In this document: positions 1 to 64,000 of the stretch, piece by piece
How the letters are laid out: every line of letters begins with the position of its first letter
Position numbering within the stretch: the stretch's first letter is position 1
Assembly (NCBI GenBank): GCA_012518115.1
Contig: JAAYTD010000014.1
Span: forward strand, 1-64,000
Source: Ignavibacteria bacterium
GTDB lineage: Bacteria; Bacteroidota; Ignavibacteria; Kapaibacteriales; UBA2268
Direction of reading: 5' to 3'
Length of the DNA stretch: 64,000 bases
Made by a program: the position numbers and the translations under genes
The notes under the pieces: model-generated
Seen by the model: the letters and a program-made list of their open reading frames with translations, nothing else
What the model was told of the DNA's origin: nothing
Database searches by the model: none

Positions 1-277
1 GTATGTTTTCCTCATCTATCTTTTTGTTTATATTTAGATATCTATTGTCTTTATTTTCAACATTTTTTGTTTTATTGTCATTAGCAACGTTCTGCTTATA
101 ATTGTCTTTTACTATCTTTTTTTCTTCGTTAATTTCACTTCTATTCTCTATTATCTTCGTTTCTTTGCTAGCGTTTATGTTTATCTTTTCTTTATCAATA
201 CTTAGTATGTTTTCCTCATCTATCTTTTTGTTTATATTTAGATATCTATTGTCTTTATTTTCAACATTTTTTGTTTT
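1..277. repeat. 73-bp direct repeat inside the FliK-like gene
   Basis: Bases 1-73 and 205-277 are identical, an offset of 204 nt or 68 codons, so the reading frame is kept. On the minus strand both copies encode the same stretch, which includes NVENKDNRYLNINKKIDEEN. The first copy may extend left beyond the window. A further 12-bp tandem duplication around a GCTAGC site lies near 346-370. Confidence 0.9.
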
Positions 278-1168
278 GTTGTTTTCTATATTTATCTTTT
301 TTTCATCATTTTTTTCAGTTTTATTTTCTGTTATTTTCCTTTCTTTGCTAGCACTTTCTTTGCTAGCGTTTATGTTTATCTTTTCTTCTTCACTATTTAG
401 TGTCTTTTCATTTTCTATCGTTCTGTTTACATTTACATAGTTAGTATCAATTTTTTCAATACTTTTTGTTTTCTCGTTGCTAACTACATTTTGTTTATTA
501 TTTTCTATGTTTATCTTTTTTTCTTTATTAATTTCAATTTTACTTTCTTCGCCAATATTTGCTACACCTTCATAGTCTGTATATTTATTTGTATGTGGGT
601 AACTATTTTCTGTTTGTTCTATATTTACTGTTTCCTCACCTAACAAGTTTTGTTTATTATTAACCATATGACTAATATTAATCGCCATTTTTTCAGAAAT
701 GCTTGTAGGTAAATTAGTCAAATTGTCTAAACTTATTATTTCTTTTGGTGTTGTTAATGTAGATTGAATAGTGTCGTTTTGTGTGCTATATTGTGTTTCT
801 ATTTCATTAAGGTTGCTATCTTTAATAGACGTAGTATCTATAAAAATGTTAGCATTAGTTTTTGTATTAGCACTATTTGTTTTTGAGGAGAGAATTATAT
901 ATTTCCAATCTGTAGATGAACTCTCTAATGTTGGCTCTTCTTCAATGATTTGTAGGTCGCTGCTGTCTATATTTGGTTTTATATTATAACTTGGACTATT
1001 TATAGCTAGTTGTATTAGATTTTCAAAAGATATGATATTGTTCATATCTTTTTCATTTAACTCAAGATGATTGCTTTTTATTTCTTGGTTTATTGGTTCG
1101 TTTACATTAAGAATTGTTGTTAAGCAGATATTGCTATTTATCATTGTTGATATTTTGTCCTTTATCAT
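1..1168 (-). CDS. FliK-like flagellar hook-length control protein, partial (C-terminus beyond left edge)
   Basis: An open minus-strand frame starts at ATG 1168 and runs without a stop to base 1, giving 389 codons. The visible part is hydrophilic, rich in Asn, Lys, Glu and Ile, and has no signal peptide or membrane segment. From about residue 216 it contains imperfect tandem units, each beginning with an EKKIN/EKKIV motif at residues 216, 289 and 349. The gene lies 41 nt downstream of a MotE-like gene in the same direction as fliL and fliM. In other flagellar operons motE-like genes commonly precede fliK. FliK proteins have long, low-complexity, poorly conserved N-terminal regions and a conserved C-terminal domain; that C-terminal domain would lie off the window. 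The FliK call therefore rests on position and composition, not on a seen domain. Confidence 0.5.
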   Translation of the reverse strand, partial: MIKDKISTMINSNICLTTILNVNEPINQEIKSNHLELNEKDMNNIISFENLIQLAINSPSYNIKPNIDSSDLQIIEEEPTLESSSTDWKYIILSSKTNSANTKTNANIFIDTTSIKDSNLNEIETQYSTQNDTIQSTLTTPKEIISLDNLTNLPTSISEKMAINISHMVNNKQNLLGEETVNIEQTENSYPHTNKYTDYEGVANIGEESKIEINKEKKINIENNKQNVVSNEKTKSIEKIDTNYVNVNRTIENEKTLNSEEEKININASKESASKERKITENKTEKNDEKKINIENNKTKNVENKDNRYLNINKKIDEENILSIDKEKININASKETKIIENRSEINEEKKIVKDNYKQNVANDNKTKNVENKDNRYLNINKKIDEENI

Positions 1169-1209
1169 ATGTGCGTCCTGCATTCAATGAGAAATTATTT
1201 TGTGTTGAT

Positions 1210-2169
1210 TTATTTTATATCTACTGCGTATTTTAATATTTCAGCAGCTTTAATTGGATCCATAGCTTCAATAACTTTGCCAGCTTTTTTCTTTTGCATT
1301 TTCTTCAATATAATTGCGGCTTGTTCATTATTTAGATTTTGTATAAGTTTTGCAACTTCTTTTGGTTTTGCTTTATTATAAAGAGCAGCGAAAGAGTTAT
1401 AGTTTTCAGTAATCAGAGAATCTTTTTTTTTATTATATTTTTCTTTAAGTTCTTTGAGCTCTTTTTCTTTTTTTTCTAATTCAAGTTTTGATTTTTTAGC
1501 TTCGTTTTTAGACTTTGCTAATTCTTCCTGTGTTTTTTTATAATCTTCTGTAGATTGAGTGTATTTCTTCTGTAAATTATTTGTTTCGTTCTCTAACTTT
1601 TCAATTTTTTTTTGATTTTTTTTCAGAGAATCATCTAAATTTTTTGTTCTATTTATTAATTCTTTTTGTTTGTTAATTGTTCTATTTATTGAATCTTTAT
1701 ATTTTTTTCCTTTCCATTTAATATTTTTCAAAGAATCGTCTAAGTTACTTATTTTATTTTCGAGTAACTTCAAAGAATCCTTTAACTGATTAGCATATTT
1801 TTTTATGTTTTTTTCCTGCTCAGTTAATTTTTCATTTTTAAATTTTAATTCTTGTTCCTTATTCTCCAATTGAATTTCGAAGTATTTTAATTGTTCAGGT
1901 GTAACTTCTACTAATGTATCTATTTCTATATTTTTTAGCGGGATAGGATTACGTCTTTCTATATCTTTTTCAATTTGTTCTTGTTCTTTTATTTCTTGTT
2001 TTTTTATTTTCTTTTGGTATTCAATATTAGCTAGTGAGTCGGCTCTAGGGCTATTTATTCCTATCCAATGAGGCTTAAACATATATAGTCCAATACCGGT
2101 CGCAACAATAGCACCGAATATTGTAGCAATAATTGCTATCCAAATTAGAATTTGTTTTATATTTGACAT
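1210..2169 (-). CDS. MotE-like flagellar protein (MgtE N-domain-like, coiled coil)
   Basis: This 319-residue protein has one N-terminal membrane segment (about residues 7-30). A long, strongly charged coiled-coil region follows (about 45-250, rich in K, E, L, N and Q). The C-terminal 60 residues resemble the MgtE N-terminal fold: the motifs KPKEVAKLIQNL, EQAAIILKKM and AMDPIKAAEILKYA match the helical repeats of that family. The architecture is that of MotE, a periplasmic chaperone/partner of the flagellar stator protein MotB. It starts 27 nt after fliM and is followed by the FliK-like gene, the usual neighbourhood of motE. The coiled coil is longer than in many relatives. Family assignment is good; the exact role is inferred. 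Confidence 0.75.
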   Translation of the reverse strand: MSNIKQILIWIAIIATIFGAIVATGIGLYMFKPHWIGINSPRADSLANIEYQKKIKKQEIKEQEQIEKDIERRNPIPLKNIEIDTLVEVTPEQLKYFEIQLENKEQELKFKNEKLTEQEKNIKKYANQLKDSLKLLENKISNLDDSLKNIKWKGKKYKDSINRTINKQKELINRTKNLDDSLKKNQKKIEKLENETNNLQKKYTQSTEDYKKTQEELAKSKNEAKKSKLELEKKEKELKELKEKYNKKKDSLITENYNSFAALYNKAKPKEVAKLIQNLNNEQAAIILKKMQKKKAGKVIEAMDPIKAAEILKYAVDIK

Positions 2170-2196
2170 GTTTAATTTATTATCTACTTTTACTTA

Positions 2197-3201
2197 TTAG
2201 CTGTAAATATCTTCTTCATATAAATCGTCTTCGGTAAGCGGTCTAATAATTCTCACTGCTTTTTTTCCTTCGACTGTCCCAGGGCGTGCTGCAAGTTTTC
2301 TTTTTCCTGCAATAATTACTTCAATTTCTTCATCAACTCTTTTTTTTAGTTTTAATATATCTCCGTTTTTTAAGTCTAGGAGTTCGGTAACTGTGATAGA
2401 TGTTTTACCTAACTCTGCTACTACAGGTAAGTAAGTAGTTGATATTTGTTGGTTTACGGTTAATATGTTTTCTTTTGTTTTTTTAATACTTACCGGCATA
2501 GAAGATGAAGTAACTTGTTGTCTGTTAAGTTTTGCTAAAACTTCTTCTAATGCGAATGTAGGAAAACACAAATTGAGTAAAAAAGTTTGAGAGCCTATAT
2601 ATACGTCAAAAGAAATAACTATTACGATTTCAGAAGAAGGAGCTATTTGTACGAAATCAGCCTCTTGTTCTAATCGTTGGTATCTGAATCCTATATCGGA
2701 TATTGATTTCCAAGCATTTTTTAAGTCGGTCAAAGCATGTTCAATAATTCCTCTTATAACAGTTTGTTCTATTGCTGTAATAGTTCTCGCTTTTGGCTCT
2801 GCATCAGCATTTCCTCCGAGTAGTCGTTCTACAATGATAAGAGCTAGTTCAGGACTTATTTCTAATATTCCACTTCCATCAGTTCCTTCGATAGAAAAGA
2901 CATATAAACAGCTAGGATTAGAAACGGATAGAATATATTCAGAATAGAACAGTTGATCAACAGCAGTTGTTATAATATTTACTGTTGTCTGTAGCTTAGA
3001 TACAAGATAGTAAGAAAATATTTCAGCAAAATTTTCATGGATAGACTGTAGAGTTCTAACTTGATTTTGTGATATACGGTTAGGGCGATGAAAATCATAT
3101 TTATTTATGTCTTCATTTCTAATTTTTTTAGCCGGATATTTGTCACTTATATTTTCTAATAATTCATTTATATTCTTTTTTGATAACTTCTGTTTTGGCA
3201 T
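2197..3201 (-). CDS. fliM: Flagellar motor switch protein FliM
   Basis: The 334-residue product is a C-ring switch protein that binds phospho-CheY and contacts FliG and FliN. The N-terminal segment (LSKKNINELL, residues 6-15) is a recognisable but diverged form of the CheY-binding LSQxEIDALL motif. YDFHRPNRIS follows at 35-44. The middle domain contains the hallmark GGNAD (129-133). The C-terminal SpoA/FliN-like domain covers about 250-325 (ELGKTSITVTELLDLKNGDI and ARPGTVEGKKAVRI). The gene starts 18 nt after fliL in the same transcription unit. Length is normal for FliM. No separate fliN is visible in the window. Confidence 0.95.
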   Translation of the reverse strand: MPKQKLSKKNINELLENISDKYPAKKIRNEDINKYDFHRPNRISQNQVRTLQSIHENFAEIFSYYLVSKLQTTVNIITTAVDQLFYSEYILSVSNPSCLYVFSIEGTDGSGILEISPELALIIVERLLGGNADAEPKARTITAIEQTVIRGIIEHALTDLKNAWKSISDIGFRYQRLEQEADFVQIAPSSEIVIVISFDVYIGSQTFLLNLCFPTFALEEVLAKLNRQQVTSSSMPVSIKKTKENILTVNQQISTTYLPVVAELGKTSITVTELLDLKNGDILKLKKRVDEEIEVIIAGKRKLAARPGTVEGKKAVRIIRPLTEDDLYEEDIYS

Positions 3202-3219
3202 AATTAACTATATAATTAT

Positions 3220-3975
3220 TTAATTTGGTTGTATTAAAAACGTTACAATTTGAACTTCTCCTAATTGTAGGCCGAAATTTCTAAATACAGGTCTTAGTTG
3301 AGTACGAATTATATTTTTTAGATCGCCTCGCATAGCTTGGAATTCTGCTTCGCTATATGTAGCAATTAGTTCGTTTAAGTTACTAGTGATTCTTGTTTTT
3401 AATTTTTTGTATCCTGTAGATTCGAAATTAATTTCTCTTGTAGCTGCTTCATCTTTACCTTCAATTTTTACTATTTCCATAGAGGTTTTATTTTCTTCAT
3501 CATATACACGAAAATCTAATGCTAACTCAAGCACAATAAAGACATTTGCGTTACCTCTAGGATTAGAAACGATTTTTCCGGTTTCAAAAACAAGTATATC
3601 AGGCATGTTGGACATTTTTTCTGCTTCCATTTCATCAATCTCTTCAGGTGTTTTGCCTTCTTTTGTTTTTGCTTCTAATATCTCGCGATTAGCTTTCTGT
3701 ATAGCAGCAGTTATATTAGCAGTGTCTAAGACTGCTCCACCACCTTGAGTTGGAAATAATTTTGAAGCGACAATAGAACCTACAACTACGCTAGCTATAA
3801 TTAGAACAACAGCACCAACAGATATACCGATAATAACAGGTAATGATAGCGCTCCTTCTTTTTTAGCTTTAGCTTCTTTTGTCTTTTTGCCTTTTCCTTC
3901 GTTTTTAGGGTCGTTTTCTAATTCTGTATTTTCTTTATTTTCTTCATTTTCAATTTCTTTGTTTTCTTTAGCCAT
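3220..3975 (-). CDS. fliL: Flagellar basal body-associated protein FliL, with extended cytoplasmic N-terminus
   Basis: FliL is a single-pass inner-membrane protein that rings the stator units in the periplasm. This 251-residue version has a very charged N-terminal cytoplasmic tail (residues 1-42, alternating Glu and Lys clusters), a membrane helix at about 46-72, and a periplasmic domain. The periplasmic end is typical of FliL: a helix with RITSNLNELIATYSEAEF, then LKNIIRTQLRPVFRN and a final hydrophobic strand. Typical FliL proteins are about 140-180 residues, so the tail and the linker after the helix are expansions. It is the first gene of the minus-strand flagellar operon. Its promoter should lie in the 255-bp AT-rich gap shared with the divergent exonuclease gene; no clear consensus was seen there. 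Confidence 0.85.
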   Translation of the reverse strand: MAKENKEIENEENKENTELENDPKNEGKGKKTKEAKAKKEGALSLPVIIGISVGAVVLIIASVVVGSIVASKLFPTQGGGAVLDTANITAAIQKANREILEAKTKEGKTPEEIDEMEAEKMSNMPDILVFETGKIVSNPRGNANVFIVLELALDFRVYDEENKTSMEIVKIEGKDEAATREINFESTGYKKLKTRITSNLNELIATYSEAEFQAMRGDLKNIIRTQLRPVFRNFGLQLGEVQIVTFLIQPN

Positions 3976-4230
3976 GATAAACCTTACAAAAAGTATATAA
4001 AAATAGTTTTTTTTAATTTTTTATTTAATATAAATATAATAAGCAAGAAATTTTTATGCCAATTTAAATATCAGCAAGTTTAAAGTTAATAAAAATCAAT
4101 GATAAATCCATGTTTTTTTGTACAAAAATAAAAAATAATTTTGATTATGATATAAATTTTGTATTTTAAACAAATGTCTTTGATGTTAAATTCATAAATA
4201 TTTTTTTAATGATCATACATTTTAATTAAT

Positions 4231-5526
4231 ATGACACCCATATCAGATGTAATATTTGCAGTAGTAGACATAGAAACTACTGGTTCTACTACTTCTAGCG
4301 ACAGAATTATAGATATTTCTTCGGTTACAGTTAAAGATAATGAAATCATTCAAATTTACAATTCACTTGTTAATCCTCATCAGCAAATCCCGATTTTCAT
4401 ACAAAATATGACAGGAATTACTGACGATATGGTAAAAAACGCTCCTGAAGCTTATGACGTTATGGCTGATATTAATAATATTTTTTTGCAACCTAATACT
4501 TACTTTGTTGCTCATAACTATAACTTTGATTGGCGTTTCATTTGTGAAACTATGCAACGCGAGCACTCTATTAATATAGATTTACCAAAAATTTGCACCT
4601 TAAAGCTAGCGCGTAAAATAATTCCTAGCTCTATTAAGAAGAATGTCGGTGATTTAGCGAAGTACTTTAACATTCCTATAATAAATCGTCATCGTGCATT
4701 TGATGATGCACTAGCGACAGCATATTTTTTCATGGAAATGTTGTTTATTCTAAAAAATAAATATAACATTCAATACGTAGAAGAAATTGTTGAATTTCAA
4801 GATGCAAAGACTGTTAAATTTCGCAAAGTAGATGTTAAATTGAGAAATACATTAGATTCGTTACTGCAATTATTACCTAATTCTCATGGTGTTATGAAGC
4901 TTTTAGATGCAGAAAAAGAAGTTCTGCATCTAACAAAATCTCATAATTTAAAAGAACATTTTTTAAGCTATATTGACCAACTTGAATGTTATTCTGAAAA
5001 AATTTCAGATGTTTTAGCAAAAACTCATTATATAGAATGGATAGGTGTTGATTCTGAACTTGAAAAAAATTTAATTTATTATGAAGAAATACAAAAGTAT
5101 TTGCCTAAATATGATGTTGTTGATAATTTTTGTAGGAACAAAGATAATATAACTAATAGTTCGCATTCATCAACTTTTATTGTTTTGCTTGAAAACTCAT
5201 ATTGCGAAAAAACAGTAGATGTATTTTTTATTCATAAAAATTTCTTATGTGAAGTAATGACAGTTGGAGTGAAATCAGATTTAACAAATGTTTATCAAGT
5301 AATAGAAAAAGTATTTTATCAAGAAGATCTAGAAGAAAATACAGATGGTAATATAGTTAAAATTATAAATAATTGGTTGAAAAAATATGAACATACATCT
5401 ATTATTGTTGATTTAGACGGCAAAAAGATAGATGATTTTTATGCAATTGTTTCTGAAAAGATATTGAATTTTTTCTATACAGAATCTTTGAGGCGAGAGC
5501 AACAAATTTACTTAACTAATTCGTAA
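4231..5526 (+). CDS. DnaQ-type 3'-5' exonuclease fused to a degenerate UvrC-like GIY-YIG domain
   Basis: Residues 1-175 form a DEDDh exonuclease domain like DNA polymerase III epsilon. The metal-binding set is visible as D13 and E15 in VDIETTG, D100 in HNYNFDWRF, and H154 with D159 in HRAFDDA. Residues about 212-298 align with the GIY-YIG domain of UvrC/Cho proteins: LLPNSHGVMKLLDAEKEVL, then YIEWIGVDSELEKNLIYYEE ending in KYLPKYD. The key positions are altered, with GIY read as GVM (220-222) and Y(V/I)G as HLT (233-235), and the catalytic Arg position not retained. A Glu remains at about 285. DnaQ/GIY-YIG fusions are known as Cho-like nucleases. Here the exonuclease looks active and the endonuclease does not. 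The C-terminal 130 residues are unassigned. The 3' end overlaps the convergent sigma factor gene by 19 bp. Confidence 0.8.
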   Translation: MTPISDVIFAVVDIETTGSTTSSDRIIDISSVTVKDNEIIQIYNSLVNPHQQIPIFIQNMTGITDDMVKNAPEAYDVMADINNIFLQPNTYFVAHNYNFDWRFICETMQREHSINIDLPKICTLKLARKIIPSSIKKNVGDLAKYFNIPIINRHRAFDDALATAYFFMEMLFILKNKYNIQYVEEIVEFQDAKTVKFRKVDVKLRNTLDSLLQLLPNSHGVMKLLDAEKEVLHLTKSHNLKEHFLSYIDQLECYSEKISDVLAKTHYIEWIGVDSELEKNLIYYEEIQKYLPKYDVVDNFCRNKDNITNSSHSSTFIVLLENSYCEKTVDVFFIHKNFLCEVMTVGVKSDLTNVYQVIEKVFYQEDLEENTDGNIVKIINNWLKKYEHTSIIVDLDGKKIDDFYAIVSEKILNFFYTESLRREQQIYLTNS

Positions 5527-6089
5527 ATTTCTTTTAGATATTTACGTAAGTGCAATACAGCATAGCGCTTCCTAGCTAGTAGTGTGTTTATATTTACTCC
5601 TGTTTCACGTGCCATTTCTTTAAAAGAAATACCTTCAAATTCATTTCGTTCAAACACAAGTCTTTGTTCTTCTGGCAGTGTTTTTAGACCGTTTTGAATC
5701 GCTTCCCAAATAGTGTTTCTTAATAATGACATTTCAGGACATTGAGAAGTATCGCCTATAAAATAATCAAAATTATCATTATCGTCGCCGGGAAATTTCA
5801 GATTTGAGAAAGTTGCAGCGCGTTTTTTTCTATAAGTATCAATAATACGGTTTCTTAATGCAGTAAATATCCAAGATGGTATATTGTCTATTGTGTGCGT
5901 TTTATTTTGTTGAGAAATAGTAGTCAATAGACTTGTAAAAACATCTTGCAAAATATCTTCTGCTTCTATTTGATTTGATACTCTTTGTTTTATAAAAGCA
6001 AGATATTTTCTACGTTCAGATATGAATAGATTTTCTATTTGTTTTTCTAACGATAAGTTATTGTCATTAGTTGATTTTTTTTCTTTCAT
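5508..6089 (-). CDS. ECF-type RNA polymerase sigma factor
   Basis: The 193-residue product has sigma-70 region 2 at about residues 25-100, with EAEDILQDVFTSLL as the core-binding helix and IPSWIFTALRNRIIDTYRKK as the -10 recognition helix. Region 4 lies at about 140-185 (LPEEQRLVFERNEFEGISFK, then ARETGVNINTLLARKRYAVL). Regions 1 and 3 are missing, as in the extracytoplasmic-function group. No anti-sigma factor gene is adjacent: the divergent neighbour is a sugar transferase gene, and the convergent neighbour is the exonuclease, which it overlaps by 19 bp. Regulon and signal are unknown. An acidic linker (about 105-125) sits between the domains. Confidence 0.9.
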   Translation of the reverse strand: MKEKKSTNDNNLSLEKQIENLFISERRKYLAFIKQRVSNQIEAEDILQDVFTSLLTTISQQNKTHTIDNIPSWIFTALRNRIIDTYRKKRAATFSNLKFPGDDNDNFDYFIGDTSQCPEMSLLRNTIWEAIQNGLKTLPEEQRLVFERNEFEGISFKEMARETGVNINTLLARKRYAVLHLRKYLKEIYELVK

Positions 6090-6167
6090 ATTTTATTTAC
6101 AAAAATACAAATTAAAAATCACTTTACAAAAATATATATTTGATTTTTTTAAAAAATAGTTTTTTTC

Positions 6168-6198
6168 TTTGTAAAATCAAATAAATTAGTTATCTTGC
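6168..6198 (+). promoter_or_regulatory. Candidate Bacteroidota-type promoter for the WbaP-like gene
   Basis: A TTTG box at 6168-6171 is followed after 19 nt by TATCTTGC at 6191-6198. This resembles the Bacteroidota pattern TTTG-N19-TAnnTTTG, but the last half of the -7 box deviates. It is 84 nt upstream of the start codon. Confidence 0.4.
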
Positions 6199-6281
6199 AA
6201 AACTATTTTTTACTTTTATAGTAATAAATAAATAAATATATATTGAGATAATAAAGTAAAACTAACATTTGAAATAAGTTA

Positions 6282-7769
6282 ATGAATAAATTAAACTTAG
6301 GGAAATTGAAATTAAAAGATATAACTAACATTCTAAAGAATATAGAGAATGACAGTAGTAAGCGGTTTACTTTTGGGAAGTTGCTAACTACTTCATTGTT
6401 GATTATTGCAGATATGTGTAGTGTTTGTTTAAGCTTTTTATTTGCTATATTTTTGCAAAGTTTATTTTACTCTTCTGTTTCGTCGGTTAATATGTTTGAG
6501 CCGTTAGCATTAGCGTTGATTTTATTAACTTTGCCTGTGTTTCCTGTAGTTTATTCTTTTTCAGGTTTGTATCCGTCTTATGGTAATGACCAAGTGAAAG
6601 AATTTAGGAATATAGCTATTTCTGCTACTGTAATTTTTGTGCTATTGATAATGGCAATTCCTATCTTACAAAATATTCCTGTTTATCCGCGTTTTACTTT
6701 TGTATTAGCTTGGTTTTTTACTTTATGTCTTACAGTTCCTTTGCGTTATCTTGTAAAAAAAGTCCTTTCGAAATATGATTGGTGGGGACTTCCTGTGATG
6801 ATCATTGGCGGTGGTCGTGCAGGTACTAAAGTGATAAACACTTTACATAAGCAAAAATTGTTAGGCTTAAGACCTGTAATTGTTATAGATGATGATGTTG
6901 ATAAGTGGGGTTATATTGAAGATGTTCCTGTCGTTGGTGGACTAAATATTATTCCTACTCTTTCAAGCAAGCTTAATATAAAACATGCTATTATTGCGAT
7001 GCCAAAAGTGCCTTCGGCTCGTCAAATGAATATCGTTCGTGAAAATTCGCGTTATTTTTCAAATTTAACAATCATTCCTGATATGTTTGATTCAGGTTTG
7101 TGGACATCAACACGTGATTTAGGCGGGCTGCTTGGATTAGATGTTCAAACAAAATTACTAAAGAAATCTTCGCAAATAAAGAAACGTATTTTTGATCTAA
7201 TACTAGCATCAATTTTACTTGTTTTGTCAGCACCAATACAATTACTTGTCGCACTATTAATAAAACTTGATTCGCGGGGTAATGTATTGTTTGTTCAAAA
7301 ACGATGTGGCATAGGAAAGAAAGAATTTGACATGTTAAAATTTCGTAGTATGCAAATTGACGCAGACGAAAGATTACAAGAAGTTCTAAAAGACGATGAA
7401 AAATTACGTGAAGAATTTGAAGTTTATCATAAAATAGATAACGATCCACGCCTTACACGTGTAGGTAAGTTCATTAGGAAATATAGTTTAGACGAACTCC
7501 CACAACTTATAAATGTGATTAAAGGTGATATGAGTTTAATAGGACCACGCGCTTATTTACAGTGGGAGGTTGAACATTTGAAGTCTGATAATCCTATATT
7601 TCAAGTTAAGCCCGGCGCTAGTGGTTTATGGCAAGTTACAGATAGAAATTCTTCTTTTGAAGAAAGAGTTAGGATAGAAGAATATTATGTGCGTAATTGG
7701 TCTTTCTCTTTAGATTGTATTTTAGTAGGAAAAACTATCGTTGCTATAATAAAAGGAACAGGAAATTAA
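6282..7769 (+). CDS. Polyprenyl-phosphate sugar phosphotransferase (WbaP/WcaJ type)
   Basis: The 495-residue enzyme should transfer a sugar-1-phosphate from a UDP-sugar to undecaprenyl phosphate, the first membrane step of exopolysaccharide or O-antigen synthesis. Residues about 35-165 hold several membrane segments. A Rossmann-like domain follows ([17 protein letters not shown], about 168-290). The catalytic Bac_transf domain covers about 300-495 with all expected blocks: [13 protein letters not shown] re-entrant helix, [41 protein letters not shown], and [10 protein letters not shown]. The WGLP start of the middle domain is reminiscent of WbaP (galactose-1-phosphate) enzymes; substrate is not determined by sequence alone. 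It probably heads a small operon with the lipoprotein and GT4 genes downstream. Confidence 0.9.
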
Positions 7770-7832
7770 TAAAATATAACTATTTATAAAATTATTTTGT
7801 TTTAATGTTGTAAAACATTAATTATAGCTATT

Positions 7833-8975
7833 ATGATACAAAACAAATTATTGTTAATTTCGGCACTTCTATTTCTCATTTTTTTTAGTTCTTGTATAGA
7901 TGATCCCAACCAAGCTATAGAAAATTTCACTGCAGGAAATACAGGTGCCTTGGTGCTTTGTGAAGGATTGTACGGCACGGACAATTCTACGATTACTTGT
8001 ATAAATTTAGAGGACGGAAGTTCAATAGATACTTATTTCCGAACTGCTAATTATGGGCAAAAACTTGGCGATATTGCCAACGATATGGAAATAATTGATT
8101 CAATAGTATATGTGTCGGTTTCTAATTCCGGAACGATAGAAGCTTTTGAATTGAAAACAGGTAAATCTATAGGACGAATTAAATTCCCTCCAAATGTAAT
8201 GCCAAGAAAATTACTCATAATGAGTGATTCTCTCGCTTATGTTTCCACTTACATTTCTATGTCTGAAAATGATTTTTTTGTGTATGAATTTAATCCTAAA
8301 AAATTAGAATTGACAGGAGTGAAAATTCAAGTCGGTTCTCACCCCGAAGGAATGACAGCATATAAAAACAAACTTTATGTTCTAAATTCTGGATATGGCG
8401 ATTTTCATTCACATCATAGCAAAGCTTCTACAATTTCTGTAATTGATTTATCAACAAAAACAGAAATAGATTGCATCAAAACAGAAAATAATCCTAATAG
8501 AATTTATGCTACAAAGGACGGAAAAATTTATGTAGTTTATTGGGAATTGCCATCTTTGAAAGACAGTGCAAGTGGCGGAATTTTAGAATATGACGCTGAG
8601 AATATGAAAGTCTTAAGACATTGGAAAACAATGGCTTATGATTTATGTTTGAATGAAAATTGTGATACGATTTTCTATCTTAATAGTTCGCTTGGTGCAT
8701 CCTCTGACGGCAATACTTCAAAAGGTGTAAATTATATTGCACTAAATGAAGAAAAGACGCAAGTTCAACAATTTATTGAAAATACAAAAGATAATGAGAT
8801 TTGGACAGCAGTAGCTTTAAATAAACAGCGGAATGAAATTTGGGTTACAAACTCTTATCGCTATACAAGTGCAGGTGAATTAATGATTTACGATTTAACT
8901 TCAAAAGCTATAAAGCAAAGATACAAAACAGGAGTTATTCCAAATAAAATCAAATTTTACTCACTCTTAAAATAA
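7833..8975 (+). CDS. Beta-propeller (YncE/YVTN-like) lipoprotein
   Basis: The 380-residue product starts with a lipoprotein signal peptide (hydrophobic residues 6-17 then FFSSC, lipid-attachment Cys at about 21). The rest shows repeated blocks typical of a surface or periplasmic beta-propeller, such as DSIVYVSVSNSGTIEAFELK, GMTAYKNKLYVLNSGYGD, STISVIDLSTKTEI and NEIWVTNSYRYTSAGELMIY. These resemble YncE/DUF5074-type propellers of Bacteroidota. It lies 63 nt after the sugar transferase and 10 nt before the GT4 gene, so it is probably co-transcribed with polysaccharide genes. Ligand and role are unknown; propellers of this type are often binding or scaffold proteins rather than enzymes. Confidence 0.75.
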   Translation: MIQNKLLLISALLFLIFFSSCIDDPNQAIENFTAGNTGALVLCEGLYGTDNSTITCINLEDGSSIDTYFRTANYGQKLGDIANDMEIIDSIVYVSVSNSGTIEAFELKTGKSIGRIKFPPNVMPRKLLIMSDSLAYVSTYISMSENDFFVYEFNPKKLELTGVKIQVGSHPEGMTAYKNKLYVLNSGYGDFHSHHSKASTISVIDLSTKTEIDCIKTENNPNRIYATKDGKIYVVYWELPSLKDSASGGILEYDAENMKVLRHWKTMAYDLCLNENCDTIFYLNSSLGASSDGNTSKGVNYIALNEEKTQVQQFIENTKDNEIWTAVALNKQRNEIWVTNSYRYTSAGELMIYDLTSKAIKQRYKTGVIPNKIKFYSLLK

Positions 8976-8985
8976 TTTTACGTTA

Positions 8986-10095
8986 ATGAATATACTCGTT
9001 CTTAATTGGCAAGATATAAAAAATCCATTAGGTGGTGGGGCGGAAGTGCATTTTCACGAAATTTTCAAACGCATAGTAGCTCTTGGGCATAAAGTTACAT
9101 TATTAGCTTGTAAATTTGATAATGCACCGGAAGAAGAAATTATTGATGGTATTAGAGTTTTAAGGCGTGGCTCACGAAATACTTTCAATTTTACACTTTA
9201 TTCTAATTATAAAAAATTGGTAAAAGACGAAAAATTTGATATTGTTATTGATGATGTCAATAAAATACCATTTTTCTCGCCGCTTTTTGTGAAAGAACCT
9301 CTACTAGCTATTAGTCATCATTTTTTTGGAAAAAGTATATTTCGAGAAGTCAATTTTATTTCAGGGCTTTATGTAGTTTTTACAGAATGGTTGATGAAAT
9401 TTTTCTACAAAAAAACACCTTTTGTTGTTGTTTCTCAAAGTACAATGGACGAGTTCAAGAGAAAAGGTTTTGATACTTCTAACTACAGTATTGTTTACAA
9501 CGCTATCGAGCATTCTGCTTTTGATTTTGAAATTAAAGAAAAGGGGGAAGATCCTATAGTTACATATTTTGGTAGATTAAAAAAATATAAAAGCGTAGAT
9601 CATTTGTTTTATGCTTTTGCTGAAGTATGCAAAAAAGTGCCAAATGCAAAATTACATATTATGGGACGTGGAGATTTTCGTCCAGAATTGGAAAATATTG
9701 CTGAAAAATTAGACATAACAAACAAAGTTAAATTCTTCGGTTTTGTTGATGAAACTACCAAAAAACAAGAACTTGAAAAATCGTATTGCGCTGTAAATAC
9801 TTCTTTGAAAGAAGGTTGGGGAATTACAAACATTGAAGCTAATGCTTGTGGAACGCCGGTTATTTCAGCTAATTCTCCCGGATTACGCGATTCAGTAAAA
9901 AATGGTGTTTCAGGTTTGTTATATGAATATGGAAATATACAAGAACTTGCAAAAATGATAATTGATGTTTTTACTGACAATGAACTCCGTATGAAATTAT
10001 CACGAGGAGCTATTGAATGGGCAGAAACATTTAGTTGGGATAAATCTGCCGAAAAAATGTTAAAAAAATGTCAAGAAGTTGCAAGTAAAAAATGA
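8986..10095 (+). CDS. Glycosyltransferase family 4
   Basis: The 369-residue protein has the two Rossmann domains of GT-B enzymes. The N-terminal acceptor domain contains the glycine-rich PLGGGAEVHFHE (residues about 15-26). The C-terminal donor domain begins near residue 185 (VTYFGRLKKYKSVDHLFYAF) and contains KVKFFGFVD, then the nucleotide-sugar EX7E block in GWGITNIEANACGTPVISA and SPGLRDSV. It lacks a signal peptide and is cytosolic or membrane-associated. It closes the three-gene group with the WbaP-like transferase and the propeller lipoprotein, consistent with extending the lipid-linked glycan. Donor and linkage cannot be read from the sequence. Confidence 0.9.
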   Translation: MNILVLNWQDIKNPLGGGAEVHFHEIFKRIVALGHKVTLLACKFDNAPEEEIIDGIRVLRRGSRNTFNFTLYSNYKKLVKDEKFDIVIDDVNKIPFFSPLFVKEPLLAISHHFFGKSIFREVNFISGLYVVFTEWLMKFFYKKTPFVVVSQSTMDEFKRKGFDTSNYSIVYNAIEHSAFDFEIKEKGEDPIVTYFGRLKKYKSVDHLFYAFAEVCKKVPNAKLHIMGRGDFRPELENIAEKLDITNKVKFFGFVDETTKKQELEKSYCAVNTSLKEGWGITNIEANACGTPVISANSPGLRDSVKNGVSGLLYEYGNIQELAKMIIDVFTDNELRMKLSRGAIEWAETFSWDKSAEKMLKKCQEVASKK

Positions 10096-10104
10096 TATAT
10101 GAAA

Positions 10105-10225
10105 TTTGTCTGAACTGTGATTTTTAATAGACTATCCCGTCAAGCTTCTTAGGGCGTATGCAATACGTCCCAACAATAATACAAAATGGAATTTGACCAA
10201 TATACTTATTCAAAATAGTATTAAA
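10105..10225. repeat. Dispersed hairpin repeat, copy 1
   Basis: The left end, 10105-10123, is identical over 19 bp to 11662-11680. The middle contains CCCGTCAAGCTTCTTA followed by a stem-loop at 10151-10171, stem GGGCGTAT against ATACGTCC with one G-T wobble. The right end, ATTCAAAATAGTAT at 10208-10221, is the exact inverse complement of the left end of the copy at 57877-57890. It occupies the first part of the 340-bp gap after the GT4 gene and ends 6 bp before a consensus promoter. No coding capacity is seen. Confidence 0.75.
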
Positions 10226-10231
10226 TAAAAA

Positions 10232-10262
10232 TTTGGATTTTACAAAAAAACTAATATCTTTG
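10232..10262 (+). promoter_or_regulatory. Consensus Bacteroidota promoter for the two small lipoprotein genes
   Basis: TTTG at 10232-10235, a 19-nt spacer, and TATCTTTG at 10255-10262 match the Bacteroidota -33/-7 consensus (TTTG-N19-TAnnTTTG) exactly. Transcription would begin near 10269, leaving a leader of about 165 nt before the start codon at 10436. Confidence 0.75.
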
Positions 10263-10339
10263 CAGTTGTAATGTCGTTTAAATTAATTGGGTAAGCACCT
10301 TAATTACTTGATTTTATGTTGAAAATGATATTTTATCAA

Positions 10340-10369
10340 TCATTTCACTTCAAAAGAGAAGTGAAATGA
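10340..10369 (+). other. Stem-loop in the 5' leader of the 10436 gene
   Basis: TCATTTCACTTC (10340-10351) and GAAGTGAAATGA (10358-10369) form a perfect 12-bp stem with a 6-nt loop. A shorter AT-rich inverted repeat (TGATATTTTATCA) precedes it. The stem is about 70 nt upstream of the lipoprotein start codon and inside the predicted leader RNA. It is not followed by a T-run, so it is not an ordinary terminator; a role in mRNA stability or translation control is possible. Confidence 0.6.
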
Positions 10370-10435
10370 AAATTAGATTTATAAGCATTCGGAAATATAA
10401 AGATTGAAATTTTATAAATTAAGACATTAAAAAAT

Positions 10436-10822
10436 ATGAAAATTAAAAGAATTTCTTGGTTTTTAGCAATTGTGTCTGCTATCACATTTTTGTTTGGTTT
10501 TAGCTCATGTTCTGAAGTGGAAAATGAAAATATAATCTTCGCATACAGAGCCAACGGTAATATTTCAGCATCATCTGGTGACGCTTTGGAAGCTTTGTTC
10601 TGCATTCCGTATTATACAGAAGCTATTACTAAGTTACTAGGTGAAAGCTATTCTATGACGGAAAGGGATAAAGATGTTATTTCTGCATGTGATGCAGTTT
10701 TTAGTAACCACAGAACAAAGCATCCAACATGGAAAGGATATGTGGAAATTGAAAAATCGAAGATTGGCACTTCTGGTGATATTATTTCCAGTGTAGTCAT
10801 AAAGACATATAAATACGAGTAG
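10436..10822 (+). CDS. Small putative lipoprotein, unknown function
   Basis: The 128-residue product has a signal peptide with a lipobox-like FSSC (Cys at about 24) followed by acidic residues. The mature part is about 105 residues with two further Cys (in ALFCIPYYTEA and VISACDAVF) and ends in a short strand-rich segment (SSVVIKTYKYE). I recognise no family. It is the first gene after a consensus promoter and a structured leader, with a second lipoprotein gene 44 nt downstream. The pair is bracketed by dispersed repeats that share a 19-bp sequence. Clear start, signal peptide and context make it a real gene. Confidence 0.6.
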   Translation: MKIKRISWFLAIVSAITFLFGFSSCSEVENENIIFAYRANGNISASSGDALEALFCIPYYTEAITKLLGESYSMTERDKDVISACDAVFSNHRTKHPTWKGYVEIEKSKIGTSGDIISSVVIKTYKYE

Positions 10823-10866
10823 AAAAACAACAGTCGTTTTTACATATTATTAAATACATTTTTGTT

Positions 10867-11397
10867 ATGAAAAATTTTAAAGTTTTTTTAGCTCTTATAG
10901 CTATCGGAATTTTCTTTGTTGCCTGTAACGAAGAGAATAATTTAAAATCATCTGTTGCGACTAAATGCAAATATGAATTAACTGTATCTGTGGCAGATGA
11001 AGCAATAGATCAGAAACAGATAATTACTACAGTGGTTACTTTCCCTAATTACGATGGTGAGATACAAACCCAAGATATTTCCAATGCAAAGACTTGGAAG
11101 ACAACTCAGGAGTTACCAATTTTAACACTGCCTGCTGAGGGCGTTATCACTATTAAACAGAGTTTAAAAGATGGTGTAGATTTCTCTCAGAAAAAAGAAT
11201 ATCAAGTGGGACTTTCTTATAGGTTTGTTGTCTTCAGTATGGATTCGGATGATAATATTATCGATATAACAGATAGGGAAGAAACTCTCTATTCTACAAT
11301 TCCCGTTGAAAATATAAATAAAGTGTATCCTGATACAACAACTATTAAGTTCTTCGTTGATGCTAAGGGCGTAGTGTCTATAAAAGAGAATAACTAA
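10867..11397 (+). CDS. Putative lipoprotein, unknown function
   Basis: The 176-residue protein begins with a lipoprotein signal peptide (IGIFFVAC, Cys at about 20, followed by NEEN). The mature part is predicted to be mostly beta strands and contains alternating hydrophobic stretches such as KYELTVSVADEAI, QIITTVVTFPNY and YRFVVFSMDSDDNIID, suggesting an Ig-like or small beta-sandwich fold. No named family was recognised. It follows another small lipoprotein gene by 44 nt, probably on the same transcript, and a strong hairpin lies about 160 nt downstream. It is likely exported and anchored to the inner or outer membrane. Confidence 0.65.
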   Translation: MKNFKVFLALIAIGIFFVACNEENNLKSSVATKCKYELTVSVADEAIDQKQIITTVVTFPNYDGEIQTQDISNAKTWKTTQELPILTLPAEGVITIKQSLKDGVDFSQKKEYQVGLSYRFVVFSMDSDDNIIDITDREETLYSTIPVENINKVYPDTTTIKFFVDAKGVVSIKENN

Positions 11398-11559
11398 TAT
11401 AAATAAATTAGTAGCAGAAGTTTCTATTTGTGCGCATTAAGTAATCTTTGGCAGAGTCTACTATAAACTGTTGCATAGTCTGGACAGTTATTGAATTTAT
11501 CCAGATTATAACCGGTAAAATGGGTGTGGCAGATCATTAGAGTAGGAGTGTGAATTGAT

Positions 11560-11592
11560 ATATAGGCTGTAAGCAATTACAGCCTATATTTT
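11560..11592 (+). terminator. Strong stem-loop downstream of the lipoprotein pair
   Basis: ATATAGGCTGTAA (11560-11572) and TTACAGCCTATAT (11577-11589) form a perfect 13-bp stem with a GCAA tetraloop, followed by TTT. It fits a factor-independent terminator for the lipoprotein transcript, although the T-run is short. The 162 bp between the stop codon and this hairpin show no coding signal. A second, imperfect inverted repeat (AAGAAT...ATTCTT) lies at about 11622-11656. Confidence 0.6.
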
Positions 11593-11663
11593 GAAATTAT
11601 GAGCTTTATCATTTGTAAAAAAGAATATTTTCCCATTGCATAGGGGAAAAATTCTTCTCTTTT

Positions 11664-11907
11664 TGTCTGAACTGTGATTTATGGGATTTATAAGATTTAT
11701 ATGATTTTGTTAATCTTGTTAAAAAACAGAAAAAGCAAACATAAAGATGTGCCGTAGGCACAAAATATCGGTAAAAAGATGTAATCTACTAATTTCGTCC
11801 CATACGGGACGAAACAGAGTTAAACATAAACTTTTTACCAACATTCTATTCCTAACGGGATAAAAAAGCAAGTTATCACAAAAATCCCGTAAATCATATT
11901 TCAGATA
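11664..11907. repeat. Structured non-coding element with terminal inverted repeats
   Basis: The ends, 11664-11692 and the reverse complement of 11879-11907, match at 23 of 29 positions (both read TCTGAA..TGATTTA.GGGATTT in the middle). Inside are nested inverted repeats: TGTGCC/GGCACA (11748-11762), an outer pair GGTAAAAAG/CTTTTTACC (11770-11778 and 11831-11839), and within it a perfect 9-bp stem TTTCGTCCC/GGGACGAAA (11793-11814). No ORF or transposase is present. The form is that of a miniature inverted-repeat element or an extended REP-type unit. It fills most of the 521-bp gap between the lipoprotein pair and the next gene. Confidence 0.75.
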
Positions 11908-11918
11908 TGGGGTAGTTA

Positions 11919-12701
11919 TTAAAAACTAAAATTTGTTTTTATACCGACATAGATTGCGAAGTTTTTCACATTGTCTTCAGATAACATTTTTGTTAGAGGT
12001 ATTTCCGCAGAAATTAAAGGAGTTATATATTTCCCAAGTCCAACTTGTAAATCATATCCTATGCTAAAACGCGGCGAGAAATTTATCAAATTAAATTTGT
12101 TGAATTCACCATTTAACACATTACGTTCATAAGATGGCGGATTAGTAGAAAAAGGCGGAACTTCAGGCGGTCCTAATATCTTTTCCTTTACAACAAAATT
12201 ATTTGTAAAATTAATTCCTAAATCTAAACTAGCTCCTATTGTCAAATGCGTTTCAAGTATTCTATATTTATATCCCACGCTTAAAACAATAGCTGAATAA
12301 TCCAGCGCTAGTTGGTTTTCATATTCTGCGACAATAGAATTAGAAATAGGTACAAAATCTAAGGAGCTATAATTTATATAATTTCTTAAATAGTTTATAT
12401 TTCCTGTGTATGCCGTTTGATTATTTTTGCTCCAGTATTCAAAGTTTATTCCTACGGAAAAATTTGTTCCATTTCCATTTTTAAATTTTGGGCAAGTTAT
12501 TTTATTTTCTAAAAATGTAACATTTCCTTTGGAAGTAATAAGTCCAAAATTCGCATTTATTCCATAAAATAGCTTCGGTGTCTTAAAAGGCAATCTTGGC
12601 GAATATTGCCAAGCAAAACCTTGTCCGAAGATATTAATAGAGCTCGTAAAAATAAAAATAATGAATAATCTTATAGTTTGTTTTTGCATTTTTATTTTCA
12701 A
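11919..12701 (-). CDS. Outer-membrane beta-barrel protein, unknown function
   Basis: The 260-residue protein has an N-terminal signal peptide (about residues 9-27, ending NIFGQ). The mature part shows alternating strands with aromatic girdles, such as LFYGINANFGLI, FSVGINFEYWSK, AIVLSVGYKYRI, LTIGASLDLGINF and FSIGYDLQVGLGKY. It ends IYVGIKTNFSF, with the terminal Phe typical of outer-membrane barrels. An 8-10 strand barrel is plausible. It starts 31 nt after the stop of the 1087-residue T9SS protein in the same direction and may be its operon partner. An alternative start at Met5 would also keep the signal peptide. Substrate or role cannot be inferred. Confidence 0.7.
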   Translation of the reverse strand: MKIKMQKQTIRLFIIFIFTSSINIFGQGFAWQYSPRLPFKTPKLFYGINANFGLITSKGNVTFLENKITCPKFKNGNGTNFSVGINFEYWSKNNQTAYTGNINYLRNYINYSSLDFVPISNSIVAEYENQLALDYSAIVLSVGYKYRILETHLTIGASLDLGINFTNNFVVKEKILGPPEVPPFSTNPPSYERNVLNGEFNKFNLINFSPRFSIGYDLQVGLGKYITPLISAEIPLTKMLSEDNVKNFAIYVGIKTNFSF

Positions 12702-12731
12702 AGTAGAAAAAACTTTGTTAAAATAATAAAA

Positions 12732-15700
12732 TTATTTTTCAATAACAATTTTTTTTACACGATTGTAATCTTTTGAAGAAATTTTTATAAAATATACATT
12801 TGAACTTAGTGTGCTAAAATCAAGTTCTCTATAAAAATAATGGTTTATAAAGCAATTGAAGTTAGATATCAATTTTCCTTCTATATCCGTCAGCTGTATA
12901 TTTGCATTAAGTTGTTGTCCTGAGTATAGTTCAATAACAAATTTTCCATTGTTTGGGTTTGGTGTTATTTTGGCTTGTATGAGCTTGTTTTGTTCTTCTT
13001 TATCAAAATCAATTGTAATTTCATTTGACTTAGCTGCACAAAAATTTGTATCGTAAGTTACTACATAATAAGTTCCGGGTTCAAAAATTCGGCACGCTCT
13101 TGCTTTGTTATCATATAAAACTTCACCATTTAAGTACCATTCGTAATAACTTGTTGTATCTTCACAAATTAGTAAAGATTGTTGTTGTATAATTTTAGGC
13201 GATGACGGTGTAGGTAGATAGCGAACAGTATCTACGATGAGAGTATCCCTACATCCTGAAGCATAAGTATAATATAATTCTACAGAGGCGCCATCTTCGT
13301 TAAATTCTGCAATAGAATCTTTTGAGCCATTTGACCATGAGAAATCTACAATGATGTTTTTCTTCTTAGTATTACATTGATATTTTGCAGTTTTTCCCGG
13401 ACAAACAGGATTTCTTGTAAGTAATTTTACAGTTGGTTTTGTGGTAATTATATTGTCATCTTTATAGCTAACTATACATTCTTCTGAGACTTCCGTGCAA
13501 GCTGTAGGCGAAATACTAATAGCATAGAAAGTTCCTGCTTCAGTTAAAATTGTATCTTTTGTTTCTCCGTTGTTCCACAAATATTTATAGCCGTCAATTT
13601 TGTTTTTAACATAAAGTTTTAATCGTTCTTTTTGCGGATTGCAAAATGAATATTCTCCTTCTAAATTCAGAACAGGTTTATGTGCGTCAGGGCAATCATG
13701 CAATTTGCAGCGCCAAATACCACGTCCCCACGTTGCAGCATATAAATATCCCGTTCCTTCTGTATATTCCAAATCGTTTACTGAAATATTTGGAAGCTCG
13801 TTATTAAACCAACGCCAAACCGTATCATTTAGATTTAGCGAGAAGATACCAACATCAGTGCCAGCAAAAAGTTTGTTTTCTTTGTCGTAAAAAGCTAGTG
13901 CGTTTACTGAAACATTTGGTAAATTATAAGATAAGTTTTTTATTGTACTACCTGTAAATTGCAAAACTTTTTCATTTTCATAATGTCCGCTATGTCCAGT
14001 CCAAATGATATTTGGATTTTCAGGACTTACTTCTATTGCGACAATAGTTGCAGAGGTGTTGTAAAGCTCTTTCCAGTTTTCGCCATAATCTTTTGTTGCA
14101 TAAAGTCTATTTGTAGTTGATGCGTAAATGTAGTTTTTATTTAGAGTTGTAACTGCAATTTTTCTAACTTCATTATTATTATCAACCTTAGGAAAATCTG
14201 AAATACGCTTTGCAGGTAAATTGTTATTTTGTATATCCTTAAGCCAAACGTTTGTTCCTGCAATCAATATAGAGTCAGGTGTAATCGGATTTATTGTAAA
14301 TTCGGTTATCCAAGGAAAGTGATCTACTATACTATAGTTAAAACCGCCACCTCTTTGAGAAGAGAATATTTTATTTCTTAAATCTTTTGGATGAAATTGG
14401 CATTGCATACCGTCGCCATACATTTCTGTAACCCAATGGTTATTTTCATAAGAATGGCTTCCGTTGTCTTGCGCGCCTGCTAATAAATATTTTGTACTAT
14501 AAGGATGAGCTCCTAACCGATAGTATTGCGTAATGTTTAAACCGTTGGTAATATTATTCCATCTTACATTTGTATCAACTAAATTATTTAATGTATCTAT
14601 ATATACCCAGTTTAATCCACCGTCATTTGCAACATATATTTTATCACTATTATTTGAAAAAGTAAAGCTATGTACATCAACGTGCATATTGCCTTGAATA
14701 CTTATCCATGATTTTCCTGCATCTTTTGAATAAAATCCTGTAACTCCGCCGACAAATATAATTTTGTCATCAGCAGGAGAAACGGAAATAGCAAGATTGT
14801 AAAAAGCTTGACGAGTTACTAAATTTATATAATTATCTTGTTTTGAAATGTGCATAAGTGTATCCCAAACCAAGCCGTTACTACGAGATACATATAATCC
14901 TTCCATTCCATAGTTAATATTTTTATGTGCAGAGACAGCATAAACTAATTCGGGATTGTTGGGAGTAACAGCAAGTTCGATTCTGCAAGCATCGGGTAAA
15001 CTCTTGCTAATAAACCATTTTTCTCCGCCATCTTCTGTTACAAAGATATAGCTAGGTTCATCGTAGCTAAAAGTTGTCGCATAGATTATGTTAGGATTAT
15101 TAGGGTTGAATTTTAAATCACGAAAAGCATAGCCGCTTAAAGTTTCCGTCCAAGTATTTCCACCATCTTCGGTTTTCAAAATAGAGTGCGAAGTAGCTGC
15201 ATATACTATGTTTGGATTTTCAGGATGAATAACAATGCGACCACAATATACAGAATCTGATAAATTGAAAGTTGCATTTGAAAGTTTCCACGTTTCTCCC
15301 GCATCAGTTGATTTCAAAATCCCGACTGAAAATGTTTTAAATAAATTCCAGCCTGAAGCATCGCCTGTTGTTGCAAACATTATATTTGTATCACTTGGAG
15401 CAATAGCTATATCAAGTATTCCACAAGAAAGAATATCAGTAAAAGGAATAACACGCCACGTTTCTCCCGCATCAGTTGATTTCCAAATTCCACCACTAGC
15501 TGCACCAACTAATATAATACTATCATTATTAGGCATACATACGATCCGATTTATTCGTCCATTTCCGCCGGCGCTATCGGGCGAATAGTTTCTAACATTT
15601 ACAACGATGTTAGGACCCATAGACTCCCAAAATCTTGTTTCACTTTGCAGTTTATTTTGTAGCTTGTATTGTGAAAAATCTGATAAGTCTATCCAATTCC

Positions 15701-15995
15701 TTTGAGTTAAATTGCTGAAAGATTTTTTATCAAATTTGCATATTTCATTTAATAAAAAACTTGCTGACGACATATCACCATTGGGAAAAACACGATTTTG
15801 CCAAAAAGCTTCTGCACGTTTGAACTGTTTCCAACCTTTTGGTAATGTATCAAATTTATTTAAAAAGGAGTCTAAAGATTGTTTAGCTAGATGAAAATTG
15901 TTTTGATGAGGTGGAGGTATTTGAATATAATGATCTGCTAATATATTATTAGCTATAAGAAATAGCAGGGAAATAATAAGAAATAACTTTTTCAT
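12732..15995 (-). CDS. T9SS-secreted BNR/sortilin-like beta-propeller protein
   Basis: The 1087-residue protein has a signal peptide (residues 1-20, ending NILA). Many BNR/Vps10-type repeats follow from about 110 to 780. The repeated motif is an Asp-box form, STDAGETW, TEDGGNTW, VTEDGGEKWF, SKDAGKSW and TKDYGENW, each preceded by a NPNIIYAAT-type strand. Residues about 800-1000 hold Ig/PKD-like segments with paired Cys (CPDAHKPVLNLEGEYSFCNP; NPVCPGKTAKYQC). The last 75 residues form a T9SS type A sorting domain (ITPNPNNGKFVIELYSG, ending YFIKISSKDYNRVKKIVIEK). It is expected on the cell surface or released. The ligand is unknown; propellers of this kind occur in glycan-binding and glycosidase-like proteins. 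Confidence 0.88.
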   Translation of the reverse strand: MKKLFLIISLLFLIANNILADHYIQIPPPHQNNFHLAKQSLDSFLNKFDTLPKGWKQFKRAEAFWQNRVFPNGDMSSASFLLNEICKFDKKSFSNLTQRNWIDLSDFSQYKLQNKLQSETRFWESMGPNIVVNVRNYSPDSAGGNGRINRIVCMPNNDSIILVGAASGGIWKSTDAGETWRVIPFTDILSCGILDIAIAPSDTNIMFATTGDASGWNLFKTFSVGILKSTDAGETWKLSNATFNLSDSVYCGRIVIHPENPNIVYAATSHSILKTEDGGNTWTETLSGYAFRDLKFNPNNPNIIYATTFSYDEPSYIFVTEDGGEKWFISKSLPDACRIELAVTPNNPELVYAVSAHKNINYGMEGLYVSRSNGLVWDTLMHISKQDNYINLVTRQAFYNLAISVSPADDKIIFVGGVTGFYSKDAGKSWISIQGNMHVDVHSFTFSNNSDKIYVANDGGLNWVYIDTLNNLVDTNVRWNNITNGLNITQYYRLGAHPYSTKYLLAGAQDNGSHSYENNHWVTEMYGDGMQCQFHPKDLRNKIFSSQRGGGFNYSIVDHFPWITEFTINPITPDSILIAGTNVWLKDIQNNNLPAKRISDFPKVDNNNEVRKIAVTTLNKNYIYASTTNRLYATKDYGENWKELYNTSATIVAIEVSPENPNIIWTGHSGHYENEKVLQFTGSTIKNLSYNLPNVSVNALAFYDKENKLFAGTDVGIFSLNLNDTVWRWFNNELPNISVNDLEYTEGTGYLYAATWGRGIWRCKLHDCPDAHKPVLNLEGEYSFCNPQKERLKLYVKNKIDGYKYLWNNGETKDTILTEAGTFYAISISPTACTEVSEECIVSYKDDNIITTKPTVKLLTRNPVCPGKTAKYQCNTKKKNIIVDFSWSNGSKDSIAEFNEDGASVELYYTYASGCRDTLIVDTVRYLPTPSSPKIIQQQSLLICEDTTSYYEWYLNGEVLYDNKARACRIFEPGTYYVVTYDTNFCAAKSNEITIDFDKEEQNKLIQAKITPNPNNGKFVIELYSGQQLNANIQLTDIEGKLISNFNCFINHYFYRELDFSTLSSNVYFIKISSKDYNRVKKIVIEK

Positions 15996-16028
15996 CTTTT
16001 ACTGAAAATATAGTTTTGAAAAATGCAA

Positions 16029-16186
16029 CTTATACCATTTTGAATAAATTCTCCTCTTGAGAGGAGTACCCGCGAAGCGGGGGAGGTGTGGTTTATTGAC
16101 TACCCGTCAAACTTCGTAGGGCGTGTCGTGACACGCCCCGACATTTACACCGGAAGAGGAATTTATATAATTCAATTTGGTATTAG
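16029..16186. repeat. Dispersed hairpin repeat, copy 2, with terminal inverted repeats
   Basis: The left end reads ATACCATTTTGAAT (16032-16045); the right end, read on the other strand, ATACCAAATTGAAT (16170-16183), 12 of 14 identical. Internal stems are CTCCTCT/AGAGGAG (16051-16066), CCCGC/GCGGG (near 16069-16081) and GGGCGTGT/ACACGCCC (16119-16138). The latter follows CCCGTCAAACTTCGTA, the inverse complement of the same module in the copy at 21304. It lies in the 405-bp gap between two divergent T9SS protein genes. The remaining 16187-16360 is plain AT-rich sequence with no gene seen. Confidence 0.8.
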
Positions 16187-16361
16187 ATATATACTTAATG
16201 AATACAAAATTACTATTTTTTTGTGTAAATACAAAAATTATTCAAAGTTAAAACAATAATTTCTAACTTACTTTTTACTTAATTAAAAAAAACAGAAATT
16301 ATATTTACAAATAATAATCAAGTATTTTTTTTATTTATAAGTTCTTTTGATAAGAATTTTG

Positions 16362-16369
16362 TATTTTTG
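16362..16369 (+). promoter_or_regulatory. Candidate -7 box for the 1628-residue protein gene
   Basis: TATTTTTG matches the TAnnTTTG -7 element of Bacteroidota promoters, 31 nt before the start codon. No TTTG box is found at the ideal distance, so the call rests on one element; the same TTTTGTATTTTTG string precedes several other genes in the window. Confidence 0.4.
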
Positions 16370-16400
16370 TATTAGCTTAACATAAAAGAGAGAATAAAAA

Positions 16401-19400
16401 ATGAAAATACATTCTATTAATAAGAGTACAAGATATTTTCTAGCATTAGCTATAGCTTTATTTGTTGTATTAAGTTTTTCTACACTTTTAGCACAAAATA
16501 AAGCAGCTTATATGATACCTGATATAGGTGCTCCCGGAATGAATGTTTATGTAGAAATTATAGCTCATGTTGATTCACTAGGTGCATTCGGTTCCGATGA
16601 ATTATCTTACAATAATGCGTCAGATAAATTCAGGTTGCAACCAGTTTCGCTTCAAGATAGAGAAAAAATTATTTTTGGTCCTTTGGTAATTTCTTGGGAT
16701 GGTCGTTTGATTTCTTCACAAGCTTTTATCAATCCAAGTCTTAAGCCTACCAGTTGGAAATGGGACGAAGGAATTAGAATTCCTATCGGATTATATGAAG
16801 ACAATACGCTTATCAATTCCTTTGATTTTTATATAGTTAACCCGTTCCATTTAGGTGATATTAGTAATCAAACTTTACCTACTGAGAAATGGGGTGGCGA
16901 AGATGTAATAAAACTTGGCAAAGAGCCATTTGGTATGCGTTCTCCACGTGGTGCTATGCTTGTAGATAGCTTAATAATGGCTGATAATATGCGTTATGTA
17001 GTTTCTACGGAAGATTGCGACTTAAATACGCCGGGTAATCAAGGTTATTTACCTTTTACTCTTCTTTCTTTAGGTGATGTTCGCGGTGGAGAAAATACTA
17101 CAATTTCTGTTGATGGTTTAATGCAATTCGGTGGCGCTGGTGGCGGTGGCGGTGGCGGTGCTTTTTGTGATAAGGGGCTTGGTGATGATTTGTCTGAAAG
17201 CTCACAAAAAGGTGGTGATGGTTTTACAGGTGGTGGTATTGGCGGTGTAAATGGCAGTAATGTAATACCAAACTATTATTCTAACTTAGGCGGTGGTATT
17301 GGTTCCGGTAGTGATGATAATAGTTCGCTACTATCTTATGCAGGTTATAGTTTGAATGGAGTGAAAGGTGCAGATAAAGCAGGATATGAAGCTAGTGGCG
17401 GAGGAACCGGGCATCCGTTCGGACGTTCAGGACATGGTAGCTGGAATGACGACAGACAAGGTGAATATGGTGGTGGAAGTGGTAAAAAACAACGAGATCG
17501 TGGAGGAACAGGAGCATATTCAACGCGTGGCAATGCATCAGCAATAAATGATGGAAATATACACGGGAACAGGATGCTTATGCCTTTGGCAGGCGGTAGC
17601 GGTGGTGGAAGTGGAAATCCAAAAATAGTTATACAAACAGGTTGTGCTGGATATGGTGGCGGTGCTGGTGGCGGTATAGCTATTTTTTCATACTTAAACA
17701 ATAAAGATTATAATGTGTCGGCGCGTGGTGCTAACGGAGCAAACTATACTAATAATGCTGGTGGTGTTGGCGGAAGCGGTAGTGGCGGCGGAGTGTTAAT
17801 TACTTCTAAGTTGAATACAAATATAGGTGTTATTAATGTCAATGGTGGAAATTTTGGAAATGATTCTGCTGGTGCTGGATATATCAGAATAGATGCACTG
17901 GAGCTCCCAACAGCAGCTCCTTCACGTGAAAATTTTGTTGGACTAGCTATTGATACTTCTTCGCATGTTGGAAAAACAAAAAAAATTACTTTAACAGGTT
18001 ATGGAAAATGTGAATTATTTATTAGAAATGAAAGAAGCGAGTGGAGAAATATAACAACCACATATGAAGACAACTGGATGTATGAAATAACAGATGATGT
18101 TTTCAAATATGAAGGCGATACTCTATTTTATGTAGTAGCGCTACAGCCTACACCGAATAGAAAATCTGTAGATCCTTATGAAAATGAACCTTTCTATATT
18201 ATGTCGCAAGCAGCAGCTAATATATTGAAAGTAGAAAAAACGCCTTATATCGTAAAAAATCAAGATTTAGAACTGAAAAAGACAACAATCAATTGTCCGG
18301 GTGCAGAAGTAAAGTTTGATGTGCAAAAAGTAATAAATATAGGAGATGCTGATTTAATTTTTTGGAAAGATAAGTTCAGCAGCTCGTTACCTTGGGGAAA
18401 GATTTCTATTACGGGTGATGAAATTACAACTGATAATAACGGTAACTATATAGTTGAAGCACAATTAGATAAAACGCAAGATACAATATTCGCTACAATT
18501 ACAATTTCATATACTATTCCGCCAAATTTGGCAGATGGAACATATTACGATACATTAAAATTATGGCATAATGATTCGTTGCGGGTAAATCCTTGGGTAA
18601 TTTCTGTAGAATTAGAAATTCAGAATATAGACACAAAAAATTTAGATGAAGCTTCTAAAGAAATTTCAGAAATTGATTTAGGAGAATTTTGTGTAAATTC
18701 AACTCCTGATTCATCTGTTCCATTTTTTGTGAAAAACGTAAGTGAAACAACTATTACTCTTAACGATTTCTTGGTAGAAGATAATTCTATTGATGTTGAA
18801 ATAGTGGGCGATAAAATACTAGCGCCTGAAGATTCGGTGCAAGTTGTTGTAAAACTTAAAGCTGCAAATAAAGAAGCAGGAAAATATACAACTAACATTA
18901 TAAAAAAATATGTTGAATGTGAAAGTTATGCTGATACTATTAAAGTAATATATACGCTTATTGAAACAGAACTTGAATTTACAAAACAAGAACTGATTTT
19001 TGATAAAGTAAGAATAGGATCTGATAGCTTAGCTAATGTAAGTTTAATCAATAAAAGTAATTATAATATAATACTTAGAGAAGAATTTATCTCACTATAT
19101 GAGGGTGTAAATTATAAAATACATTCTGTTACGCCAAGTTTACCTGTTGTGCTTAAACCAGACGATAAAGTTGATATTACAATCAAATTTGCTCCTAAAG
19201 AAGAAGGGGAACTTTTAGATACACTTTTAGTAATAATTCCTAATGCTGCCAATACTTGTGAAGGCGAAGCAGCTTTACCTATTCGTGGAACAGGAACTAC
19301 TTTTTCACTTTATGCTGAAGATCTTAATTTTGGAATTACAGACTGTAAAACTATTATTGATAGTGTTTGGGTTGTCAATAGAAAAAGTGCTTCTTCGCAA

Positions 19401-21287
19401 AATGTTCATCTTATCACTCCTGCGAGAATAGAAGAAGATATAGCCGGAACATTTAAGATTTTGGAAGAACCTAAGGCAACGACAATTTTAGCACCCGGCG
19501 ATTCCGTTTTATATGTGATTTCGGCAGAAGTTACGGAACAAAATACAGGACAAGTGATAAACGGTACTTTGTTTGTACATAATGATTCTTTGAAAATAAA
19601 CCTAACATTTGAAGTTGATAGTAAAGAAATTGAAGTATTAGAAACTCCTGTTGATTTCGGTAGTATCGCACTTGGTAGCGAAGCTACTAAAACTGTAACA
19701 GTGAAGAATTTAGGGAAGTTAGATAAAAACGTTATTGACATAAAATTTACGAATAAACAAGTAGATTATGTTTTTACTCCTAAAACTTTCGTTGTTCCTG
19801 CTAAAGGTGAATCTGTATTTGAAGTAAAAGCTACACCGAAATTAGATAGTGAAGCTAGCTCGTTTTTAGATACTTTTGAATTGATAACAGATTGTTATAA
19901 GTATCAATATACTTTAGAGGGTGAAATAATTTCAGCTAAAATAGAAAATAAACTTGTTGATTTTGATACTAGCTCTGTTTGTGATGAAACTACAAAAACT
20001 GCGGTTTTGAAAAATATTGGACAGACGCAAATAGAAGTTTTAGAAGTTGTAGGAATTGACGGTAAAGATAGAGCTTTCTTTGAATTGAAAACACATGAAA
20101 CACTTAAAAAAGTATTAAATGAAGATGAAGAATTTACTGCTGAAATTATTTTCCGTCCTAAAGGAGCTACACGTGGTGAAAAAAATGCGAAGCTTGTACT
20201 TAAAATTTTAGCTGACGGGAAAGAACAATTGGTTTCAATTCCACTTAAGGGCTTTGTAAAACTTGGATTATTAGCAACACCTTCTTTGAAAGATTTTGGT
20301 AATATATTTGTTGGAAATCAAAAAATCGATAAAGTTGTTCTTGACAATATAGGTGATTATCCGCTGAAAATAAATAACATTTTTATACAAAAATCTATTG
20401 ATTTTAATATAGCTAGTAATATATTAGAAGTATTACAAGTTAATGATAAATTTGAAGTTAGTATTATTTTTACAGGGCTGACACTTGGTGAAAAAAACGA
20501 TACTTTGTTAGTTGATTTCGTTTATGATGCAGATTGTAGAGATACAATGAAAATTCCTTTGCGTGGTAATGTTGTGCCAAGCAATGAAATAACTATAAGT
20601 GTAACGCAACATAATGAAGTCAATCCTCGCACAAAGGATTATAGAATTCCTGTGCTAATAAAAACTTCGCCTAATCCTTTAGGAAACTTTGTTGTTAAGG
20701 AAATTACTTTAGAGCATAACAGAAAATTATTCTATCCTAAGTCTGTTACAAGTGGTAACATTACAATAAGTACAGCGGAAAATGATATAGAAAAACGTAT
20801 CACGCATATAAAAAATATCGAAGTTAAAAACTTATTATCTGATACTGAAACTGTACTTTTTGAAATTATAGGAGACGTACTTTTAGGAGATAGAGATTCA
20901 ACGGAAATAAAAATTGTAGATGTGGTTTTTGAAGATAATTTAGCAGTTAGTAATGTGAAAAAGAATAACGGATATCTTACTATTTCTACTTGCCAAAAAA
21001 GATTGTTAAATTATTATAATAGTGTTTCAACTACTATTTTTAATAATCCTTTGATCAATTCTACATTAGAAGCTGAAGTTAGAACAGTAGAATTAGGAAA
21101 GCATAGTTTAGAAATTTCTAATTATCTTGGTCAAAGAGTAACTCTCAAAGAATGGGAAGTTACACGAGAGGATAATAAATCGTTTGTTTTTAAAGCATAT
21201 TTAGACAGTTATCCTACAGGAAATTACATGTTGATTTTAAATACTCCGACTGCAATACATACTCAAAGCTTTATTTTGTTAAAGTAG
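16401..21287 (+). CDS. Giant surface protein: glycine-rich region plus choice-of-anchor/ASH-like repeats, likely T9SS cargo
   Basis: The 1628-residue product has a signal peptide (residues 10-32, ending STLLAQ). Residues about 225-495 are extremely rich in Gly with Ser and Asn, including a run of seven consecutive glycines near 247 and many GGGSG/GGGTG motifs. From about 600 to 1480 there are repeated segments of roughly 100-110 residues with a choice-of-anchor D/ASPM-SPD2-Hydin flavour, such as KQELIFDKVRIGSDSLANVS, TPVDFGSIALGSEATKTVTV and PSLKDFGNIFVGNQ. The C-terminal 75 residues (LEISNYLGQRVTLKEWEV, ending YPTGNYMLILNTPTAIHTQ) resemble a diverged T9SS sorting domain. It probably acts as a long adhesive or structural surface protein; no catalytic motif is seen. 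Confidence 0.8.
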   Translation: MKIHSINKSTRYFLALAIALFVVLSFSTLLAQNKAAYMIPDIGAPGMNVYVEIIAHVDSLGAFGSDELSYNNASDKFRLQPVSLQDREKIIFGPLVISWDGRLISSQAFINPSLKPTSWKWDEGIRIPIGLYEDNTLINSFDFYIVNPFHLGDISNQTLPTEKWGGEDVIKLGKEPFGMRSPRGAMLVDSLIMADNMRYVVSTEDCDLNTPGNQGYLPFTLLSLGDVRGGENTTISVDGLMQFGGAGGGGGGGAFCDKGLGDDLSESSQKGGDGFTGGGIGGVNGSNVIPNYYSNLGGGIGSGSDDNSSLLSYAGYSLNGVKGADKAGYEASGGGTGHPFGRSGHGSWNDDRQGEYGGGSGKKQRDRGGTGAYSTRGNASAINDGNIHGNRMLMPLAGGSGGGSGNPKIVIQTGCAGYGGGAGGGIAIFSYLNNKDYNVSARGANGANYTNNAGGVGGSGSGGGVLITSKLNTNIGVINVNGGNFGNDSAGAGYIRIDALELPTAAPSRENFVGLAIDTSSHVGKTKKITLTGYGKCELFIRNERSEWRNITTTYEDNWMYEITDDVFKYEGDTLFYVVALQPTPNRKSVDPYENEPFYIMSQAAANILKVEKTPYIVKNQDLELKKTTINCPGAEVKFDVQKVINIGDADLIFWKDKFSSSLPWGKISITGDEITTDNNGNYIVEAQLDKTQDTIFATITISYTIPPNLADGTYYDTLKLWHNDSLRVNPWVISVELEIQNIDTKNLDEASKEISEIDLGEFCVNSTPDSSVPFFVKNVSETTITLNDFLVEDNSIDVEIVGDKILAPEDSVQVVVKLKAANKEAGKYTTNIIKKYVECESYADTIKVIYTLIETELEFTKQELIFDKVRIGSDSLANVSLINKSNYNIILREEFISLYEGVNYKIHSVTPSLPVVLKPDDKVDITIKFAPKEEGELLDTLLVIIPNAANTCEGEAALPIRGTGTTFSLYAEDLNFGITDCKTIIDSVWVVNRKSASSQNVHLITPARIEEDIAGTFKILEEPKATTILAPGDSVLYVISAEVTEQNTGQVINGTLFVHNDSLKINLTFEVDSKEIEVLETPVDFGSIALGSEATKTVTVKNLGKLDKNVIDIKFTNKQVDYVFTPKTFVVPAKGESVFEVKATPKLDSEASSFLDTFELITDCYKYQYTLEGEIISAKIENKLVDFDTSSVCDETTKTAVLKNIGQTQIEVLEVVGIDGKDRAFFELKTHETLKKVLNEDEEFTAEIIFRPKGATRGEKNAKLVLKILADGKEQLVSIPLKGFVKLGLLATPSLKDFGNIFVGNQKIDKVVLDNIGDYPLKINNIFIQKSIDFNIASNILEVLQVNDKFEVSIIFTGLTLGEKNDTLLVDFVYDADCRDTMKIPLRGNVVPSNEITISVTQHNEVNPRTKDYRIPVLIKTSPNPLGNFVVKEITLEHNRKLFYPKSVTSGNITISTAENDIEKRITHIKNIEVKNLLSDTETVLFEIIGDVLLGDRDSTEIKIVDVVFEDNLAVSNVKKNNGYLTISTCQKRLLNYYNSVSTTIFNNPLINSTLEAEVRTVELGKHSLEISNYLGQRVTLKEWEVTREDNKSFVFKAYLDSYPTGNYMLILNTPTAIHTQSFILLK

Positions 21288-21303
21288 ATTTTGGTTAGGA
21301 GAT

Positions 21304-21515
21304 CTTATACTAAATTGGATTTTAAAATTCTCCTTTGCTGTAAATGTCGGGGCGTATTGCATACGCCCTACGAAGTTTGACGGGTAGTTGTTTGGAGACA
21401 GAAGTCGGAAGACGGAAGTAATATTTTCCGTTCTTCGCTGGGAGCAAATTCCCCTTCCTTGAATTGTTGGGGCGTATTGCATACGCCCTGCGACAGCCTG
21501 ACGGGGTAGTCAATA
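21304..21515. repeat. Dispersed hairpin repeat, copy 3, with duplicated inner module
   Basis: The left end carries the terminal motif as ATACTAAATTGGAT (21307-21320). The hairpin module GGGCGTAT-TGC-ATACGCCC, with one more G and a T around it, occurs twice and identically at 21349-21369 and 21469-21489, a 120-bp offset. Each is followed by CGA..GTTTGACGGGTAGT or CGACAGCCTGACGGGGTAGT. No convincing right terminal inverted repeat was found. It fills most of the 322-bp gap between the 1628-residue gene and the next gene; 21516-21609 is AT-rich leader without visible features. Confidence 0.8.
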
Positions 21516-21609
21516 AAAAAATTACTACTATATTTGGAACATAAAAAAATATTTTTCCGTATATTCACAGTTTTTTAATAGATGATTTCTAAAGGAAAAT
21601 AAAATCAAA

Positions 21610-22302
21610 ATGAAAAATATAACGAAACAAGTTGCTATTTTATTACTACTTATAAACTTTTCTTTATTGGCTGAATCGGGTGGTTCATTAGAGTTTGGAT
21701 TTATAGGTGGCTTATCAATACCTAACGAAAATATGTCAGATTTTTTTAACGTGGAAAATGTTAGTGTACAAGTTGATTCGTTAAAAAGTGTAGGTACATT
21801 TATTACTAACTCTGCTGCTGATAAGGGCTATCATTTAGGTGCTAGATTAAGCAAAGATATTACTAATAATATCTATATTTATGGAGCTCTTACGTTTCAT
21901 CGTTTCAATAAAGGTAGCTACGAATTAGCTGTTTATAATGAAGAATTATCGGACACTGTTTTGGCTCATTTTCAGGCAACGACAAACATAGTGCCAATTA
22001 CTTTAGGTATAAACGCCTATTTAATGAGAAAAACGGTAGGACTTTATTTAACAGGTGATTTAACCTATAATTTTATTTCTACTTCTGTTGATTACGAAGT
22101 TAAGAAAAAAATCACTTTACCAATTTATTTAGACAGAACTATCTCGCGTCCCGGTTGTGGAATAGGTGCAGGAATTGATTTTGATTTAAGTCTTTTTTTG
22201 CTAGCTGTTGAAGCTAAGTATAACTTATCTAATCTTGTTGGACGAGAAGATGGTGAACCTAAAAAAAATTATGTTTCTATTTCGCTTGGGGTTACATTTT
22301 AA
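21610..22302 (+). CDS. Outer-membrane beta-barrel protein (OmpA-like/OprF-like barrel), unknown function
   Basis: The 230-residue protein starts with a signal peptide (about residues 8-20, ending LLAES). The mature part has barrel strands such as LEFGFIGGLSIP, YHLGARLSKDI, IYIYGALTFHRF, VPITLGINAYLM, VGLYLTGDLTYNFI, CGIGAGIDFDLSLF and LLAVEAKYNLSNLV, and ends NYVSISLGVTF with the terminal Phe typical of outer-membrane barrels. Its stop codon overlaps the pyrF start by one base (TAATG), so the two are translationally coupled, an unusual pairing of a surface protein with a pyrimidine enzyme. No specific family is assigned. Confidence 0.75.
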   Translation: MKNITKQVAILLLLINFSLLAESGGSLEFGFIGGLSIPNENMSDFFNVENVSVQVDSLKSVGTFITNSAADKGYHLGARLSKDITNNIYIYGALTFHRFNKGSYELAVYNEELSDTVLAHFQATTNIVPITLGINAYLMRKTVGLYLTGDLTYNFISTSVDYEVKKKITLPIYLDRTISRPGCGIGAGIDFDLSLFLLAVEAKYNLSNLVGREDGEPKKNYVSISLGVTF

Positions 22303-23114
22303 TGAAAGCATTCGATAAATTACAGAAATCAATTAATCAAAAAAACTCTATACTTTGCATTGGTTTAGATTCTGATTTGAAAAAAATACCAAATTCTTTT
22401 GAAAAAAGTTTCAACGGATTGTTGGAATTTAACAAATGTATTATAGAAGCAACTTCAGATATGGCTGCTGCTTATAAAATAAATTTTGCTTTCTATGAAC
22501 AATATGGAAGCGATGGTTTTGATTTGTTAAAACAGACTTTTGAATTAATTCCCAATGATATTTTTACTATAGCTGATGCAAAACGAGGTGATATAGGAAA
22601 TACTTCTGCAGCGTATTCTAAAGCCGTATTTGATTTTTTTAAGGCTGATTCAATTACTGTAAATCCTTATATGGGGTTTGATTCTATAGAACCATTTTTG
22701 GAAGATAAGTCTAATTATGTTTTTTTATTGGCACTTACTTCTAATTCGGGATCTTATGATTTTCAGCGTTTATCATCAGACGGAAAATTTCTTTATCAGC
22801 ATGTTATAGAAAAATCTACAAGTCGTTTTACAAAAGAAAATCTTGGATTTGTCGTTGGTGGAACGCATGCTGAAGAGTTAGCGGAAATTAGAAAGCAGGC
22901 ACAAGAAAATTGTTTGTTAATTCCGGGGGTGGGGGCACAAGGCGCTAGTATTTCCGCTATTCGCAAAGCTATTGGAAGCTCTTTAGCTTTAATCAATGTT
23001 TCGCGCGCTATTATTTATCCGCAGCTAAAAGGCGAAACAGATAAGTTGGATTTTTCTGTTGAAGTTAGAAAAACTGCCAGCAATTTTTATAAGGAAATGA
23101 AATTTAAACAATAA
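22302..23114 (+). CDS. pyrF: Orotidine 5'-phosphate decarboxylase, type II
   Basis: The enzyme converts OMP to UMP, the last step of de novo pyrimidine synthesis. At 270 residues it fits the longer type II group found in mycobacteria and many Bacteroidota. Visible motifs are CIGLDSDLKKIPNSF near the start, AAYKINFAFYEQYG (about 59-72), the catalytic block FTIADAKRGDIGNTSAAYSK (about 88-107), NPYMGFDSIEPFL, and the phosphate-binding end LIPGVGAQGAS with LINVSRAIIYP. It begins within the stop codon of the beta-barrel gene and is followed 39 nt later by rsmI. Confidence 0.95.
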   Translation: MKAFDKLQKSINQKNSILCIGLDSDLKKIPNSFEKSFNGLLEFNKCIIEATSDMAAAYKINFAFYEQYGSDGFDLLKQTFELIPNDIFTIADAKRGDIGNTSAAYSKAVFDFFKADSITVNPYMGFDSIEPFLEDKSNYVFLLALTSNSGSYDFQRLSSDGKFLYQHVIEKSTSRFTKENLGFVVGGTHAEELAEIRKQAQENCLLIPGVGAQGASISAIRKAIGSSLALINVSRAIIYPQLKGETDKLDFSVEVRKTASNFYKEMKFKQ

Positions 23115-23153
23115 TTTATATAAAACTTACCTAATCATTTATATAAAAATATA

Positions 23154-24005
23154 ATGGAAAAAAAAGAGAAAAAAGGAAAACTGTATATAGTTTCTACGCA
23201 TATTGGTAACAAAGAAGATATTACGATAAGAGCTATTGAAGTTCTTAAGTTGTGTGATTTAGTGATTTGTGAAGAACTTAAAGTCGGTTCAAAAATTTTA
23301 CGTGACTTGCGTATAGATAATAGGCTCGAAACGATGAACGAGCAAAATGAAACGGAAAAAGTTTTTGAATTTATTAAAATGATTAATGAAGGTAAGAAAC
23401 TAGCTTTAATTTCAGATTGTGGCACCCCTGTTTTTGCGGATCCGGGAGCGGAGCTCGTAAAAAATGCACTTGTAAGTAATATAGATGTTGTAGTTGTGCC
23501 GGGAGCATCAAGTTTGATGACTGCCTTAGTAAGAAGTGGGTTTTCTTTAGATCAATTTCTTTATGCAGGTTTTCCGCCTCGCACAATGGAAGAAAGAATA
23601 AAATTTCTACAAGAACTAGCTAAGGAGCAAAGAACTATCGCGTTATATGATACACCATATAGACTTCTGCCCGTTTTAGAAGATGCGTGCAAAGTTATGC
23701 CGCACAGACGTGTTTATGTCGGTATTAACTTGACGATGCCTTTTGAAACACATCATTACGGAACTTTTCAAGAAATTTATGAGAAGTTTAAAGACGAAAG
23801 AATAAAAGCAGAGTTTGTTATTGTTATTGAAGGTGCAACTCCAGCAGATAGTATGCGGAAACCTGAAAGTATTAAGTATTCGGAAAAAAGAAGTAGTAGA
23901 AGTGATGGTTACGGTGAACGTCCGCGTAATAGTAGATTTACGCGAAATAGAAGTAAATATGGTGAGCAAGGAAGAGATAGGAAGGATAGAAGAAAAAGAA
24001 GATAA
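23154..24005 (+). CDS. rsmI: 16S rRNA (cytidine-1402-2'-O)-methyltransferase with a basic C-terminal tail
   Basis: RsmI methylates the ribose of C1402 of 16S rRNA in the decoding centre, using SAM. The tetrapyrrole-methylase-like fold is clear: GKLYIVSTHIGNKEDITIRA (residues 7-26), LCDLVICEE, LISDCGTPVFADPGAELV (about 82-99), VVVPGASSLMTALVRSGF, FLYAGFPPR, YDTPYRL and EFVIVIEGAT. The usual STPIGN is read STHIGN here. After about residue 228 the protein carries a tail of roughly 55 residues dominated by Arg, Lys, Ser and Gly, ending KDRRKRR, which is not a normal part of the core family and could bind rRNA. A dispersed repeat starts a few bases after the stop. Confidence 0.92.
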   Translation: MEKKEKKGKLYIVSTHIGNKEDITIRAIEVLKLCDLVICEELKVGSKILRDLRIDNRLETMNEQNETEKVFEFIKMINEGKKLALISDCGTPVFADPGAELVKNALVSNIDVVVVPGASSLMTALVRSGFSLDQFLYAGFPPRTMEERIKFLQELAKEQRTIALYDTPYRLLPVLEDACKVMPHRRVYVGINLTMPFETHHYGTFQEIYEKFKDERIKAEFVIVIEGATPADSMRKPESIKYSEKRSSRSDGYGERPRNSRFTRNRSKYGEQGRDRKDRRKRR

Positions 24006-24011
24006 ACAATA

Positions 24012-24090
24012 ATTCCCCTTCGGGACAAAGGGATGGCAGGTGAAGCCTGACGGGGTAGTCTATTAATAAAATCACCCACAAACCACCTCG
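24012..24090. repeat. Dispersed hairpin repeat, copy 4 (fragment)
   Basis: The sequence ATTCCCCTTC, then GGCAGGTGAAGCCTGACGGG and GTAGTC, matches the distal module of the copy at 21304 (GCCTGACGGGGTAGTC) and the copy at 57873 (GATTCCCCTTC and TTTGACAGGGTAGTC). No GGGCGTAT stem or terminal motif is found, so it looks like a partial copy lying between rsmI and the convergent acyltransferase gene. Confidence 0.6.
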
Positions 24091-24136
24091 CCTACTAGTG
24101 TTCATCAAAAGAAGTTTTGCGTTTTTTTTCAGATTG

Positions 24137-25324
24137 TTAAATAAACAACATATATATAAGTAATGCAACTATAGCATATTTGTATAATTGTGAAAATTTT
24201 TCTTTTGAAAATGTTTTGTCGTAAATGTAAACAATTAACATAGTAAAAAATATTATAGCAAATGCTGAATACACTGCAGTAAAAACGTCAGTATTTATTA
24301 AAAAATGACGTAATCCGGGCGTTATTGGCGAGCCATAAATCAAGAGTAAATGGATTACATATATAAAAAGAGCTCTATTGCTAAATAAATATATAGTATC
24401 TTGAATAGATTTCCAAACAGTATTTTGTTTGAACTTTTCTAAAAAATAACATACCCATGCTGCTATTGAAATAGCTATCATAGACAATCCTACCCTTACT
24501 ACTATTAGCCATATACTTAGCGTTGATTTTGTAAAAATAAAACAATTATTATATGCAGAATAATAATTTAAGTATTTAAGAAAATAAGCAATTAACACAT
24601 AAATTAATCCTAATATAGCTAAACGAGTTGCTATATAAAAAGTTCGTTTTTCGTGTTCTTGTTTTTTAATAAGATAGCCGACAAAAGTTCCTAAAAAAAG
24701 GTAAGCAGTAAACGGAAATATTGGAAATATAGAGCCGTTTTTCATAGATAAAAAACTAGCTAGCGGAATTGGTAATATATCGAACCAGTTAATAGATAAA
24801 ACTTTAGGGGTTAAAATTAAAATAGAATTTCCTACAATAAATGAAACAATAGCGAGAGTAAAGTTGTTGCGTGTAATAATATACAATAAGGTTAATAAGA
24901 AAATCGATATTGAAAACATCTGCAATACATTAACCTTACAAAAATTTAAGAGGCTTTTTTCGCTCAAAAAAAACAAATCATATAAATTGTTGGTAGGAAA
25001 TTGCAGTAGATAACCTACACATAACAATATTATACAGGTTCTAAAGCGTCTTTTTATAGTTTTTTCAGATAATTTTCCTGACTCAAGACGCTTGTTTGCA
25101 AATATTTGGACAGCACCTGAAACCATAAGAAAAACTGGTGCGGTAAGCCCACGGGTGAAAATCCATACTTGCCAATACCATTGCCCTGCCTTTATAGTAT
25201 TTGGTTCTAATAAAGCAAAAATAGTATGTCCTTGTACCATCATCAACATAGCTATAAGTCTTGCTATATCTAATGCTAAGATACGAGAACTTTTTTTTTC
25301 ATTTTTTGTAGAAAGTGTTTCCAA
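24137..25324 (-). CDS. Multi-pass membrane acyltransferase-like protein (DUF1624/acyltransferase-3 type)
   Basis: The 395-residue protein has about ten membrane segments. The N-terminal segment RILALDIARLIAMLMMVQGH (residues about 15-34) and FTRGLTAPVFLMVSGA (about 53-68) are typical of the heparan-alpha-glucosaminide N-acetyltransferase/DUF1624 and acyltransferase-3 superfamily; the His in MVQGH corresponds to a conserved position. Later blocks include PTNNLYDLFF and IYVIHLLLIYGSPITPG. Such proteins move acyl groups across the inner membrane onto glycans or lipids. No genes of a specific pathway adjoin it. It is convergent with rsmI and divergent from cheB. Confidence 0.7.
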   Translation of the reverse strand: METLSTKNEKKSSRILALDIARLIAMLMMVQGHTIFALLEPNTIKAGQWYWQVWIFTRGLTAPVFLMVSGAVQIFANKRLESGKLSEKTIKRRFRTCIILLCVGYLLQFPTNNLYDLFFLSEKSLLNFCKVNVLQMFSISIFLLTLLYIITRNNFTLAIVSFIVGNSILILTPKVLSINWFDILPIPLASFLSMKNGSIFPIFPFTAYLFLGTFVGYLIKKQEHEKRTFYIATRLAILGLIYVLIAYFLKYLNYYSAYNNCFIFTKSTLSIWLIVVRVGLSMIAISIAAWVCYFLEKFKQNTVWKSIQDTIYLFSNRALFIYVIHLLLIYGSPITPGLRHFLINTDVFTAVYSAFAIIFFTMLIVYIYDKTFSKEKFSQLYKYAIVALLIYMLFI

Positions 25325-25439
25325 ACTTAATATATTATATTTTACGATATCATTAAATCTATAAAAATAACATTTTTTTATGAAATTTTTATACTTTTTT
25401 TAAAATATTTAAAAACACTATTATTTGTTTGTTTTTGAT

Positions 25440-25471
25440 TTTGTAAAATTAATGAAAATTAAGTATATTTG
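25440..25471 (+). promoter_or_regulatory. Bacteroidota-type promoter for cheB
   Basis: TTTG at 25440-25443, a 20-nt spacer and TATATTTG at 25464-25471 fit the TTTG-N19/20-TAnnTTTG consensus. The cheB start lies 64 nt downstream and is preceded by a strong Shine-Dalgarno-like GGAGG. Confidence 0.65.
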
Positions 25472-25535
25472 TATTAAGATTAGGTATATAAAAAATACTA
25501 GAGCAATTTAACAGGAATTAAATTATGGAGGGCTT

Positions 25536-26657
25536 ATGAAGCCTGTAAAAGTTTTATTAGTCGATGATTCGCTTTTTATGCGAAATGCTTTAAGAAAAAT
25601 GTTAAGTACACCAGAGATAGATGTTGTAGGAACTGCTTTAAATGGAGAAGAAGCAGTTGAGAAAAACTTATCTCTTAATCCTGATATTATCTTGCTTGAT
25701 ATAGAAATGCCTATCATGAATGGCTTAGTAGCACTTAAGCATATAATGGAAACTAATCCTGTGCCGGTAATAATGTTTAGTTCTCTTACTAAAGAAGGAG
25801 CTAATGAGACATTAGAAGCTTTATCATTAGGTGCTGTCGATTTTGTTCCTAAACAAACTTCAGTCGATTTTAATATAAATGCTTATAAAAATGAACTAAT
25901 TGAAAAAATTATACATTTTGGTTCAAACGCTTTTTTAAGATCAAATTTAAAAGCAAGATATAAAAAAACATCTCCTAGAACCACTATACAAGTAGAGCCA
26001 CGTGAAAGTAAAACTCCTATTCAAGGTAATACAAAATATGCTACCCCGGTAGAACCAAAGTATAAAACGGATAGAAAACGTCCAAAAGCTTCTGATATTA
26101 AAATTATCGGTATAGGAATTTCAACAGGTGGTCCAGGATCTTTACAAGAAGTAATTCCATTTATAAACCCTGATATTCCTGTACCTATTGTTATTGTACA
26201 ACACATGCCACCTTTGTTTACAGCTACGCTTGCAAAACGCTTAGACCAAATTTCAACTATTAACGTTAAAGAAACAGAAGATGGCGAATATCTAAAGCCA
26301 GGTACAGTTTATATTGCTAAAGCTGGTTCGCAAGTTATAGTAACACGAAAACATACAATAGCACATACAAACGAGCCACCTAATCAATTGTTTAATCCTT
26401 CTGTGAATGTTTTAATAGACTCTATGAATAAAGTATATAATGGGGATGTAGTAGGGATAATTATGACAGGTATGGGAAATGACGGATGTGCTGCCTTGAC
26501 TGAATTAGCAAAATCTGGTGGATATGTTATATCACAGGATATAGACTCTTGTGTTGTTGCGGGAATGCCAAAAGCGGTTATAGATGCAAAAATAGCACAC
26601 GAAATTCATCCACTGCGTGATATAGCAGGAACTATTAATGCTTTATTTTATCGCTAA
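25536..26657 (+). CDS. cheB: Chemotaxis response regulator protein-glutamate methylesterase CheB
   Basis: CheB demethylates (and can deamidate) glutamyl residues of chemoreceptors when phosphorylated by CheA. The receiver domain (residues 4-120) has the acid pair in LLVDDS, phospho-acceptor Asp55 in LLDIEMP, the SS switch in VIMFSS and the Lys in FVPKQ. A linker of about 60 residues rich in Pro, Lys and Thr follows. The methylesterase domain (about 185-373) has the catalytic Ser in GISTGGPGSLQ, His in VQHMPP and Asp in MTGMGNDG. A GGAGG ribosome site lies 5 nt before the ATG. No cheR, cheA or receptor gene is adjacent; the next gene encodes an acidic protein of unknown function. Confidence 0.96.
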   Translation: MKPVKVLLVDDSLFMRNALRKMLSTPEIDVVGTALNGEEAVEKNLSLNPDIILLDIEMPIMNGLVALKHIMETNPVPVIMFSSLTKEGANETLEALSLGAVDFVPKQTSVDFNINAYKNELIEKIIHFGSNAFLRSNLKARYKKTSPRTTIQVEPRESKTPIQGNTKYATPVEPKYKTDRKRPKASDIKIIGIGISTGGPGSLQEVIPFINPDIPVPIVIVQHMPPLFTATLAKRLDQISTINVKETEDGEYLKPGTVYIAKAGSQVIVTRKHTIAHTNEPPNQLFNPSVNVLIDSMNKVYNGDVVGIIMTGMGNDGCAALTELAKSGGYVISQDIDSCVVAGMPKAVIDAKIAHEIHPLRDIAGTINALFYR

Positions 26658-26671
26658 TTGGGAAATAAAAT

Positions 26672-27589
26672 ATGGAGAAAACAAACGATAAACAAGATAT
26701 TTTCTTATTCGAAGAAGAATTTCCTGTAGAAAATGTTGTAAATAGAGAAAAACCAGCTGATATAGATGACGAAAAAGATAATAAAGAAGAAGAAATACAA
26801 TCACTTTATATTTCAAAAAAAGATTTATCTTCAATTTTAGAAACAAATCCTGATTTAATTATTCAGAAAAAGGATGCTTCAGGGGATTTTATAGAATTAT
26901 TAGCTAAGAATTTATCTAAACGAAAGTTGTTAGAAAATGAAGACGATTTTATAGAAATTGCAATTCCTGTAAATAAAAAAAATATAGAAGACGACGAGGA
27001 TAATTATGCATATGATGATGAAGATGAGGAACAGTATTATTTTGATGAAGAAACAGGAGATTATCATCAAATTTCTAAAGAAGAATTAGCTGAAGTTGAT
27101 AGAAAGAAAAAATTACGTGATAAACTGACGGCATTATCTGAAAAATTTGAAGAAAAGAAATATCAACTTGATCCTGATACTGTAAGAGTTCAACAACTTA
27201 AAGAAGGATTTAGTGATTATATAAATGTTCCGAAGGTGTCCGGGAATAAACAAAGAAATTACTCCGATAGATATATTCCGAGTGATTCAATCAAAGAAGA
27301 TGTATCAAAAATAGAATTTGCTGATTTAGAATTAAATGTAAGAAACAAAGAAATGAAAAAAACTTCTATTTTGATTAATCGCAACGAAAAATCGGAAATA
27401 GAGTCAATAGAAGTATTATGTAGATGCAATGAAAAAACAATTATAAAGTTTGATGTTGGTGAAGATGATATTGACGAAGTAAGTAAATTTACTGATAAAA
27501 CAGTACTCGTTGTTGACACGATACTTGATAATGAAACAGAAAAAGAACTTAAAGAAGAATCTGACGAAGAAAACTACGATACATATTGA
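26672..27589 (+). CDS. Acidic protein of unknown function, co-transcribed with cheB
   Basis: The 305-residue protein lacks a signal peptide and membrane segments. It is very acidic, with clusters such as DDEKDNKEEE (about 32-41), EDDEDNYAYDDEDEEQYYFD (about 110-130) and a Glu/Asp-rich C-terminus. The centre (about 145-175) is a charged helical stretch. Residues 225-285 look like a small compact beta domain (EMKKTSILINRNEKSEIESI, then VLCRCNEKTIIKFDVGEDD and KTVLVVDTIL). I recognise no family. It starts 14 nt after cheB, so a role connected with chemotaxis or motility is an inference from position only. Confidence 0.6.
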   Translation: MEKTNDKQDIFLFEEEFPVENVVNREKPADIDDEKDNKEEEIQSLYISKKDLSSILETNPDLIIQKKDASGDFIELLAKNLSKRKLLENEDDFIEIAIPVNKKNIEDDEDNYAYDDEDEEQYYFDEETGDYHQISKEELAEVDRKKKLRDKLTALSEKFEEKKYQLDPDTVRVQQLKEGFSDYINVPKVSGNKQRNYSDRYIPSDSIKEDVSKIEFADLELNVRNKEMKKTSILINRNEKSEIESIEVLCRCNEKTIIKFDVGEDDIDEVSKFTDKTVLVVDTILDNETEKELKEESDEENYDTY

Positions 27590-27649
27590 TTAGTATAACA
27601 ACTGAGAAACAATTTATAAATAAATTATAGTAAAAAAATAAATGCAAAA

Positions 27650-28741
27650 ATGAAAAATCTAGATGAAATTAAAGATGTTTTAGCAAAAATTAAAGATGCT
27701 GATTTAGGGATAACACTAAAAGAATTAGACGGATTAAAAAATGTAAGTTTGCTAGATAATAAGTTAAAGATAGAACTTGCCTTACCAGGTCCTATTACAT
27801 ATTTAAAAAAAGATTATGAGAAAATAATCGCAACTAATCTTTCCGAAGCTGATATTCCTGTAGAATTTAGCTTGGAAATAACAGAAAAAGAGTGTAAACG
27901 TAAAGATGAAGAAACGTTAGATGAACAGCGACCTTCTAAATTGAAAAATATAAAACATATTATTGCTATCTCTTCAGGAAAAGGAGGTGTTGGTAAGTCT
28001 ACAATATCAGCAAACATAGCAGTAGAACTTGCAAATCAAGGTTCAAAAGTTGGAATTTTAGATGCTGATATTTATGGTCCAAGTCAAACAGTAATGTTTG
28101 GAATTGAAGGTGAAGTTATGGAAGCTACAACCGACCAGCATGGAAATACAACAGCTTTTCCTATAGAAAAATATGGAGTAAAAATCGCGTCAATAGGTTC
28201 TGTTTTGAATAGAGGTGATGTTGCAGCACTACGTGGTCCAATGCTTTCACGTATATTAAATTTATTCTGCGATCAAGTAGAGTGGGGTGAACTTGATTAT
28301 TTGATATTTGATTTACCGCCCGGAACGGGAGATGTACATTTAACTTTTGCACAACAGATTTATCCTGATGGTGTAGTTCTTATTACCACTCCACAAGAGA
28401 TTTCACTTGCTGATGTGCGACGTGGTGCAGCCTTATTTAAGAAACTTGATGTAGCTATTTTAGGTGTTGTTGAAAATATGAGCTATTTTATTCCGCCTGA
28501 TATGCCCGATAAAAAATATTATATTTTTGGAGAAGGAGGTGGAAGAGAGATAGCAGTAGAACTCGACTTATTATTACTTGGAGAAATTCCGTTCAGTGTT
28601 ATGATGAGAGAGATGAGTGATTCAGGAAAACCTATTGTTTTACAAGATGATAAAAATTTCCAAAAAGAAATCTTGAAAGATATAACTGCCAATATAATAA
28701 GTGAGTTAAGAAGGAAAGAGTACAGTAAAGCAAATGCGTAA
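27650..28741 (+). CDS. mrp: Mrp/ApbC-type iron-sulfur cluster carrier ATPase
   Basis: The 363-residue P-loop ATPase is expected to carry or insert Fe-S clusters. The N-terminal 80 residues form a MIP18/DUF59-like domain. The ATPase domain begins at about residue 103 with the deviant Walker A SSGKGGVGKST, followed by VGILDADIYGPSQ, ALRGPMLSRIL, YLIFDLPPGTGDVHLT and TTPQEISLADVRRG. The C-terminal CPxC cluster-binding motif of many Mrp proteins is absent: NMSYFIPPDMPDKKYYIFGE stands in its place, the arrangement I associate with Bacteroidota-type Mrp. It overlaps the next gene by 8 nt. Confidence 0.92.
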   Translation: MKNLDEIKDVLAKIKDADLGITLKELDGLKNVSLLDNKLKIELALPGPITYLKKDYEKIIATNLSEADIPVEFSLEITEKECKRKDEETLDEQRPSKLKNIKHIIAISSGKGGVGKSTISANIAVELANQGSKVGILDADIYGPSQTVMFGIEGEVMEATTDQHGNTTAFPIEKYGVKIASIGSVLNRGDVAALRGPMLSRILNLFCDQVEWGELDYLIFDLPPGTGDVHLTFAQQIYPDGVVLITTPQEISLADVRRGAALFKKLDVAILGVVENMSYFIPPDMPDKKYYIFGEGGGREIAVELDLLLLGEIPFSVMMREMSDSGKPIVLQDDKNFQKEILKDITANIISELRRKEYSKANA

Positions 28742-29705
28742 TTTATTGTTTAAAATAGTATTGTTTTTTGCAAATATATTTTTTGTAAGTAGTATCTTTG
28801 CTCAAGAAATAAATATAGAAGAAGAAAAAAACAAACAAAAATTGTTTGAACTTGGTGTTACTGCAAACTTTGAAAAGTCTATAAGTTATTTCGATAAAAA
28901 TGGGAAAGTTCAAGTAACTGATACTATTTATTATCAAAAAGAAGGTGATAGCACTGTAGCATATTATCCGTACACGACAGATAAAGCGAGGCGAAATTAT
29001 GTGCTTGATGTTTCAGTATATAATCCATTAACTAACTATTTTTTAAAACAATTAACTGTTGAATTGCCATTTAGCTATTATTCAATAAAAGAACAATTTA
29101 CTAATGATTCGGCAGTATTAGCACGAAAATACACGAGAAATGAGGATTCGCGATATGAGTTTGACGGACTTGGTTTTGATTTAAGTCTTTTTCGAATAAA
29201 TACAAAGTATATAGATTTTGATATATTTACGAAACTTTATATTCCATTTTATAAATATGAAAGTCTCTCAGATTCTACAGAAGATATAATGTATAATAAA
29301 AAGATAGAATTAGGTAGAGAAAAAGAATTTGCGTTAGCTTCTAATGTGCGGGCTAAAATATCTAAATTCCGTTTTGGAATAGAGGGAATATATCAGATGC
29401 GTGCAGGCGATTTCACAGATAGAATTTTATCAAAGCTTTATTTGGCTTTTTCTAACGTAAAAAACACGGAGATTTATACGAATCTAAATTATATTTATTC
29501 TTTAGGTGAATATCAGGAAAAATATAAAGTAAGCCAATGGCGAACAACTTTATATGAGCGATATTTTGATGCAGAAGTCGGTTTTAAAATAGCATTTACT
29601 GAGAATTGGGTTGCTGATATTGCTTATGCAGTTAAAATTTGGGGTGAAAATACTCCAGCTAGAAATAATATAAGGTTAAACTTAGCATATGTTTTTACAA
29701 AATAA
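28734..29705 (+). CDS. Putative outer-membrane or periplasmic protein, unknown function
   Basis: The 323-residue product starts inside the end of mrp (8-nt overlap) and has a signal peptide (about residues 5-23, ending SIFAQ). Mature sequence shows long alternating strands typical of beta-barrels: KARRNYVLDVSVYNPLT, LTVELPFSYYSI, YEFDGLGFDLSLFRIN, DIFTKLYIPFYKYE, RFGIEGIYQMRAGDF, NTEIYTNLNYIYSLGEY and WVADIAYAVKIWG. The end, IRLNLAYVFTK, is barrel-like though not terminated by Phe. It may be a porin-like or structural envelope protein. Coupling to mrp need not mean functional linkage. Confidence 0.6.
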   Translation: MRNLLFKIVLFFANIFFVSSIFAQEINIEEEKNKQKLFELGVTANFEKSISYFDKNGKVQVTDTIYYQKEGDSTVAYYPYTTDKARRNYVLDVSVYNPLTNYFLKQLTVELPFSYYSIKEQFTNDSAVLARKYTRNEDSRYEFDGLGFDLSLFRINTKYIDFDIFTKLYIPFYKYESLSDSTEDIMYNKKIELGREKEFALASNVRAKISKFRFGIEGIYQMRAGDFTDRILSKLYLAFSNVKNTEIYTNLNYIYSLGEYQEKYKVSQWRTTLYERYFDAEVGFKIAFTENWVADIAYAVKIWGENTPARNNIRLNLAYVFTK

Positions 29706-29749
29706 TTTTTTAATATAGAATATAATATTTAATATAACTGGAGGAAAGT

Positions 29750-30280
29750 ATGGCGAATGTTTTTATTATAGGAAATACAAATTGTACTAAAGACTCTTTG
29801 GAATATAATTTAGCAAAAGAGATAGGAGCGAAAGTATCTAAATGTGTTAACAATATCCTAACAGGTGGTTTTAAAGGGGTAGCTGAAGGAGTATATGAAG
29901 GGGCAAAGGCGGCTAATGAAAATTGTGGCAGGATTTCTATATTATGTAAAGAAATTAGATTGCCTCATAATAATTTACATACGATGTACTTAGATGTTGC
30001 AAGCTATTTTGATTATATAAAACTTAGTATAACTAATTCTGATTTATTTGTTTTTCTCCCAGGAAATTTTTCTATACTGTCTTTTTTATCTGTATGTCTA
30101 AATTTACAAGAGTTAAATTTATTTGACAAGCCTAAACCTATAATTTGTGTAGGTGAACAATTGCGTGAAGTTATAGAAATGCTAGCTTTCTTTAATGAAG
30201 ATGTAATTGAAATTTATAAAAATATAATAATGGTTTCGTCAGCTGAAGAAGTTGTAGAGGCGATAAGAGAAAATATATAA
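29750..30280 (+). CDS. LOG/SLOG-family-like Rossmann protein
   Basis: The 176-residue cytosolic protein begins with MANVFIIGNTNCTKDSLEYN and has NNILTGGFKGVAEGVYEGAK (about 43-62), the nucleotide-binding GG.xGVxE..Y.GA pattern of LOG/TIGR00725-type proteins. SDLFVFLPGNFSILSFLSVC (about 97-116) corresponds to the PGGxGTxxE segment, with the canonical PGGxGT read as PGNFSI, so the LOG phosphoribohydrolase motif is not intact. A nucleotide- or sugar-binding role without classical activity is possible. A GGAGG site lies 5-10 nt before the ATG. The gene is preceded by the outer-membrane-type gene and followed by the Omp28-like gene. Confidence 0.6.
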   Translation: MANVFIIGNTNCTKDSLEYNLAKEIGAKVSKCVNNILTGGFKGVAEGVYEGAKAANENCGRISILCKEIRLPHNNLHTMYLDVASYFDYIKLSITNSDLFVFLPGNFSILSFLSVCLNLQELNLFDKPKPIICVGEQLREVIEMLAFFNEDVIEIYKNIIMVSSAEEVVEAIRENI

Positions 30281-30359
30281 AACAATCTGTTATACGATAA
30301 AAATAGAAACAATGTAAAACAATATATTCTTTTAATTAATTTATAGAGGCTTTTTTGCT

Positions 30360-33224
30360 ATGAAAAAAAACATCTATTACATTTTATCATTATTATTAAT
30401 ATCCTTATTTTCAACTTATAATATATATGCTCAAAAATGGGTGAGCAAAAAAGTTGAAAAAAAGAATGTAATTTTAGAAGAATTTACCGGAATAAATTGT
30501 GGTTACTGTCCTGAAGGTCATAAAATTGCAAATGGTCTTACTGCAAGTAATCCCGGTAAAGTATTTTTAGTTAATGTACATGCTGGTTATTACGCGACAC
30601 CTGGTGCAGGGCAAATAGATTTACGTACGCCAGATGGCAATGCAATTGCACAAGCTATGCAAGTAACGTCTTTTCCTTCGGCTGCTGTAAATCGTGAATT
30701 TATAGACCAAAATACTTGGCTTTTTTCCAGGAATGTATGGGCGCAGCTTGCTGGTTTAATAATAAAGGACGACTCGCCGGTAAATATTGCTACAAGAGCA
30801 CGTATTAATCCTGCAACTCGTAAATTAACGGTAGAAGTAGAATTATATTATACAAGTACTGTAAATGCATATAATTTTATTACTGTTATGCTTACGCAAA
30901 ATAATATTTTGGGATCTCAAGCAGGAGCTAATACTTATCCTGAAAATATAAAAGATGGAAAGTATATTCATAATCATGTCTTGCGTAAAATTATTTCTAA
31001 TAACGGTTTCAAGGGTGATCCTGTTGAGCAAACAGAAGCAGGAAACTATGTGTACCGTAAGTATGAATGGAACTTGCCTGATAAAATCCAAAACATACCT
31101 GTAGTTATTGAAGATCTAAATGTTGTAGCTCATATTACCTCAGCGATAGGTTTGACATCGGGAATACCTCTGCGTGTATATAATGTTGCAGGAAGCAAAG
31201 TTTCAACTTCTTTTGCTGAGGAGAACGAGAAACTTATTTTGGTTGAAAAGTTTACAAATGCTAATTCTGATGAGTGTGCAAAATTAAATATAGAAGAAGG
31301 AGTTATAGATTATTTACAAGATAATACAAAAAAAATAGTTACTGTTGAATATCACTCTGCTGAACCAAAAGGAGATCCAATGTATGACTTTGATAATTCG
31401 TTTTCGTATCAACGTGGAGTGAATTATTATGGTGCTAAAACAGTTCCGGCAATGCTTGTTGACGGTAAAAAAGTTGAGAAAAACAATAAAGCGACTTTAG
31501 AAAATATGATTTCTATGGCTGCTAACTCTTCATACTTAAGTATAGAACCAAGGTTTAATATTAGTAACGGAAAAATAAAGGTAGATGTGGATGTGAACTC
31601 CGAAGTACAACTGACAAATTTAGCTTTGCGTGTTGTAGTATTGGAAGCAGCCGTATTTTATCCTGAATCACCGGGCACAAGTTCTGAAAAAGAATTCTAT
31701 TTTGTGGCACGCCATATGTTGCCAGATGCAACAGGTACAAAATTTGGTATAGAAGAAAAAGGTACTAGAAAGTTTTCACTTGAAAAAGAACTTGATTTAG
31801 AAAAACTTGATAAAAACAAAATTTATGTAGCTGTTTTTGTTCAAGATGAAAAAAATAAAGAGGTGCTTCAAACAGCTATAACCAGAAATCTTGAATTTTT
31901 AACTATAAATGTTGAAACAACAGATAACTTATATTCAGTAGTTTCTCCTAAGGCTGAAAAAACACACGCATTTAGTGTGGAAAATTCTTCAAACGTGCCT
32001 GTTGAAATCAGTTTGAGACCAATTGACGCTAAAGAGGACTGGCAATATTCTATGCCTATTCCACAAACTTCAGAATTAACTGCTAATACAAAAAAAACTT
32101 ACAGTTTTAAGACTAAGTACACGGGCGATAAAGCAAGTGCATTTCAAAGTGGATATGAAATTGAAGTCATAGGTTGTACAACTAATAAGAATTTTGAGCC
32201 GGGAATAGTTGTTTATCCACCAGTGAAAAAAGTAGATTTTGTTGATATTACAGATAAAACGAAAGCAGTTTATATTTATGGAAAAGGAATAAGTAGTGAA
32301 AACTCTTCTTCTGCCAATATAGCAGCTTTTGAAAAAGTAAATTTGTTGAGAGATAGGTTAGCAGCGGTACCTTTTATTGGTGATGAATTATTCAAAACAA
32401 AAGTTTTAGATGATTTTGAGTTTGTTGGAATGACTGTTGATGAAGAAAACAAAGAAAACTTCATGCATAATGCTAAACCTGCATTAGAGAAAATGAGCTC
32501 ACTTGTAGCAGCAGATAAAAAAGTATATTTTTCTGCTACGAAACAAAATGAGGTAGTAGCAAATAATAAAGCTCAATTTCCTGTTGAAACAAAAGCTATT
32601 ACAGATTTTTACGGAAATTTATTTGGTGTAGCTATTAAAAACAATGTTAAAACTTCAGCTATGACAGCTATTAATTTGTTCTCTAAGTGGCCTGCAATTG
32701 AAAGTTTTAATGAAAAATCCAATACAGATGTTTTTGAATTAAAGAAGAATACTATAAAGTCAATTTATGAATTGCAAGACAAGTCAATAGTTGCTGTTGC
32801 TGCAGATAATCCTTATGATGATACAAAAAATAGATGCATTTTATTTGGATTTGATTTAGCTGCAATTTCAGAAGATGCAAAACGAAACGAAGTTGCAAGT
32901 AATATCGTTAAATGGCTATACAATGATGATGGATCTGTAGAAGAATTATATAACGGAACAGATGGCTTAAAATTAGAAGCGCATGAAAATCCGATTGTAG
33001 AAAATTTTACAGTTAAAGCTATTAATCAAGGTAAAATGGATGTTGAAGCTGATATATATATTATTGATATTTCAGGCAAAAAAATCAAAACGATATTTAG
33101 TGGCAAGCTAGCTACAGGTGATAATTATTTTACTGTAAATATTGAAAATATAGCTATCGGTCAATATATCATTGTTGCTGAAACTGCATTAGGAAAAGCT
33201 TTTATGCAGATTGTAAAAAAATAA
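30360..33224 (+). CDS. Omp28-like thioredoxin-fold surface protein with T9SS sorting domain
   Basis: The 954-residue protein has a signal peptide (residues 5-25, ending NIYAQ). Residues about 35-300 match the Omp28 family, with a thioredoxin-like fold: VILEEFTGINCGYCPEGHKI holds a CxxC pair, followed by VFLVNVHAGYYATPG and QAMQVTSFPSAAVNRE. A second, related module follows (about 295-520: LVEKFTNANSDECAKLNIEE, then FSYQRGVNYYGAKTVPAMLV), in which the CxxC is lost. The C-terminal 80 residues form a T9SS sorting domain (EADIYIIDISGKKIKTIFSG, ending with a YIIVAETALGKAF strand). It should be exported to the cell surface. An active redox role for the first module is possible but unproven. Confidence 0.85.
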   Translation: MKKNIYYILSLLLISLFSTYNIYAQKWVSKKVEKKNVILEEFTGINCGYCPEGHKIANGLTASNPGKVFLVNVHAGYYATPGAGQIDLRTPDGNAIAQAMQVTSFPSAAVNREFIDQNTWLFSRNVWAQLAGLIIKDDSPVNIATRARINPATRKLTVEVELYYTSTVNAYNFITVMLTQNNILGSQAGANTYPENIKDGKYIHNHVLRKIISNNGFKGDPVEQTEAGNYVYRKYEWNLPDKIQNIPVVIEDLNVVAHITSAIGLTSGIPLRVYNVAGSKVSTSFAEENEKLILVEKFTNANSDECAKLNIEEGVIDYLQDNTKKIVTVEYHSAEPKGDPMYDFDNSFSYQRGVNYYGAKTVPAMLVDGKKVEKNNKATLENMISMAANSSYLSIEPRFNISNGKIKVDVDVNSEVQLTNLALRVVVLEAAVFYPESPGTSSEKEFYFVARHMLPDATGTKFGIEEKGTRKFSLEKELDLEKLDKNKIYVAVFVQDEKNKEVLQTAITRNLEFLTINVETTDNLYSVVSPKAEKTHAFSVENSSNVPVEISLRPIDAKEDWQYSMPIPQTSELTANTKKTYSFKTKYTGDKASAFQSGYEIEVIGCTTNKNFEPGIVVYPPVKKVDFVDITDKTKAVYIYGKGISSENSSSANIAAFEKVNLLRDRLAAVPFIGDELFKTKVLDDFEFVGMTVDEENKENFMHNAKPALEKMSSLVAADKKVYFSATKQNEVVANNKAQFPVETKAITDFYGNLFGVAIKNNVKTSAMTAINLFSKWPAIESFNEKSNTDVFELKKNTIKSIYELQDKSIVAVAADNPYDDTKNRCILFGFDLAAISEDAKRNEVASNIVKWLYNDDGSVEELYNGTDGLKLEAHENPIVENFTVKAINQGKMDVEADIYIIDISGKKIKTIFSGKLATGDNYFTVNIENIAIGQYIIVAETALGKAFMQIVKK

Positions 33225-33240
33225 GAATTATGTGAATTCA

Positions 33241-33279
33241 AAAAAAAGCGTTTTTCAAAATATGAGAAACGCTTTTTTT
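33241..33279. terminator. Bidirectional terminator between the Omp28-like gene and ssb
   Basis: GCGTTTTTC (33248-33256) pairs with GAGAAACGC (33264-33272), all nine positions paired with one G-T wobble. The stem is flanked by seven A on the left and seven T on the right, so it can end transcription from both converging genes. Confidence 0.85.
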
Positions 33280-33311
33280 ATAAACATATCAACTCTAATA
33301 AATAGAGAAAG

Positions 33312-33797
33312 TTATACATCTAAAAAATTGTTCTTTTTGTCTTTTTTATCGGACAAATCAGTAAGAAAACTATCATCATCAAAATCTAAAAATTGAAAGT
33401 CGTCTATGTTATCCGAATCATTATCCATTAAAGGTTGTGAGTAATCTTGGTCGTCTTTATTTTTTTTACCGTCTAAAAGTAGCATATTATCGGCAAGTAT
33501 TTCAACAATATGTTTACGATTACCATTTTTATCTTCTATTTTACGTGTTTGTAATTTACCTTCAATATATATTCTTGCACCTTTTTTTACTAGTTTCTGA
33601 CAAATTTCAGCTAAACCGCGCCAAGCTACAATCGTATGCCAGTCTGTATGTTCTTGTAAATTACCGGAGCGATCTTTCCATGAGTCTGTTGTAGCTAAGT
33701 TAAATGAAACTACTGGAATACCGCTAGGAGTATGCTTTAATTCAGGGTCTTTTCCTACATTTCCAATCAGCATTACTTTGTTCAAAGTTCTTGACAT
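33312..33797 (-). CDS. ssb: Single-stranded DNA-binding protein with atypical C-terminal tip
   Basis: The 161-residue protein has the OB fold at residues 1-105 (LNKVMLIGNVGKDPELKHTP, ATTDSWKDRSG, TDWHTIVAWRGLAEICQKLV, KGARIYIEGKLQTRK, EILADNMLLLD). The C-terminal tail is acidic. Bacterial SSBs usually end in a DDDIPF-like tip that binds partner proteins; here a similar DFDDDSF occurs at 138-144, followed by 17 further residues (LTDLSDKKDKKNNFLDV). The gene stands alone, convergent with the Omp28-like gene and sharing its terminator. Confidence 0.93.
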   Translation of the reverse strand: MSRTLNKVMLIGNVGKDPELKHTPSGIPVVSFNLATTDSWKDRSGNLQEHTDWHTIVAWRGLAEICQKLVKKGARIYIEGKLQTRKIEDKNGNRKHIVEILADNMLLLDGKKNKDDQDYSQPLMDNDSDNIDDFQFLDFDDDSFLTDLSDKKDKKNNFLDV

Positions 33798-33889
33798 TCT
33801 TTTTACCCAATTAAATTTAAAAATAAAAACACAAATATAGTAAATATTTGACGTAAAAAAAAAGATATTGTTTCTATGTTGAAAAATCT

Positions 33890-34312
33890 TTATGATTTTT
33901 TTCCGTAATTTATTATATAATATCTATCATCAATTTTTTTTACATCAAAAAAAACTTTTCGCAAATAGCCAAACTCTATAATTATATTGTAAATATCATC
34001 AGTTTGAGATAGAGATTTATCCGTAATATCGGCTTCGCCTATATATCGCTTTATACGTGAAACTTCGCTCGAAATTTCATATTTTTCTTCTGCTGAATAT
34101 AATGTGTTATTAGGTTTAGCTAGTAAATCTGTTGCTGCTAAAATATTATCGTTTTGAGTTTCACTTATAAATAATAATATTGTACCGAGGGGAGAGTTTC
34201 GAGAAGCTTCAACTTTTTCTTCTTCGATAACAATTTTTTTCCCTTTAATAACAAATAATTCACAACTTGTGAAAAGCAATATGAATAATAAAATAAAAAT
34301 GTTTTTTTTCAT
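33890..34312 (-). CDS. Small putative lipoprotein, unknown function
   Basis: The 140-residue protein has a lipoprotein signal peptide (LLFTSC, Cys at about 17). The mature part contains a mixed helical/strand domain with SPLGTILLFISETQNDNILA (about 40-59), a charged stretch, and a C-terminal strand pair (IIIEFGYLRKVFFDVKKIDD, then RYYIINYG) similar in layout to small NTF2-like or DUF4878-type domains. I could not assign a family. It starts 12 nt after the alpha/beta hydrolase gene and is the last gene of a three-gene group (ABC ATPase, hydrolase, lipoprotein). Confidence 0.55.
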   Translation of the reverse strand: MKKNIFILLFILLFTSCELFVIKGKKIVIEEEKVEASRNSPLGTILLFISETQNDNILAATDLLAKPNNTLYSAEEKYEISSEVSRIKRYIGEADITDKSLSQTDDIYNIIIEFGYLRKVFFDVKKIDDRYYIINYGKKS

Positions 34313-34324
34313 TTCTAATAAATT

Positions 34325-35176
34325 TTATGAATTAAAAAAATTAATTGTTAAATCAATAGTAGTATCTAAAATATGATTTGATTTTTCAAACGGATGTTTT
34401 ATACCAAATGTATGATTTCCATGCTTAATAAACTCAAGACGTGAAAGAGATTTATTAGATGCTTCATATAAAATATTAGCAGCTTTAGGCGACACCGTTG
34501 CATCAATATCGCCGTGGATTATTAAGTATGGAATTTCTAAACGAGAGACAGCAGCAGCTACTGATTTTTCTCCTACATAAGTTAAGCGATCCGTTAAAAA
34601 CTCAAGATTTAATCGGAAAAGTTGTTGTGTAGAATTATCATAAAATTCTTTTAGACCTAATTCAAACCATTTTTTCTTTTGTTTTTCAGTATAAATATCA
34701 AAATCAAAAATAGAATTTATTGTAACAAGTTTTTTTACAGATGTATTAGAATCTGCTACTATTATTGCTAAAGCACCACCTAAAGAATGACCAACAAGAT
34801 AAATATCGCCGTTCCATGTATTTGATTCTTCAGCAGTTAAAACTTTACCGCTTATAATATGCTGAATGAAAGTATTTATTTCAGAAATTTCTTGCGAAAC
34901 AGTATTCCGTGCAAAACGCTCCATATCAAATAAACTTTTTTGACGATCTAAAAGAGTGTTTAAAGAAAAATCAATAGAAGAACTAATATAACCGGCTTCT
35001 GTAAGCTTTTGAGAAAAATAAGGAAAAAATCCCCAATCTTTAAAAGCACGAAATCCATGTATTAATAAAACTAAAGGCACTTTATTTGTGCTTTGAGATG
35101 CAGCTTTTTGCGGGAAATAGAGGTCGCAACAAGTTATCTCATTTTGTAAGTTAGTAAATCTATACTCTCGTTTCAT
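34325..35176 (-). CDS. Alpha/beta-hydrolase (serine hydrolase, esterase-like)
   Basis: The 283-residue cytosolic protein has the hydrolase fold: PLVLLIHGFRAFKDWGFFPY (oxyanion HG, residues about 34-53), nucleophile Ser in IYLVGHSLGGALAI (GHSLGG, about 123-136), the acid strand YLIIHGDIDATVSP (Asp about 235), and catalytic His in KHGNHTFGIKHPF (about 258-270). No signal peptide is present. Substrate is unknown; relatives include acyl-CoA or cinnamoyl-type esterases. It sits 27 nt downstream of an ABC ATPase gene and 12 nt upstream of a lipoprotein gene. Confidence 0.85.
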   Translation of the reverse strand: MKREYRFTNLQNEITCCDLYFPQKAASQSTNKVPLVLLIHGFRAFKDWGFFPYFSQKLTEAGYISSSIDFSLNTLLDRQKSLFDMERFARNTVSQEISEINTFIQHIISGKVLTAEESNTWNGDIYLVGHSLGGALAIIVADSNTSVKKLVTINSIFDFDIYTEKQKKKWFELGLKEFYDNSTQQLFRLNLEFLTDRLTYVGEKSVAAAVSRLEIPYLIIHGDIDATVSPKAANILYEASNKSLSRLEFIKHGNHTFGIKHPFEKSNHILDTTIDLTINFFNS

Positions 35177-35203
35177 AAATACAAATATACAAAATTATAG
35201 ATG

Positions 35204-36109
35204 TTAATTAATGATTTCGCTACATTTATCGATAAAAATTTCATGCATACTTGGTGTTTCCACTGAAAATTTTGTAATTTCAACTAAGTTGTTAATTTCT
35301 TCTAAAAACTTCTTTGTATTAAAATCAGGTGAATTAACTTTTAAAACTGCACGATTGTTAGTTTCCGTTACAAGTGATAATTCAGGGAATTGATTAAGAT
35401 CAAACATATCTCCTGAAAATTCTAATATAATTGTATTTTTTGAATATGAGTTTTTTATATCAGAAATTGCACCATTGAGAACAACTTTTCCTTTATTTAT
35501 CATACATACTTCATCGCATAGCTCTTCAGCATGAGCCATAATGTGTGTTGATAAAATGAAAGTTTTACCTAAACTTTTTTGTTCTAAAATGATATTTTTC
35601 AATAATTCCATATTTACAGGATCAAAACCTGAAAAAGGTTCGTCTAATATAATGAAATCAGGCGAATGAAGTATTGTTGAAATAAATTGAATTTTTTGCT
35701 GCATACCTTTTGAGAGCTCTTCAATTTTTTTATTTTGCCAGCCACTAGCTCCTAATTTTTCTAACCAGTAAATAGCTTCTTTTTTAGCTTTTTTACGTGG
35801 CATTCCTTTAAGTTCTGCAAAATAAGTAAGTTGTTCTAAAACTTTTGGCTTTTTATAGAGACCTCTTTCTTCAGGTAGATATCCGATGTTATTTTGTGAG
35901 ACTGACGAAACAACTTGGTCGAAAAGTTTTATTTCGCCACTATCAGCATTGAAAATATTGCATATCATTCGTAAAATTGTAGTCTTACCAGCTCCGTTAG
36001 GTCCGAGAAGTCCAAAAATAGTACCTGCTTTTACTGAAAAAGATACATTGTTTACAGCGGTATAATTACCAAATTTTTTTGTAACATTTTCGAGTTTAAG
36101 TATTTCCAT
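35204..36109 (-). CDS. ABC transporter ATP-binding protein (NatA/DUF4162 type), no permease adjacent
   Basis: The 301-residue ATPase has an intact set of motifs: Walker A GPNGAGKT (about 35-42), Q-loop region NIGYLPEERGLYKK, signature LSKGM (about 133-137), Walker B FIILDEPFSGFDP, and switch His in LSTHIMAHAEEL. The C-terminal 80 residues form the DUF4162 domain common in NatA-type export ATPases. The partner permease (NatB/ABC-2 type) normally lies next to such genes; none is found on either side here. The gene heads a short minus-strand unit with the hydrolase and lipoprotein genes. Confidence 0.9.
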   Translation of the reverse strand: MEILKLENVTKKFGNYTAVNNVSFSVKAGTIFGLLGPNGAGKTTILRMICNIFNADSGEIKLFDQVVSSVSQNNIGYLPEERGLYKKPKVLEQLTYFAELKGMPRKKAKKEAIYWLEKLGASGWQNKKIEELSKGMQQKIQFISTILHSPDFIILDEPFSGFDPVNMELLKNIILEQKSLGKTFILSTHIMAHAEELCDEVCMINKGKVVLNGAISDIKNSYSKNTIILEFSGDMFDLNQFPELSLVTETNNRAVLKVNSPDFNTKKFLEEINNLVEITKFSVETPSMHEIFIDKCSEIIN

Positions 36110-36347
36110 AATAAATCTCTGATTTTTTACATCTAATAAAATCTGATATAAAGATACAAAAATACAATAAATTTATGATTTAATTTGTAAAGTTTGTGTA
36201 ATTTTTATCAAAAACTAATAAATATAATAAAAATTGGATTTTTATTATTATTTTTATGAAAATAAAATAATGGATTTATAGATAAATTTGTAACAAAACT
36301 TCATTTTTTGTGTCTTTATATTATGCCATTAATATTACTTAACAACT

Positions 36348-39300
36348 ATGAAAAGAAATATATTTTTATTAATTATAATTTTATTTTGTGCTTCTAATTT
36401 ATTGGCTCAGCCGACGAATGACTACATAAATAATATGGAAGGGACGACATTTGTGTTTTCCGTTCCTCCAATTGTATCTAGTGTTGATAAGTCAGAAGAT
36501 GAAGTTGTTATTACTATTATTTCGCAAGAACATACGAACGTGAATGTTACTGCGCGCTATGGTTTTGTAAAGCTTTTAGAGATGAAACCATTTGAAAAAG
36601 TAACTGTTTCCTTACCTACTTATGCTGCTTTTCCTTATCAAAAATCTTCTAAAGATAAAGTAGTAGAAGAAGCAATATATGATGCTGCAATCCGTATTGA
36701 AGCAACAAAACCTATAAGTGTTAGTGTTGCTGTCAAAAATGATAAAGGAGGTGAAGGGTTTGCTGTCCTTCCTATTGAAAGCTTAGGACGAAAATATATC
36801 GTATCTTCGTTTAATGATGCTTCAAATTATTATTCTGATGCAGAAAGTTTGCCGAGTATTGTAGCAATTACCGCTAATTATGGAAATACTCATGTACGTT
36901 TCAAATTAGGTGGGAATTTAGAAACAAAAACTGCAGGTGGTGTACCAGTTGGTAATGAAATTTCTGCAATTCTTTCGCCAGGCGAGGTTTGGGTAATTTC
37001 TTCAAGTGGTGCTAATGCTGATTTAAGTGGTAGTAAAATTGAAGCTAATTTGCCGATTTCTGTAGTTTCAGCTAATCAATGTACTAATATTCCGTTAGAT
37101 AATCCGCCTTGTAACTATATAGTTGAGATGGAGCTACCTGTAAATACATACGGAAAAGTTTTTTTAGTGCCTGTTTTTCCTGATAGGAAATTTAGTCCTC
37201 TTTTAAGAGTATTTGCTAAAGAACCTAATACTACAATTGAAATTATAAATGAAAATAAAGAAAAGAAAATCATTCCAAATACAAATAATATGATACATTC
37301 AGGGTATTTGGAGTTTCGTATTAATGCACCAAATTCTTCAAAACCTGCATTTATTATATCAGATAAACCTATTTCAATTACGCTTTATAATTCGGGGTCA
37401 GGTGAAGATAATATAGAAGCGTCTTCTCAAGTTACAGCTTCACCTTTTCAAATGGTATTAATTCCTCATGAGCAAGAATTAGAAAGCTATTTGTTTGCAA
37501 TTCCTGAGAGTAACGGTGAAAAATTATTTGAGGAAAACATAGCTTGCTTAATAACTGAATTAAATGTTTCAGAAGTTGAGGATAAAAATTTTAAAATACA
37601 GGATAATTTTAAATTCGGTGAATTTAATGGAGTTTCGTGGCATTGGGGAGCTCCAAGCATTATTCAAAGAGGCGATATGCTGTCATTTGCAGGTACTTTA
37701 GATAGTGGTAAAAAATGTGTTGCTGCATTTTATGATATAAATACGCTTTCAACTTGCCAAATTGTATCAGATAGGAAATTTGCTCTTTATCTTTATGGAC
37801 AATCTCGCGGCGCTGGTGCGTATGGCACTATTGCAGGTATGGGATTAAAAGATTTGACAAGTAATGATAGCTTAGCACCTGTGCCGACTTGGGAAATGTT
37901 ATGTGGCGGAAATGTTGTTGGTACTATAGAAGATAAACCTGAAAACGAAGAAAATCGTTCTAACTTAACTTTACCAATATTTTATGCCTTGGAAAGTTTT
38001 AATTATGACAAACAATTTTCTCAAATTATTCCCGGAGTAACAAGTGTAGCAAATTGGAAATTATTTGTGCGTGATAAGAATCAAGATGCTAAAGCTGTAA
38101 TAAAATTTAGCGATAAAGCAGGAAATGATACAACTATAACTATAGAATATGTAGCTCCAAAAATTTCTATAAATCCTCAAAAAACTAATTTTAATATAGT
38201 AAAATTAAATGACATACGAACAAAAGACGTAAACATACAAAACAATTCTAAAAGTCCATTTTTTGTAGAAAAAATTTATTTTAAGAATAAAACACAATAT
38301 TTTCAAATTCTAAATCCACCTTTAGGCGAAATTCTTCCGAATGAAATTAAGCAATTTCAAGTACAATTTATTGCAGAGAAAAAAGGAGTTTTTTGTGATA
38401 CAATTGTAGTTGAAGATAGTTGTGCAGCACGTGATATGGCTTCTTTTGAAGCGGTAGTGGATAATGCAGAAATTTTTGCACAAGATTTAAATTTTGGAGA
38501 ACAGCTAATCAAAACTAAGACGAAAAAAGAATGTTACGTTAGAAATAATGGCAATTGTGAACTTAAAATTTACGAAGTAATTCTTCCCAAAAATAGCGTT
38601 TTTACAGTTGATTTTCCTGAAGAATTTAGCCCAGAAAAACCAATAGTGTTAGAAAAAGGTAAAATGATGAAGTTTATAGTTACTTTCATACCTTCTGAAA
38701 CTAAACATTATATTGATTCGCTGATATTTATTTCTGATGCTTTTGGTGTAGATAGTATTACGGTTATTAATGCTATTGGAGTAGATCCGGGATTAGTAGC
38801 AGAATCATACAATTGGGGAAAACGCAGAATATATCGTGATGAATTTCCGGTAAAAGCACAGCCAGTAGAAAACGGACATAATGGAATACGACTTTCTAAT
38901 AAGAGTGATTTTGATATAAAAATTGATACAGTTTATATTGTTGATGAAACAGGAAGTAAAAGTGGTTTTATTTTTGATGATATAGCTTTGAAGTCGCTTA
39001 TTGGAAAAATATTAAAACCGCACCAAGATTATATTCTTCCTGTAGATTTTCTGCCTACGGAATTGAAAGAATATGTAGTGCGAGTGCGATATGTTTCTGA
39101 GACAGGGAAAACTTCTCATTCAAGATTAGAAGGTAAAGGAGTTGTGCCAAACTATAATATAATTTATGAAAATTTTGATACTTTACTAATTAATAATTTT
39201 GAATATCCACAAGTAAAAACAATTTCTATTGAAAATTTGAAAACAAATTATGAAAAAGATAATTTTAAATTTGATGATACTTTGACAATATTTTCAATAG

Positions 39301-40574
39301 AAAGTCCAGATAATTCTGTCTTAAACAATGAATATAGTATATCGGGATTTAAAAGTAATATTGGCGGAAGTGTTTTTCCTATAAAATTGGAGCCGGGAGA
39401 AGTATTTAATTTTACTTGTAGCTTTGTTCCGCCTAAAATAGGCGAAAATATTGCAAAACTTTCAGTAAAATCTAATGCTTTGGAAGATAAAGAAATTGAA
39501 ATAAAAGGCTATGGAACGGGCAAAAGTATTTTATGTCAAAGCGAAAAACTTACTTTATGTCGCGGTGAAAAAGGAGTAGTGAATTGTTTGATAAAAAACA
39601 ATAGCTCTTCGGTTGTTACCTTAAATAATTTTTATTTATCGAATAAAACTACAGTTTTTTCTATAAAAGGTAATTTAGAAAATATATTACTAGCTCCTAA
39701 TGAGGTTAAAAGAGTTGAAATATTATTTGAGCCGAAAACTTTAGGGAACTATGAAGAATATCTATACTTTAATATCGGGACAAAAGGATATCAAACATCA
39801 GATTCAGTTGCTATTTTTGCATCTTCTGAGCTATCTCGGCGATTTGTAGAAATTATTCCTTCACATAATAAAATTAACATAAGTACTCCATTTATAGCAA
39901 AAATAAATTTACTTGACGGCATAGAACTCGAAAAGTTTTTACTAGATAAATTTATGATAAAAGTGTCTTATAATTCTGATATACTATTGCCTCAATTGTT
40001 TAATATATCTATTGGACCATTATTAGCAGGTAAATTTATTATTGATAAAACAGATTTTAATTTGTCGAAAAAAGAAATCTATATCTACGTACGAAATATT
40101 TCGGATCAAATTCTTGCAGGTGCAGGAGAAATGCTATCTATTCCATTTTCAACATTTTTTCCGTTAAGTGCTAATAATAGCGTTGATATTTCTGTAGATA
40201 TTAATACATATAATGACTGTATTACTTTTGTGCCCGATGCTATTAATGTTGTTTTAGATGATGTTTGTGCTTATGAACTAAGGCGATTAAATATTTCTAA
40301 TACAAAGTATCAACTTGAGATAAAGGCTTCTAATCCTGTAGTAGAGAACGAAGTAAAAGTTGAATTTGGAATTGGGCTGAACAAAGCGGGAAAAACTCAA
40401 ATTATGTTATATTCAAACGACGGACTTTTAATATCTAATCCAGTCAATGATTATTTAGAAAGTGGAAAATATGAATTGATTTTCAACACTTCATCACTAG
40501 CTTCAGGCGTTTATTACTTTGTTATAAAATCCGCTCATTTTTATAAAACTGTTAAATTTGTTTATCAAAAGTAA
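36348..40574 (+). CDS. Large surface protein: IgGFc-binding-like N-terminus, choice-of-anchor domains, T9SS sorting domain
   Basis: The 1408-residue protein has a signal peptide (residues 4-20, ending NLLAQ). Residues about 25-500 resemble the IgGFc-binding N-terminal fold (GTTFVFSVPPIVSSVDKSED, ARYGFVKLLEMKPFEKVTVS, RIEATKPISVSVAVKNDKGG, EGFAVLPIESLGRKYIVSSF). From about 600 to 1250 there are choice-of-anchor D-like repeats (AQDLNFGEQLIKTKTKKECY, then LPKNSVFTVDFPEEF; FEYPQVKTISIENLKTNYEK). The final 85 residues are a T9SS sorting domain (VEVEFG-like start, QIMLYSNDGLLISNPVND, ending YYFVIKSAHFYKTVKFVYQ). It shares design with the 1628-residue protein at 16401. A surface scaffold or adhesin is likely; no enzyme motif is seen. 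Confidence 0.82.
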   Translation: MKRNIFLLIIILFCASNLLAQPTNDYINNMEGTTFVFSVPPIVSSVDKSEDEVVITIISQEHTNVNVTARYGFVKLLEMKPFEKVTVSLPTYAAFPYQKSSKDKVVEEAIYDAAIRIEATKPISVSVAVKNDKGGEGFAVLPIESLGRKYIVSSFNDASNYYSDAESLPSIVAITANYGNTHVRFKLGGNLETKTAGGVPVGNEISAILSPGEVWVISSSGANADLSGSKIEANLPISVVSANQCTNIPLDNPPCNYIVEMELPVNTYGKVFLVPVFPDRKFSPLLRVFAKEPNTTIEIINENKEKKIIPNTNNMIHSGYLEFRINAPNSSKPAFIISDKPISITLYNSGSGEDNIEASSQVTASPFQMVLIPHEQELESYLFAIPESNGEKLFEENIACLITELNVSEVEDKNFKIQDNFKFGEFNGVSWHWGAPSIIQRGDMLSFAGTLDSGKKCVAAFYDINTLSTCQIVSDRKFALYLYGQSRGAGAYGTIAGMGLKDLTSNDSLAPVPTWEMLCGGNVVGTIEDKPENEENRSNLTLPIFYALESFNYDKQFSQIIPGVTSVANWKLFVRDKNQDAKAVIKFSDKAGNDTTITIEYVAPKISINPQKTNFNIVKLNDIRTKDVNIQNNSKSPFFVEKIYFKNKTQYFQILNPPLGEILPNEIKQFQVQFIAEKKGVFCDTIVVEDSCAARDMASFEAVVDNAEIFAQDLNFGEQLIKTKTKKECYVRNNGNCELKIYEVILPKNSVFTVDFPEEFSPEKPIVLEKGKMMKFIVTFIPSETKHYIDSLIFISDAFGVDSITVINAIGVDPGLVAESYNWGKRRIYRDEFPVKAQPVENGHNGIRLSNKSDFDIKIDTVYIVDETGSKSGFIFDDIALKSLIGKILKPHQDYILPVDFLPTELKEYVVRVRYVSETGKTSHSRLEGKGVVPNYNIIYENFDTLLINNFEYPQVKTISIENLKTNYEKDNFKFDDTLTIFSIESPDNSVLNNEYSISGFKSNIGGSVFPIKLEPGEVFNFTCSFVPPKIGENIAKLSVKSNALEDKEIEIKGYGTGKSILCQSEKLTLCRGEKGVVNCLIKNNSSSVVTLNNFYLSNKTTVFSIKGNLENILLAPNEVKRVEILFEPKTLGNYEEYLYFNIGTKGYQTSDSVAIFASSELSRRFVEIIPSHNKINISTPFIAKINLLDGIELEKFLLDKFMIKVSYNSDILLPQLFNISIGPLLAGKFIIDKTDFNLSKKEIYIYVRNISDQILAGAGEMLSIPFSTFFPLSANNSVDISVDINTYNDCITFVPDAINVVLDDVCAYELRRLNISNTKYQLEIKASNPVVENEVKVEFGIGLNKAGKTQIMLYSNDGLLISNPVNDYLESGKYELIFNTSSLASGVYYFVIKSAHFYKTVKFVYQK

Positions 40575-40646
40575 AAATTGTCCAAGATTAAATTATAATA
40601 ATTCATATATTTTACAAATTACTACAATTATGTGAAATTTATTTTG

Positions 40647-40654
40647 TATTTTTG
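40647..40654 (+). promoter_or_regulatory. Candidate -7 box for murA
   Basis: TATTTTTG fits the TAnnTTTG -7 consensus and sits 30 nt before the murA start. No clear -33 box was found at the expected distance. Confidence 0.35.
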
Positions 40655-40684
40655 CATTTAACATAAAAAAATACAGGTAAATTA

Positions 40685-41950
40685 ATGGATAAGCTAGTAA
40701 TACAGGGTGGCAATAAACTATGTGGTAGAATCAAAGTTTCTGGTGCGAAAAATGGTTCTTTGGCTTTAATGCCTGCGACAATTTTATCGCCCGGCACATA
40801 TCATTTAACTAACACTCCTAACTTACGTGATGTTTGGACGATGTCCCGCCTAATGACCGCTCTCGGTGCTTTTTGTGAATTGAATGGTAATGATTTATTT
40901 ATAGATACTCGTGAGTTAAATTCAACGGAAGCGCCTTATGAACACGTAAAAAATATGCGTGCTTCTTTTTATGTTCTTGGACCACTTTTAGCAAGATTTG
41001 GCGAAGCAAGAGTGTCATTGCCCGGCGGTTGTGCTTGGGGACCGCGTCCTGTTGATTTACATATCAAAGGAATGGAGCGCTTAGGAGCGGATGTAAAGTT
41101 AGAAAACGGCTATGTTGTTGCTAAAGCTAAACAATTGACAGGAACTAAAATTCACCTTGATATTTCAAGTGTAGGAGCTACAGGAAATATTTTAATGGCA
41201 GCTACGTTAGCGAAAGGTACAACTTTAATTTCTAATGCAGCTACTGAACCTGAAATTACCGCGCTAGCTAGAATGTTAGTGAAAATGGGTGCAAAAATTG
41301 ATGGTATTGGTACAGCTATACTTGAAATAGAAGGCGTTACGAATTTGAAACCAGTTGATGAAACGACCATTCCAGATAGAATAGAAGCTGCTACATATCT
41401 TATAGCAACTGCTGCAACAGGTGGAAAGATAGATTTAGAAAATGTGAATCCATATCATTTAACTTCTGTTATAGCTAAACTTGAAGAATGTGGTTGCGAA
41501 GTTGATGTAAATTCAGATAGTATCTTTTTGAAAGCCGCTGAAAAAATCTTACCTACCGATATAACAACGGCAGTATATCCGGGTATCCCTACTGATATTC
41601 AGCCACAATGGACAGCATTAATGGCGGCTGCTTCGGAAGGAAACTCTAAAGTTATTGATGTAGTATATACAGACAGATTTAAACATATTCCTGAGCTAAT
41701 GCGTTTAGGCGCTGATATTGATGTTATTGATAACTCTGCATTTATAAAAGCTGGTAAAAAATTGACAGGAGCTACAGTTATGGCGTCGGACTTAAGAGCA
41801 GGCGCTGCTTTAGTAGTTGCTGCTTTAGCTGCTGAAGGTACTTCAGAAATTTTGCGAGTTTATCATATAGATAGAGGATATGAAAGTATTGAAAATAAAT
41901 TGACTGCACTTGGAGCAAATATAAAAAGAGTGAAAACGGAGTTGATATAA
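40685..41950 (+). CDS. murA: UDP-N-acetylglucosamine 1-carboxyvinyltransferase
   Basis: MurA transfers enolpyruvate from PEP to UDP-GlcNAc, the first committed step of peptidoglycan synthesis. The 421-residue length is normal. Seen motifs include KVSGAKNGSLALMPA (Lys22/Asn23, substrate binding), NLRDVWTM, the active-site loop PGGCAWGPRPVDLH with catalytic Cys116 (the fosfomycin target), DISSVGATGNILMAA, IPDRIEAATYL and GIPTDIQPQWTAL. The loop reads CAWGPRP where CAIGxRP is more usual. It is monocistronic and convergent with prmC, whose stop lies 13 bp away. Confidence 0.97.
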   Translation: MDKLVIQGGNKLCGRIKVSGAKNGSLALMPATILSPGTYHLTNTPNLRDVWTMSRLMTALGAFCELNGNDLFIDTRELNSTEAPYEHVKNMRASFYVLGPLLARFGEARVSLPGGCAWGPRPVDLHIKGMERLGADVKLENGYVVAKAKQLTGTKIHLDISSVGATGNILMAATLAKGTTLISNAATEPEITALARMLVKMGAKIDGIGTAILEIEGVTNLKPVDETTIPDRIEAATYLIATAATGGKIDLENVNPYHLTSVIAKLEECGCEVDVNSDSIFLKAAEKILPTDITTAVYPGIPTDIQPQWTALMAAASEGNSKVIDVVYTDRFKHIPELMRLGADIDVIDNSAFIKAGKKLTGATVMASDLRAGAALVVAALAAEGTSEILRVYHIDRGYESIENKLTALGANIKRVKTELI

Positions 41951-41963
41951 AGGGAAATAGCTA

Positions 41964-42806
41964 TTAAAAATTAATTTCTTCTAAAAACAAAATACGCTCT
42001 AAACCATATATATCTTTGATAATATTTGGCTTGGCAACATTTGTAAATATTTTCTGTATTTCATCTTTTAATGTTGTTTCAATTTCTAAAAATATACTTC
42101 CTTTGTTATTTAGTAATAAAGGAAGTTTTTTTTCAATTAATTTGTAAAAATAAAGTCCGTCCTCTCCATCTGTAATTGCATCTTTCGGTTCAAAAAAAAT
42201 TTCAGGTTCTAATTGCATATAGTTAACTAACGGTACATATGGGGGATTGCTTATTATTACATCAAACTTTGTTTTTGGTAAGTAGTTTTCTAAACTTTCT
42301 GCAACAAATTGTACATTTTCAATATGAAGTAAGTTCTTATTTTTGTTGGCAACTGAAATACTTTCTTTGCTTTTATCAATTCCTGTAACTTGTGAATTTG
42401 GTAAATTCTTAGCTATAGCTAGTGCTATGCAACCAGATCCAGTACCAATATCAAGAATAGTTTTGTTTTGTTTGTTTTTAATTTTTGAAAGAGTAAAATC
42501 AACTAATTCTTCTGTTTCTTGACGAGGAATTAAAACTTCATTTGTAATGAAGAGCTCCAGATCGTAAAATTGAACTTTTTCTTCAAGATATTGTAGCGGA
42601 ATTCTTTTTAATCTTTTAGCAACTAATTTATTAAATTCATCTATTTCTGAAGAAAGTAAGGATTTGTTTTTATTAATAAATAAATCAATAGATTTGCAAT
42701 TAAGCGCTTTACAAAGTAAAATTTTAGCATTTAATTCTGCAGATTCAATTCCTGCTTGAAGAAATTTTTGAGTGGTTTCTTTTAATATATCTTCTATCTT
42801 AGGCAT
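41964..42806 (-). CDS. prmC: Peptide chain release factor N5-glutamine methyltransferase
   Basis: PrmC methylates the Gln of the GGQ motif in release factors RF1 and RF2. The 280-residue protein has the N-terminal helical domain (LCKALNCKSIDLFINKNKSL) with RIPLQYLEEKVQFYDLELF, then VLIPRQETEELVDFTL, SAM-binding LDIGTGSGCIALAIAKNLP (about 117-135), and the substrate-binding NPPYVP (about 187-192). The gene starts within the last codons of the upstream degenerate ABC ATPase gene (8-nt overlap), so the two are translationally coupled. Confidence 0.95.
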   Translation of the reverse strand: MPKIEDILKETTQKFLQAGIESAELNAKILLCKALNCKSIDLFINKNKSLLSSEIDEFNKLVAKRLKRIPLQYLEEKVQFYDLELFITNEVLIPRQETEELVDFTLSKIKNKQNKTILDIGTGSGCIALAIAKNLPNSQVTGIDKSKESISVANKNKNLLHIENVQFVAESLENYLPKTKFDVIISNPPYVPLVNYMQLEPEIFFEPKDAITDGEDGLYFYKLIEKKLPLLLNNKGSIFLEIETTLKDEIQKIFTNVAKPNIIKDIYGLERILFLEEINF

Positions 42807-43896
42807 AAACTAAATCACCGGACATTATGCTCCAAGAAATATAAATTTCTTCCCCTACGTGATGGCTAGTTATTGGAGTAGTGTTAGAAGTTGATAAGAA
42901 AGTATAATTTAATTCTGAAATAACTATAAGCTTTCCATATTCTAATTCAACAAAATACTGTGTGTATTCTCCAACATAATCTTTTTGTACGATTTTTCCT
43001 TTTAATGAATTGTTTAGTGAGTTGGCGTCTTTTTCGTCGCTTAATATAATTCGTTCAGGACGTATTGCAAAAAATAATTCACGGTCTTTTTCTATTTCTT
43101 GATTTGTTTGCAGCTTGATTTTTACTTTGTCATCTAATAGAATAACATAATCTTCACCATGCACTTCAAGTATTTCAGCATAAAAGAAGTTAGTATTACT
43201 AATATAACTAGCTACAAAATATGTTCTTGGGTTTTCATATATAAATTCAGGGGTGGCACATTGATGAATAACACCATGTTGCATAATTGCCATTTTGTTA
43301 GATAGTGAAAAAGCATTTTCTATGCTATCAGTAATATAAATAAAAGTCTTATTTAATTTACTATGTAAACTTTTTAGTTCATAACGCATTTTTAATCTGT
43401 CTTTTCTATCTAAAAGTCTTAATGAATCGTCAAGTAAAAGTATTTTAGGATTGTTAATTAATGCGCGAGCTAAAGCAATTTTATATTTAGCTAAATTGTC
43501 AAGTTTACTTATGTTTTCTTTAGTATATTTTGAGAGCTCAAAAAATTCTATAGTGTCATTAACTAATCTGTATTTTTCAGACTTACTTATATTTTTATAG
43601 TTTAATCCGAATTCTATATTTTGGTATACATCGTAGTCGGGGAATAGTGCAAATGAACTGAAAATAGTATTAATATCACGTTTATATGCTTCTTGTTTTA
43701 CAAGATCTTCTCCGTCAAGCAAAATTTTACCGCTATCAGGTTTTTCAAGTCCAGCTATAATTCTCATAAGTGCTGTTTTACCAGAGCCACTTGGACCTAA
43801 AAAACAAAAAAAATCGCCATTTTCTATTTCAACATTTATTTTGTTTAAAACTATGCGTCTTCCGCTTTCTTTTGATAAATCTTGAATTTTCAGCAT
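42799..43896 (-). CDS. MalK/PotA-like ABC ATPase with degenerate catalytic motifs, no permease
   Basis: The 365-residue protein aligns over its length with sugar/polyamine importer ATPases, including a C-terminal TOBE-like domain (about 280-365, NSLKGKIVQKDYVGEYTQYF). Walker A is intact (GPSGSGKT, 34-41). The other motifs are altered: the Q-loop Gln is Ser80 (IFSSFALFP for VFQxYALFP), the LSGGQ signature is LDNLA (132-136), the Walker B Glu is Asp157 (ILLLDDS), and the switch His is Asp190 (YITDSIENAF for YVTHDQxEA). It may bind nucleotide but probably hydrolyses it poorly or not at all. No membrane or binding-protein gene is adjacent. It overlaps prmC by 8 nt and lies 66 nt beyond tRNA-Gln. 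Confidence 0.85.
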   Translation of the reverse strand: MLKIQDLSKESGRRIVLNKINVEIENGDFFCFLGPSGSGKTALMRIIAGLEKPDSGKILLDGEDLVKQEAYKRDINTIFSSFALFPDYDVYQNIEFGLNYKNISKSEKYRLVNDTIEFFELSKYTKENISKLDNLAKYKIALARALINNPKILLLDDSLRLLDRKDRLKMRYELKSLHSKLNKTFIYITDSIENAFSLSNKMAIMQHGVIHQCATPEFIYENPRTYFVASYISNTNFFYAEILEVHGEDYVILLDDKVKIKLQTNQEIEKDRELFFAIRPERIILSDEKDANSLNNSLKGKIVQKDYVGEYTQYFVELEYGKLIVISELNYTFLSTSNTTPITSHHVGEEIYISWSIMSGDLVYA

Positions 43897-43962
43897 ATTT
43901 TTAATGTGTTTTTTCTTGTAAAACTTCTTTAATATGTTTCATTAAAGGAGCTCTTTTATATG

Positions 43963-44035
43963 CTGCTCCATTAGGGTTCGAACCTAAACTTTTCTGATCC
44001 AGAGTCAGACGTGTTGCCAATTACACCATGGAGCA
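43963..44035 (-). tRNA. tRNA-Gln (anticodon CTG)
   Basis: The 73-nt minus-strand sequence folds as a cloverleaf: acceptor TGCTCCA paired with TGGAGCA, anticodon arm TCTGA-CTCTGGA-TCAGA giving anticodon CTG, and a T-arm with GGTTCGAACC. The discriminator base is G; the 3' CCA is not encoded. It starts 16 nt after the fabH stop in the same direction and may be processed from the fabH transcript. Confidence 0.93.
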
Positions 44036-44051
44036 AAAATATAGATTTTGA

Positions 44052-45062
44052 TTAAGCTTCGTAAGGGTTCCATCTTATAAGAGAAGCGCCCCAAGTAAAG
44101 CCTGCTCCAAAAGATGCTATAATTATGTTGTCGCCTTTACGTAACTTCCTGTCTTCCCATAACATAGACATTGCTGATGGAATAGTAGCAGAAGTTGTAT
44201 TAGCAAATTTATCTATTGTAACAACAACTTTTTCGTTAGGAAGTCCTAATTTTTCACCTACGCTCTTAATGATCCTTAAATTAGCTTGATGAGGTATAAA
44301 CCAAGTAATATCTTTGTTGCTCAATTTTTGTTTACGCAGCAAATTAAACGTTGCATTTGTCATTTCTGTAACAGCGTTTTTGAAAACAGTTTGTCCTTCT
44401 TGATGGATATAATGATCTTCTGGTTTTACATCACTATGCCAAGCAGGTAAAAAACTACCTCCTGCAACTTTTTTAAGATATTGACCACCTGAACCATCTA
44501 TATGCAATACTTGATCAATAACTCCATAATTAGGTAAATCTGATTTTTCAATTATGCAAACTCCTGCACCGTCTCCGAAAAGAACAGCTTGATTTCTATC
44601 GTTTAAGTTTAAGACAGAGGTCATCTTGTCAGCTCCACAAAGCAAAACTCGTTTTGCCAAGCCCGATTTAACAAAAGAAGCAGCAGTAGAAAGTCCAAAA
44701 ACAAATCCTGAACAAGCTGCTGAAATATCAAATCCCCAAGCATTTCTACAGCCAAGTTTGTCCTGTACAACAGCAGCAGTATTTGGAAATTGATAATCAG
44801 GTGTAACTGTGCAAACAATAATACAATCTATATCTCGTGGACGTAAATTTCTTCTTCTAAGACATTCCTTAGCTGCAGGAATAATTAAATCACTTGTAGC
44901 ACCATTTAAGGCAAAGCGCCGTTCGTGAATTCCTGTTCTCTTAACAATCCATTCATTGCTTGTATCTAAATAGTTTTCAAAATATTTATTATTAATAACA
45001 GTCGGTGGAAAATAATGAGCTACCGAAGAGATTGTTACAAAAGTATTATCTGTTAAATTCAT
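44052..45062 (-). CDS. fabH: 3-oxoacyl-ACP synthase III (beta-ketoacyl-ACP synthase III)
   Basis: FabH condenses acetyl-CoA (or a branched primer) with malonyl-ACP to start fatty acid synthesis. The 336-residue enzyme shows NEWIVKRTGIHERR (about 37-50), the catalytic Cys117 in DISAACSGF, the His in WFIPHQANLRI and the Asn in KFANTTSATIPSAM, and the C-terminal GFTWGASLIRW. It lies 15 nt after plsX in the classical rpmF-plsX-fabH order and is followed immediately by tRNA-Gln. Confidence 0.97.
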   Translation of the reverse strand: MNLTDNTFVTISSVAHYFPPTVINNKYFENYLDTSNEWIVKRTGIHERRFALNGATSDLIIPAAKECLRRRNLRPRDIDCIIVCTVTPDYQFPNTAAVVQDKLGCRNAWGFDISAACSGFVFGLSTAASFVKSGLAKRVLLCGADKMTSVLNLNDRNQAVLFGDGAGVCIIEKSDLPNYGVIDQVLHIDGSGGQYLKKVAGGSFLPAWHSDVKPEDHYIHQEGQTVFKNAVTEMTNATFNLLRKQKLSNKDITWFIPHQANLRIIKSVGEKLGLPNEKVVVTIDKFANTTSATIPSAMSMLWEDRKLRKGDNIIIASFGAGFTWGASLIRWNPYEA

Positions 45063-45077
45063 ATTGTTTGTTATTTA

Positions 45078-46124
45078 TTAGTTGTTATTATTCTTAGATT
45101 CTTTATTTAGTTCTTTTTTAATTTTATTGCAAATGTCATTCTTAAATGAATTAACAGCTGACAATATCATATTTTTAATTGCTAATGGCGAGGAGCTCCC
45201 GTGTCCAATAATCACAATTCCTTGTACGCCTAGTAGTGGCACACCACCATAAATTTCATAATTAAATTGTGAGAAAACTTCTTTTAGAACTGGATATGCA
45301 AAACCTGCTTTTAGTTTGTTTAAAAAGCTTACTTCAGCAAATTGTTTTATAGCATGTTTTACAACCATAAAAAAACTTTCAGCAAGTTTTAAGATAACAT
45401 TTCCAACATAGCCGTCACATATCACCAAATTAGTTTTTCCTTGTAGGATATCTCTACCTTCTATATTACCTAAAAAATTGATATTTTTGTTGCTTTCTAA
45501 CAATTTATATGCCTCTATTAAAGTTGTTGTTCCTTTACTTTTTTCTTCGCCGACATTAAGTAGTCCAACAGTAGGATTATCAATTTTCATTATTTCTTTA
45601 TAGTATATGCTACCCATTATAGCGTATTCATATAAGAAACGTGCTTGACAGTCCACAGTAGCACCTGCGTCTATAAGTAAAGTAGGGTTAGGAGTCATAG
45701 TAGGTAGAAAAGTACCTATTGAAGGACGAGTAACTCCTTCAATTCTTCCCAACAACAAAGTAGAAGTAGTTAGCATAGCTCCTGTATTTCCTGCAGAAAT
45801 AAAAGCATCAACTTTATTTTCTTTTAGCAATTCAATAGATTTGATCATAGACGAATCGCGTTTTGTTTTTATGGCAACAACAGGATCGTCATGCATAGTG
45901 ATTACTTCGTTAGTATGTACAATAGAAATGTTATCATTACGTATGTTCATAGTTTCCATTGTTTCTTTAATTTCAGTTTCATTTCCTAGCAAAATGATTT
46001 CTATAGGACTTGTACTTTCTAAAGAATTAATTGCTAATAAAGCGCCTTCAATTTCATTTTTGGGAGCAAAATCACCGCCCATTGCATCAACAGCTATACG
46101 AATTCTTTTTGTATCTGTATTCAT
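45078..46124 (-). CDS. plsX: Phosphate acyltransferase PlsX
   Basis: PlsX makes acyl-phosphate from acyl-ACP for phospholipid synthesis. The 348-residue protein starts with the family hallmark RIRIAVDAMGGDFAPKNEIE and continues with DDPVVAIKTKRDSSMIKSIE, AFISAGNTGAMLT, IDAGATVDC, NVGEEKSKG, NFLGNIEGRDI, ICDGYVGNVILK and IIGHGSSSPLAI. It lies between rpmF and fabH, the standard order. A stem-loop separates it from rpmF, suggesting partial transcript attenuation. The C-terminus is a Lys/Asn/Glu-rich tail. Confidence 0.97.
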   Translation of the reverse strand: MNTDTKRIRIAVDAMGGDFAPKNEIEGALLAINSLESTSPIEIILLGNETEIKETMETMNIRNDNISIVHTNEVITMHDDPVVAIKTKRDSSMIKSIELLKENKVDAFISAGNTGAMLTTSTLLLGRIEGVTRPSIGTFLPTMTPNPTLLIDAGATVDCQARFLYEYAIMGSIYYKEIMKIDNPTVGLLNVGEEKSKGTTTLIEAYKLLESNKNINFLGNIEGRDILQGKTNLVICDGYVGNVILKLAESFFMVVKHAIKQFAEVSFLNKLKAGFAYPVLKEVFSQFNYEIYGGVPLLGVQGIVIIGHGSSSPLAIKNMILSAVNSFKNDICNKIKKELNKESKNNNN

Positions 46125-46171
46125 ATTTATGTAATATAAATAAATATAATTTCGGTATTATGAATAAAAGT

Positions 46172-46200
46172 AAAGATAGTTACAATTTGCAACTATCTTT
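46172..46200. terminator. Stem-loop between rpmF and plsX
   Basis: AAAGATAGTT (46172-46181) and AACTATCTTT (46191-46200) form a perfect 10-bp stem with a 9-nt loop. On the minus strand it is followed by ACTTTTATT, a weak T-tract, so it could reduce read-through from rpmF into plsX. On the plus strand it is followed by a run of T, but no plus-strand gene is present there. Confidence 0.5.
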
Positions 46201-46211
46201 TTTAGTCTTGT

Positions 46212-46388
46212 CTAAACAGAAGTTATAATTTTCCTTCCGTTATAATAACCACATTCAGTACAAGCGGCATGTGTCAATTTTACTGCACCACAATTTGGGC
46301 AATTTGCTGTACTCATAAGTGTTGCTTTTTGGTGAGTACGCCTTTTATCTCTTCTTGACTTAGAAAAACGTCGGGTAGGATTTGGCAT
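46212..46388 (-). CDS. rpmF: 50S ribosomal protein L32
   Basis: This 58-codon gene starts at ATG 46388 and ends with TAG at 46212-46214. The product begins MPNPTRRFSKSRRDKRRTHQ, the typical basic start of L32, and contains the zinc-binding pairs CPNC and CTEC with ECGYYNGRKI near the end. It is directly upstream of plsX and fabH, the widely conserved arrangement linking ribosome and lipid synthesis. Length and sequence match the family; only the stem-loop lies between it and plsX. Confidence 0.97.
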   Translation of the reverse strand: MPNPTRRFSKSRRDKRRTHQKATLMSTANCPNCGAVKLTHAACTECGYYNGRKIITSV

Positions 46389-46433
46389 TTTGTTAATTCC
46401 TTTTTATTTATTATACTTAATTGTTATTTAATT

Positions 46434-46829
46434 CTATTTTCTTTGAAATAATGATTCTACTTTTTCCTTAGCTCTATCTTTATGTTCATCTTTAACATGA
46501 AGTGAAATTGCAGCTAAGGCTGACAGTACAGCAAGTAAATCATCAGAATATCCAATTGCTGGAATAAAATCAGGCATTAAATCTATAGGGAAAATTAAAT
46601 ATCCTAATGTTGCTACAATAACTCTTTTTGCCCACTTTGGAGTATCGTGGTCACGAAAAGCATAATATAAACAAACAGCTGATTCTAACAGTTGCTTTCC
46701 TATAGACTTATAATGTTTTGCTATTTTATTCCAAAAACTATCATTAGAATAATGCACGCTATATTTAGATATATTTTCTTTTTCTAATTCTAAATTAGTT
46801 GGTTCATGTTTTTCTTGAATATCTTTCAT
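46434..46829 (-). CDS. DUF1232 (YkvA-type) membrane protein
   Basis: The 131-residue protein has a charged N-terminal region and a C-terminal DUF1232 domain: TPKWAKRVIVATLGYLIFPI, then DLMPDFIPAIGYSDDLLAV (about 64-102) with the conserved PIDLMPDFIP block, ending in a charged helix. One or two membrane segments are predicted. Function of the family is unknown. It lies upstream of rpmF in the same direction, 45 nt apart, and could be the first gene of that unit. Confidence 0.85.
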   Translation of the reverse strand: MKDIQEKHEPTNLELEKENISKYSVHYSNDSFWNKIAKHYKSIGKQLLESAVCLYYAFRDHDTPKWAKRVIVATLGYLIFPIDLMPDFIPAIGYSDDLLAVLSALAAISLHVKDEHKDRAKEKVESLFQRK

Positions 46830-47016
46830 AATTCTAAAATATAAATGTATATAAATCGTGCAAAGTGTAATCTACAAATATAAGAAAAAAATATTTAAAA
46901 ACAGCAAGAATTGATAAAAAAGGGGTGAAATTCTGAACATAGAAATAATTCTAATTTATTTTGTCATAGAAAAAAATAGCAAGGAATAAGCAGTAATTGC
47001 ATCTTTTTATTATAAC

Positions 47017-47880
47017 TTAGTACTTGTAAGTTTTATATTTGTCAAAAAAAGTTTTTATTTTTAAAATGTAATTTTCGTCTGTGTTAATACTAATGAATTT
47101 TATTCTGTATTGTTTTAATTTTTTTTCAAACAAGAGCTGCTTTTGTAGGATTTGAGATTTGATTTTTTCTGCATCAGATATTTCTACGTATCTTACTACT
47201 TGTTTCTCTTTATCAAGTACTTTAATTAAATTAGTCTTAGGAATATTTTCTTCAAAAGTATCGTTTATTTGTATTATAATTGGATTGAATTTTTTAGAAA
47301 AAATTGCAAGTTCTTTTTCATAATCAAAATCAGAAATAAAATCAGAAATAAAGAAAATTACAGTATTTTTTTTAACAGATAAATTTACATACTCTAAAGT
47401 ATCTTTATAGTTTGTTCCACTATTTGTAGGCTTGAAGTCAATTAATTCTTTAGCTATAATAGAAAGTATATTTTTATGATTTGAAAAAGGAATAATTTTT
47501 TCAACTTTATTTGAGAAGAATATAGCGCCGACTTCATCATTATTTTTAAAGCACGAATATGCAAGAATAAAGCATATTTCAGCGATTATGTCTTTTATTG
47601 TTCTATCGCTTGTTCCAAACTCAATTGATTTGCTTACATCTATCAGAAAATAAATTTTTTGCAATCGTTCTTCTTCGTTTATTTTTACAAATGGTTTTGC
47701 ATAGCGCGCGCTAGTTTTCCAATCAATAGATTTTATATCATCGCCGATATTATATTCACGTAATTCTTTGAAATTTGAACCATTTCCTTTGAATAAACTT
47801 TTGAAGTTCCCTGCAAAAAACTGCTTGGAAAGCATTAAGGAGTTTAGTTTTATCCTTTGTATTTTCTTATAGTTTGGCAT
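47017..47880 (-). CDS. DUF58 domain protein (vWA-like)
   Basis: The 287-residue protein matches the DUF58 family: FAGNFKSLFKGNGSNFKELR, EYNIGDDIKSIDWKTSARYA (about 42-61) and the characteristic D..R.IDW block, followed by a vWA-type region with FLIDVSKSIEFGTSD (a diverged MIDAS DxSxS, about 82-96) and TVIFFISDFISDFDYEKELA. Family members often sit with MoxR ATPases and membrane vWA proteins and act in assembly or activation of envelope complexes; no moxR gene is in this window. The gene starts 5 nt after the GT2 gene. Confidence 0.9.
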   Translation of the reverse strand: MPNYKKIQRIKLNSLMLSKQFFAGNFKSLFKGNGSNFKELREYNIGDDIKSIDWKTSARYAKPFVKINEEERLQKIYFLIDVSKSIEFGTSDRTIKDIIAEICFILAYSCFKNNDEVGAIFFSNKVEKIIPFSNHKNILSIIAKELIDFKPTNSGTNYKDTLEYVNLSVKKNTVIFFISDFISDFDYEKELAIFSKKFNPIIIQINDTFEENIPKTNLIKVLDKEKQVVRYVEISDAEKIKSQILQKQLLFEKKLKQYRIKFISINTDENYILKIKTFFDKYKTYKY

Positions 47881-47885
47881 AATAA

Positions 47886-48881
47886 TTAATCATAGAGAGT
47901 TTTTTCGTATGCTCCAAATTCAGCTTGTTTTAATATATATCTTTTCCAAAATGCGTTAATAAATCCTAATCCATAAGCAAAAAGTTGAATAAAAGATGTT
48001 ACAATCGCTAGAAAGCCAATTTCTACACTTTTTTCTTTAATTGTAGCATCTATGAACACCATTACACAATATAATAGAAGTGGAAAGATATAATAACAAT
48101 TTAAAGAAAACAGGCTTAAGATAATCAATAAAATAGAGATTATTGTAAATGATGCAGGTAATATGTGAACTAGTTTCATTGAACCGGGGTGTCTTTTTAA
48201 TAAATTTATTCTAGCTATCCCAGAATTAAAAACTTGTTTGTAGAATTTTTTCAAATCAACGCGTCTTTTGTGATATACCCAAGCATCAATAAATAGTTTT
48301 ACGTTATAGTTCGCTTTAACTAACCGTAAACTAAAGTCAATATCTTCGCCAAATCTCATTTTAGAAAAACCACCTGTAGCTTGGTAAACATCTTTTTTTA
48401 CTCCCATATTGAAGCTACGAGGATAATACTTATCTAATTGCTTTTTTCCGCCACGAATTCCGCCTGTTGTAAAAAACGAAGTCATAGAATAGTTTATGGC
48501 TTTTTGTAATTTTGAAAATGAAGGATGAGCTCTATCAGGTCCACCAAAAGCATCAACAGCTTCTTTTTTCAAATTACTATCTACTATTTCTATATAATTT
48601 GGAGGAATGATACAATCAGAGTCAAAAATTATTACATATTCGCCTGTAGCTCGTTCAACTCCGTAATTACGTGTTAAACCGGGTCCTGTATTTTCTTTAG
48701 AATAATACTTTATATTGAGTTGTGAATTATATTTTTGTATAATTTCATCGCATGGTATAGCAGAACCATCTTCAACAACTATAACTTCAAAATTTTTGAA
48801 TGTTTGGAGAGTAAGACTTTCTAATAACTCATCAATTTCATTAGGTCTATTATATACAGGAATTACAAGGGAATAATACAT
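47886..48881 (-). CDS. Glycosyltransferase family 2, membrane-associated
   Basis: The 331-residue protein is a GT-A glycosyltransferase: SLVIPVYNRPNEIDELLESL at the N-terminus, VIVVEDGSAIPCDEI, TGPGLTRNYGVERATGEYVI and the metal-binding FDSDCIIPP (about 90-98). GGFSKMRFGEDIDFSLRLV (about 190-208) provides the acceptor-side ED motif. Two hydrophobic segments near the C-terminus (about 245-300) anchor it to the inner membrane. Acceptor and donor are unknown. It overlaps no neighbour but lies tightly between thiG and the DUF58 gene. Confidence 0.92.
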   Translation of the reverse strand: MYYSLVIPVYNRPNEIDELLESLTLQTFKNFEVIVVEDGSAIPCDEIIQKYNSQLNIKYYSKENTGPGLTRNYGVERATGEYVIIFDSDCIIPPNYIEIVDSNLKKEAVDAFGGPDRAHPSFSKLQKAINYSMTSFFTTGGIRGGKKQLDKYYPRSFNMGVKKDVYQATGGFSKMRFGEDIDFSLRLVKANYNVKLFIDAWVYHKRRVDLKKFYKQVFNSGIARINLLKRHPGSMKLVHILPASFTIISILLIILSLFSLNCYYIFPLLLYCVMVFIDATIKEKSVEIGFLAIVTSFIQLFAYGLGFINAFWKRYILKQAEFGAYEKTLYD

Positions 48882-48907
48882 ATTTGCTTTGTCTTAATAT
48901 AAAAGAT

Positions 48908-49699
48908 TTAACTTAAAAAAGATGTTAATGGACTGCTTGCTTCGGCATTTTCGCGTTGAGGAGCTACTTGTGCTTCATAAGCTAGTCGTCCTGAACTTAC
49001 TGCAAGTGAAAACGCCTTTGCCATTTTTACTGGATCACCTGCAATAGCTATTGCTGTATTTACCAACACTGCATCAGCACCAAGTTCTAAAGCTTCCGCT
49101 GCGTGAGATGGAGCGCCTATGCCCGCATCTACAATAACAGGGACATTGCTTTGTTCAATGATTATACGCAACATCTCGCGTGTTTTCAGTCCTTTATTAC
49201 TACCGATAGGAGCTCCTAGCGGCATAACTGTTGCTGTACCAACTTCTTCTAATAATTTACAAAGAACAGGATCAGCTTGAATATACGGCAGAACCACAAA
49301 ACCAAGTTTTACTAACATTTCAGTAGCTTTTAGAGTTTCTATAGGGTCGGGCAACAGATATTTTGGGTCAGGATGAATTTCTAATTTAATCCAATTTATA
49401 CCTGTAGCTTCACGCGCTAGTTGAGCTGCAAATACTGCTTCTTCGGCAGTTCTTGCACCAGAAGTATTTGGCAAAAGCTGTATATTATTGTTTGTATTAA
49501 GTATATGCTTTAACATCAAATCTTCTTTTGCTTCTTTTGTACTTCCGAAATCCACACGTTTCAAAGCTACAGTAACCATTTCCGTACCTGAAGCAATGAT
49601 AGATTGTTGCATTATTTCATTAGAAGGGAATTTCCCTGTTCCTAAAAATAAGCGAGAATTAAATGTTTTATCGGCAATTTTTAATGTATCTATATTCAT
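48908..49699 (-). CDS. thiG: Thiazole synthase ThiG
   Basis: ThiG forms the thiazole phosphate of thiamine from DXP, dehydroglycine and ThiS thiocarboxylate. The 263-residue TIM barrel shows [34 protein letters not shown], the Schiff-base Lys105 in [31 protein letters not shown] and the phosphate-binding [20 protein letters not shown] with [13 protein letters not shown]. No other thiamine gene (thiS, thiC, thiH, thiF, thiE) is visible in the window. It lies between the polysaccharide export gene and GT2 in one direction. Confidence 0.96.
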
Positions 49700-49718
49700 A
49701 ATATCTTCTATTTTATAA

Positions 49719-51452
49719 TTAACGGAATGCTGTGATAATTAATGATATAATTCCACTTAATGCACCTACCATACCTGTGATAGCTGCCCATTTTTGTAGT
49801 TCCAAAGTAGGAGGAATATCTGGTTCGCGAGGCACATATATTTCATCGCCATCGTTTACAAAAACTGCATCTTGAAAACCATTTTCCCAAACTTTAGTAT
49901 TGTTTCTTATTATACGCGCTCTATTTTTTTTCGCTCCTGTTGCATAGCCACCAGCTTGTTCTATATACCATTCCATATTCTTATTTGGCGTAAATTCTAT
50001 AATTCCGGGTTTGCGAACCTGCCCGAAAACAGTTACTCTGTTGATGTTTGTATTTATAAAAATAACATCGCCATCTTGTAAAACAACATTGTCTTCTTCT
50101 GAATTTTTATTAAAAGCATCATCTAAATTACAAGCAACCGCATTACGTTTTAAATCAATATCCATCATAAAACGTGTGGTATCTTCCATAGTTAAATCAC
50201 TTTTTTGGAAGTACTCCATATAAAGACGTTTAGGTGCAACTCTATCATTTTGTTGATTTTCGCGTCGTGCTATGTAAGAACGTGGCAAATATGCTTTTTG
50301 GGTAAAACCACCTGCTTTTTCTATGACATCTTTTAATTTGGTAACACCGGGTTGAATAACATAGATATTCGGGTTTTTCACCTCACCTTTTACAGAAACC
50401 ATTCCGATATTACTTTGCTTAGTGTCATACAAAGAACCAACTGCGATAATATTTCCTGCTTTTAATTTCATATCAGAAGAAAGCAAATTACAATTTGTAT
50501 CTACTTGTAATTTTTCTTTGTTAGAAAGTCCATCGTATAAATAAATATTATCTAAATCGGCATTTTCAGTAAAACCGTAGCCCATTTTTAGCAATTGAGA
50601 AACCATATCGCCTTCTTTGAACGCTAGTGTCATAGGTCTTAACACTTCACCAACTATTGAAATTACAGGATAATTTTCAACATCAAAAGGAACAAAAATT
50701 TCATCGCCTTCGCAAATAAATGGGTCATATTTAGCATCGTTAGTTGCATTAGCTCGTTCAAGATCTGCAACTAGTGATTTATCATTTTTTCTCAATATAC
50801 GAATATTCCGCGTTGAATAGCTTGTATTAATTGGAACACCCATTTCGGAAAAAGTGCGAGCTCGTTCTTTTTGCGTTTCGTTTAATCTCAAAAGCGCGCT
50901 CTGTTCGTCTGCAGAAAGACTTGTTGTTTTAAATTGATTGGCAACTTTTAAAACTGTTGAAACCGAATAAGATGCAGGTAAAGTATATGAACCGGGCGAA
51001 AGTACATTTCCACTAATTGTAATAAAAACATTGCGAGGTTTAAGCAAAGATATACTAACCGTAGCATTAGGGTTTCTTTTTGTTATCAGTTGTGTAAGAG
51101 TATCGCGTACTTCTTTAAGTGTTAATCCATTTATATTAATTTCTCCAAATCTTTGGGAATATATAGAATTTTCAGCAGTTACATAAGTTGGTGTTGCATA
51201 AGGTTCTATAGGATAAATTTGTATTGATAGCAAATCATTAGGTCCTAAGTAATATGCTTCGGGAGAAATAACGTTTCCAACAGGCAACACCTCTTTGTTA
51301 GATTGCATTATCTCTGGTGAAAATAAGCCACTTGTTGCATTTGCTTTTTCAAGTTGTTCTATTGGTGAAAGAAATTTTGTCTGACAAAAAACTTCACCAA
51401 ATAATAAAAATATTGAAAATACCGTGAGCGTGATATAATTTTTAATATTCAT
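49719..51452 (-). CDS. Polysaccharide export outer-membrane protein (Wza-like, SLBB repeats)
   Basis: The 577-residue protein has a signal peptide (residues 5-24) and the Wza-type polysaccharide export domain: [20 protein letters not shown] (about 67-86), [14 protein letters not shown] and [20 protein letters not shown]. It is followed by several SLBB domains ([80 protein letters not shown]). A C-terminal hydrophobic helix (about 553-575) may span the outer membrane as in Wza. It is longer than Wza because of extra SLBB units. It should form the exit channel for a capsule or exopolysaccharide, fitting the glycosyltransferases nearby. Confidence 0.9.
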
Positions 51453-51457
51453 AATAA

Positions 51458-51904
51458 TTATTTTTTTGTTTTTTCAACAATTAATTTTATTCCGTCTATT
51501 TTAATTACTTTAATTTCTTCTTTTTCTTCAATGATAGAATTATCAAATGAGCGAGCAGCCCAGCTAACAGAATTAACTAATACTCGTCCTTTACTTTCTA
51601 TATTATTTATTGTTTCTTCTACAATTCCTGTGCTACCTATGATTTTTTCAACACTTGACTGTATTTTATTTCCCGGCGATTTTCGTATTAAATATTTTTT
51701 GAAAACCTTCCTTGAAGAAAGTGTAAATACTAAAGACAAGCTACAAAAAAGTATCGTTTGAAAAGTTAAGCTAGTTAGTCCTAAATAAGCACAAGCTGAA
51801 ACAATAATTGCACTTATTCCAAACCAAATTATAACAAATCCGGGCAATATAATTTCAAGAGCAGATAAAACAAGTCCAATAATAAGCCAATATAATGCTT
51901 CCAT
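51458..51904 (-). CDS. NfeD-like membrane protein (short form)
   Basis: The 148-residue protein has two or three N-terminal membrane segments (LYWLIIGLVLSALEIILPGF, then VIIWFGISAIIVSACAYLGL and ILFCSLSLVFTLSS) and a C-terminal OB-fold domain (about 82-148: IIGSTGIVEETINNIESKGR, SWAARSF and IIEEKEEIKVIKIDG). This is the short NfeD/YbbK type, which usually partners a stomatin/SPFH protein. No SPFH gene is adjacent; the neighbours are the Wza-like gene (5 nt downstream) and an unknown gene. Confidence 0.88.
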   Translation of the reverse strand: MEALYWLIIGLVLSALEIILPGFVIIWFGISAIIVSACAYLGLTSLTFQTILFCSLSLVFTLSSRKVFKKYLIRKSPGNKIQSSVEKIIGSTGIVEETINNIESKGRVLVNSVSWAARSFDNSIIEEKEEIKVIKIDGIKLIVEKTKK

Positions 51905-51926
51905 AAGTTAAAATATATATTGATAA

Positions 51927-52862
51927 TTAAACATTTTCATTTTTTAGATAGAAAGGCAAAGACCCGCCGATACAAGAAGTAAATAAATGAAAAACACGAG
52001 AGCAATACTCTTTGTCTCTTTCTTCTAACTCCGTTGTAAACATACGAAATGGGTTTAATCTGCGTGTGTCAGCAGAAAGTAAAGCACCTATTTCCCAACA
52101 TTTAACAAATACATCTTTAGATAGTTCTGTGCCACATATAAATAAATTTTCAGCATTAGCAATTTTTGAATTAAAAAACATTTCTTGTAGTTTTTTCTCT
52201 ACGATTTGATCAATGGTTTCATCATCTCTAACAACAAATTCGTAAGCTATTAGTCTAGATTGTGCAATTAAAAGTATTTCTAAAACATCTTTGTGAAAAC
52301 AGATAATAGCAGAGTTCTCGTTAGTTTTTTCAGGATAATTAAATAAAAAAGTATTTACAAGCGCTGAACTATTAAAATAAATTTCATTGATAAAAATCCC
52401 GTAATCATTGAACATTTGATTTATAGAATCTTCTATTGTTTTAGGCAATAAATTTGCAAGTAACATTTCGTTTGTCATAGTAGTTGGCGAAAAAATACTT
52501 GTTAAATTTATCTTGAAATCATCTATTTTTTTATCCTCAAAAGCATTTGCTATTTCAAGGTTTAAGAGCTCATAAACATCGTCGGAAATATTATTTATAT
52601 CGCCCGGAAAAATAGTATTATGTACGTATTCAGGTGATAAAACAATATTTAGAAATTTGATTTTATCAAAATATTCGGAAAGCATTGAAAAGAGCTCCGT
52701 AATACTTTCTAAAGATTGGGAAGACGAAATATCTTTTAAATCAATATTAGCTGTCGTTGAATTAAGATAATGCAAAATGAACTTATCTTCTGTTCTTTCA
52801 ACAACAGTTAAAAAAGTTTTATAAAGATTAAAATATATTGAAACTATGAATTCTTTTTCCAT
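51927..52862 (-). CDS. Unknown protein, possible actin/PilM-like or DUF3822-like fold
   Basis: The 311-residue cytosolic protein has no signal peptide or membrane segment. Its layout of strands and helices (ISIYFNL-like start, FLNIVLSPEYVHNTIF, LLNLEIANAFEDKKIDDFKI, GIFINEIYFNSSALVNTFLF, NSAIICFHKDVLEILLIAQS, NLFICGTELSKDVFV) recalls actin-like PilM/DUF3822 proteins, which contain two such halves. I cannot identify nucleotide-binding motifs with confidence, so the fold is a guess. It lies 22 nt upstream of the NfeD-like gene and 38 nt downstream of the GT2 fusion gene. Confidence 0.5.
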   Translation of the reverse strand: MEKEFIVSIYFNLYKTFLTVVERTEDKFILHYLNSTTANIDLKDISSSQSLESITELFSMLSEYFDKIKFLNIVLSPEYVHNTIFPGDINNISDDVYELLNLEIANAFEDKKIDDFKINLTSIFSPTTMTNEMLLANLLPKTIEDSINQMFNDYGIFINEIYFNSSALVNTFLFNYPEKTNENSAIICFHKDVLEILLIAQSRLIAYEFVVRDDETIDQIVEKKLQEMFFNSKIANAENLFICGTELSKDVFVKCWEIGALLSADTRRLNPFRMFTTELEERDKEYCSRVFHLFTSCIGGSLPFYLKNENV

Positions 52863-52900
52863 TTTTTTTCTCTAAAATAATAAATTTTTCTTATTTTCTA

Positions 52901-54943
52901 TTAACTTTTATTAAAATTATTAGTTTGTTTTCTTATTTTTCTTGTTATATATCTTACTAATATATCGATATCTAATGACAAAGAATAATTTGCTATGTAA
53001 TAATAATTTAAGCTTTCTATAGCCGTATTTGAAATATCTATGTTATTATTAGTATTTGCAAGAGTTATAATTCCGGGCTTGCAAAATTCGTTAGTTTTAT
53101 TATCAATGGGTTCTATTCCTATAATAGATTTTTCACCTATCAAAACTTGCCACCATTCTTTTATTTTTCCTTGTAAAATTGTGAAAATAAGTCCAATAGT
53201 TAGCATAAAAATTGCGCCAAAAATATCAATAATGCGTTTTGTAATTTTCAGTCGTGGCTTTGTTATATTAAGCTTTTGAATAGTAGGCTCGTTACCTGAT
53301 ATTTCATTAATAATTCTCGCTGTAATCAGTTCGTTATATTCAGGAATTATATGGAAACGCACTTTACGATTTCCGTCTCTTTTTCCTATTAATTTCATAA
53401 TCGATATAAATGTTAAGTTTGTATCGGTTATAATTACTTCATCAATATCGTTTTTTTCAACAATTGAATTAATATTTTCTATATGTCCAAGTACTTGAAA
53501 GTTGTTATTAATTAAGTTACTAGCGCCTGTATTGACAATTCCTACAATGTTCATATTTTGTGGCTCTGATTTTCTAATTTCGTCAATCATTTCATCTACT
53601 TTTTCATCGCAACCAGCAACAATTATGCGCTTATCTGAATACTTGCCAAAAGTTCTGTGAAAAATATCTATTCCTAAACGTAATGAAGATGACAAAAAAG
53701 TTGTAACTCCTATTGTTACCAACAAGGCACCTCTACTAAATCTATATTCAGGAAAAAAATATGTCAATGACGAAAGCACAAAGAAACAAATCATAAGCGA
53801 ATATATTGTTTTCCCAATAGATGAATTGCCTTCAAAGTATTCGCCGGTAAAAAATTGAGCAAGAAAATAAACAGCTGAAGTTACAATAAACACTAGTGGA
53901 TAAGCATAATCAGGAAAACCTAAAAAGCTTCCAAACTTTATATAAGTGCCTAACATCAAAGCGATGTTTATGAACAGTAAATCAAATACTATAAGAAAAA
54001 TATCAGAACGATATTTTCCTAATTTTGCTATAAACAAACGTGAATTAATGCCAAGCTGCAAAAACAACAAGAAAAGCGTAGAATATGCAAAATGTTTTTT
54101 TGCAAAAATTCGCATTGATTCATAAAAATGTTTAATTTCATTGATGGAGCTCCGGCGCGTACTTTCACCTTTAAAATGTATTATAGAGGTTTCGCTAAAA
54201 TATGCGACTTTTCTACCTGCTAACTGTACGCTTCTGCATAAGTCTAAGTCTTCACCATACATAAAGTAAGCTTCGTCAAATCCGCCTAATTCTTGTATAA
54301 GTTTTGTATCGCAAAACATAAAAGCACCAATAACTGCATCAATATAATAACTCTCATTTTCAGAGCGGAAAGTTTGATTATATCTTGCAAATAATTTTGA
54401 TTTAGGAAATAGCTTCTGCAATCCAAAAAGTTTACAAAACGATGTCCAAGGCGTCGGAAAACCACGTCGGCAAGCTACTTGAAATGTACCGTCTGCATTT
54501 AATACTTTGCAACCAGATATCCCAACTTCAGGATGTTGCTCCATATAGTTATACATAGCTTCTAACGTATCTTCCGCTAAAATTGTGTCGGGATTTAATA
54601 TCAATAAATACTTTCCAGTAGCTTGTTTAATAGCAATGTTATTAGCTTTGCTGAAACCTAAATTTTCTGTAGAGCTTATAAATTTTACATCTGTAAAAAT
54701 AGGAGTTAAATAATCTACAGAACCATCAGTAGAAGCGTTATCTACAACAAAAACCTCTAAAGACAAATTTCTTTTTGCTTTAGAAATAGAGATTAAACAT
54801 TGTTCTAAAAAATCTTTAACGTTATAATTAACTATTACGATAGATATATCTATAGTATTTTTTTCATTTATAGTATTATTTACATACGTTTTTGAGTTAG
54901 AGTTTAAGCCGAAATTGATCGTTTTATGCTCTTCTTTTTTCAC
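52901..54943 (-). CDS. GT2 glycosyltransferase fused to a truncated polyprenyl sugar transferase
   Basis: This 680-residue protein combines modules normally found apart. Residues about 32-290 are a WbbL-like GT2 domain (SIVIVNYNVKDFLEQCLISI, VFVVDNASTDGSV, LLILNPDTIL, YIDAVIGAFMFC, FMYGEDLDLCRSVQLAGRK). Membrane helices follow (about 290-420), then a Rossmann-like domain (about 440-555, RIIVAGCDEKVDEMIDEIRK, DEVIITDTNL). The C-terminal part starts like a sugar-phosphate transferase (LKITKRIIDIFGAIFMLTI) but skips the catalytic centre: KFRSM and DELPQ are missing, with a short jump to WWQVLIGEKSIIGIEPI, then KPGIITLAN and YYYIANYSLSLDIDILVRYI. The transferase half thus appears inactive. A role in directing the GT2 to lipid-linked glycan is inference. 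Confidence 0.85.
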   Translation of the reverse strand: MKKEEHKTINFGLNSNSKTYVNNTINEKNTIDISIVIVNYNVKDFLEQCLISISKAKRNLSLEVFVVDNASTDGSVDYLTPIFTDVKFISSTENLGFSKANNIAIKQATGKYLLILNPDTILAEDTLEAMYNYMEQHPEVGISGCKVLNADGTFQVACRRGFPTPWTSFCKLFGLQKLFPKSKLFARYNQTFRSENESYYIDAVIGAFMFCDTKLIQELGGFDEAYFMYGEDLDLCRSVQLAGRKVAYFSETSIIHFKGESTRRSSINEIKHFYESMRIFAKKHFAYSTLFLLFLQLGINSRLFIAKLGKYRSDIFLIVFDLLFINIALMLGTYIKFGSFLGFPDYAYPLVFIVTSAVYFLAQFFTGEYFEGNSSIGKTIYSLMICFFVLSSLTYFFPEYRFSRGALLVTIGVTTFLSSSLRLGIDIFHRTFGKYSDKRIIVAGCDEKVDEMIDEIRKSEPQNMNIVGIVNTGASNLINNNFQVLGHIENINSIVEKNDIDEVIITDTNLTFISIMKLIGKRDGNRKVRFHIIPEYNELITARIINEISGNEPTIQKLNITKPRLKITKRIIDIFGAIFMLTIGLIFTILQGKIKEWWQVLIGEKSIIGIEPIDNKTNEFCKPGIITLANTNNNIDISNTAIESLNYYYIANYSLSLDIDILVRYITRKIRKQTNNFNKS

Positions 54944-55126
54944 TTAATTAGAATATTATATTATTTCTTAATTTAATCAAATCTACAAAAATACAAAAAA
55001 AAACTCATTATATCTCATTATATTAAATTCTACGGGAAAAAAATATAAATAAATTGAAGATTATAACGGTTAAACTTTTCTGCTGTATGTATTTTTCGTT
55101 AATAACAATTAATTTTTTATTAATAT

Positions 55127-55159
55127 TGTTCATTTTTACATAAAAATTTTGTATCTTTG
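55127..55159 (+). promoter_or_regulatory. Bacteroidota-type promoter for the sigma-54 response regulator
   Basis: TTG at 55127-55129, a 22-nt spacer and TATCTTTG at 55152-55159 resemble the TTTG/TTG-N19-23-TAnnTTTG pattern. The -7 box is exact. It lies 36 nt before the TTG start codon. Confidence 0.6.
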
Positions 55160-55194
55160 TAGGTTATTGTATCTAACTTCAGGGGGATGAAATT

Positions 55195-56613
55195 TTGAAA
55201 CATAATTATAGCATTATAGTCATTGAAGACGATCCACTTATAAATCAAACAGTCAAAAGTATTTTGAGCTCAAAGTATGAGCGAGTAGAGACTTTTATAG
55301 ATGCAAAAGAAGGACTTGATAATCTGCATGTAATCAATCCGGATTTAATGTTGCTTGATATATTTCTCGGGCATCATAATGGTTTAGAAATACTTGAGCA
55401 ACTGCGAAAAGAAGGATGGACGATGCCTGTTATTATTATGACTGCATTTTCTGATATAAAAATGGCGGTTCGTGCAATGAAGCTTGGAGCTGCTGATTTT
55501 ATTGTTAAGCCTTTAGATTTAGAGCAATTAGAAATATCTGTAGAGCGCGCTTTAAGTAACTCTACTATGAGACGACAAGTTGAAATAGCTAATGAGAAAC
55601 TAAAAGTAGAGCAACCTAAAGAAATAATAGGCGATTCGGAAGGAATGAAACGAGCTCTAAATATGGCTCATATCATTGCAAGTGCAGAAGATACAACGGT
55701 TTTGATAACAGGTGAAAGCGGAACAGGAAAAGAGCTAATGGCTCATTTTATTCACAACAATTCACCGCGAAGCAAAGGACCTTTTGTTACAATAAATTGT
55801 GGAGCTATTCCTAAAGAACTTGCAGAAAACGAGTTGTTTGGACACGAAAGAGGTGCGTTCACAGGTGCAACTGACAAGATAAAACAAGGACGATTTGAAC
55901 AAGCGCAACATGGTACAATTATGCTTGATGAGATCGCTGAATTATCTATGGAATTGCAAGTGAAATTATTACGCGTATTGCAAGAACGCAAATTCTATCG
56001 ATTAGGTGGCCAGAAAGAAGTTACAATTGATGTACGTGTAATAGCTGCAACTAATAAGGATCTAAAGCAATTAGTTGAAGAAGGAAAATTTAGAGAAGAT
56101 TTGTACTATCGCTTAGATGTGGCTAATATCCTTTTACCTCCATTACGGCACCGCGGAAACGACATTTTAACAATAGCTGCTGCATTCGTTAATGAATTTA
56201 ACAATAAATTTGGACGAAATATAAAAGATTTTTCGCCTGAAGCTGTAGATATGTTGTTGCAACATAGCTGGAAAGGTAATATACGCGAATTAAGAAATGT
56301 TATTGAACGCGTTGTATTGCTTCATGAATCGGGCGATGTTATAACGAAAGATGAATTAAGTTTCTTAAAAGGATCTACAACTTTACAAGTGCCGGGTAAT
56401 GTTCCAATTGAAATTCCTGACGGCGGACATTATTTGCAGATTTCGCGCAAAGGAGCTCCTATAGCAGAAGTTATTAAGGATCTTATTATTCAAACACTTA
56501 AAATAACAGGTGGAAATCAAGTCCAAGCGACAAAACTTTTAGCTACAACAAGAGCTAAACTAAGATATAGAATAGAACAATTAGGGATTATAACAGAAAG
56601 AACGGTTGAATAG
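55195..56613 (+). CDS. Sigma-54-dependent response regulator (NtrC family)
   Basis: The 472-residue protein has a receiver domain (residues 6-118, acid pair in VIEDDP, phospho-acceptor Asp55 in LLDIFLG, Lys in IVKPLD), a sigma-54 AAA+ domain (about 145-370 with GESGTGKE Walker A, the sigma-54 contact loop GAFTGA, MLDEIAELS Walker B and R-rich RVIAATNKDLK), and a C-terminal Fis-type helix-turn-helix (GGNQVQATKLLATTRAKLRY, about 445-465). The start codon is TTG 55195, with a GGGGG Shine-Dalgarno-like run 8 nt upstream. An ATG at 55188 opens only a three-codon frame ending at a TGA that overlaps this start. No histidine kinase is adjacent. Confidence 0.95.
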   Translation: MKHNYSIIVIEDDPLINQTVKSILSSKYERVETFIDAKEGLDNLHVINPDLMLLDIFLGHHNGLEILEQLRKEGWTMPVIIMTAFSDIKMAVRAMKLGAADFIVKPLDLEQLEISVERALSNSTMRRQVEIANEKLKVEQPKEIIGDSEGMKRALNMAHIIASAEDTTVLITGESGTGKELMAHFIHNNSPRSKGPFVTINCGAIPKELAENELFGHERGAFTGATDKIKQGRFEQAQHGTIMLDEIAELSMELQVKLLRVLQERKFYRLGGQKEVTIDVRVIAATNKDLKQLVEEGKFREDLYYRLDVANILLPPLRHRGNDILTIAAAFVNEFNNKFGRNIKDFSPEAVDMLLQHSWKGNIRELRNVIERVVLLHESGDVITKDELSFLKGSTTLQVPGNVPIEIPDGGHYLQISRKGAPIAEVIKDLIIQTLKITGGNQVQATKLLATTRAKLRYRIEQLGIITERTVE

Positions 56614-56649
56614 AACGTTCAATTTTATTAACATTATTAGGGTAATACT

Positions 56650-57093
56650 ATGAAGAAGATAACATTAATTTTATTTGTAAGTTTTATTGTAGCAAGTTCC
56701 GCGCTATTTGCTAACAAAAACGTACAAGTCAAAGGAAAAAAAGAGGTAAACACAGAGAAACAAGATACTTTAGTACAAGAAATACTACAGGATAGAGAAA
56801 TCAAGTTTGATTTAGAGAAACTAAGTTTTATGGCTTCTTTGTCTGTTTGTGGAAAAAGAGAAGTTCGTGGCGATGGTACTGTTGTTGTTTTAGTTACTAT
56901 AAATGAGGCAGGAGTAGCTACGAAACTTGAAATAAAAGAAACTACTAATAAAAAATTAAACTTAGCTGCAATAGAAGCAATACAAGCATATATGAAAAAA
57001 TATGAGGTTCAACCCGCAGTAAAAAATGGTGTGAAAGTTGTAACAGAAGATATGGTTGTTCCTGTAAAATTTGATATGAGCTTGTTTGAATAA
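56650..57093 (+). CDS. Exported TonB C-terminal-like protein
   Basis: The 147-residue protein has a signal peptide (residues 4-21, ending ALFAN). After a charged linker the segment VVVLVTINEAGVATKLEIKE, then NLAAIEAIQAYMKKYEVQPA and VVPVKFDM (about 80-145), matches the layout of the TonB C-terminal domain. It has no membrane-spanning anchor apart from the signal sequence and is much shorter than TonB. In Bacteroidota, such free TonB-C domain proteins are common and mostly uncharacterised. It starts 36 nt after the response regulator gene. Confidence 0.7.
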   Translation: MKKITLILFVSFIVASSALFANKNVQVKGKKEVNTEKQDTLVQEILQDREIKFDLEKLSFMASLSVCGKREVRGDGTVVVLVTINEAGVATKLEIKETTNKKLNLAAIEAIQAYMKKYEVQPAVKNGVKVVTEDMVVPVKFDMSLFE

Positions 57094-57141
57094 TTTTTTT
57101 CAACAAGCAAAAAAATTAATTTAAGTTTAATAATAATTTTG

Positions 57142-57149
57142 TATTTTTG
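57142..57149 (+). promoter_or_regulatory. Candidate -7 box for the AlbA_2 gene
   Basis: TATTTTTG fits TAnnTTTG, 57 nt before the start codon. No good -33 element was identified. Confidence 0.35.
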
Positions 57150-57206
57150 AAGTAATTGAATTAATCGAACTAGGCTAATAAAATTTCTTCATTGGGAGAG
57201 GGAATA

Positions 57207-57863
57207 ATGGCAATTGGGCGAAAAAAACTATTAGAGCTAATAGAAAATGGCGAAAGTAATAGTGTTGAATTTAAAAGAAAAGGTACAGCTCCAGAGAAGC
57301 TATCTAAGGAAATATGTGCTTTCGCAAATACTAAAGGTGGTTTTTTAATAATAGGAGTTGATGACGATCGTAAACTTATTGGTGTAAAAAGTGAAAAAAC
57401 AGAAATAGATTTAATAGAAACTGCTTGTCAATTTTATATTAATCCTGTGCCATCTTATGAAATAGATGTAATTCAATTACTATCTGTTGATGTTGTTATT
57501 GCTCACATCCCTCAAAGTATGAAAAAGCCACATAAAGTAAAACTTTTTGATGCAGAAAGAAAGAAAACTTATTGGCGCGCTTATATCCGTTATGGTGAAA
57601 ATTCTGTTATAGCTAGTCGTGAAATGACAAACTTAATGGCATTTTTAGTAGATGATAAGCCTATAAAAAACATTAGTATTGGTAAAACAGAAAAGATACT
57701 TTTTGAACATCTTGAAAAAAACAGTCGCACAAACGTAAAAGAGTTTTCTAAAATTGCCAACATATCTCGCAGACGAGCAGAACGTATTTTAATACAAATG
57801 GTGCGACTTGGGCTACTTATAATCCATAACGATACAAAACAAGATTATTTTACAATGAATTAA
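57207..57863 (+). CDS. AlbA_2 (Schlafen-like) domain transcriptional regulator
   Basis: I take ATG 57207 as the start because GGGAGAGGGA lies just upstream; an in-frame TTG at 57192 would add five residues. The resulting 218-residue protein has an AlbA_2/Schlafen domain (about 5-120: ENGESNSVEFKRKGTAPEKL, KEICAFANTKGGFLIIGVDD, AHIPQSMKKPHKV, YWRAYIRYGENSVIASREM) and a C-terminal winged-helix-like part (HLEKNSRTNVKEFSKIANIS, RRRAERILIQMVRLGLL). Such proteins are usually DNA- or nucleic-acid-binding regulators. Target genes are unknown. A dispersed repeat follows 10 nt after the stop. Confidence 0.85.
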   Translation: MAIGRKKLLELIENGESNSVEFKRKGTAPEKLSKEICAFANTKGGFLIIGVDDDRKLIGVKSEKTEIDLIETACQFYINPVPSYEIDVIQLLSVDVVIAHIPQSMKKPHKVKLFDAERKKTYWRAYIRYGENSVIASREMTNLMAFLVDDKPIKNISIGKTEKILFEHLEKNSRTNVKEFSKIANISRRRAERILIQMVRLGLLIIHNDTKQDYFTMN

Positions 57864-57872
57864 ATATATTTA

Positions 57873-58077
57873 AGTTATACTATTTTGAATTATATATTAT
57901 TTCAAAGATTCCCCTTCTCAGAAGGGGTGGCAAACGAAGTTTGACAGGGTAGTCATTACGTTCAGCGACCAAATAACCACACATCCACCGCTACGCAAAA
58001 ATGAGGGCAGAACACCCTTATCTACAACTCTCAAGCGGAGAATTTGCCACTATGTTTTGGATAAAAATAGTATTAAA
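57873..58077. repeat. Dispersed hairpin repeat, copy 5, in front of mraY
   Basis: The left end has ATACTATTTTGAAT (57877-57890), and its inverse ATACTATTTT core recurs at 58064-58073 on the other strand, giving terminal inverted repeats about 190 bp apart. Inside are CCCCTTCTCAGAAGGGG (57911-57927), CGAAGTTTGACAGGGTAGTC and the pair CAGAACACCC/TCTACAAC area without further stems identified. The right end lies 30 nt before the mraY start codon, so mraY is read through or from this element. Confidence 0.7.
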
Positions 58078-58107
58078 TATATTTTTTATAATTTTTAAAT
58101 TACACTT

Positions 58108-59238
58108 ATGTTATATTATTTAGCAAATTGGTTAGATAGTATGTTTGAACTTCCGGGCTTTGGAGTTTTTCAATATCTAACATTCCGTGCAGCAGCAGCA
58201 GCAATTACTTCTCTTTTCCTAAGCTTAGTATTTGGTCCTATAATAATAAGAAAACTTAAAGAAAAACAATTAGGTGAGCAAGCTAAAGTAGAACTTACAG
58301 GGGTTGGTAATCATCATTTGAAAGCTGGTACGCCAACTATGGGAGGCTTGATAATCCTATTATCTTTGTTAGTTCCTACATTGTTTTGGGCTGATATTTT
58401 TAATATATATGTACTGTTAATTGTACTTACAACTGCTTTTTTAGGATGCATCGGTTTATTAGATGATTATCTTAAAGTTGTAAGAAAATATAAAAAGGGG
58501 CTGATTGGGCGTTATAAAATTATAGGTCAAGTAACAATTGGAATAGTTTTAGGCGGAGTAATATATTTTTATCCCGAGCTCTTTAGTCCTGATTTCTATT
58601 TGTCAAATACGCTTACAACTGTTCCTTTTGCTAAAAATATAAATTTTGATTTTGGAGTTTTCTATATCCCTGCCGTTATTTTTATAATTACAGCAACTTC
58701 TAATGCTATAAATTTAACAGATGGCTTAGACGGACTAGCTATAGGTACGGTTGGAATATCGGCATTAGCGCTAGCTATAATCGCTTATGTTACTGGAAAT
58801 GCTACATTTGCAAAATATCTTAATATTGTATATTTGCAAGGATCAGGAGAATTGGTAATATTTTGCTCTGCTTTAGTGGGAGCGGCTTTAGGTTTCCTCT
58901 GGTATAATTCTTATCCTGCACAAGTTTTTATGGGTGATACTGGTTCATTAGCTTTGGGTGGCGCTATAGGAGCTCTATGCGTTTTAATTAAAAAAGAATT
59001 TCTATTACCAATTTTAGGCGGTATTTTTTTTGCTGAAGCATTATCAGTAATAATACAAGTTACTTACTTTAAATATACAAAGAAAAAATATGGCGAAGGG
59101 CGTAGAATATTCCTTTTTTCACCTCTTCATCATCATTTTGAAAAAAAAGGTATTCACGAATCTAAAATTGTAATTAGATATTATATTGTTGCCGTTATTC
59201 TTGCAATTTTTACTATGGCAACATTTAAAGTTAGATAA
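58108..59238 (+). CDS. mraY: Phospho-N-acetylmuramoyl-pentapeptide-transferase
   Basis: MraY links UDP-MurNAc-pentapeptide to undecaprenyl phosphate to form lipid I. The 376-residue protein has about ten membrane segments and the family motifs: KAGTPTMGGLIIL (about 71-83), LLDDYLKVV (about 116-124), TSNAINLTDGLDGLAIG (about 196-212), FMGDTGSLALGGAIG (about 273-287) and SPLHHHFEKKG (about 340-350), the catalytic Asp/His set. mraY usually lies in the dcw cell-division cluster; here it stands alone, between a repeat and a terminator, convergent with glmS. Confidence 0.97.
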   Translation: MLYYLANWLDSMFELPGFGVFQYLTFRAAAAAITSLFLSLVFGPIIIRKLKEKQLGEQAKVELTGVGNHHLKAGTPTMGGLIILLSLLVPTLFWADIFNIYVLLIVLTTAFLGCIGLLDDYLKVVRKYKKGLIGRYKIIGQVTIGIVLGGVIYFYPELFSPDFYLSNTLTTVPFAKNINFDFGVFYIPAVIFIITATSNAINLTDGLDGLAIGTVGISALALAIIAYVTGNATFAKYLNIVYLQGSGELVIFCSALVGAALGFLWYNSYPAQVFMGDTGSLALGGAIGALCVLIKKEFLLPILGGIFFAEALSVIIQVTYFKYTKKKYGEGRRIFLFSPLHHHFEKKGIHESKIVIRYYIVAVILAIFTMATFKVR

Positions 59239-59243
59239 AAAAA

Positions 59244-59285
59244 AGCAAGATTACTAATTTTTTAATAATCTTGCTATATTTTTTG
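59244..59285. terminator. Bidirectional terminator between mraY and glmS
   Basis: AGCAAGATTA (59244-59253) pairs perfectly with TAATCTTGCT (59276-59285). A-rich sequence on the left and TATATTTTTT on the right fit termination from both converging genes. Confidence 0.8.
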
Positions 59286-59306
59286 AGAAATATGATTTAC
59301 GATGTA

Positions 59307-61148
59307 TTATTCTACAGTAACGCTTTTAGCTAAATGTCGTGGATTATCAATATCTCGTCCAAGTTCGTCAGCTATATAGTATGCTAATAATTGAAGTGGA
59401 ATTATAGATAAAATTGGCATTACTATAGGTAGGGTTTCAGGTATATAAATCATATGTTCAACTTTATTTTTTATAAGTTCATTCCCTTCGTTGTTTTCAG
59501 TGGCTATTGCAATAATTTTTCCGCCTCTTGCTTTGACTTCTTCTAAGTTTGAACGTAGCTTGTCAAACACCTCATCTTTTGTTGCTAAAAATACGACGGG
59601 CATTTCATCATCAATTAGTGCAAGCGGACCATGTTTCATTTCTGCGGCAGGGTAGCCTTCAGCGTGTACATAAGAAATTTCTTTTAATTTTAAAGCACCT
59701 TCAAGAGCTATAGGATAATTATAGCCGCGTCCTAAGTATAGAAAATTTCTTGACTTAGAATATCTTTTTGCTATTTCTTTTATTTTGTCTGCTTGCTGCA
59801 ATATCTTTTCAATTTTTTTAGGTATTTCTTGTATTTCTTTTATGATTCTTATTCCTTCTGTTTGCGATACACTTCTCATTCTTCCTATATATAAAGCAAA
59901 AAGTAATAAAACAGTTACCTGAGAAGTAAATGCTTTTGTAGATGCAACACCAATTTCAGGACCGGCATGTAGATACACACCTGCATCAGTAGCGCGTGCG
60001 ATAGAACTTCCAACAACATTTACAATACCAAGAGTGGTGCAGCCTTTGCGTTTTGCTTCGCGTATTGCCTCTAAAGTATCTGCTGTTTCGCCACTTTGAG
60101 AAATAGCTACGACAAAGTCTTCGGGATATATGACAGGATCTCTATAGCGAAATTCAGAAGCATACTCAACATCAACGGGGATTCTTGCTAATGTTTCAAT
60201 CATGTATTTTCCGATAAGTGCAGAGTGCCAAGAAGTTCCGCAAGCCGTTAAAATTATTCGTTTAGCGGTGCGTAGTCTATCGGCAACTTCAGTAAGCCCG
60301 CCAAGTCTTACATCACCTGTTGCAAGGATTATTCGCCCGCGAGTAGCATTTTCTATAGTTTTTCCTTGTTCAAAAATTTCTTTCAACATAAAATGAGGAA
60401 AGCCACCTTTTTCAAGTTGATTTAATTCAAACTCTATAGTTGTAATTTCCTTGTTTATATTGATGTTATCTAAATTTTTAATTACATAGCTATCTTTTGT
60501 TAAAATAACCATTTCATTGTCATCAGGATAGATAACATGTTTTGTGTAATCAACAATTGCGGTTTGGTCAGATGCTAAGATAAACTCATTTTTTCCAATT
60601 CCAATAACTAAAGGACTTCCGCGTCTAGCGCCTATAATTTTGTCTGGTTCATCTTCTGCAATGACAAGCAGACCAAATGTTCCTGTAACATCAGCTAGCG
60701 CTAATCTAACAGCTTCAGCAATATTTTTGTTTTTTTCATAAATAGAACCTATATATACTGCTAAAACTTCAGTGTCTGTTTCTGTTTTGAAATGATAACC
60801 TTGTTTTGTTAAAAGACTTTTTAAAGCGCTATAATTTTCAATAATTCCATTATGAATGATAGAAACTTTGCCTGAATTATCGAGATGAGGATGTGCGTTA
60901 ATATCGTTTGGTTCGCCATGAGTTGCCCAACGTGTATGTCCAAAACCTATATTTGAGCTATATTTATTATGATCTATCAGTTTATTAAGTTCGTTTAAGC
61001 GACCACTTTTCTTGATAGTTACCAACTTGCCGTTTTCAATAATGCTAATTCCGGCAGAATCATAGCCACGATATTCTACACGTTTTAAGCCATTCATTAT
61101 AACTTCAGTAGCTTTTCTTTTGCCTATGTATCCAATAATTCCACACAT
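59307..61148 (-). CDS. glmS: Glutamine-fructose-6-phosphate aminotransferase (isomerizing)
   Basis: GlmS makes glucosamine-6-phosphate from fructose-6-phosphate and glutamine, feeding UDP-GlcNAc for peptidoglycan and surface glycans. The 613-residue length is normal. The glutaminase domain starts MCGIIGYIGKRK with nucleophile Cys2, and contains RVEYRGYDSAGISI, HTRWATHGEPNDINAHPH and IIHNGIIENY. Two SIS domains follow (LTACGTSWHSALIGKYMIE, AISQSGETADTLEAIREA, GVASTKAFTSQV, YLGRGYNYPIALEGALKLKE). The conserved C-terminal DNPRHLAKSVTVE is present. No glmS ribozyme-like sequence was seen upstream; tRNA-Pro lies 27 nt upstream in the same direction. Confidence 0.98.
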   Translation of the reverse strand: MCGIIGYIGKRKATEVIMNGLKRVEYRGYDSAGISIIENGKLVTIKKSGRLNELNKLIDHNKYSSNIGFGHTRWATHGEPNDINAHPHLDNSGKVSIIHNGIIENYSALKSLLTKQGYHFKTETDTEVLAVYIGSIYEKNKNIAEAVRLALADVTGTFGLLVIAEDEPDKIIGARRGSPLVIGIGKNEFILASDQTAIVDYTKHVIYPDDNEMVILTKDSYVIKNLDNININKEITTIEFELNQLEKGGFPHFMLKEIFEQGKTIENATRGRIILATGDVRLGGLTEVADRLRTAKRIILTACGTSWHSALIGKYMIETLARIPVDVEYASEFRYRDPVIYPEDFVVAISQSGETADTLEAIREAKRKGCTTLGIVNVVGSSIARATDAGVYLHAGPEIGVASTKAFTSQVTVLLLFALYIGRMRSVSQTEGIRIIKEIQEIPKKIEKILQQADKIKEIAKRYSKSRNFLYLGRGYNYPIALEGALKLKEISYVHAEGYPAAEMKHGPLALIDDEMPVVFLATKDEVFDKLRSNLEEVKARGGKIIAIATENNEGNELIKNKVEHMIYIPETLPIVMPILSIIPLQLLAYYIADELGRDIDNPRHLAKSVTVE

Positions 61149-61175
61149 ACATTAAAATTGTCTTATTTGTAAAAG

Positions 61176-61251
61176 TCGGCGTGACTGGATTCGAACCAGC
61201 GACCCCCACTACCCCAAAGTGGTGCGCTAAACCGGGCTGCGCTACACGCCG
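61176..61251 (-). tRNA. tRNA-Pro (anticodon GGG)
   Basis: The 76-nt minus-strand sequence has acceptor stem CGGCGTG/CACGCCG, D-arm region AGCGCAGCCCGGTTTAGCGC, anticodon arm CCACT-TTGGGGT-AGTGG giving anticodon GGG, and a T-arm with GGTTCGAATCC. The discriminator is A; CCA is not encoded. It is located directly upstream of glmS on the same strand. Confidence 0.93.
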
Positions 61252-61309
61252 TTAATTTATAAAAACTCAAAAATACCATTTTTTTTAGACAATATTACTA
61301 TAAAATATG

Positions 61310-61317
61310 TATTTTTG
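61310..61317 (+). promoter_or_regulatory. Candidate -7 box for the SGNH-type gene
   Basis: TATTTTTG fits the TAnnTTTG element, 66 nt before the start codon of the 61384 gene. No clear -33 box. Confidence 0.3.
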
Positions 61318-61383
61318 TGTTTTTTTCTTAAATTTTTGTTTAATAATTTCGTAAATTCGTAAGAATATTATAATAAAGAATTA

Positions 61384-62184
61384 ATGAATAAGTTAATGAC
61401 ACGAATATATTTATGTATTTGTTTGTTTTTCTATATGGTACAATCCTCTAATGCTCATACAACGCGAATTTTGTTTATAGGCAATAGCTTCACGCATATG
61501 CATAATTTTACTACAATGGTATCTGAACTTGCAAGTTTTTCAAATGATACAATTGTTACGGAGCAATCTGCTTTTGATAGCCATACATTAGAAAAACATA
61601 GCACTACAGAAGAAACTTTACAAAAAATTGCACTTAGTTGTTGGGATTATGTTGTGTTGCAAGAGCAGAGCCAAAGACCTGTAATGGATGAGATAACGTT
61701 CCAAGAAAAAACTTTATGTTTTGCTAATAAATTAGATAGTATAATTCATTTTCATAATCCAAATGCACAAACTTTACTTTTTATGACTTGGGGGCGGAAG
61801 TTTGGCGATAGGGAACTTTACAAGAAATTTCCATATTGCAGTAGCTATTCGGGAATGCAAGATAAATTAGCGGAACGTTATTGGTTGCTTGGAAGTAAGT
61901 TAGCGGCGGCGGTTATTCCGTGTGGAATTGCTTGGAAGTATTTCCAAGAAGAACACTATATAAATTTATTTGATGAAGATTTAAAACATCCTAATATAGT
62001 AGGTTCATATCTGAATGCTTGTATGTTTTATTCCTATCTAACAAAAAAAACGCCTGAGGGTATTTTATATAATCCGGCTGGACTTGAGAAAAAAGATTTG
62101 TTAGTATTGCAAAAAAAAGCATTTGAGACAGTGAAATTATATTTTCCAACTTTTTTTAATGAAAATATAAAACAAAACAATTAA
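61384..62184 (+). CDS. SGNH-hydrolase-like exported protein (DUF4886 type)
   Basis: The 266-residue protein has a signal peptide (about residues 6-24, ending SNAH). The mature start RILFIGNSFTHMHNFTTMVS carries the block I nucleophile region (GNSFT, Ser about 34), followed by WDYVVLQEQSQRPVM (block with the QEQS motif, about 92-106) and a late DLKHPNIVGSYLNACMFYSY (about 199-218) with a D-x-x-H catalytic pair. This matches the DUF4886/SGNH group of Bacteroidota. It is likely a periplasmic or surface esterase acting on glycan acyl groups; substrate not determined. Confidence 0.75.
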   Translation: MNKLMTRIYLCICLFFYMVQSSNAHTTRILFIGNSFTHMHNFTTMVSELASFSNDTIVTEQSAFDSHTLEKHSTTEETLQKIALSCWDYVVLQEQSQRPVMDEITFQEKTLCFANKLDSIIHFHNPNAQTLLFMTWGRKFGDRELYKKFPYCSSYSGMQDKLAERYWLLGSKLAAAVIPCGIAWKYFQEEHYINLFDEDLKHPNIVGSYLNACMFYSYLTKKTPEGILYNPAGLEKKDLLVLQKKAFETVKLYFPTFFNENIKQNN

Positions 62185-62265
62185 AAAAGATAATAATTTT
62201 GTTTTGGCTTATTTTTTGCCTTTATATAAAGTACTGAAAATAAAAATATATTTAGGATTAAAATA

Positions 62266-62937
62266 ATGGAAAAAAAATTCATTGTTTATAATAAAAACAA
62301 GAAATTAGTTGTTATTTTTGCGGGTTGGGCAACTTCTCCGCAATTTTATAAAGATTTTATTATACCTGATGCTGATGTTCTACTTATAAATAATTACAAA
62401 GATTTTATAGAACTTGAAACGCATGATGAATATATAAAAATTTTTTCTTTATACGATACAATTAATGTTTTTGCTTGGTCTCTTGGGGTATGGGTAGCTA
62501 GTTATTTTTTTACATTACATGAAGAAATAAAAGTTTCAAATGCTATTGCTTTTGCTGGAACACCTTATCCTATAGATGATGAAAAAGGTATAGCAAAGGC
62601 AATATTTCTCGGAACAGCACATAATTTGGATGAAAAAGTTTTAATGAAGTTTCAACTCCGTATGTGTGGAAACCGTAGAGCTTTTGATGAGTTTAATGAA
62701 CGGAATGGTAAAATGAACATAGATGAATTAAAAGCGGAACTTTTTGCTATAATTGAAGCTTATGAAAGAGCTCCACAAAATAGCTTTCGTTGGGATACAG
62801 CTTATATAGGGAAATCAGATAAAATTTTTCTTCCTGAAAATCAACAAAAAGCTTGGGGAGGTACAAGGCAAATTTTACTTGAAGTTCAACATTATGATTT
62901 ACAGCTGTTAAAATATATTATACAAAATTTATGTTAG
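62266..62937 (+). CDS. bioG: Pimeloyl-ACP methyl ester esterase BioG
   Basis: BioG (DUF452) removes the methyl ester from pimeloyl-ACP, ending the BioC/BioG route to the biotin pimelate moiety. The 223-residue protein has the BioG pattern VVIFAGWATSPQFYKDFIIP (about 16-35), NVFAWSLGVWVASYFF with the catalytic Ser (about 67-82), AIAFAGTPYPIDDEKGI and late acid/His positions around EVQHYDLQ. It overlaps bioC by 7 nt in the same direction, which supports the assignment. Confidence 0.9.
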   Translation: MEKKFIVYNKNKKLVVIFAGWATSPQFYKDFIIPDADVLLINNYKDFIELETHDEYIKIFSLYDTINVFAWSLGVWVASYFFTLHEEIKVSNAIAFAGTPYPIDDEKGIAKAIFLGTAHNLDEKVLMKFQLRMCGNRRAFDEFNERNGKMNIDELKAELFAIIEAYERAPQNSFRWDTAYIGKSDKIFLPENQQKAWGGTRQILLEVQHYDLQLLKYIIQNLC

Positions 62938-63689
62938 ATAAGCAATTAGTTATACAAAGGTTTACTAAAGCCTTGCCAACGTATGATGAAACTGTAATTA
63001 TACAGCCTAAAATAATAGAACAACTTGTTGAATATATAAAAGATATAAAGATATATAACTATGAAAGAATTCTAGAAATAGGTGCAGGTACAGGAATGCT
63101 TACAAATAAATTGTTAGAGATTTTTTCTTCAAAAGATTTTTTTATCAATGATATTTGTAAAGATATAATTCCGTTCTATAAAAATATTGAAAATACTGCA
63201 GGAACTAATATAAATTTTTTAATAGGTGATGCAGAAGAAATTGTATTTCCCAACAATATTGATTTAATTATTTCATCTTCTACAGTTCAATGGTTTGAAA
63301 ATTTAGACTTTTTTTTACAAAAATGCTATGGAAGTCTTAATTCTAATGGGATACTAATTTTAACAAGCTTCGGAGAAAAAAACTTCAAAGAAATTAAAGA
63401 AATTACACAAACAGGTTTAAATTATTTTAGTAAAAACAATTTGGAAGAAAAAATATCTAAGTATTTTGATATATTGCTGCTTATAGAAAAAGAACATGTT
63501 GTTTCATTTGATTCTCCTAATGATATATTATTACATTGCAAAAAAACAGGTGTATCTGCTTCAAATACTAAAGCATGGACAAAACAAACTTTAATAAATT
63601 TTTGCAAAACTTATAAAGAAAAATTTCAAATTAATAACAAAGTTTATTTAACTTATCATCCAATTTTTCTTATTGCAAGGAAAAAATAG
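62931..63689 (+). CDS. bioC: Malonyl-ACP O-methyltransferase BioC
   Basis: BioC methylates malonyl-ACP with SAM to start pimelate synthesis for biotin. The 252-residue methyltransferase has the SAM motif ILEIGAGTGMLTNKLLE (about 46-62), then DLIISSSTVQWFENLDFFLQ (about 113-132) with the BioC-typical ...QW segment, NGILILTSFGEKNFKEIKEI and a C-terminal GVSASNTKAWTKQTLI and FLIARKK ending. The start ATG lies inside the end of bioG. No other bio genes are visible within the window. Confidence 0.93.
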   Translation: MLDKQLVIQRFTKALPTYDETVIIQPKIIEQLVEYIKDIKIYNYERILEIGAGTGMLTNKLLEIFSSKDFFINDICKDIIPFYKNIENTAGTNINFLIGDAEEIVFPNNIDLIISSSTVQWFENLDFFLQKCYGSLNSNGILILTSFGEKNFKEIKEITQTGLNYFSKNNLEEKISKYFDILLLIEKEHVVSFDSPNDILLHCKKTGVSASNTKAWTKQTLINFCKTYKEKFQINNKVYLTYHPIFLIARKK

Positions 63690-63740
63690 AGAAATTATAT
63701 AAGTTCTAATTTGTTTAGTAACAACAAAATAAACAAAAAA

Positions 63741-63775
63741 AGGCTGAATCCTTAAAATGGAATCAGCCCTTTTTG
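63741..63775. terminator. Bidirectional terminator after bioC
   Basis: GGCTGAATCC (63742-63751) pairs with GGAATCAGCC (63759-63768) with one mismatch. A-runs precede and T-runs follow, so it can serve both bioC and the converging partial gene to the right. Confidence 0.8.
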
Positions 63776-63810
63776 TATGTCTGAAAAAGTTTTATAGGAT
63801 ATTTTTTGTA

Positions 63811-64000
63811 TTAGCTTCTGTTTTTAAAAACTTGATTTATAGATCTTTGTAATTGCTCAAATCTAATATTTTTATCAAGAAATACATCAGCTTTTATCCA
63901 TTCTTTTTCTTCTTTTGTATTTAATCCAAAACGTATTCCAGTTTCATTAGATATAGAACTTACTATAATTATGGGAACATCGGGATATTTTTCCTTTATA
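63811..64000 (-). CDS. Response-regulator receiver-like domain protein, partial (N-terminus beyond right edge)
   Basis: The minus-strand frame enters the window at the right edge and ends with TAA at 63811-63813, leaving about 62 residues. The visible part reads as the second half of a receiver domain: IKEKYPDVPIIIVSSISNET (strand 4 with the Ser switch), then an insert, then ADVFLDKNIRFEQLQRSINQ, where DK corresponds to the conserved Lys strand 5. It ends FKNRS soon after the receiver, so no output domain follows. The insert between strand 4 and helix 4 is longer than usual. The phospho-acceptor region is off the window. Confidence 0.7.
   Translation of the reverse strand, partial: IKEKYPDVPIIIVSSISNETGIRFGLNTKEEKEWIKADVFLDKNIRFEQLQRSINQVFKNRS

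Follow-up and report, generated by a model that had tools for sequence, protein, structure and literature searches.

The locus described here raises the question of why a bacterium would retain the ATPase of an ABC transporter after most of its catalytic motifs have been replaced, in a gene directly upstream of the release factor methyltransferase gene prmC. The gene lies in a 64,000-nt stretch of an Ignavibacteria bacterium contig (JAAYTD010000014.1, assembly GCA_012518115.1), which we refer to as the window, and it forms an intact open reading frame from the ATG to the stop codon (Table 1). A preliminary description of the window took the product for a MalK-like pseudo-ATPase with a binding, regulatory or scaffolding role rather than one in transport. 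Here, we compare the window species (G000) with a sister species (G001), the only other genome of the genus examined. The degenerate ATPase of the window, which is of the PotA type, is designated PotA*, and a fused PotB-PotC permease encoded elsewhere in the genome is designated PotBC*.

Table 1. Location of PotA*, its altered motifs, its neighbours and the parts of a dispersed sugar importer. Positions are those of the window unless a contig of G000 is given.
Feature	Position	Strand	Basis or remark
PotA*, 365 aa	42799..43896	-	ORF, Pfam, NCBIfam, PDB, tree, fold match
A-loop position, codon 11 (aromatic F27 in E. coli PotA): Ser; sister Asn	43864..43866	-	Alignment; role of F27 from PMC11414716
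Walker A GPSGSGKT, residues 34-41, intact	43774..43797	-	Inside the best-conserved stretch between the two species
Q-loop Gln, codon 80: Ser (sister Asn); SFALFP after it retained	43657..43659	-	Alignment
Signature LSGGQ, residues 132-136: LDNLA (sister LEPLI)	43489..43503	-	Alignment
Walker B LLLDD, residues 153-157: Mg-binding D156 retained, catalytic Glu replaced by D157	43426..43440	-	Alignment
H-switch His, codon 190: Asp in both species	43327..43329	-	Alignment
TOBE_2 regulatory domain of PotA*	42832..43068	-	Pfam
prmC (release factor glutamine methyltransferase), directly downstream of PotA*	41964..42806	-	ORF, NCBIfam
tRNA-Gln(CTG), just upstream of PotA*	43962..44035	-	Same strand; absent from this position in the sister species
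Sugar importer, binding protein (L166)	G000 C20:~19000-20100		Part of scattered sugar importer
Sugar importer, MalF-like (L089)	G000 C9:56763-57353		Part of scattered sugar importer
Sugar importer, MalG-like (L088)	G000 C41:20535-21050		Part of scattered sugar importer
Sugar importer, MsmX/UgpC-like canonical ATPase (L037)	G000 C81:105280-106365		Part of scattered sugar importer

The assignment to MalK did not hold. In our tree, PotA* falls inside the PotA clade together with 15 canonical PotA proteins (100/100 support), the reference members of which lie next to potBC(D) genes, and it does not group with the MsmX/UgpC-type proteins found in its family. The best NCBIfam model is likewise PotA, yet the scores stay under the curated cut-offs (PRK09452.1, 293 bits against 482; TIGR01187, 270 against 356). 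Among solved structures in the PDB, E. coli PotA is the best relative by sequence (1.5e-64) and, as chain 8y5f_A, also the nearest fold to the predicted PotA* structure. This structure was predicted with AlphaFold2 for the window protein alone from a 5-sequence alignment; the nucleotide-binding domain is confident, whereas the C-terminal domain has a pLDDT < 50, so that the fold match is uninformative for that portion. A MalK identity was thus rejected by the tree, NCBIfam and the PDB sequence and fold matches. The C-terminus had been described as TOBE-like, and Pfam indeed assigns a TOBE_2 domain (37 bits) to it in addition to ABC_tran (85 bits).

The motif changes were all recovered as previously described (intact Walker A, S80, LDNLA, D157 and D190) when both PotA* proteins were aligned with 16 canonical PotA proteins of the phylum. 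They lie in the sequence contexts FSSFALFP for the Q-loop, LLLDDSL for Walker B and YITDSI for the switch, and are accompanied by the loss of the A-loop aromatic residue (S11), of the Thr directly following Walker A (A42) and of the Pro after Walker B (S158). Only Walker A and the Walker B Asp are kept of the full ATPase motif set; relative to E. coli PotA, the equivalents of the catalytic Glu, Ser149, Phe27 and His206 are all altered and that of D172 is retained. Of 91 columns that are >=93% identical in the canonical proteins, 50 are kept in both PotA* and 23 are lost in both, and since many of the lost columns carry the same new residue in the two proteins, they must have changed before the species split. 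Lineage-wide drift of ABC motifs was ruled out, as the relatives and all other ABC ATPases of the window genome with readable motifs are canonical.

The orthologue of the sister species (L017) is 54% identical to PotA* and also lies directly upstream of prmC. It carries N11, N80, LEPLI, D157 and D190 and therefore also lacks the A-loop aromatic residue, the Q-loop Gln and LSGGQ; residues common to both proteins are D157, D190, S158, A42, N194, Y138 and K139. The prmC gene is the sole conserved neighbour. Its overlap with PotA* was correctly reported as 8 nt in the window (ATGCCTAA, 42799-42806), but in the sister species a 4-nt gap separates them, and the overlap itself is thus not conserved. 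The window also encodes a 954-aa secreted protein (30360-33224; EEFTGINCGYCPEGH) that, judged by eye, resembles the N-terminus of a 716-aa protein encoded directly downstream of the sister prmC (L092:2717-4864; EHFTGIHCSGCTKGY). Between the two PotA* genes (amino acid identity 0.54, pN 0.29, pS 0.73), we obtained an omega of about 0.14, which is a rough value because dS is saturated; in the same species pair, omega is 0.39 for prmC, 0.25 for PotBC*, 0.17 for recF and 0.07 for leuS. The same lesions in an orthologue of only 54% identity, together with an omega below that of prmC, argue against decay, and the proposal that PotA* is maintained by purifying selection is therefore well supported, in agreement with the preliminary description. 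No degenerate orthologues beyond these two were found at the orthologue level in 123 genomes of the order and a 396-genome sample of the phylum, which otherwise contained canonical PotA only, and a search of named genomes with PotA* gave canonical ABC proteins that are no more than distantly related. Canonical potABC(D) loci, all with normal motifs, are present in other families of the class.

The preliminary description also stated that PotA* has no permease, and this is true for the contig but not for the genome. A search of the window genome with the BPD permease profile gave six matches, none of them on the PotA* contig. Two of the six are the halves of a single orphan chain, PotBC*, which is encoded beside recF and unlinked to PotA*; the halves have PotB and PotC as best matches in NCBIfam and the PDB, and each contains an EAA loop (EAAIDLG and ESAALDLG). 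The PotBC* protein of the sister species is also encoded beside recF and is 44-45% identical to that of the window species, so that both genomes encode a PotB-/PotC-type permease with EAA loops. Hence, a distant permease of the cognate type with matching EAA loops, which the preliminary description had named as evidence against its own reading, is present as far as can be judged from the sequences. PotBC* occurs in 2 of 54 genomes of the family, the same two that encode PotA*, and because both belong to one genus, this co-occurrence counts as one evolutionary event. The best-conserved 20-residue stretch between the species is Walker A in PotA* (residues 32-51, 95% against 54% overall) and the second EAA loop in PotBC* (80% against 44% overall), as would be expected if PotA* binds nucleotide and PotBC* docks on an ATPase.

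Most of the residues that line the spermidine path or couple the permease to PotD in E. coli, among them the PotC scoop-loop residue K223 and the PotB gate residues Y223 and D226 (PMC11414716), are altered in the PotBC* of both species. At the PotC positions, K223 is replaced by Ser/Gln, Y219 by Val/Met and D198 by Asn, and at the PotB positions, D226 is replaced by Val/Leu and Y223 by Ser/Pro, where the residues in the first half of the sister protein were assigned by alignment to the window species. The acid at PotC D108 is retained (E410/D410). No PotD was found in either genome (drafts of 97% and 95% completeness) in an alignment search at E 0.1, the controls of which matched at 1e-103 and 1e-181. 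A wider SBP_bac_8 search gave one protein in each of the two genomes, which was not among the matches to the PotD alignment and, judged by its sequence alone, looks like a sugar-type binding protein.

The separation of PotA* and PotBC* on the map is weak evidence against a partnership, because a sugar-type ABC importer of the window genome is equally scattered, with each part standing alone beside unrelated genes on different contigs (Table 1); in the fragmented assembly of the sister genome, only two of its parts were recovered, the binding protein and the MalG-like one. Housekeeping genes are common neighbours here, as PotBC* lies by recF, the MalG-like gene by leuS and the MsmX-like gene by murG. 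Separate loci for potA-potB and for potC, the latter followed by a potD-like gene, are also present in another genus of the class (L147/L148 in G186 and L149/L150 in G165), which indicates that polyamine importer genes have been dispersed elsewhere with their canonical motifs kept. Within the class, a different family has potA and potB followed by a gene for a PotC-PotD fusion protein of about 630 aa (L146:4551-6443, G302).

We propose, with a probability of roughly 55%, that PotA* and PotBC* assemble into a degenerate PotABC complex, which binds nucleotide without hydrolysing it and has been repurposed as a nucleotide-gated or nucleotide-regulated membrane device. PotA* would be a PotA orthologue in which the ATPase motor has been dismantled, and from the co-retention of the two proteins and the conservation of the EAA loop in two species of one genus we infer that a PotA* homodimer most likely still docks on PotBC*. 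As the phosphate-binding loop and the Mg-binding Asp are retained, each subunit can probably still hold nucleotide. Closure of the ATP sandwich and hydrolysis would not be expected at normal rates, since the signature acting in trans, the adenine-stacking residue, the catalytic Glu, the Q-loop Gln and the switch His are all gone. The original binding-protein-dependent spermidine import cycle is no longer running, as no PotD was detected and the PotC loop residue that serves to empty PotD is changed. The retention of PotA* and PotBC* without PotD suggests that a transporter has been turned into a membrane device that is not run by ATP hydrolysis. Most simply, this device might be a PotBC-derived facilitator or channel, possibly gated or stabilised by the nucleotide on PotA*, which is the weakest step of the proposal.

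Alternatively, PotA* could be a cytosolic scaffold or regulator without a membrane partner, tied to prmC or to translation. This was the view of the preliminary description, and we consider it unlikely. The conserved position next to prmC would fit such a role, as would the loss of several residues that sense the gamma-phosphate. However, housekeeping genes are frequent neighbours in this genome, and a role outside transport is undercut by the co-retained orphan PotB-PotC fusion, the EAA docking loop of which is its best-conserved segment. In addition, PotA* retains the post-Q-loop segment SFALFP, which borders the permease-docking cleft in MalK and PotA.

We regard it as improbable, too, that PotA* and PotBC* are a slow or unconventional active importer for a polyamine or another cation, with the help of a binding protein of unrecognised type or with none at all. 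Degenerate ABC proteins in which the Glu is replaced by Asp can still turn over slowly at such sites, and Walker A and the Walker B Asp are retained in PotA* under strong selection. The retained acid at PotC D108 and the single SBP_bac_8 protein of each genome also speak for this reading, but this protein is not PotD-like and the scoop-loop Lys is lost. The E. coli PotA variants F27A and S149A keep about half of the activity, whereas E173Q and D172A have only marginal ATPase activity left (PMC11414716), and in PotA* the Glu, His, Gln, signature and A-loop are altered all together.

It is very unlikely that PotA* is a decaying pseudogene, or a reading frame retained solely to couple its translation to that of prmC, and decay can be regarded as already largely refuted. 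The stem shared by the two PotA* proteins is long, at 2.14 changes per site, as would be expected after relaxed selection, but the later branch of each species is shorter (0.40 and 0.71) and shared derived residues are fixed, which indicates a burst of change followed by constraint. Moreover, the gene is full length in both species, the proteins are still 54% identical although synonymous sites are saturated, and are more conserved than PrmC, and the 8-nt overlap is not conserved. Least probable of all is a heterodimer of PotA* and a canonical ATPase, for which the MsmX/UgpC-like protein of the window genome would be available. In asymmetric ABC transporters one composite site is canonical, and the degenerate site is made up of an NBD with Walker-side changes and an opposite NBD with an altered signature (PMC7756269). 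In PotA*, by contrast, a single chain carries both kinds of change, so that an intact site could not be completed by any partner. In the fragmented sister assembly no MsmX-like gene was found, PotA* being the best match there.

A degenerate PotABC complex would differ from known systems in several respects. PotA* shares its clade, the ABC_tran and TOBE_2 plan, about 35% identity, Walker A and the Mg-binding Asp with E. coli PotA, the ATPase of the PotD-PotABC spermidine importer (PDB 8y5f/8zx1; PMC11414716), but the A-loop aromatic residue, Q-loop Gln, LSGGQ, catalytic Glu and switch His are all replaced, it does not share an operon with a permease, and no PotD was found. PotBC* resembles PotB and PotC in the best matches of its halves and in having one EAA loop in each, but it is a fused chain of 580-594 aa, an orphan beside recF, in which several gate and spermidine-contact residues are altered and the scoop-loop Lys is lost. 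More tentatively, and with considerable doubt, one might speculate that PotA*-PotBC* is a complete importer core with two degenerate ATP sites, working as a nucleotide-gated channel or facilitator that needs neither hydrolysis nor a binding protein, and thus an importer-fold counterpart of CFTR. CFTR provides a precedent for an ABC protein working as a nucleotide-gated channel, but it has the fold of an exporter, and one of its sites is still hydrolytic. Our literature searches, which covered few subscription journals, brought up no ABC importer in which both sites are degenerate. The changes seen in PotA*, namely Glu to Asp, an altered His switch and an altered signature, are the usual ones at the degenerate sites of asymmetric ABC exporters such as TAP, MRP1, TM287/288 and Pdr5. 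These transporters tolerate one broken site and keep one canonical composite site, whereas a PotA* homodimer would have two degenerate ones. If our proposal is correct, an importer core with both sites broken and kept with its permease would mean that the membrane domains of ABC proteins can take on new roles in the absence of a hydrolytic motor, and PotA*-PotBC* would provide a natural and small system for what nucleotide binding alone does to an ABC importer.
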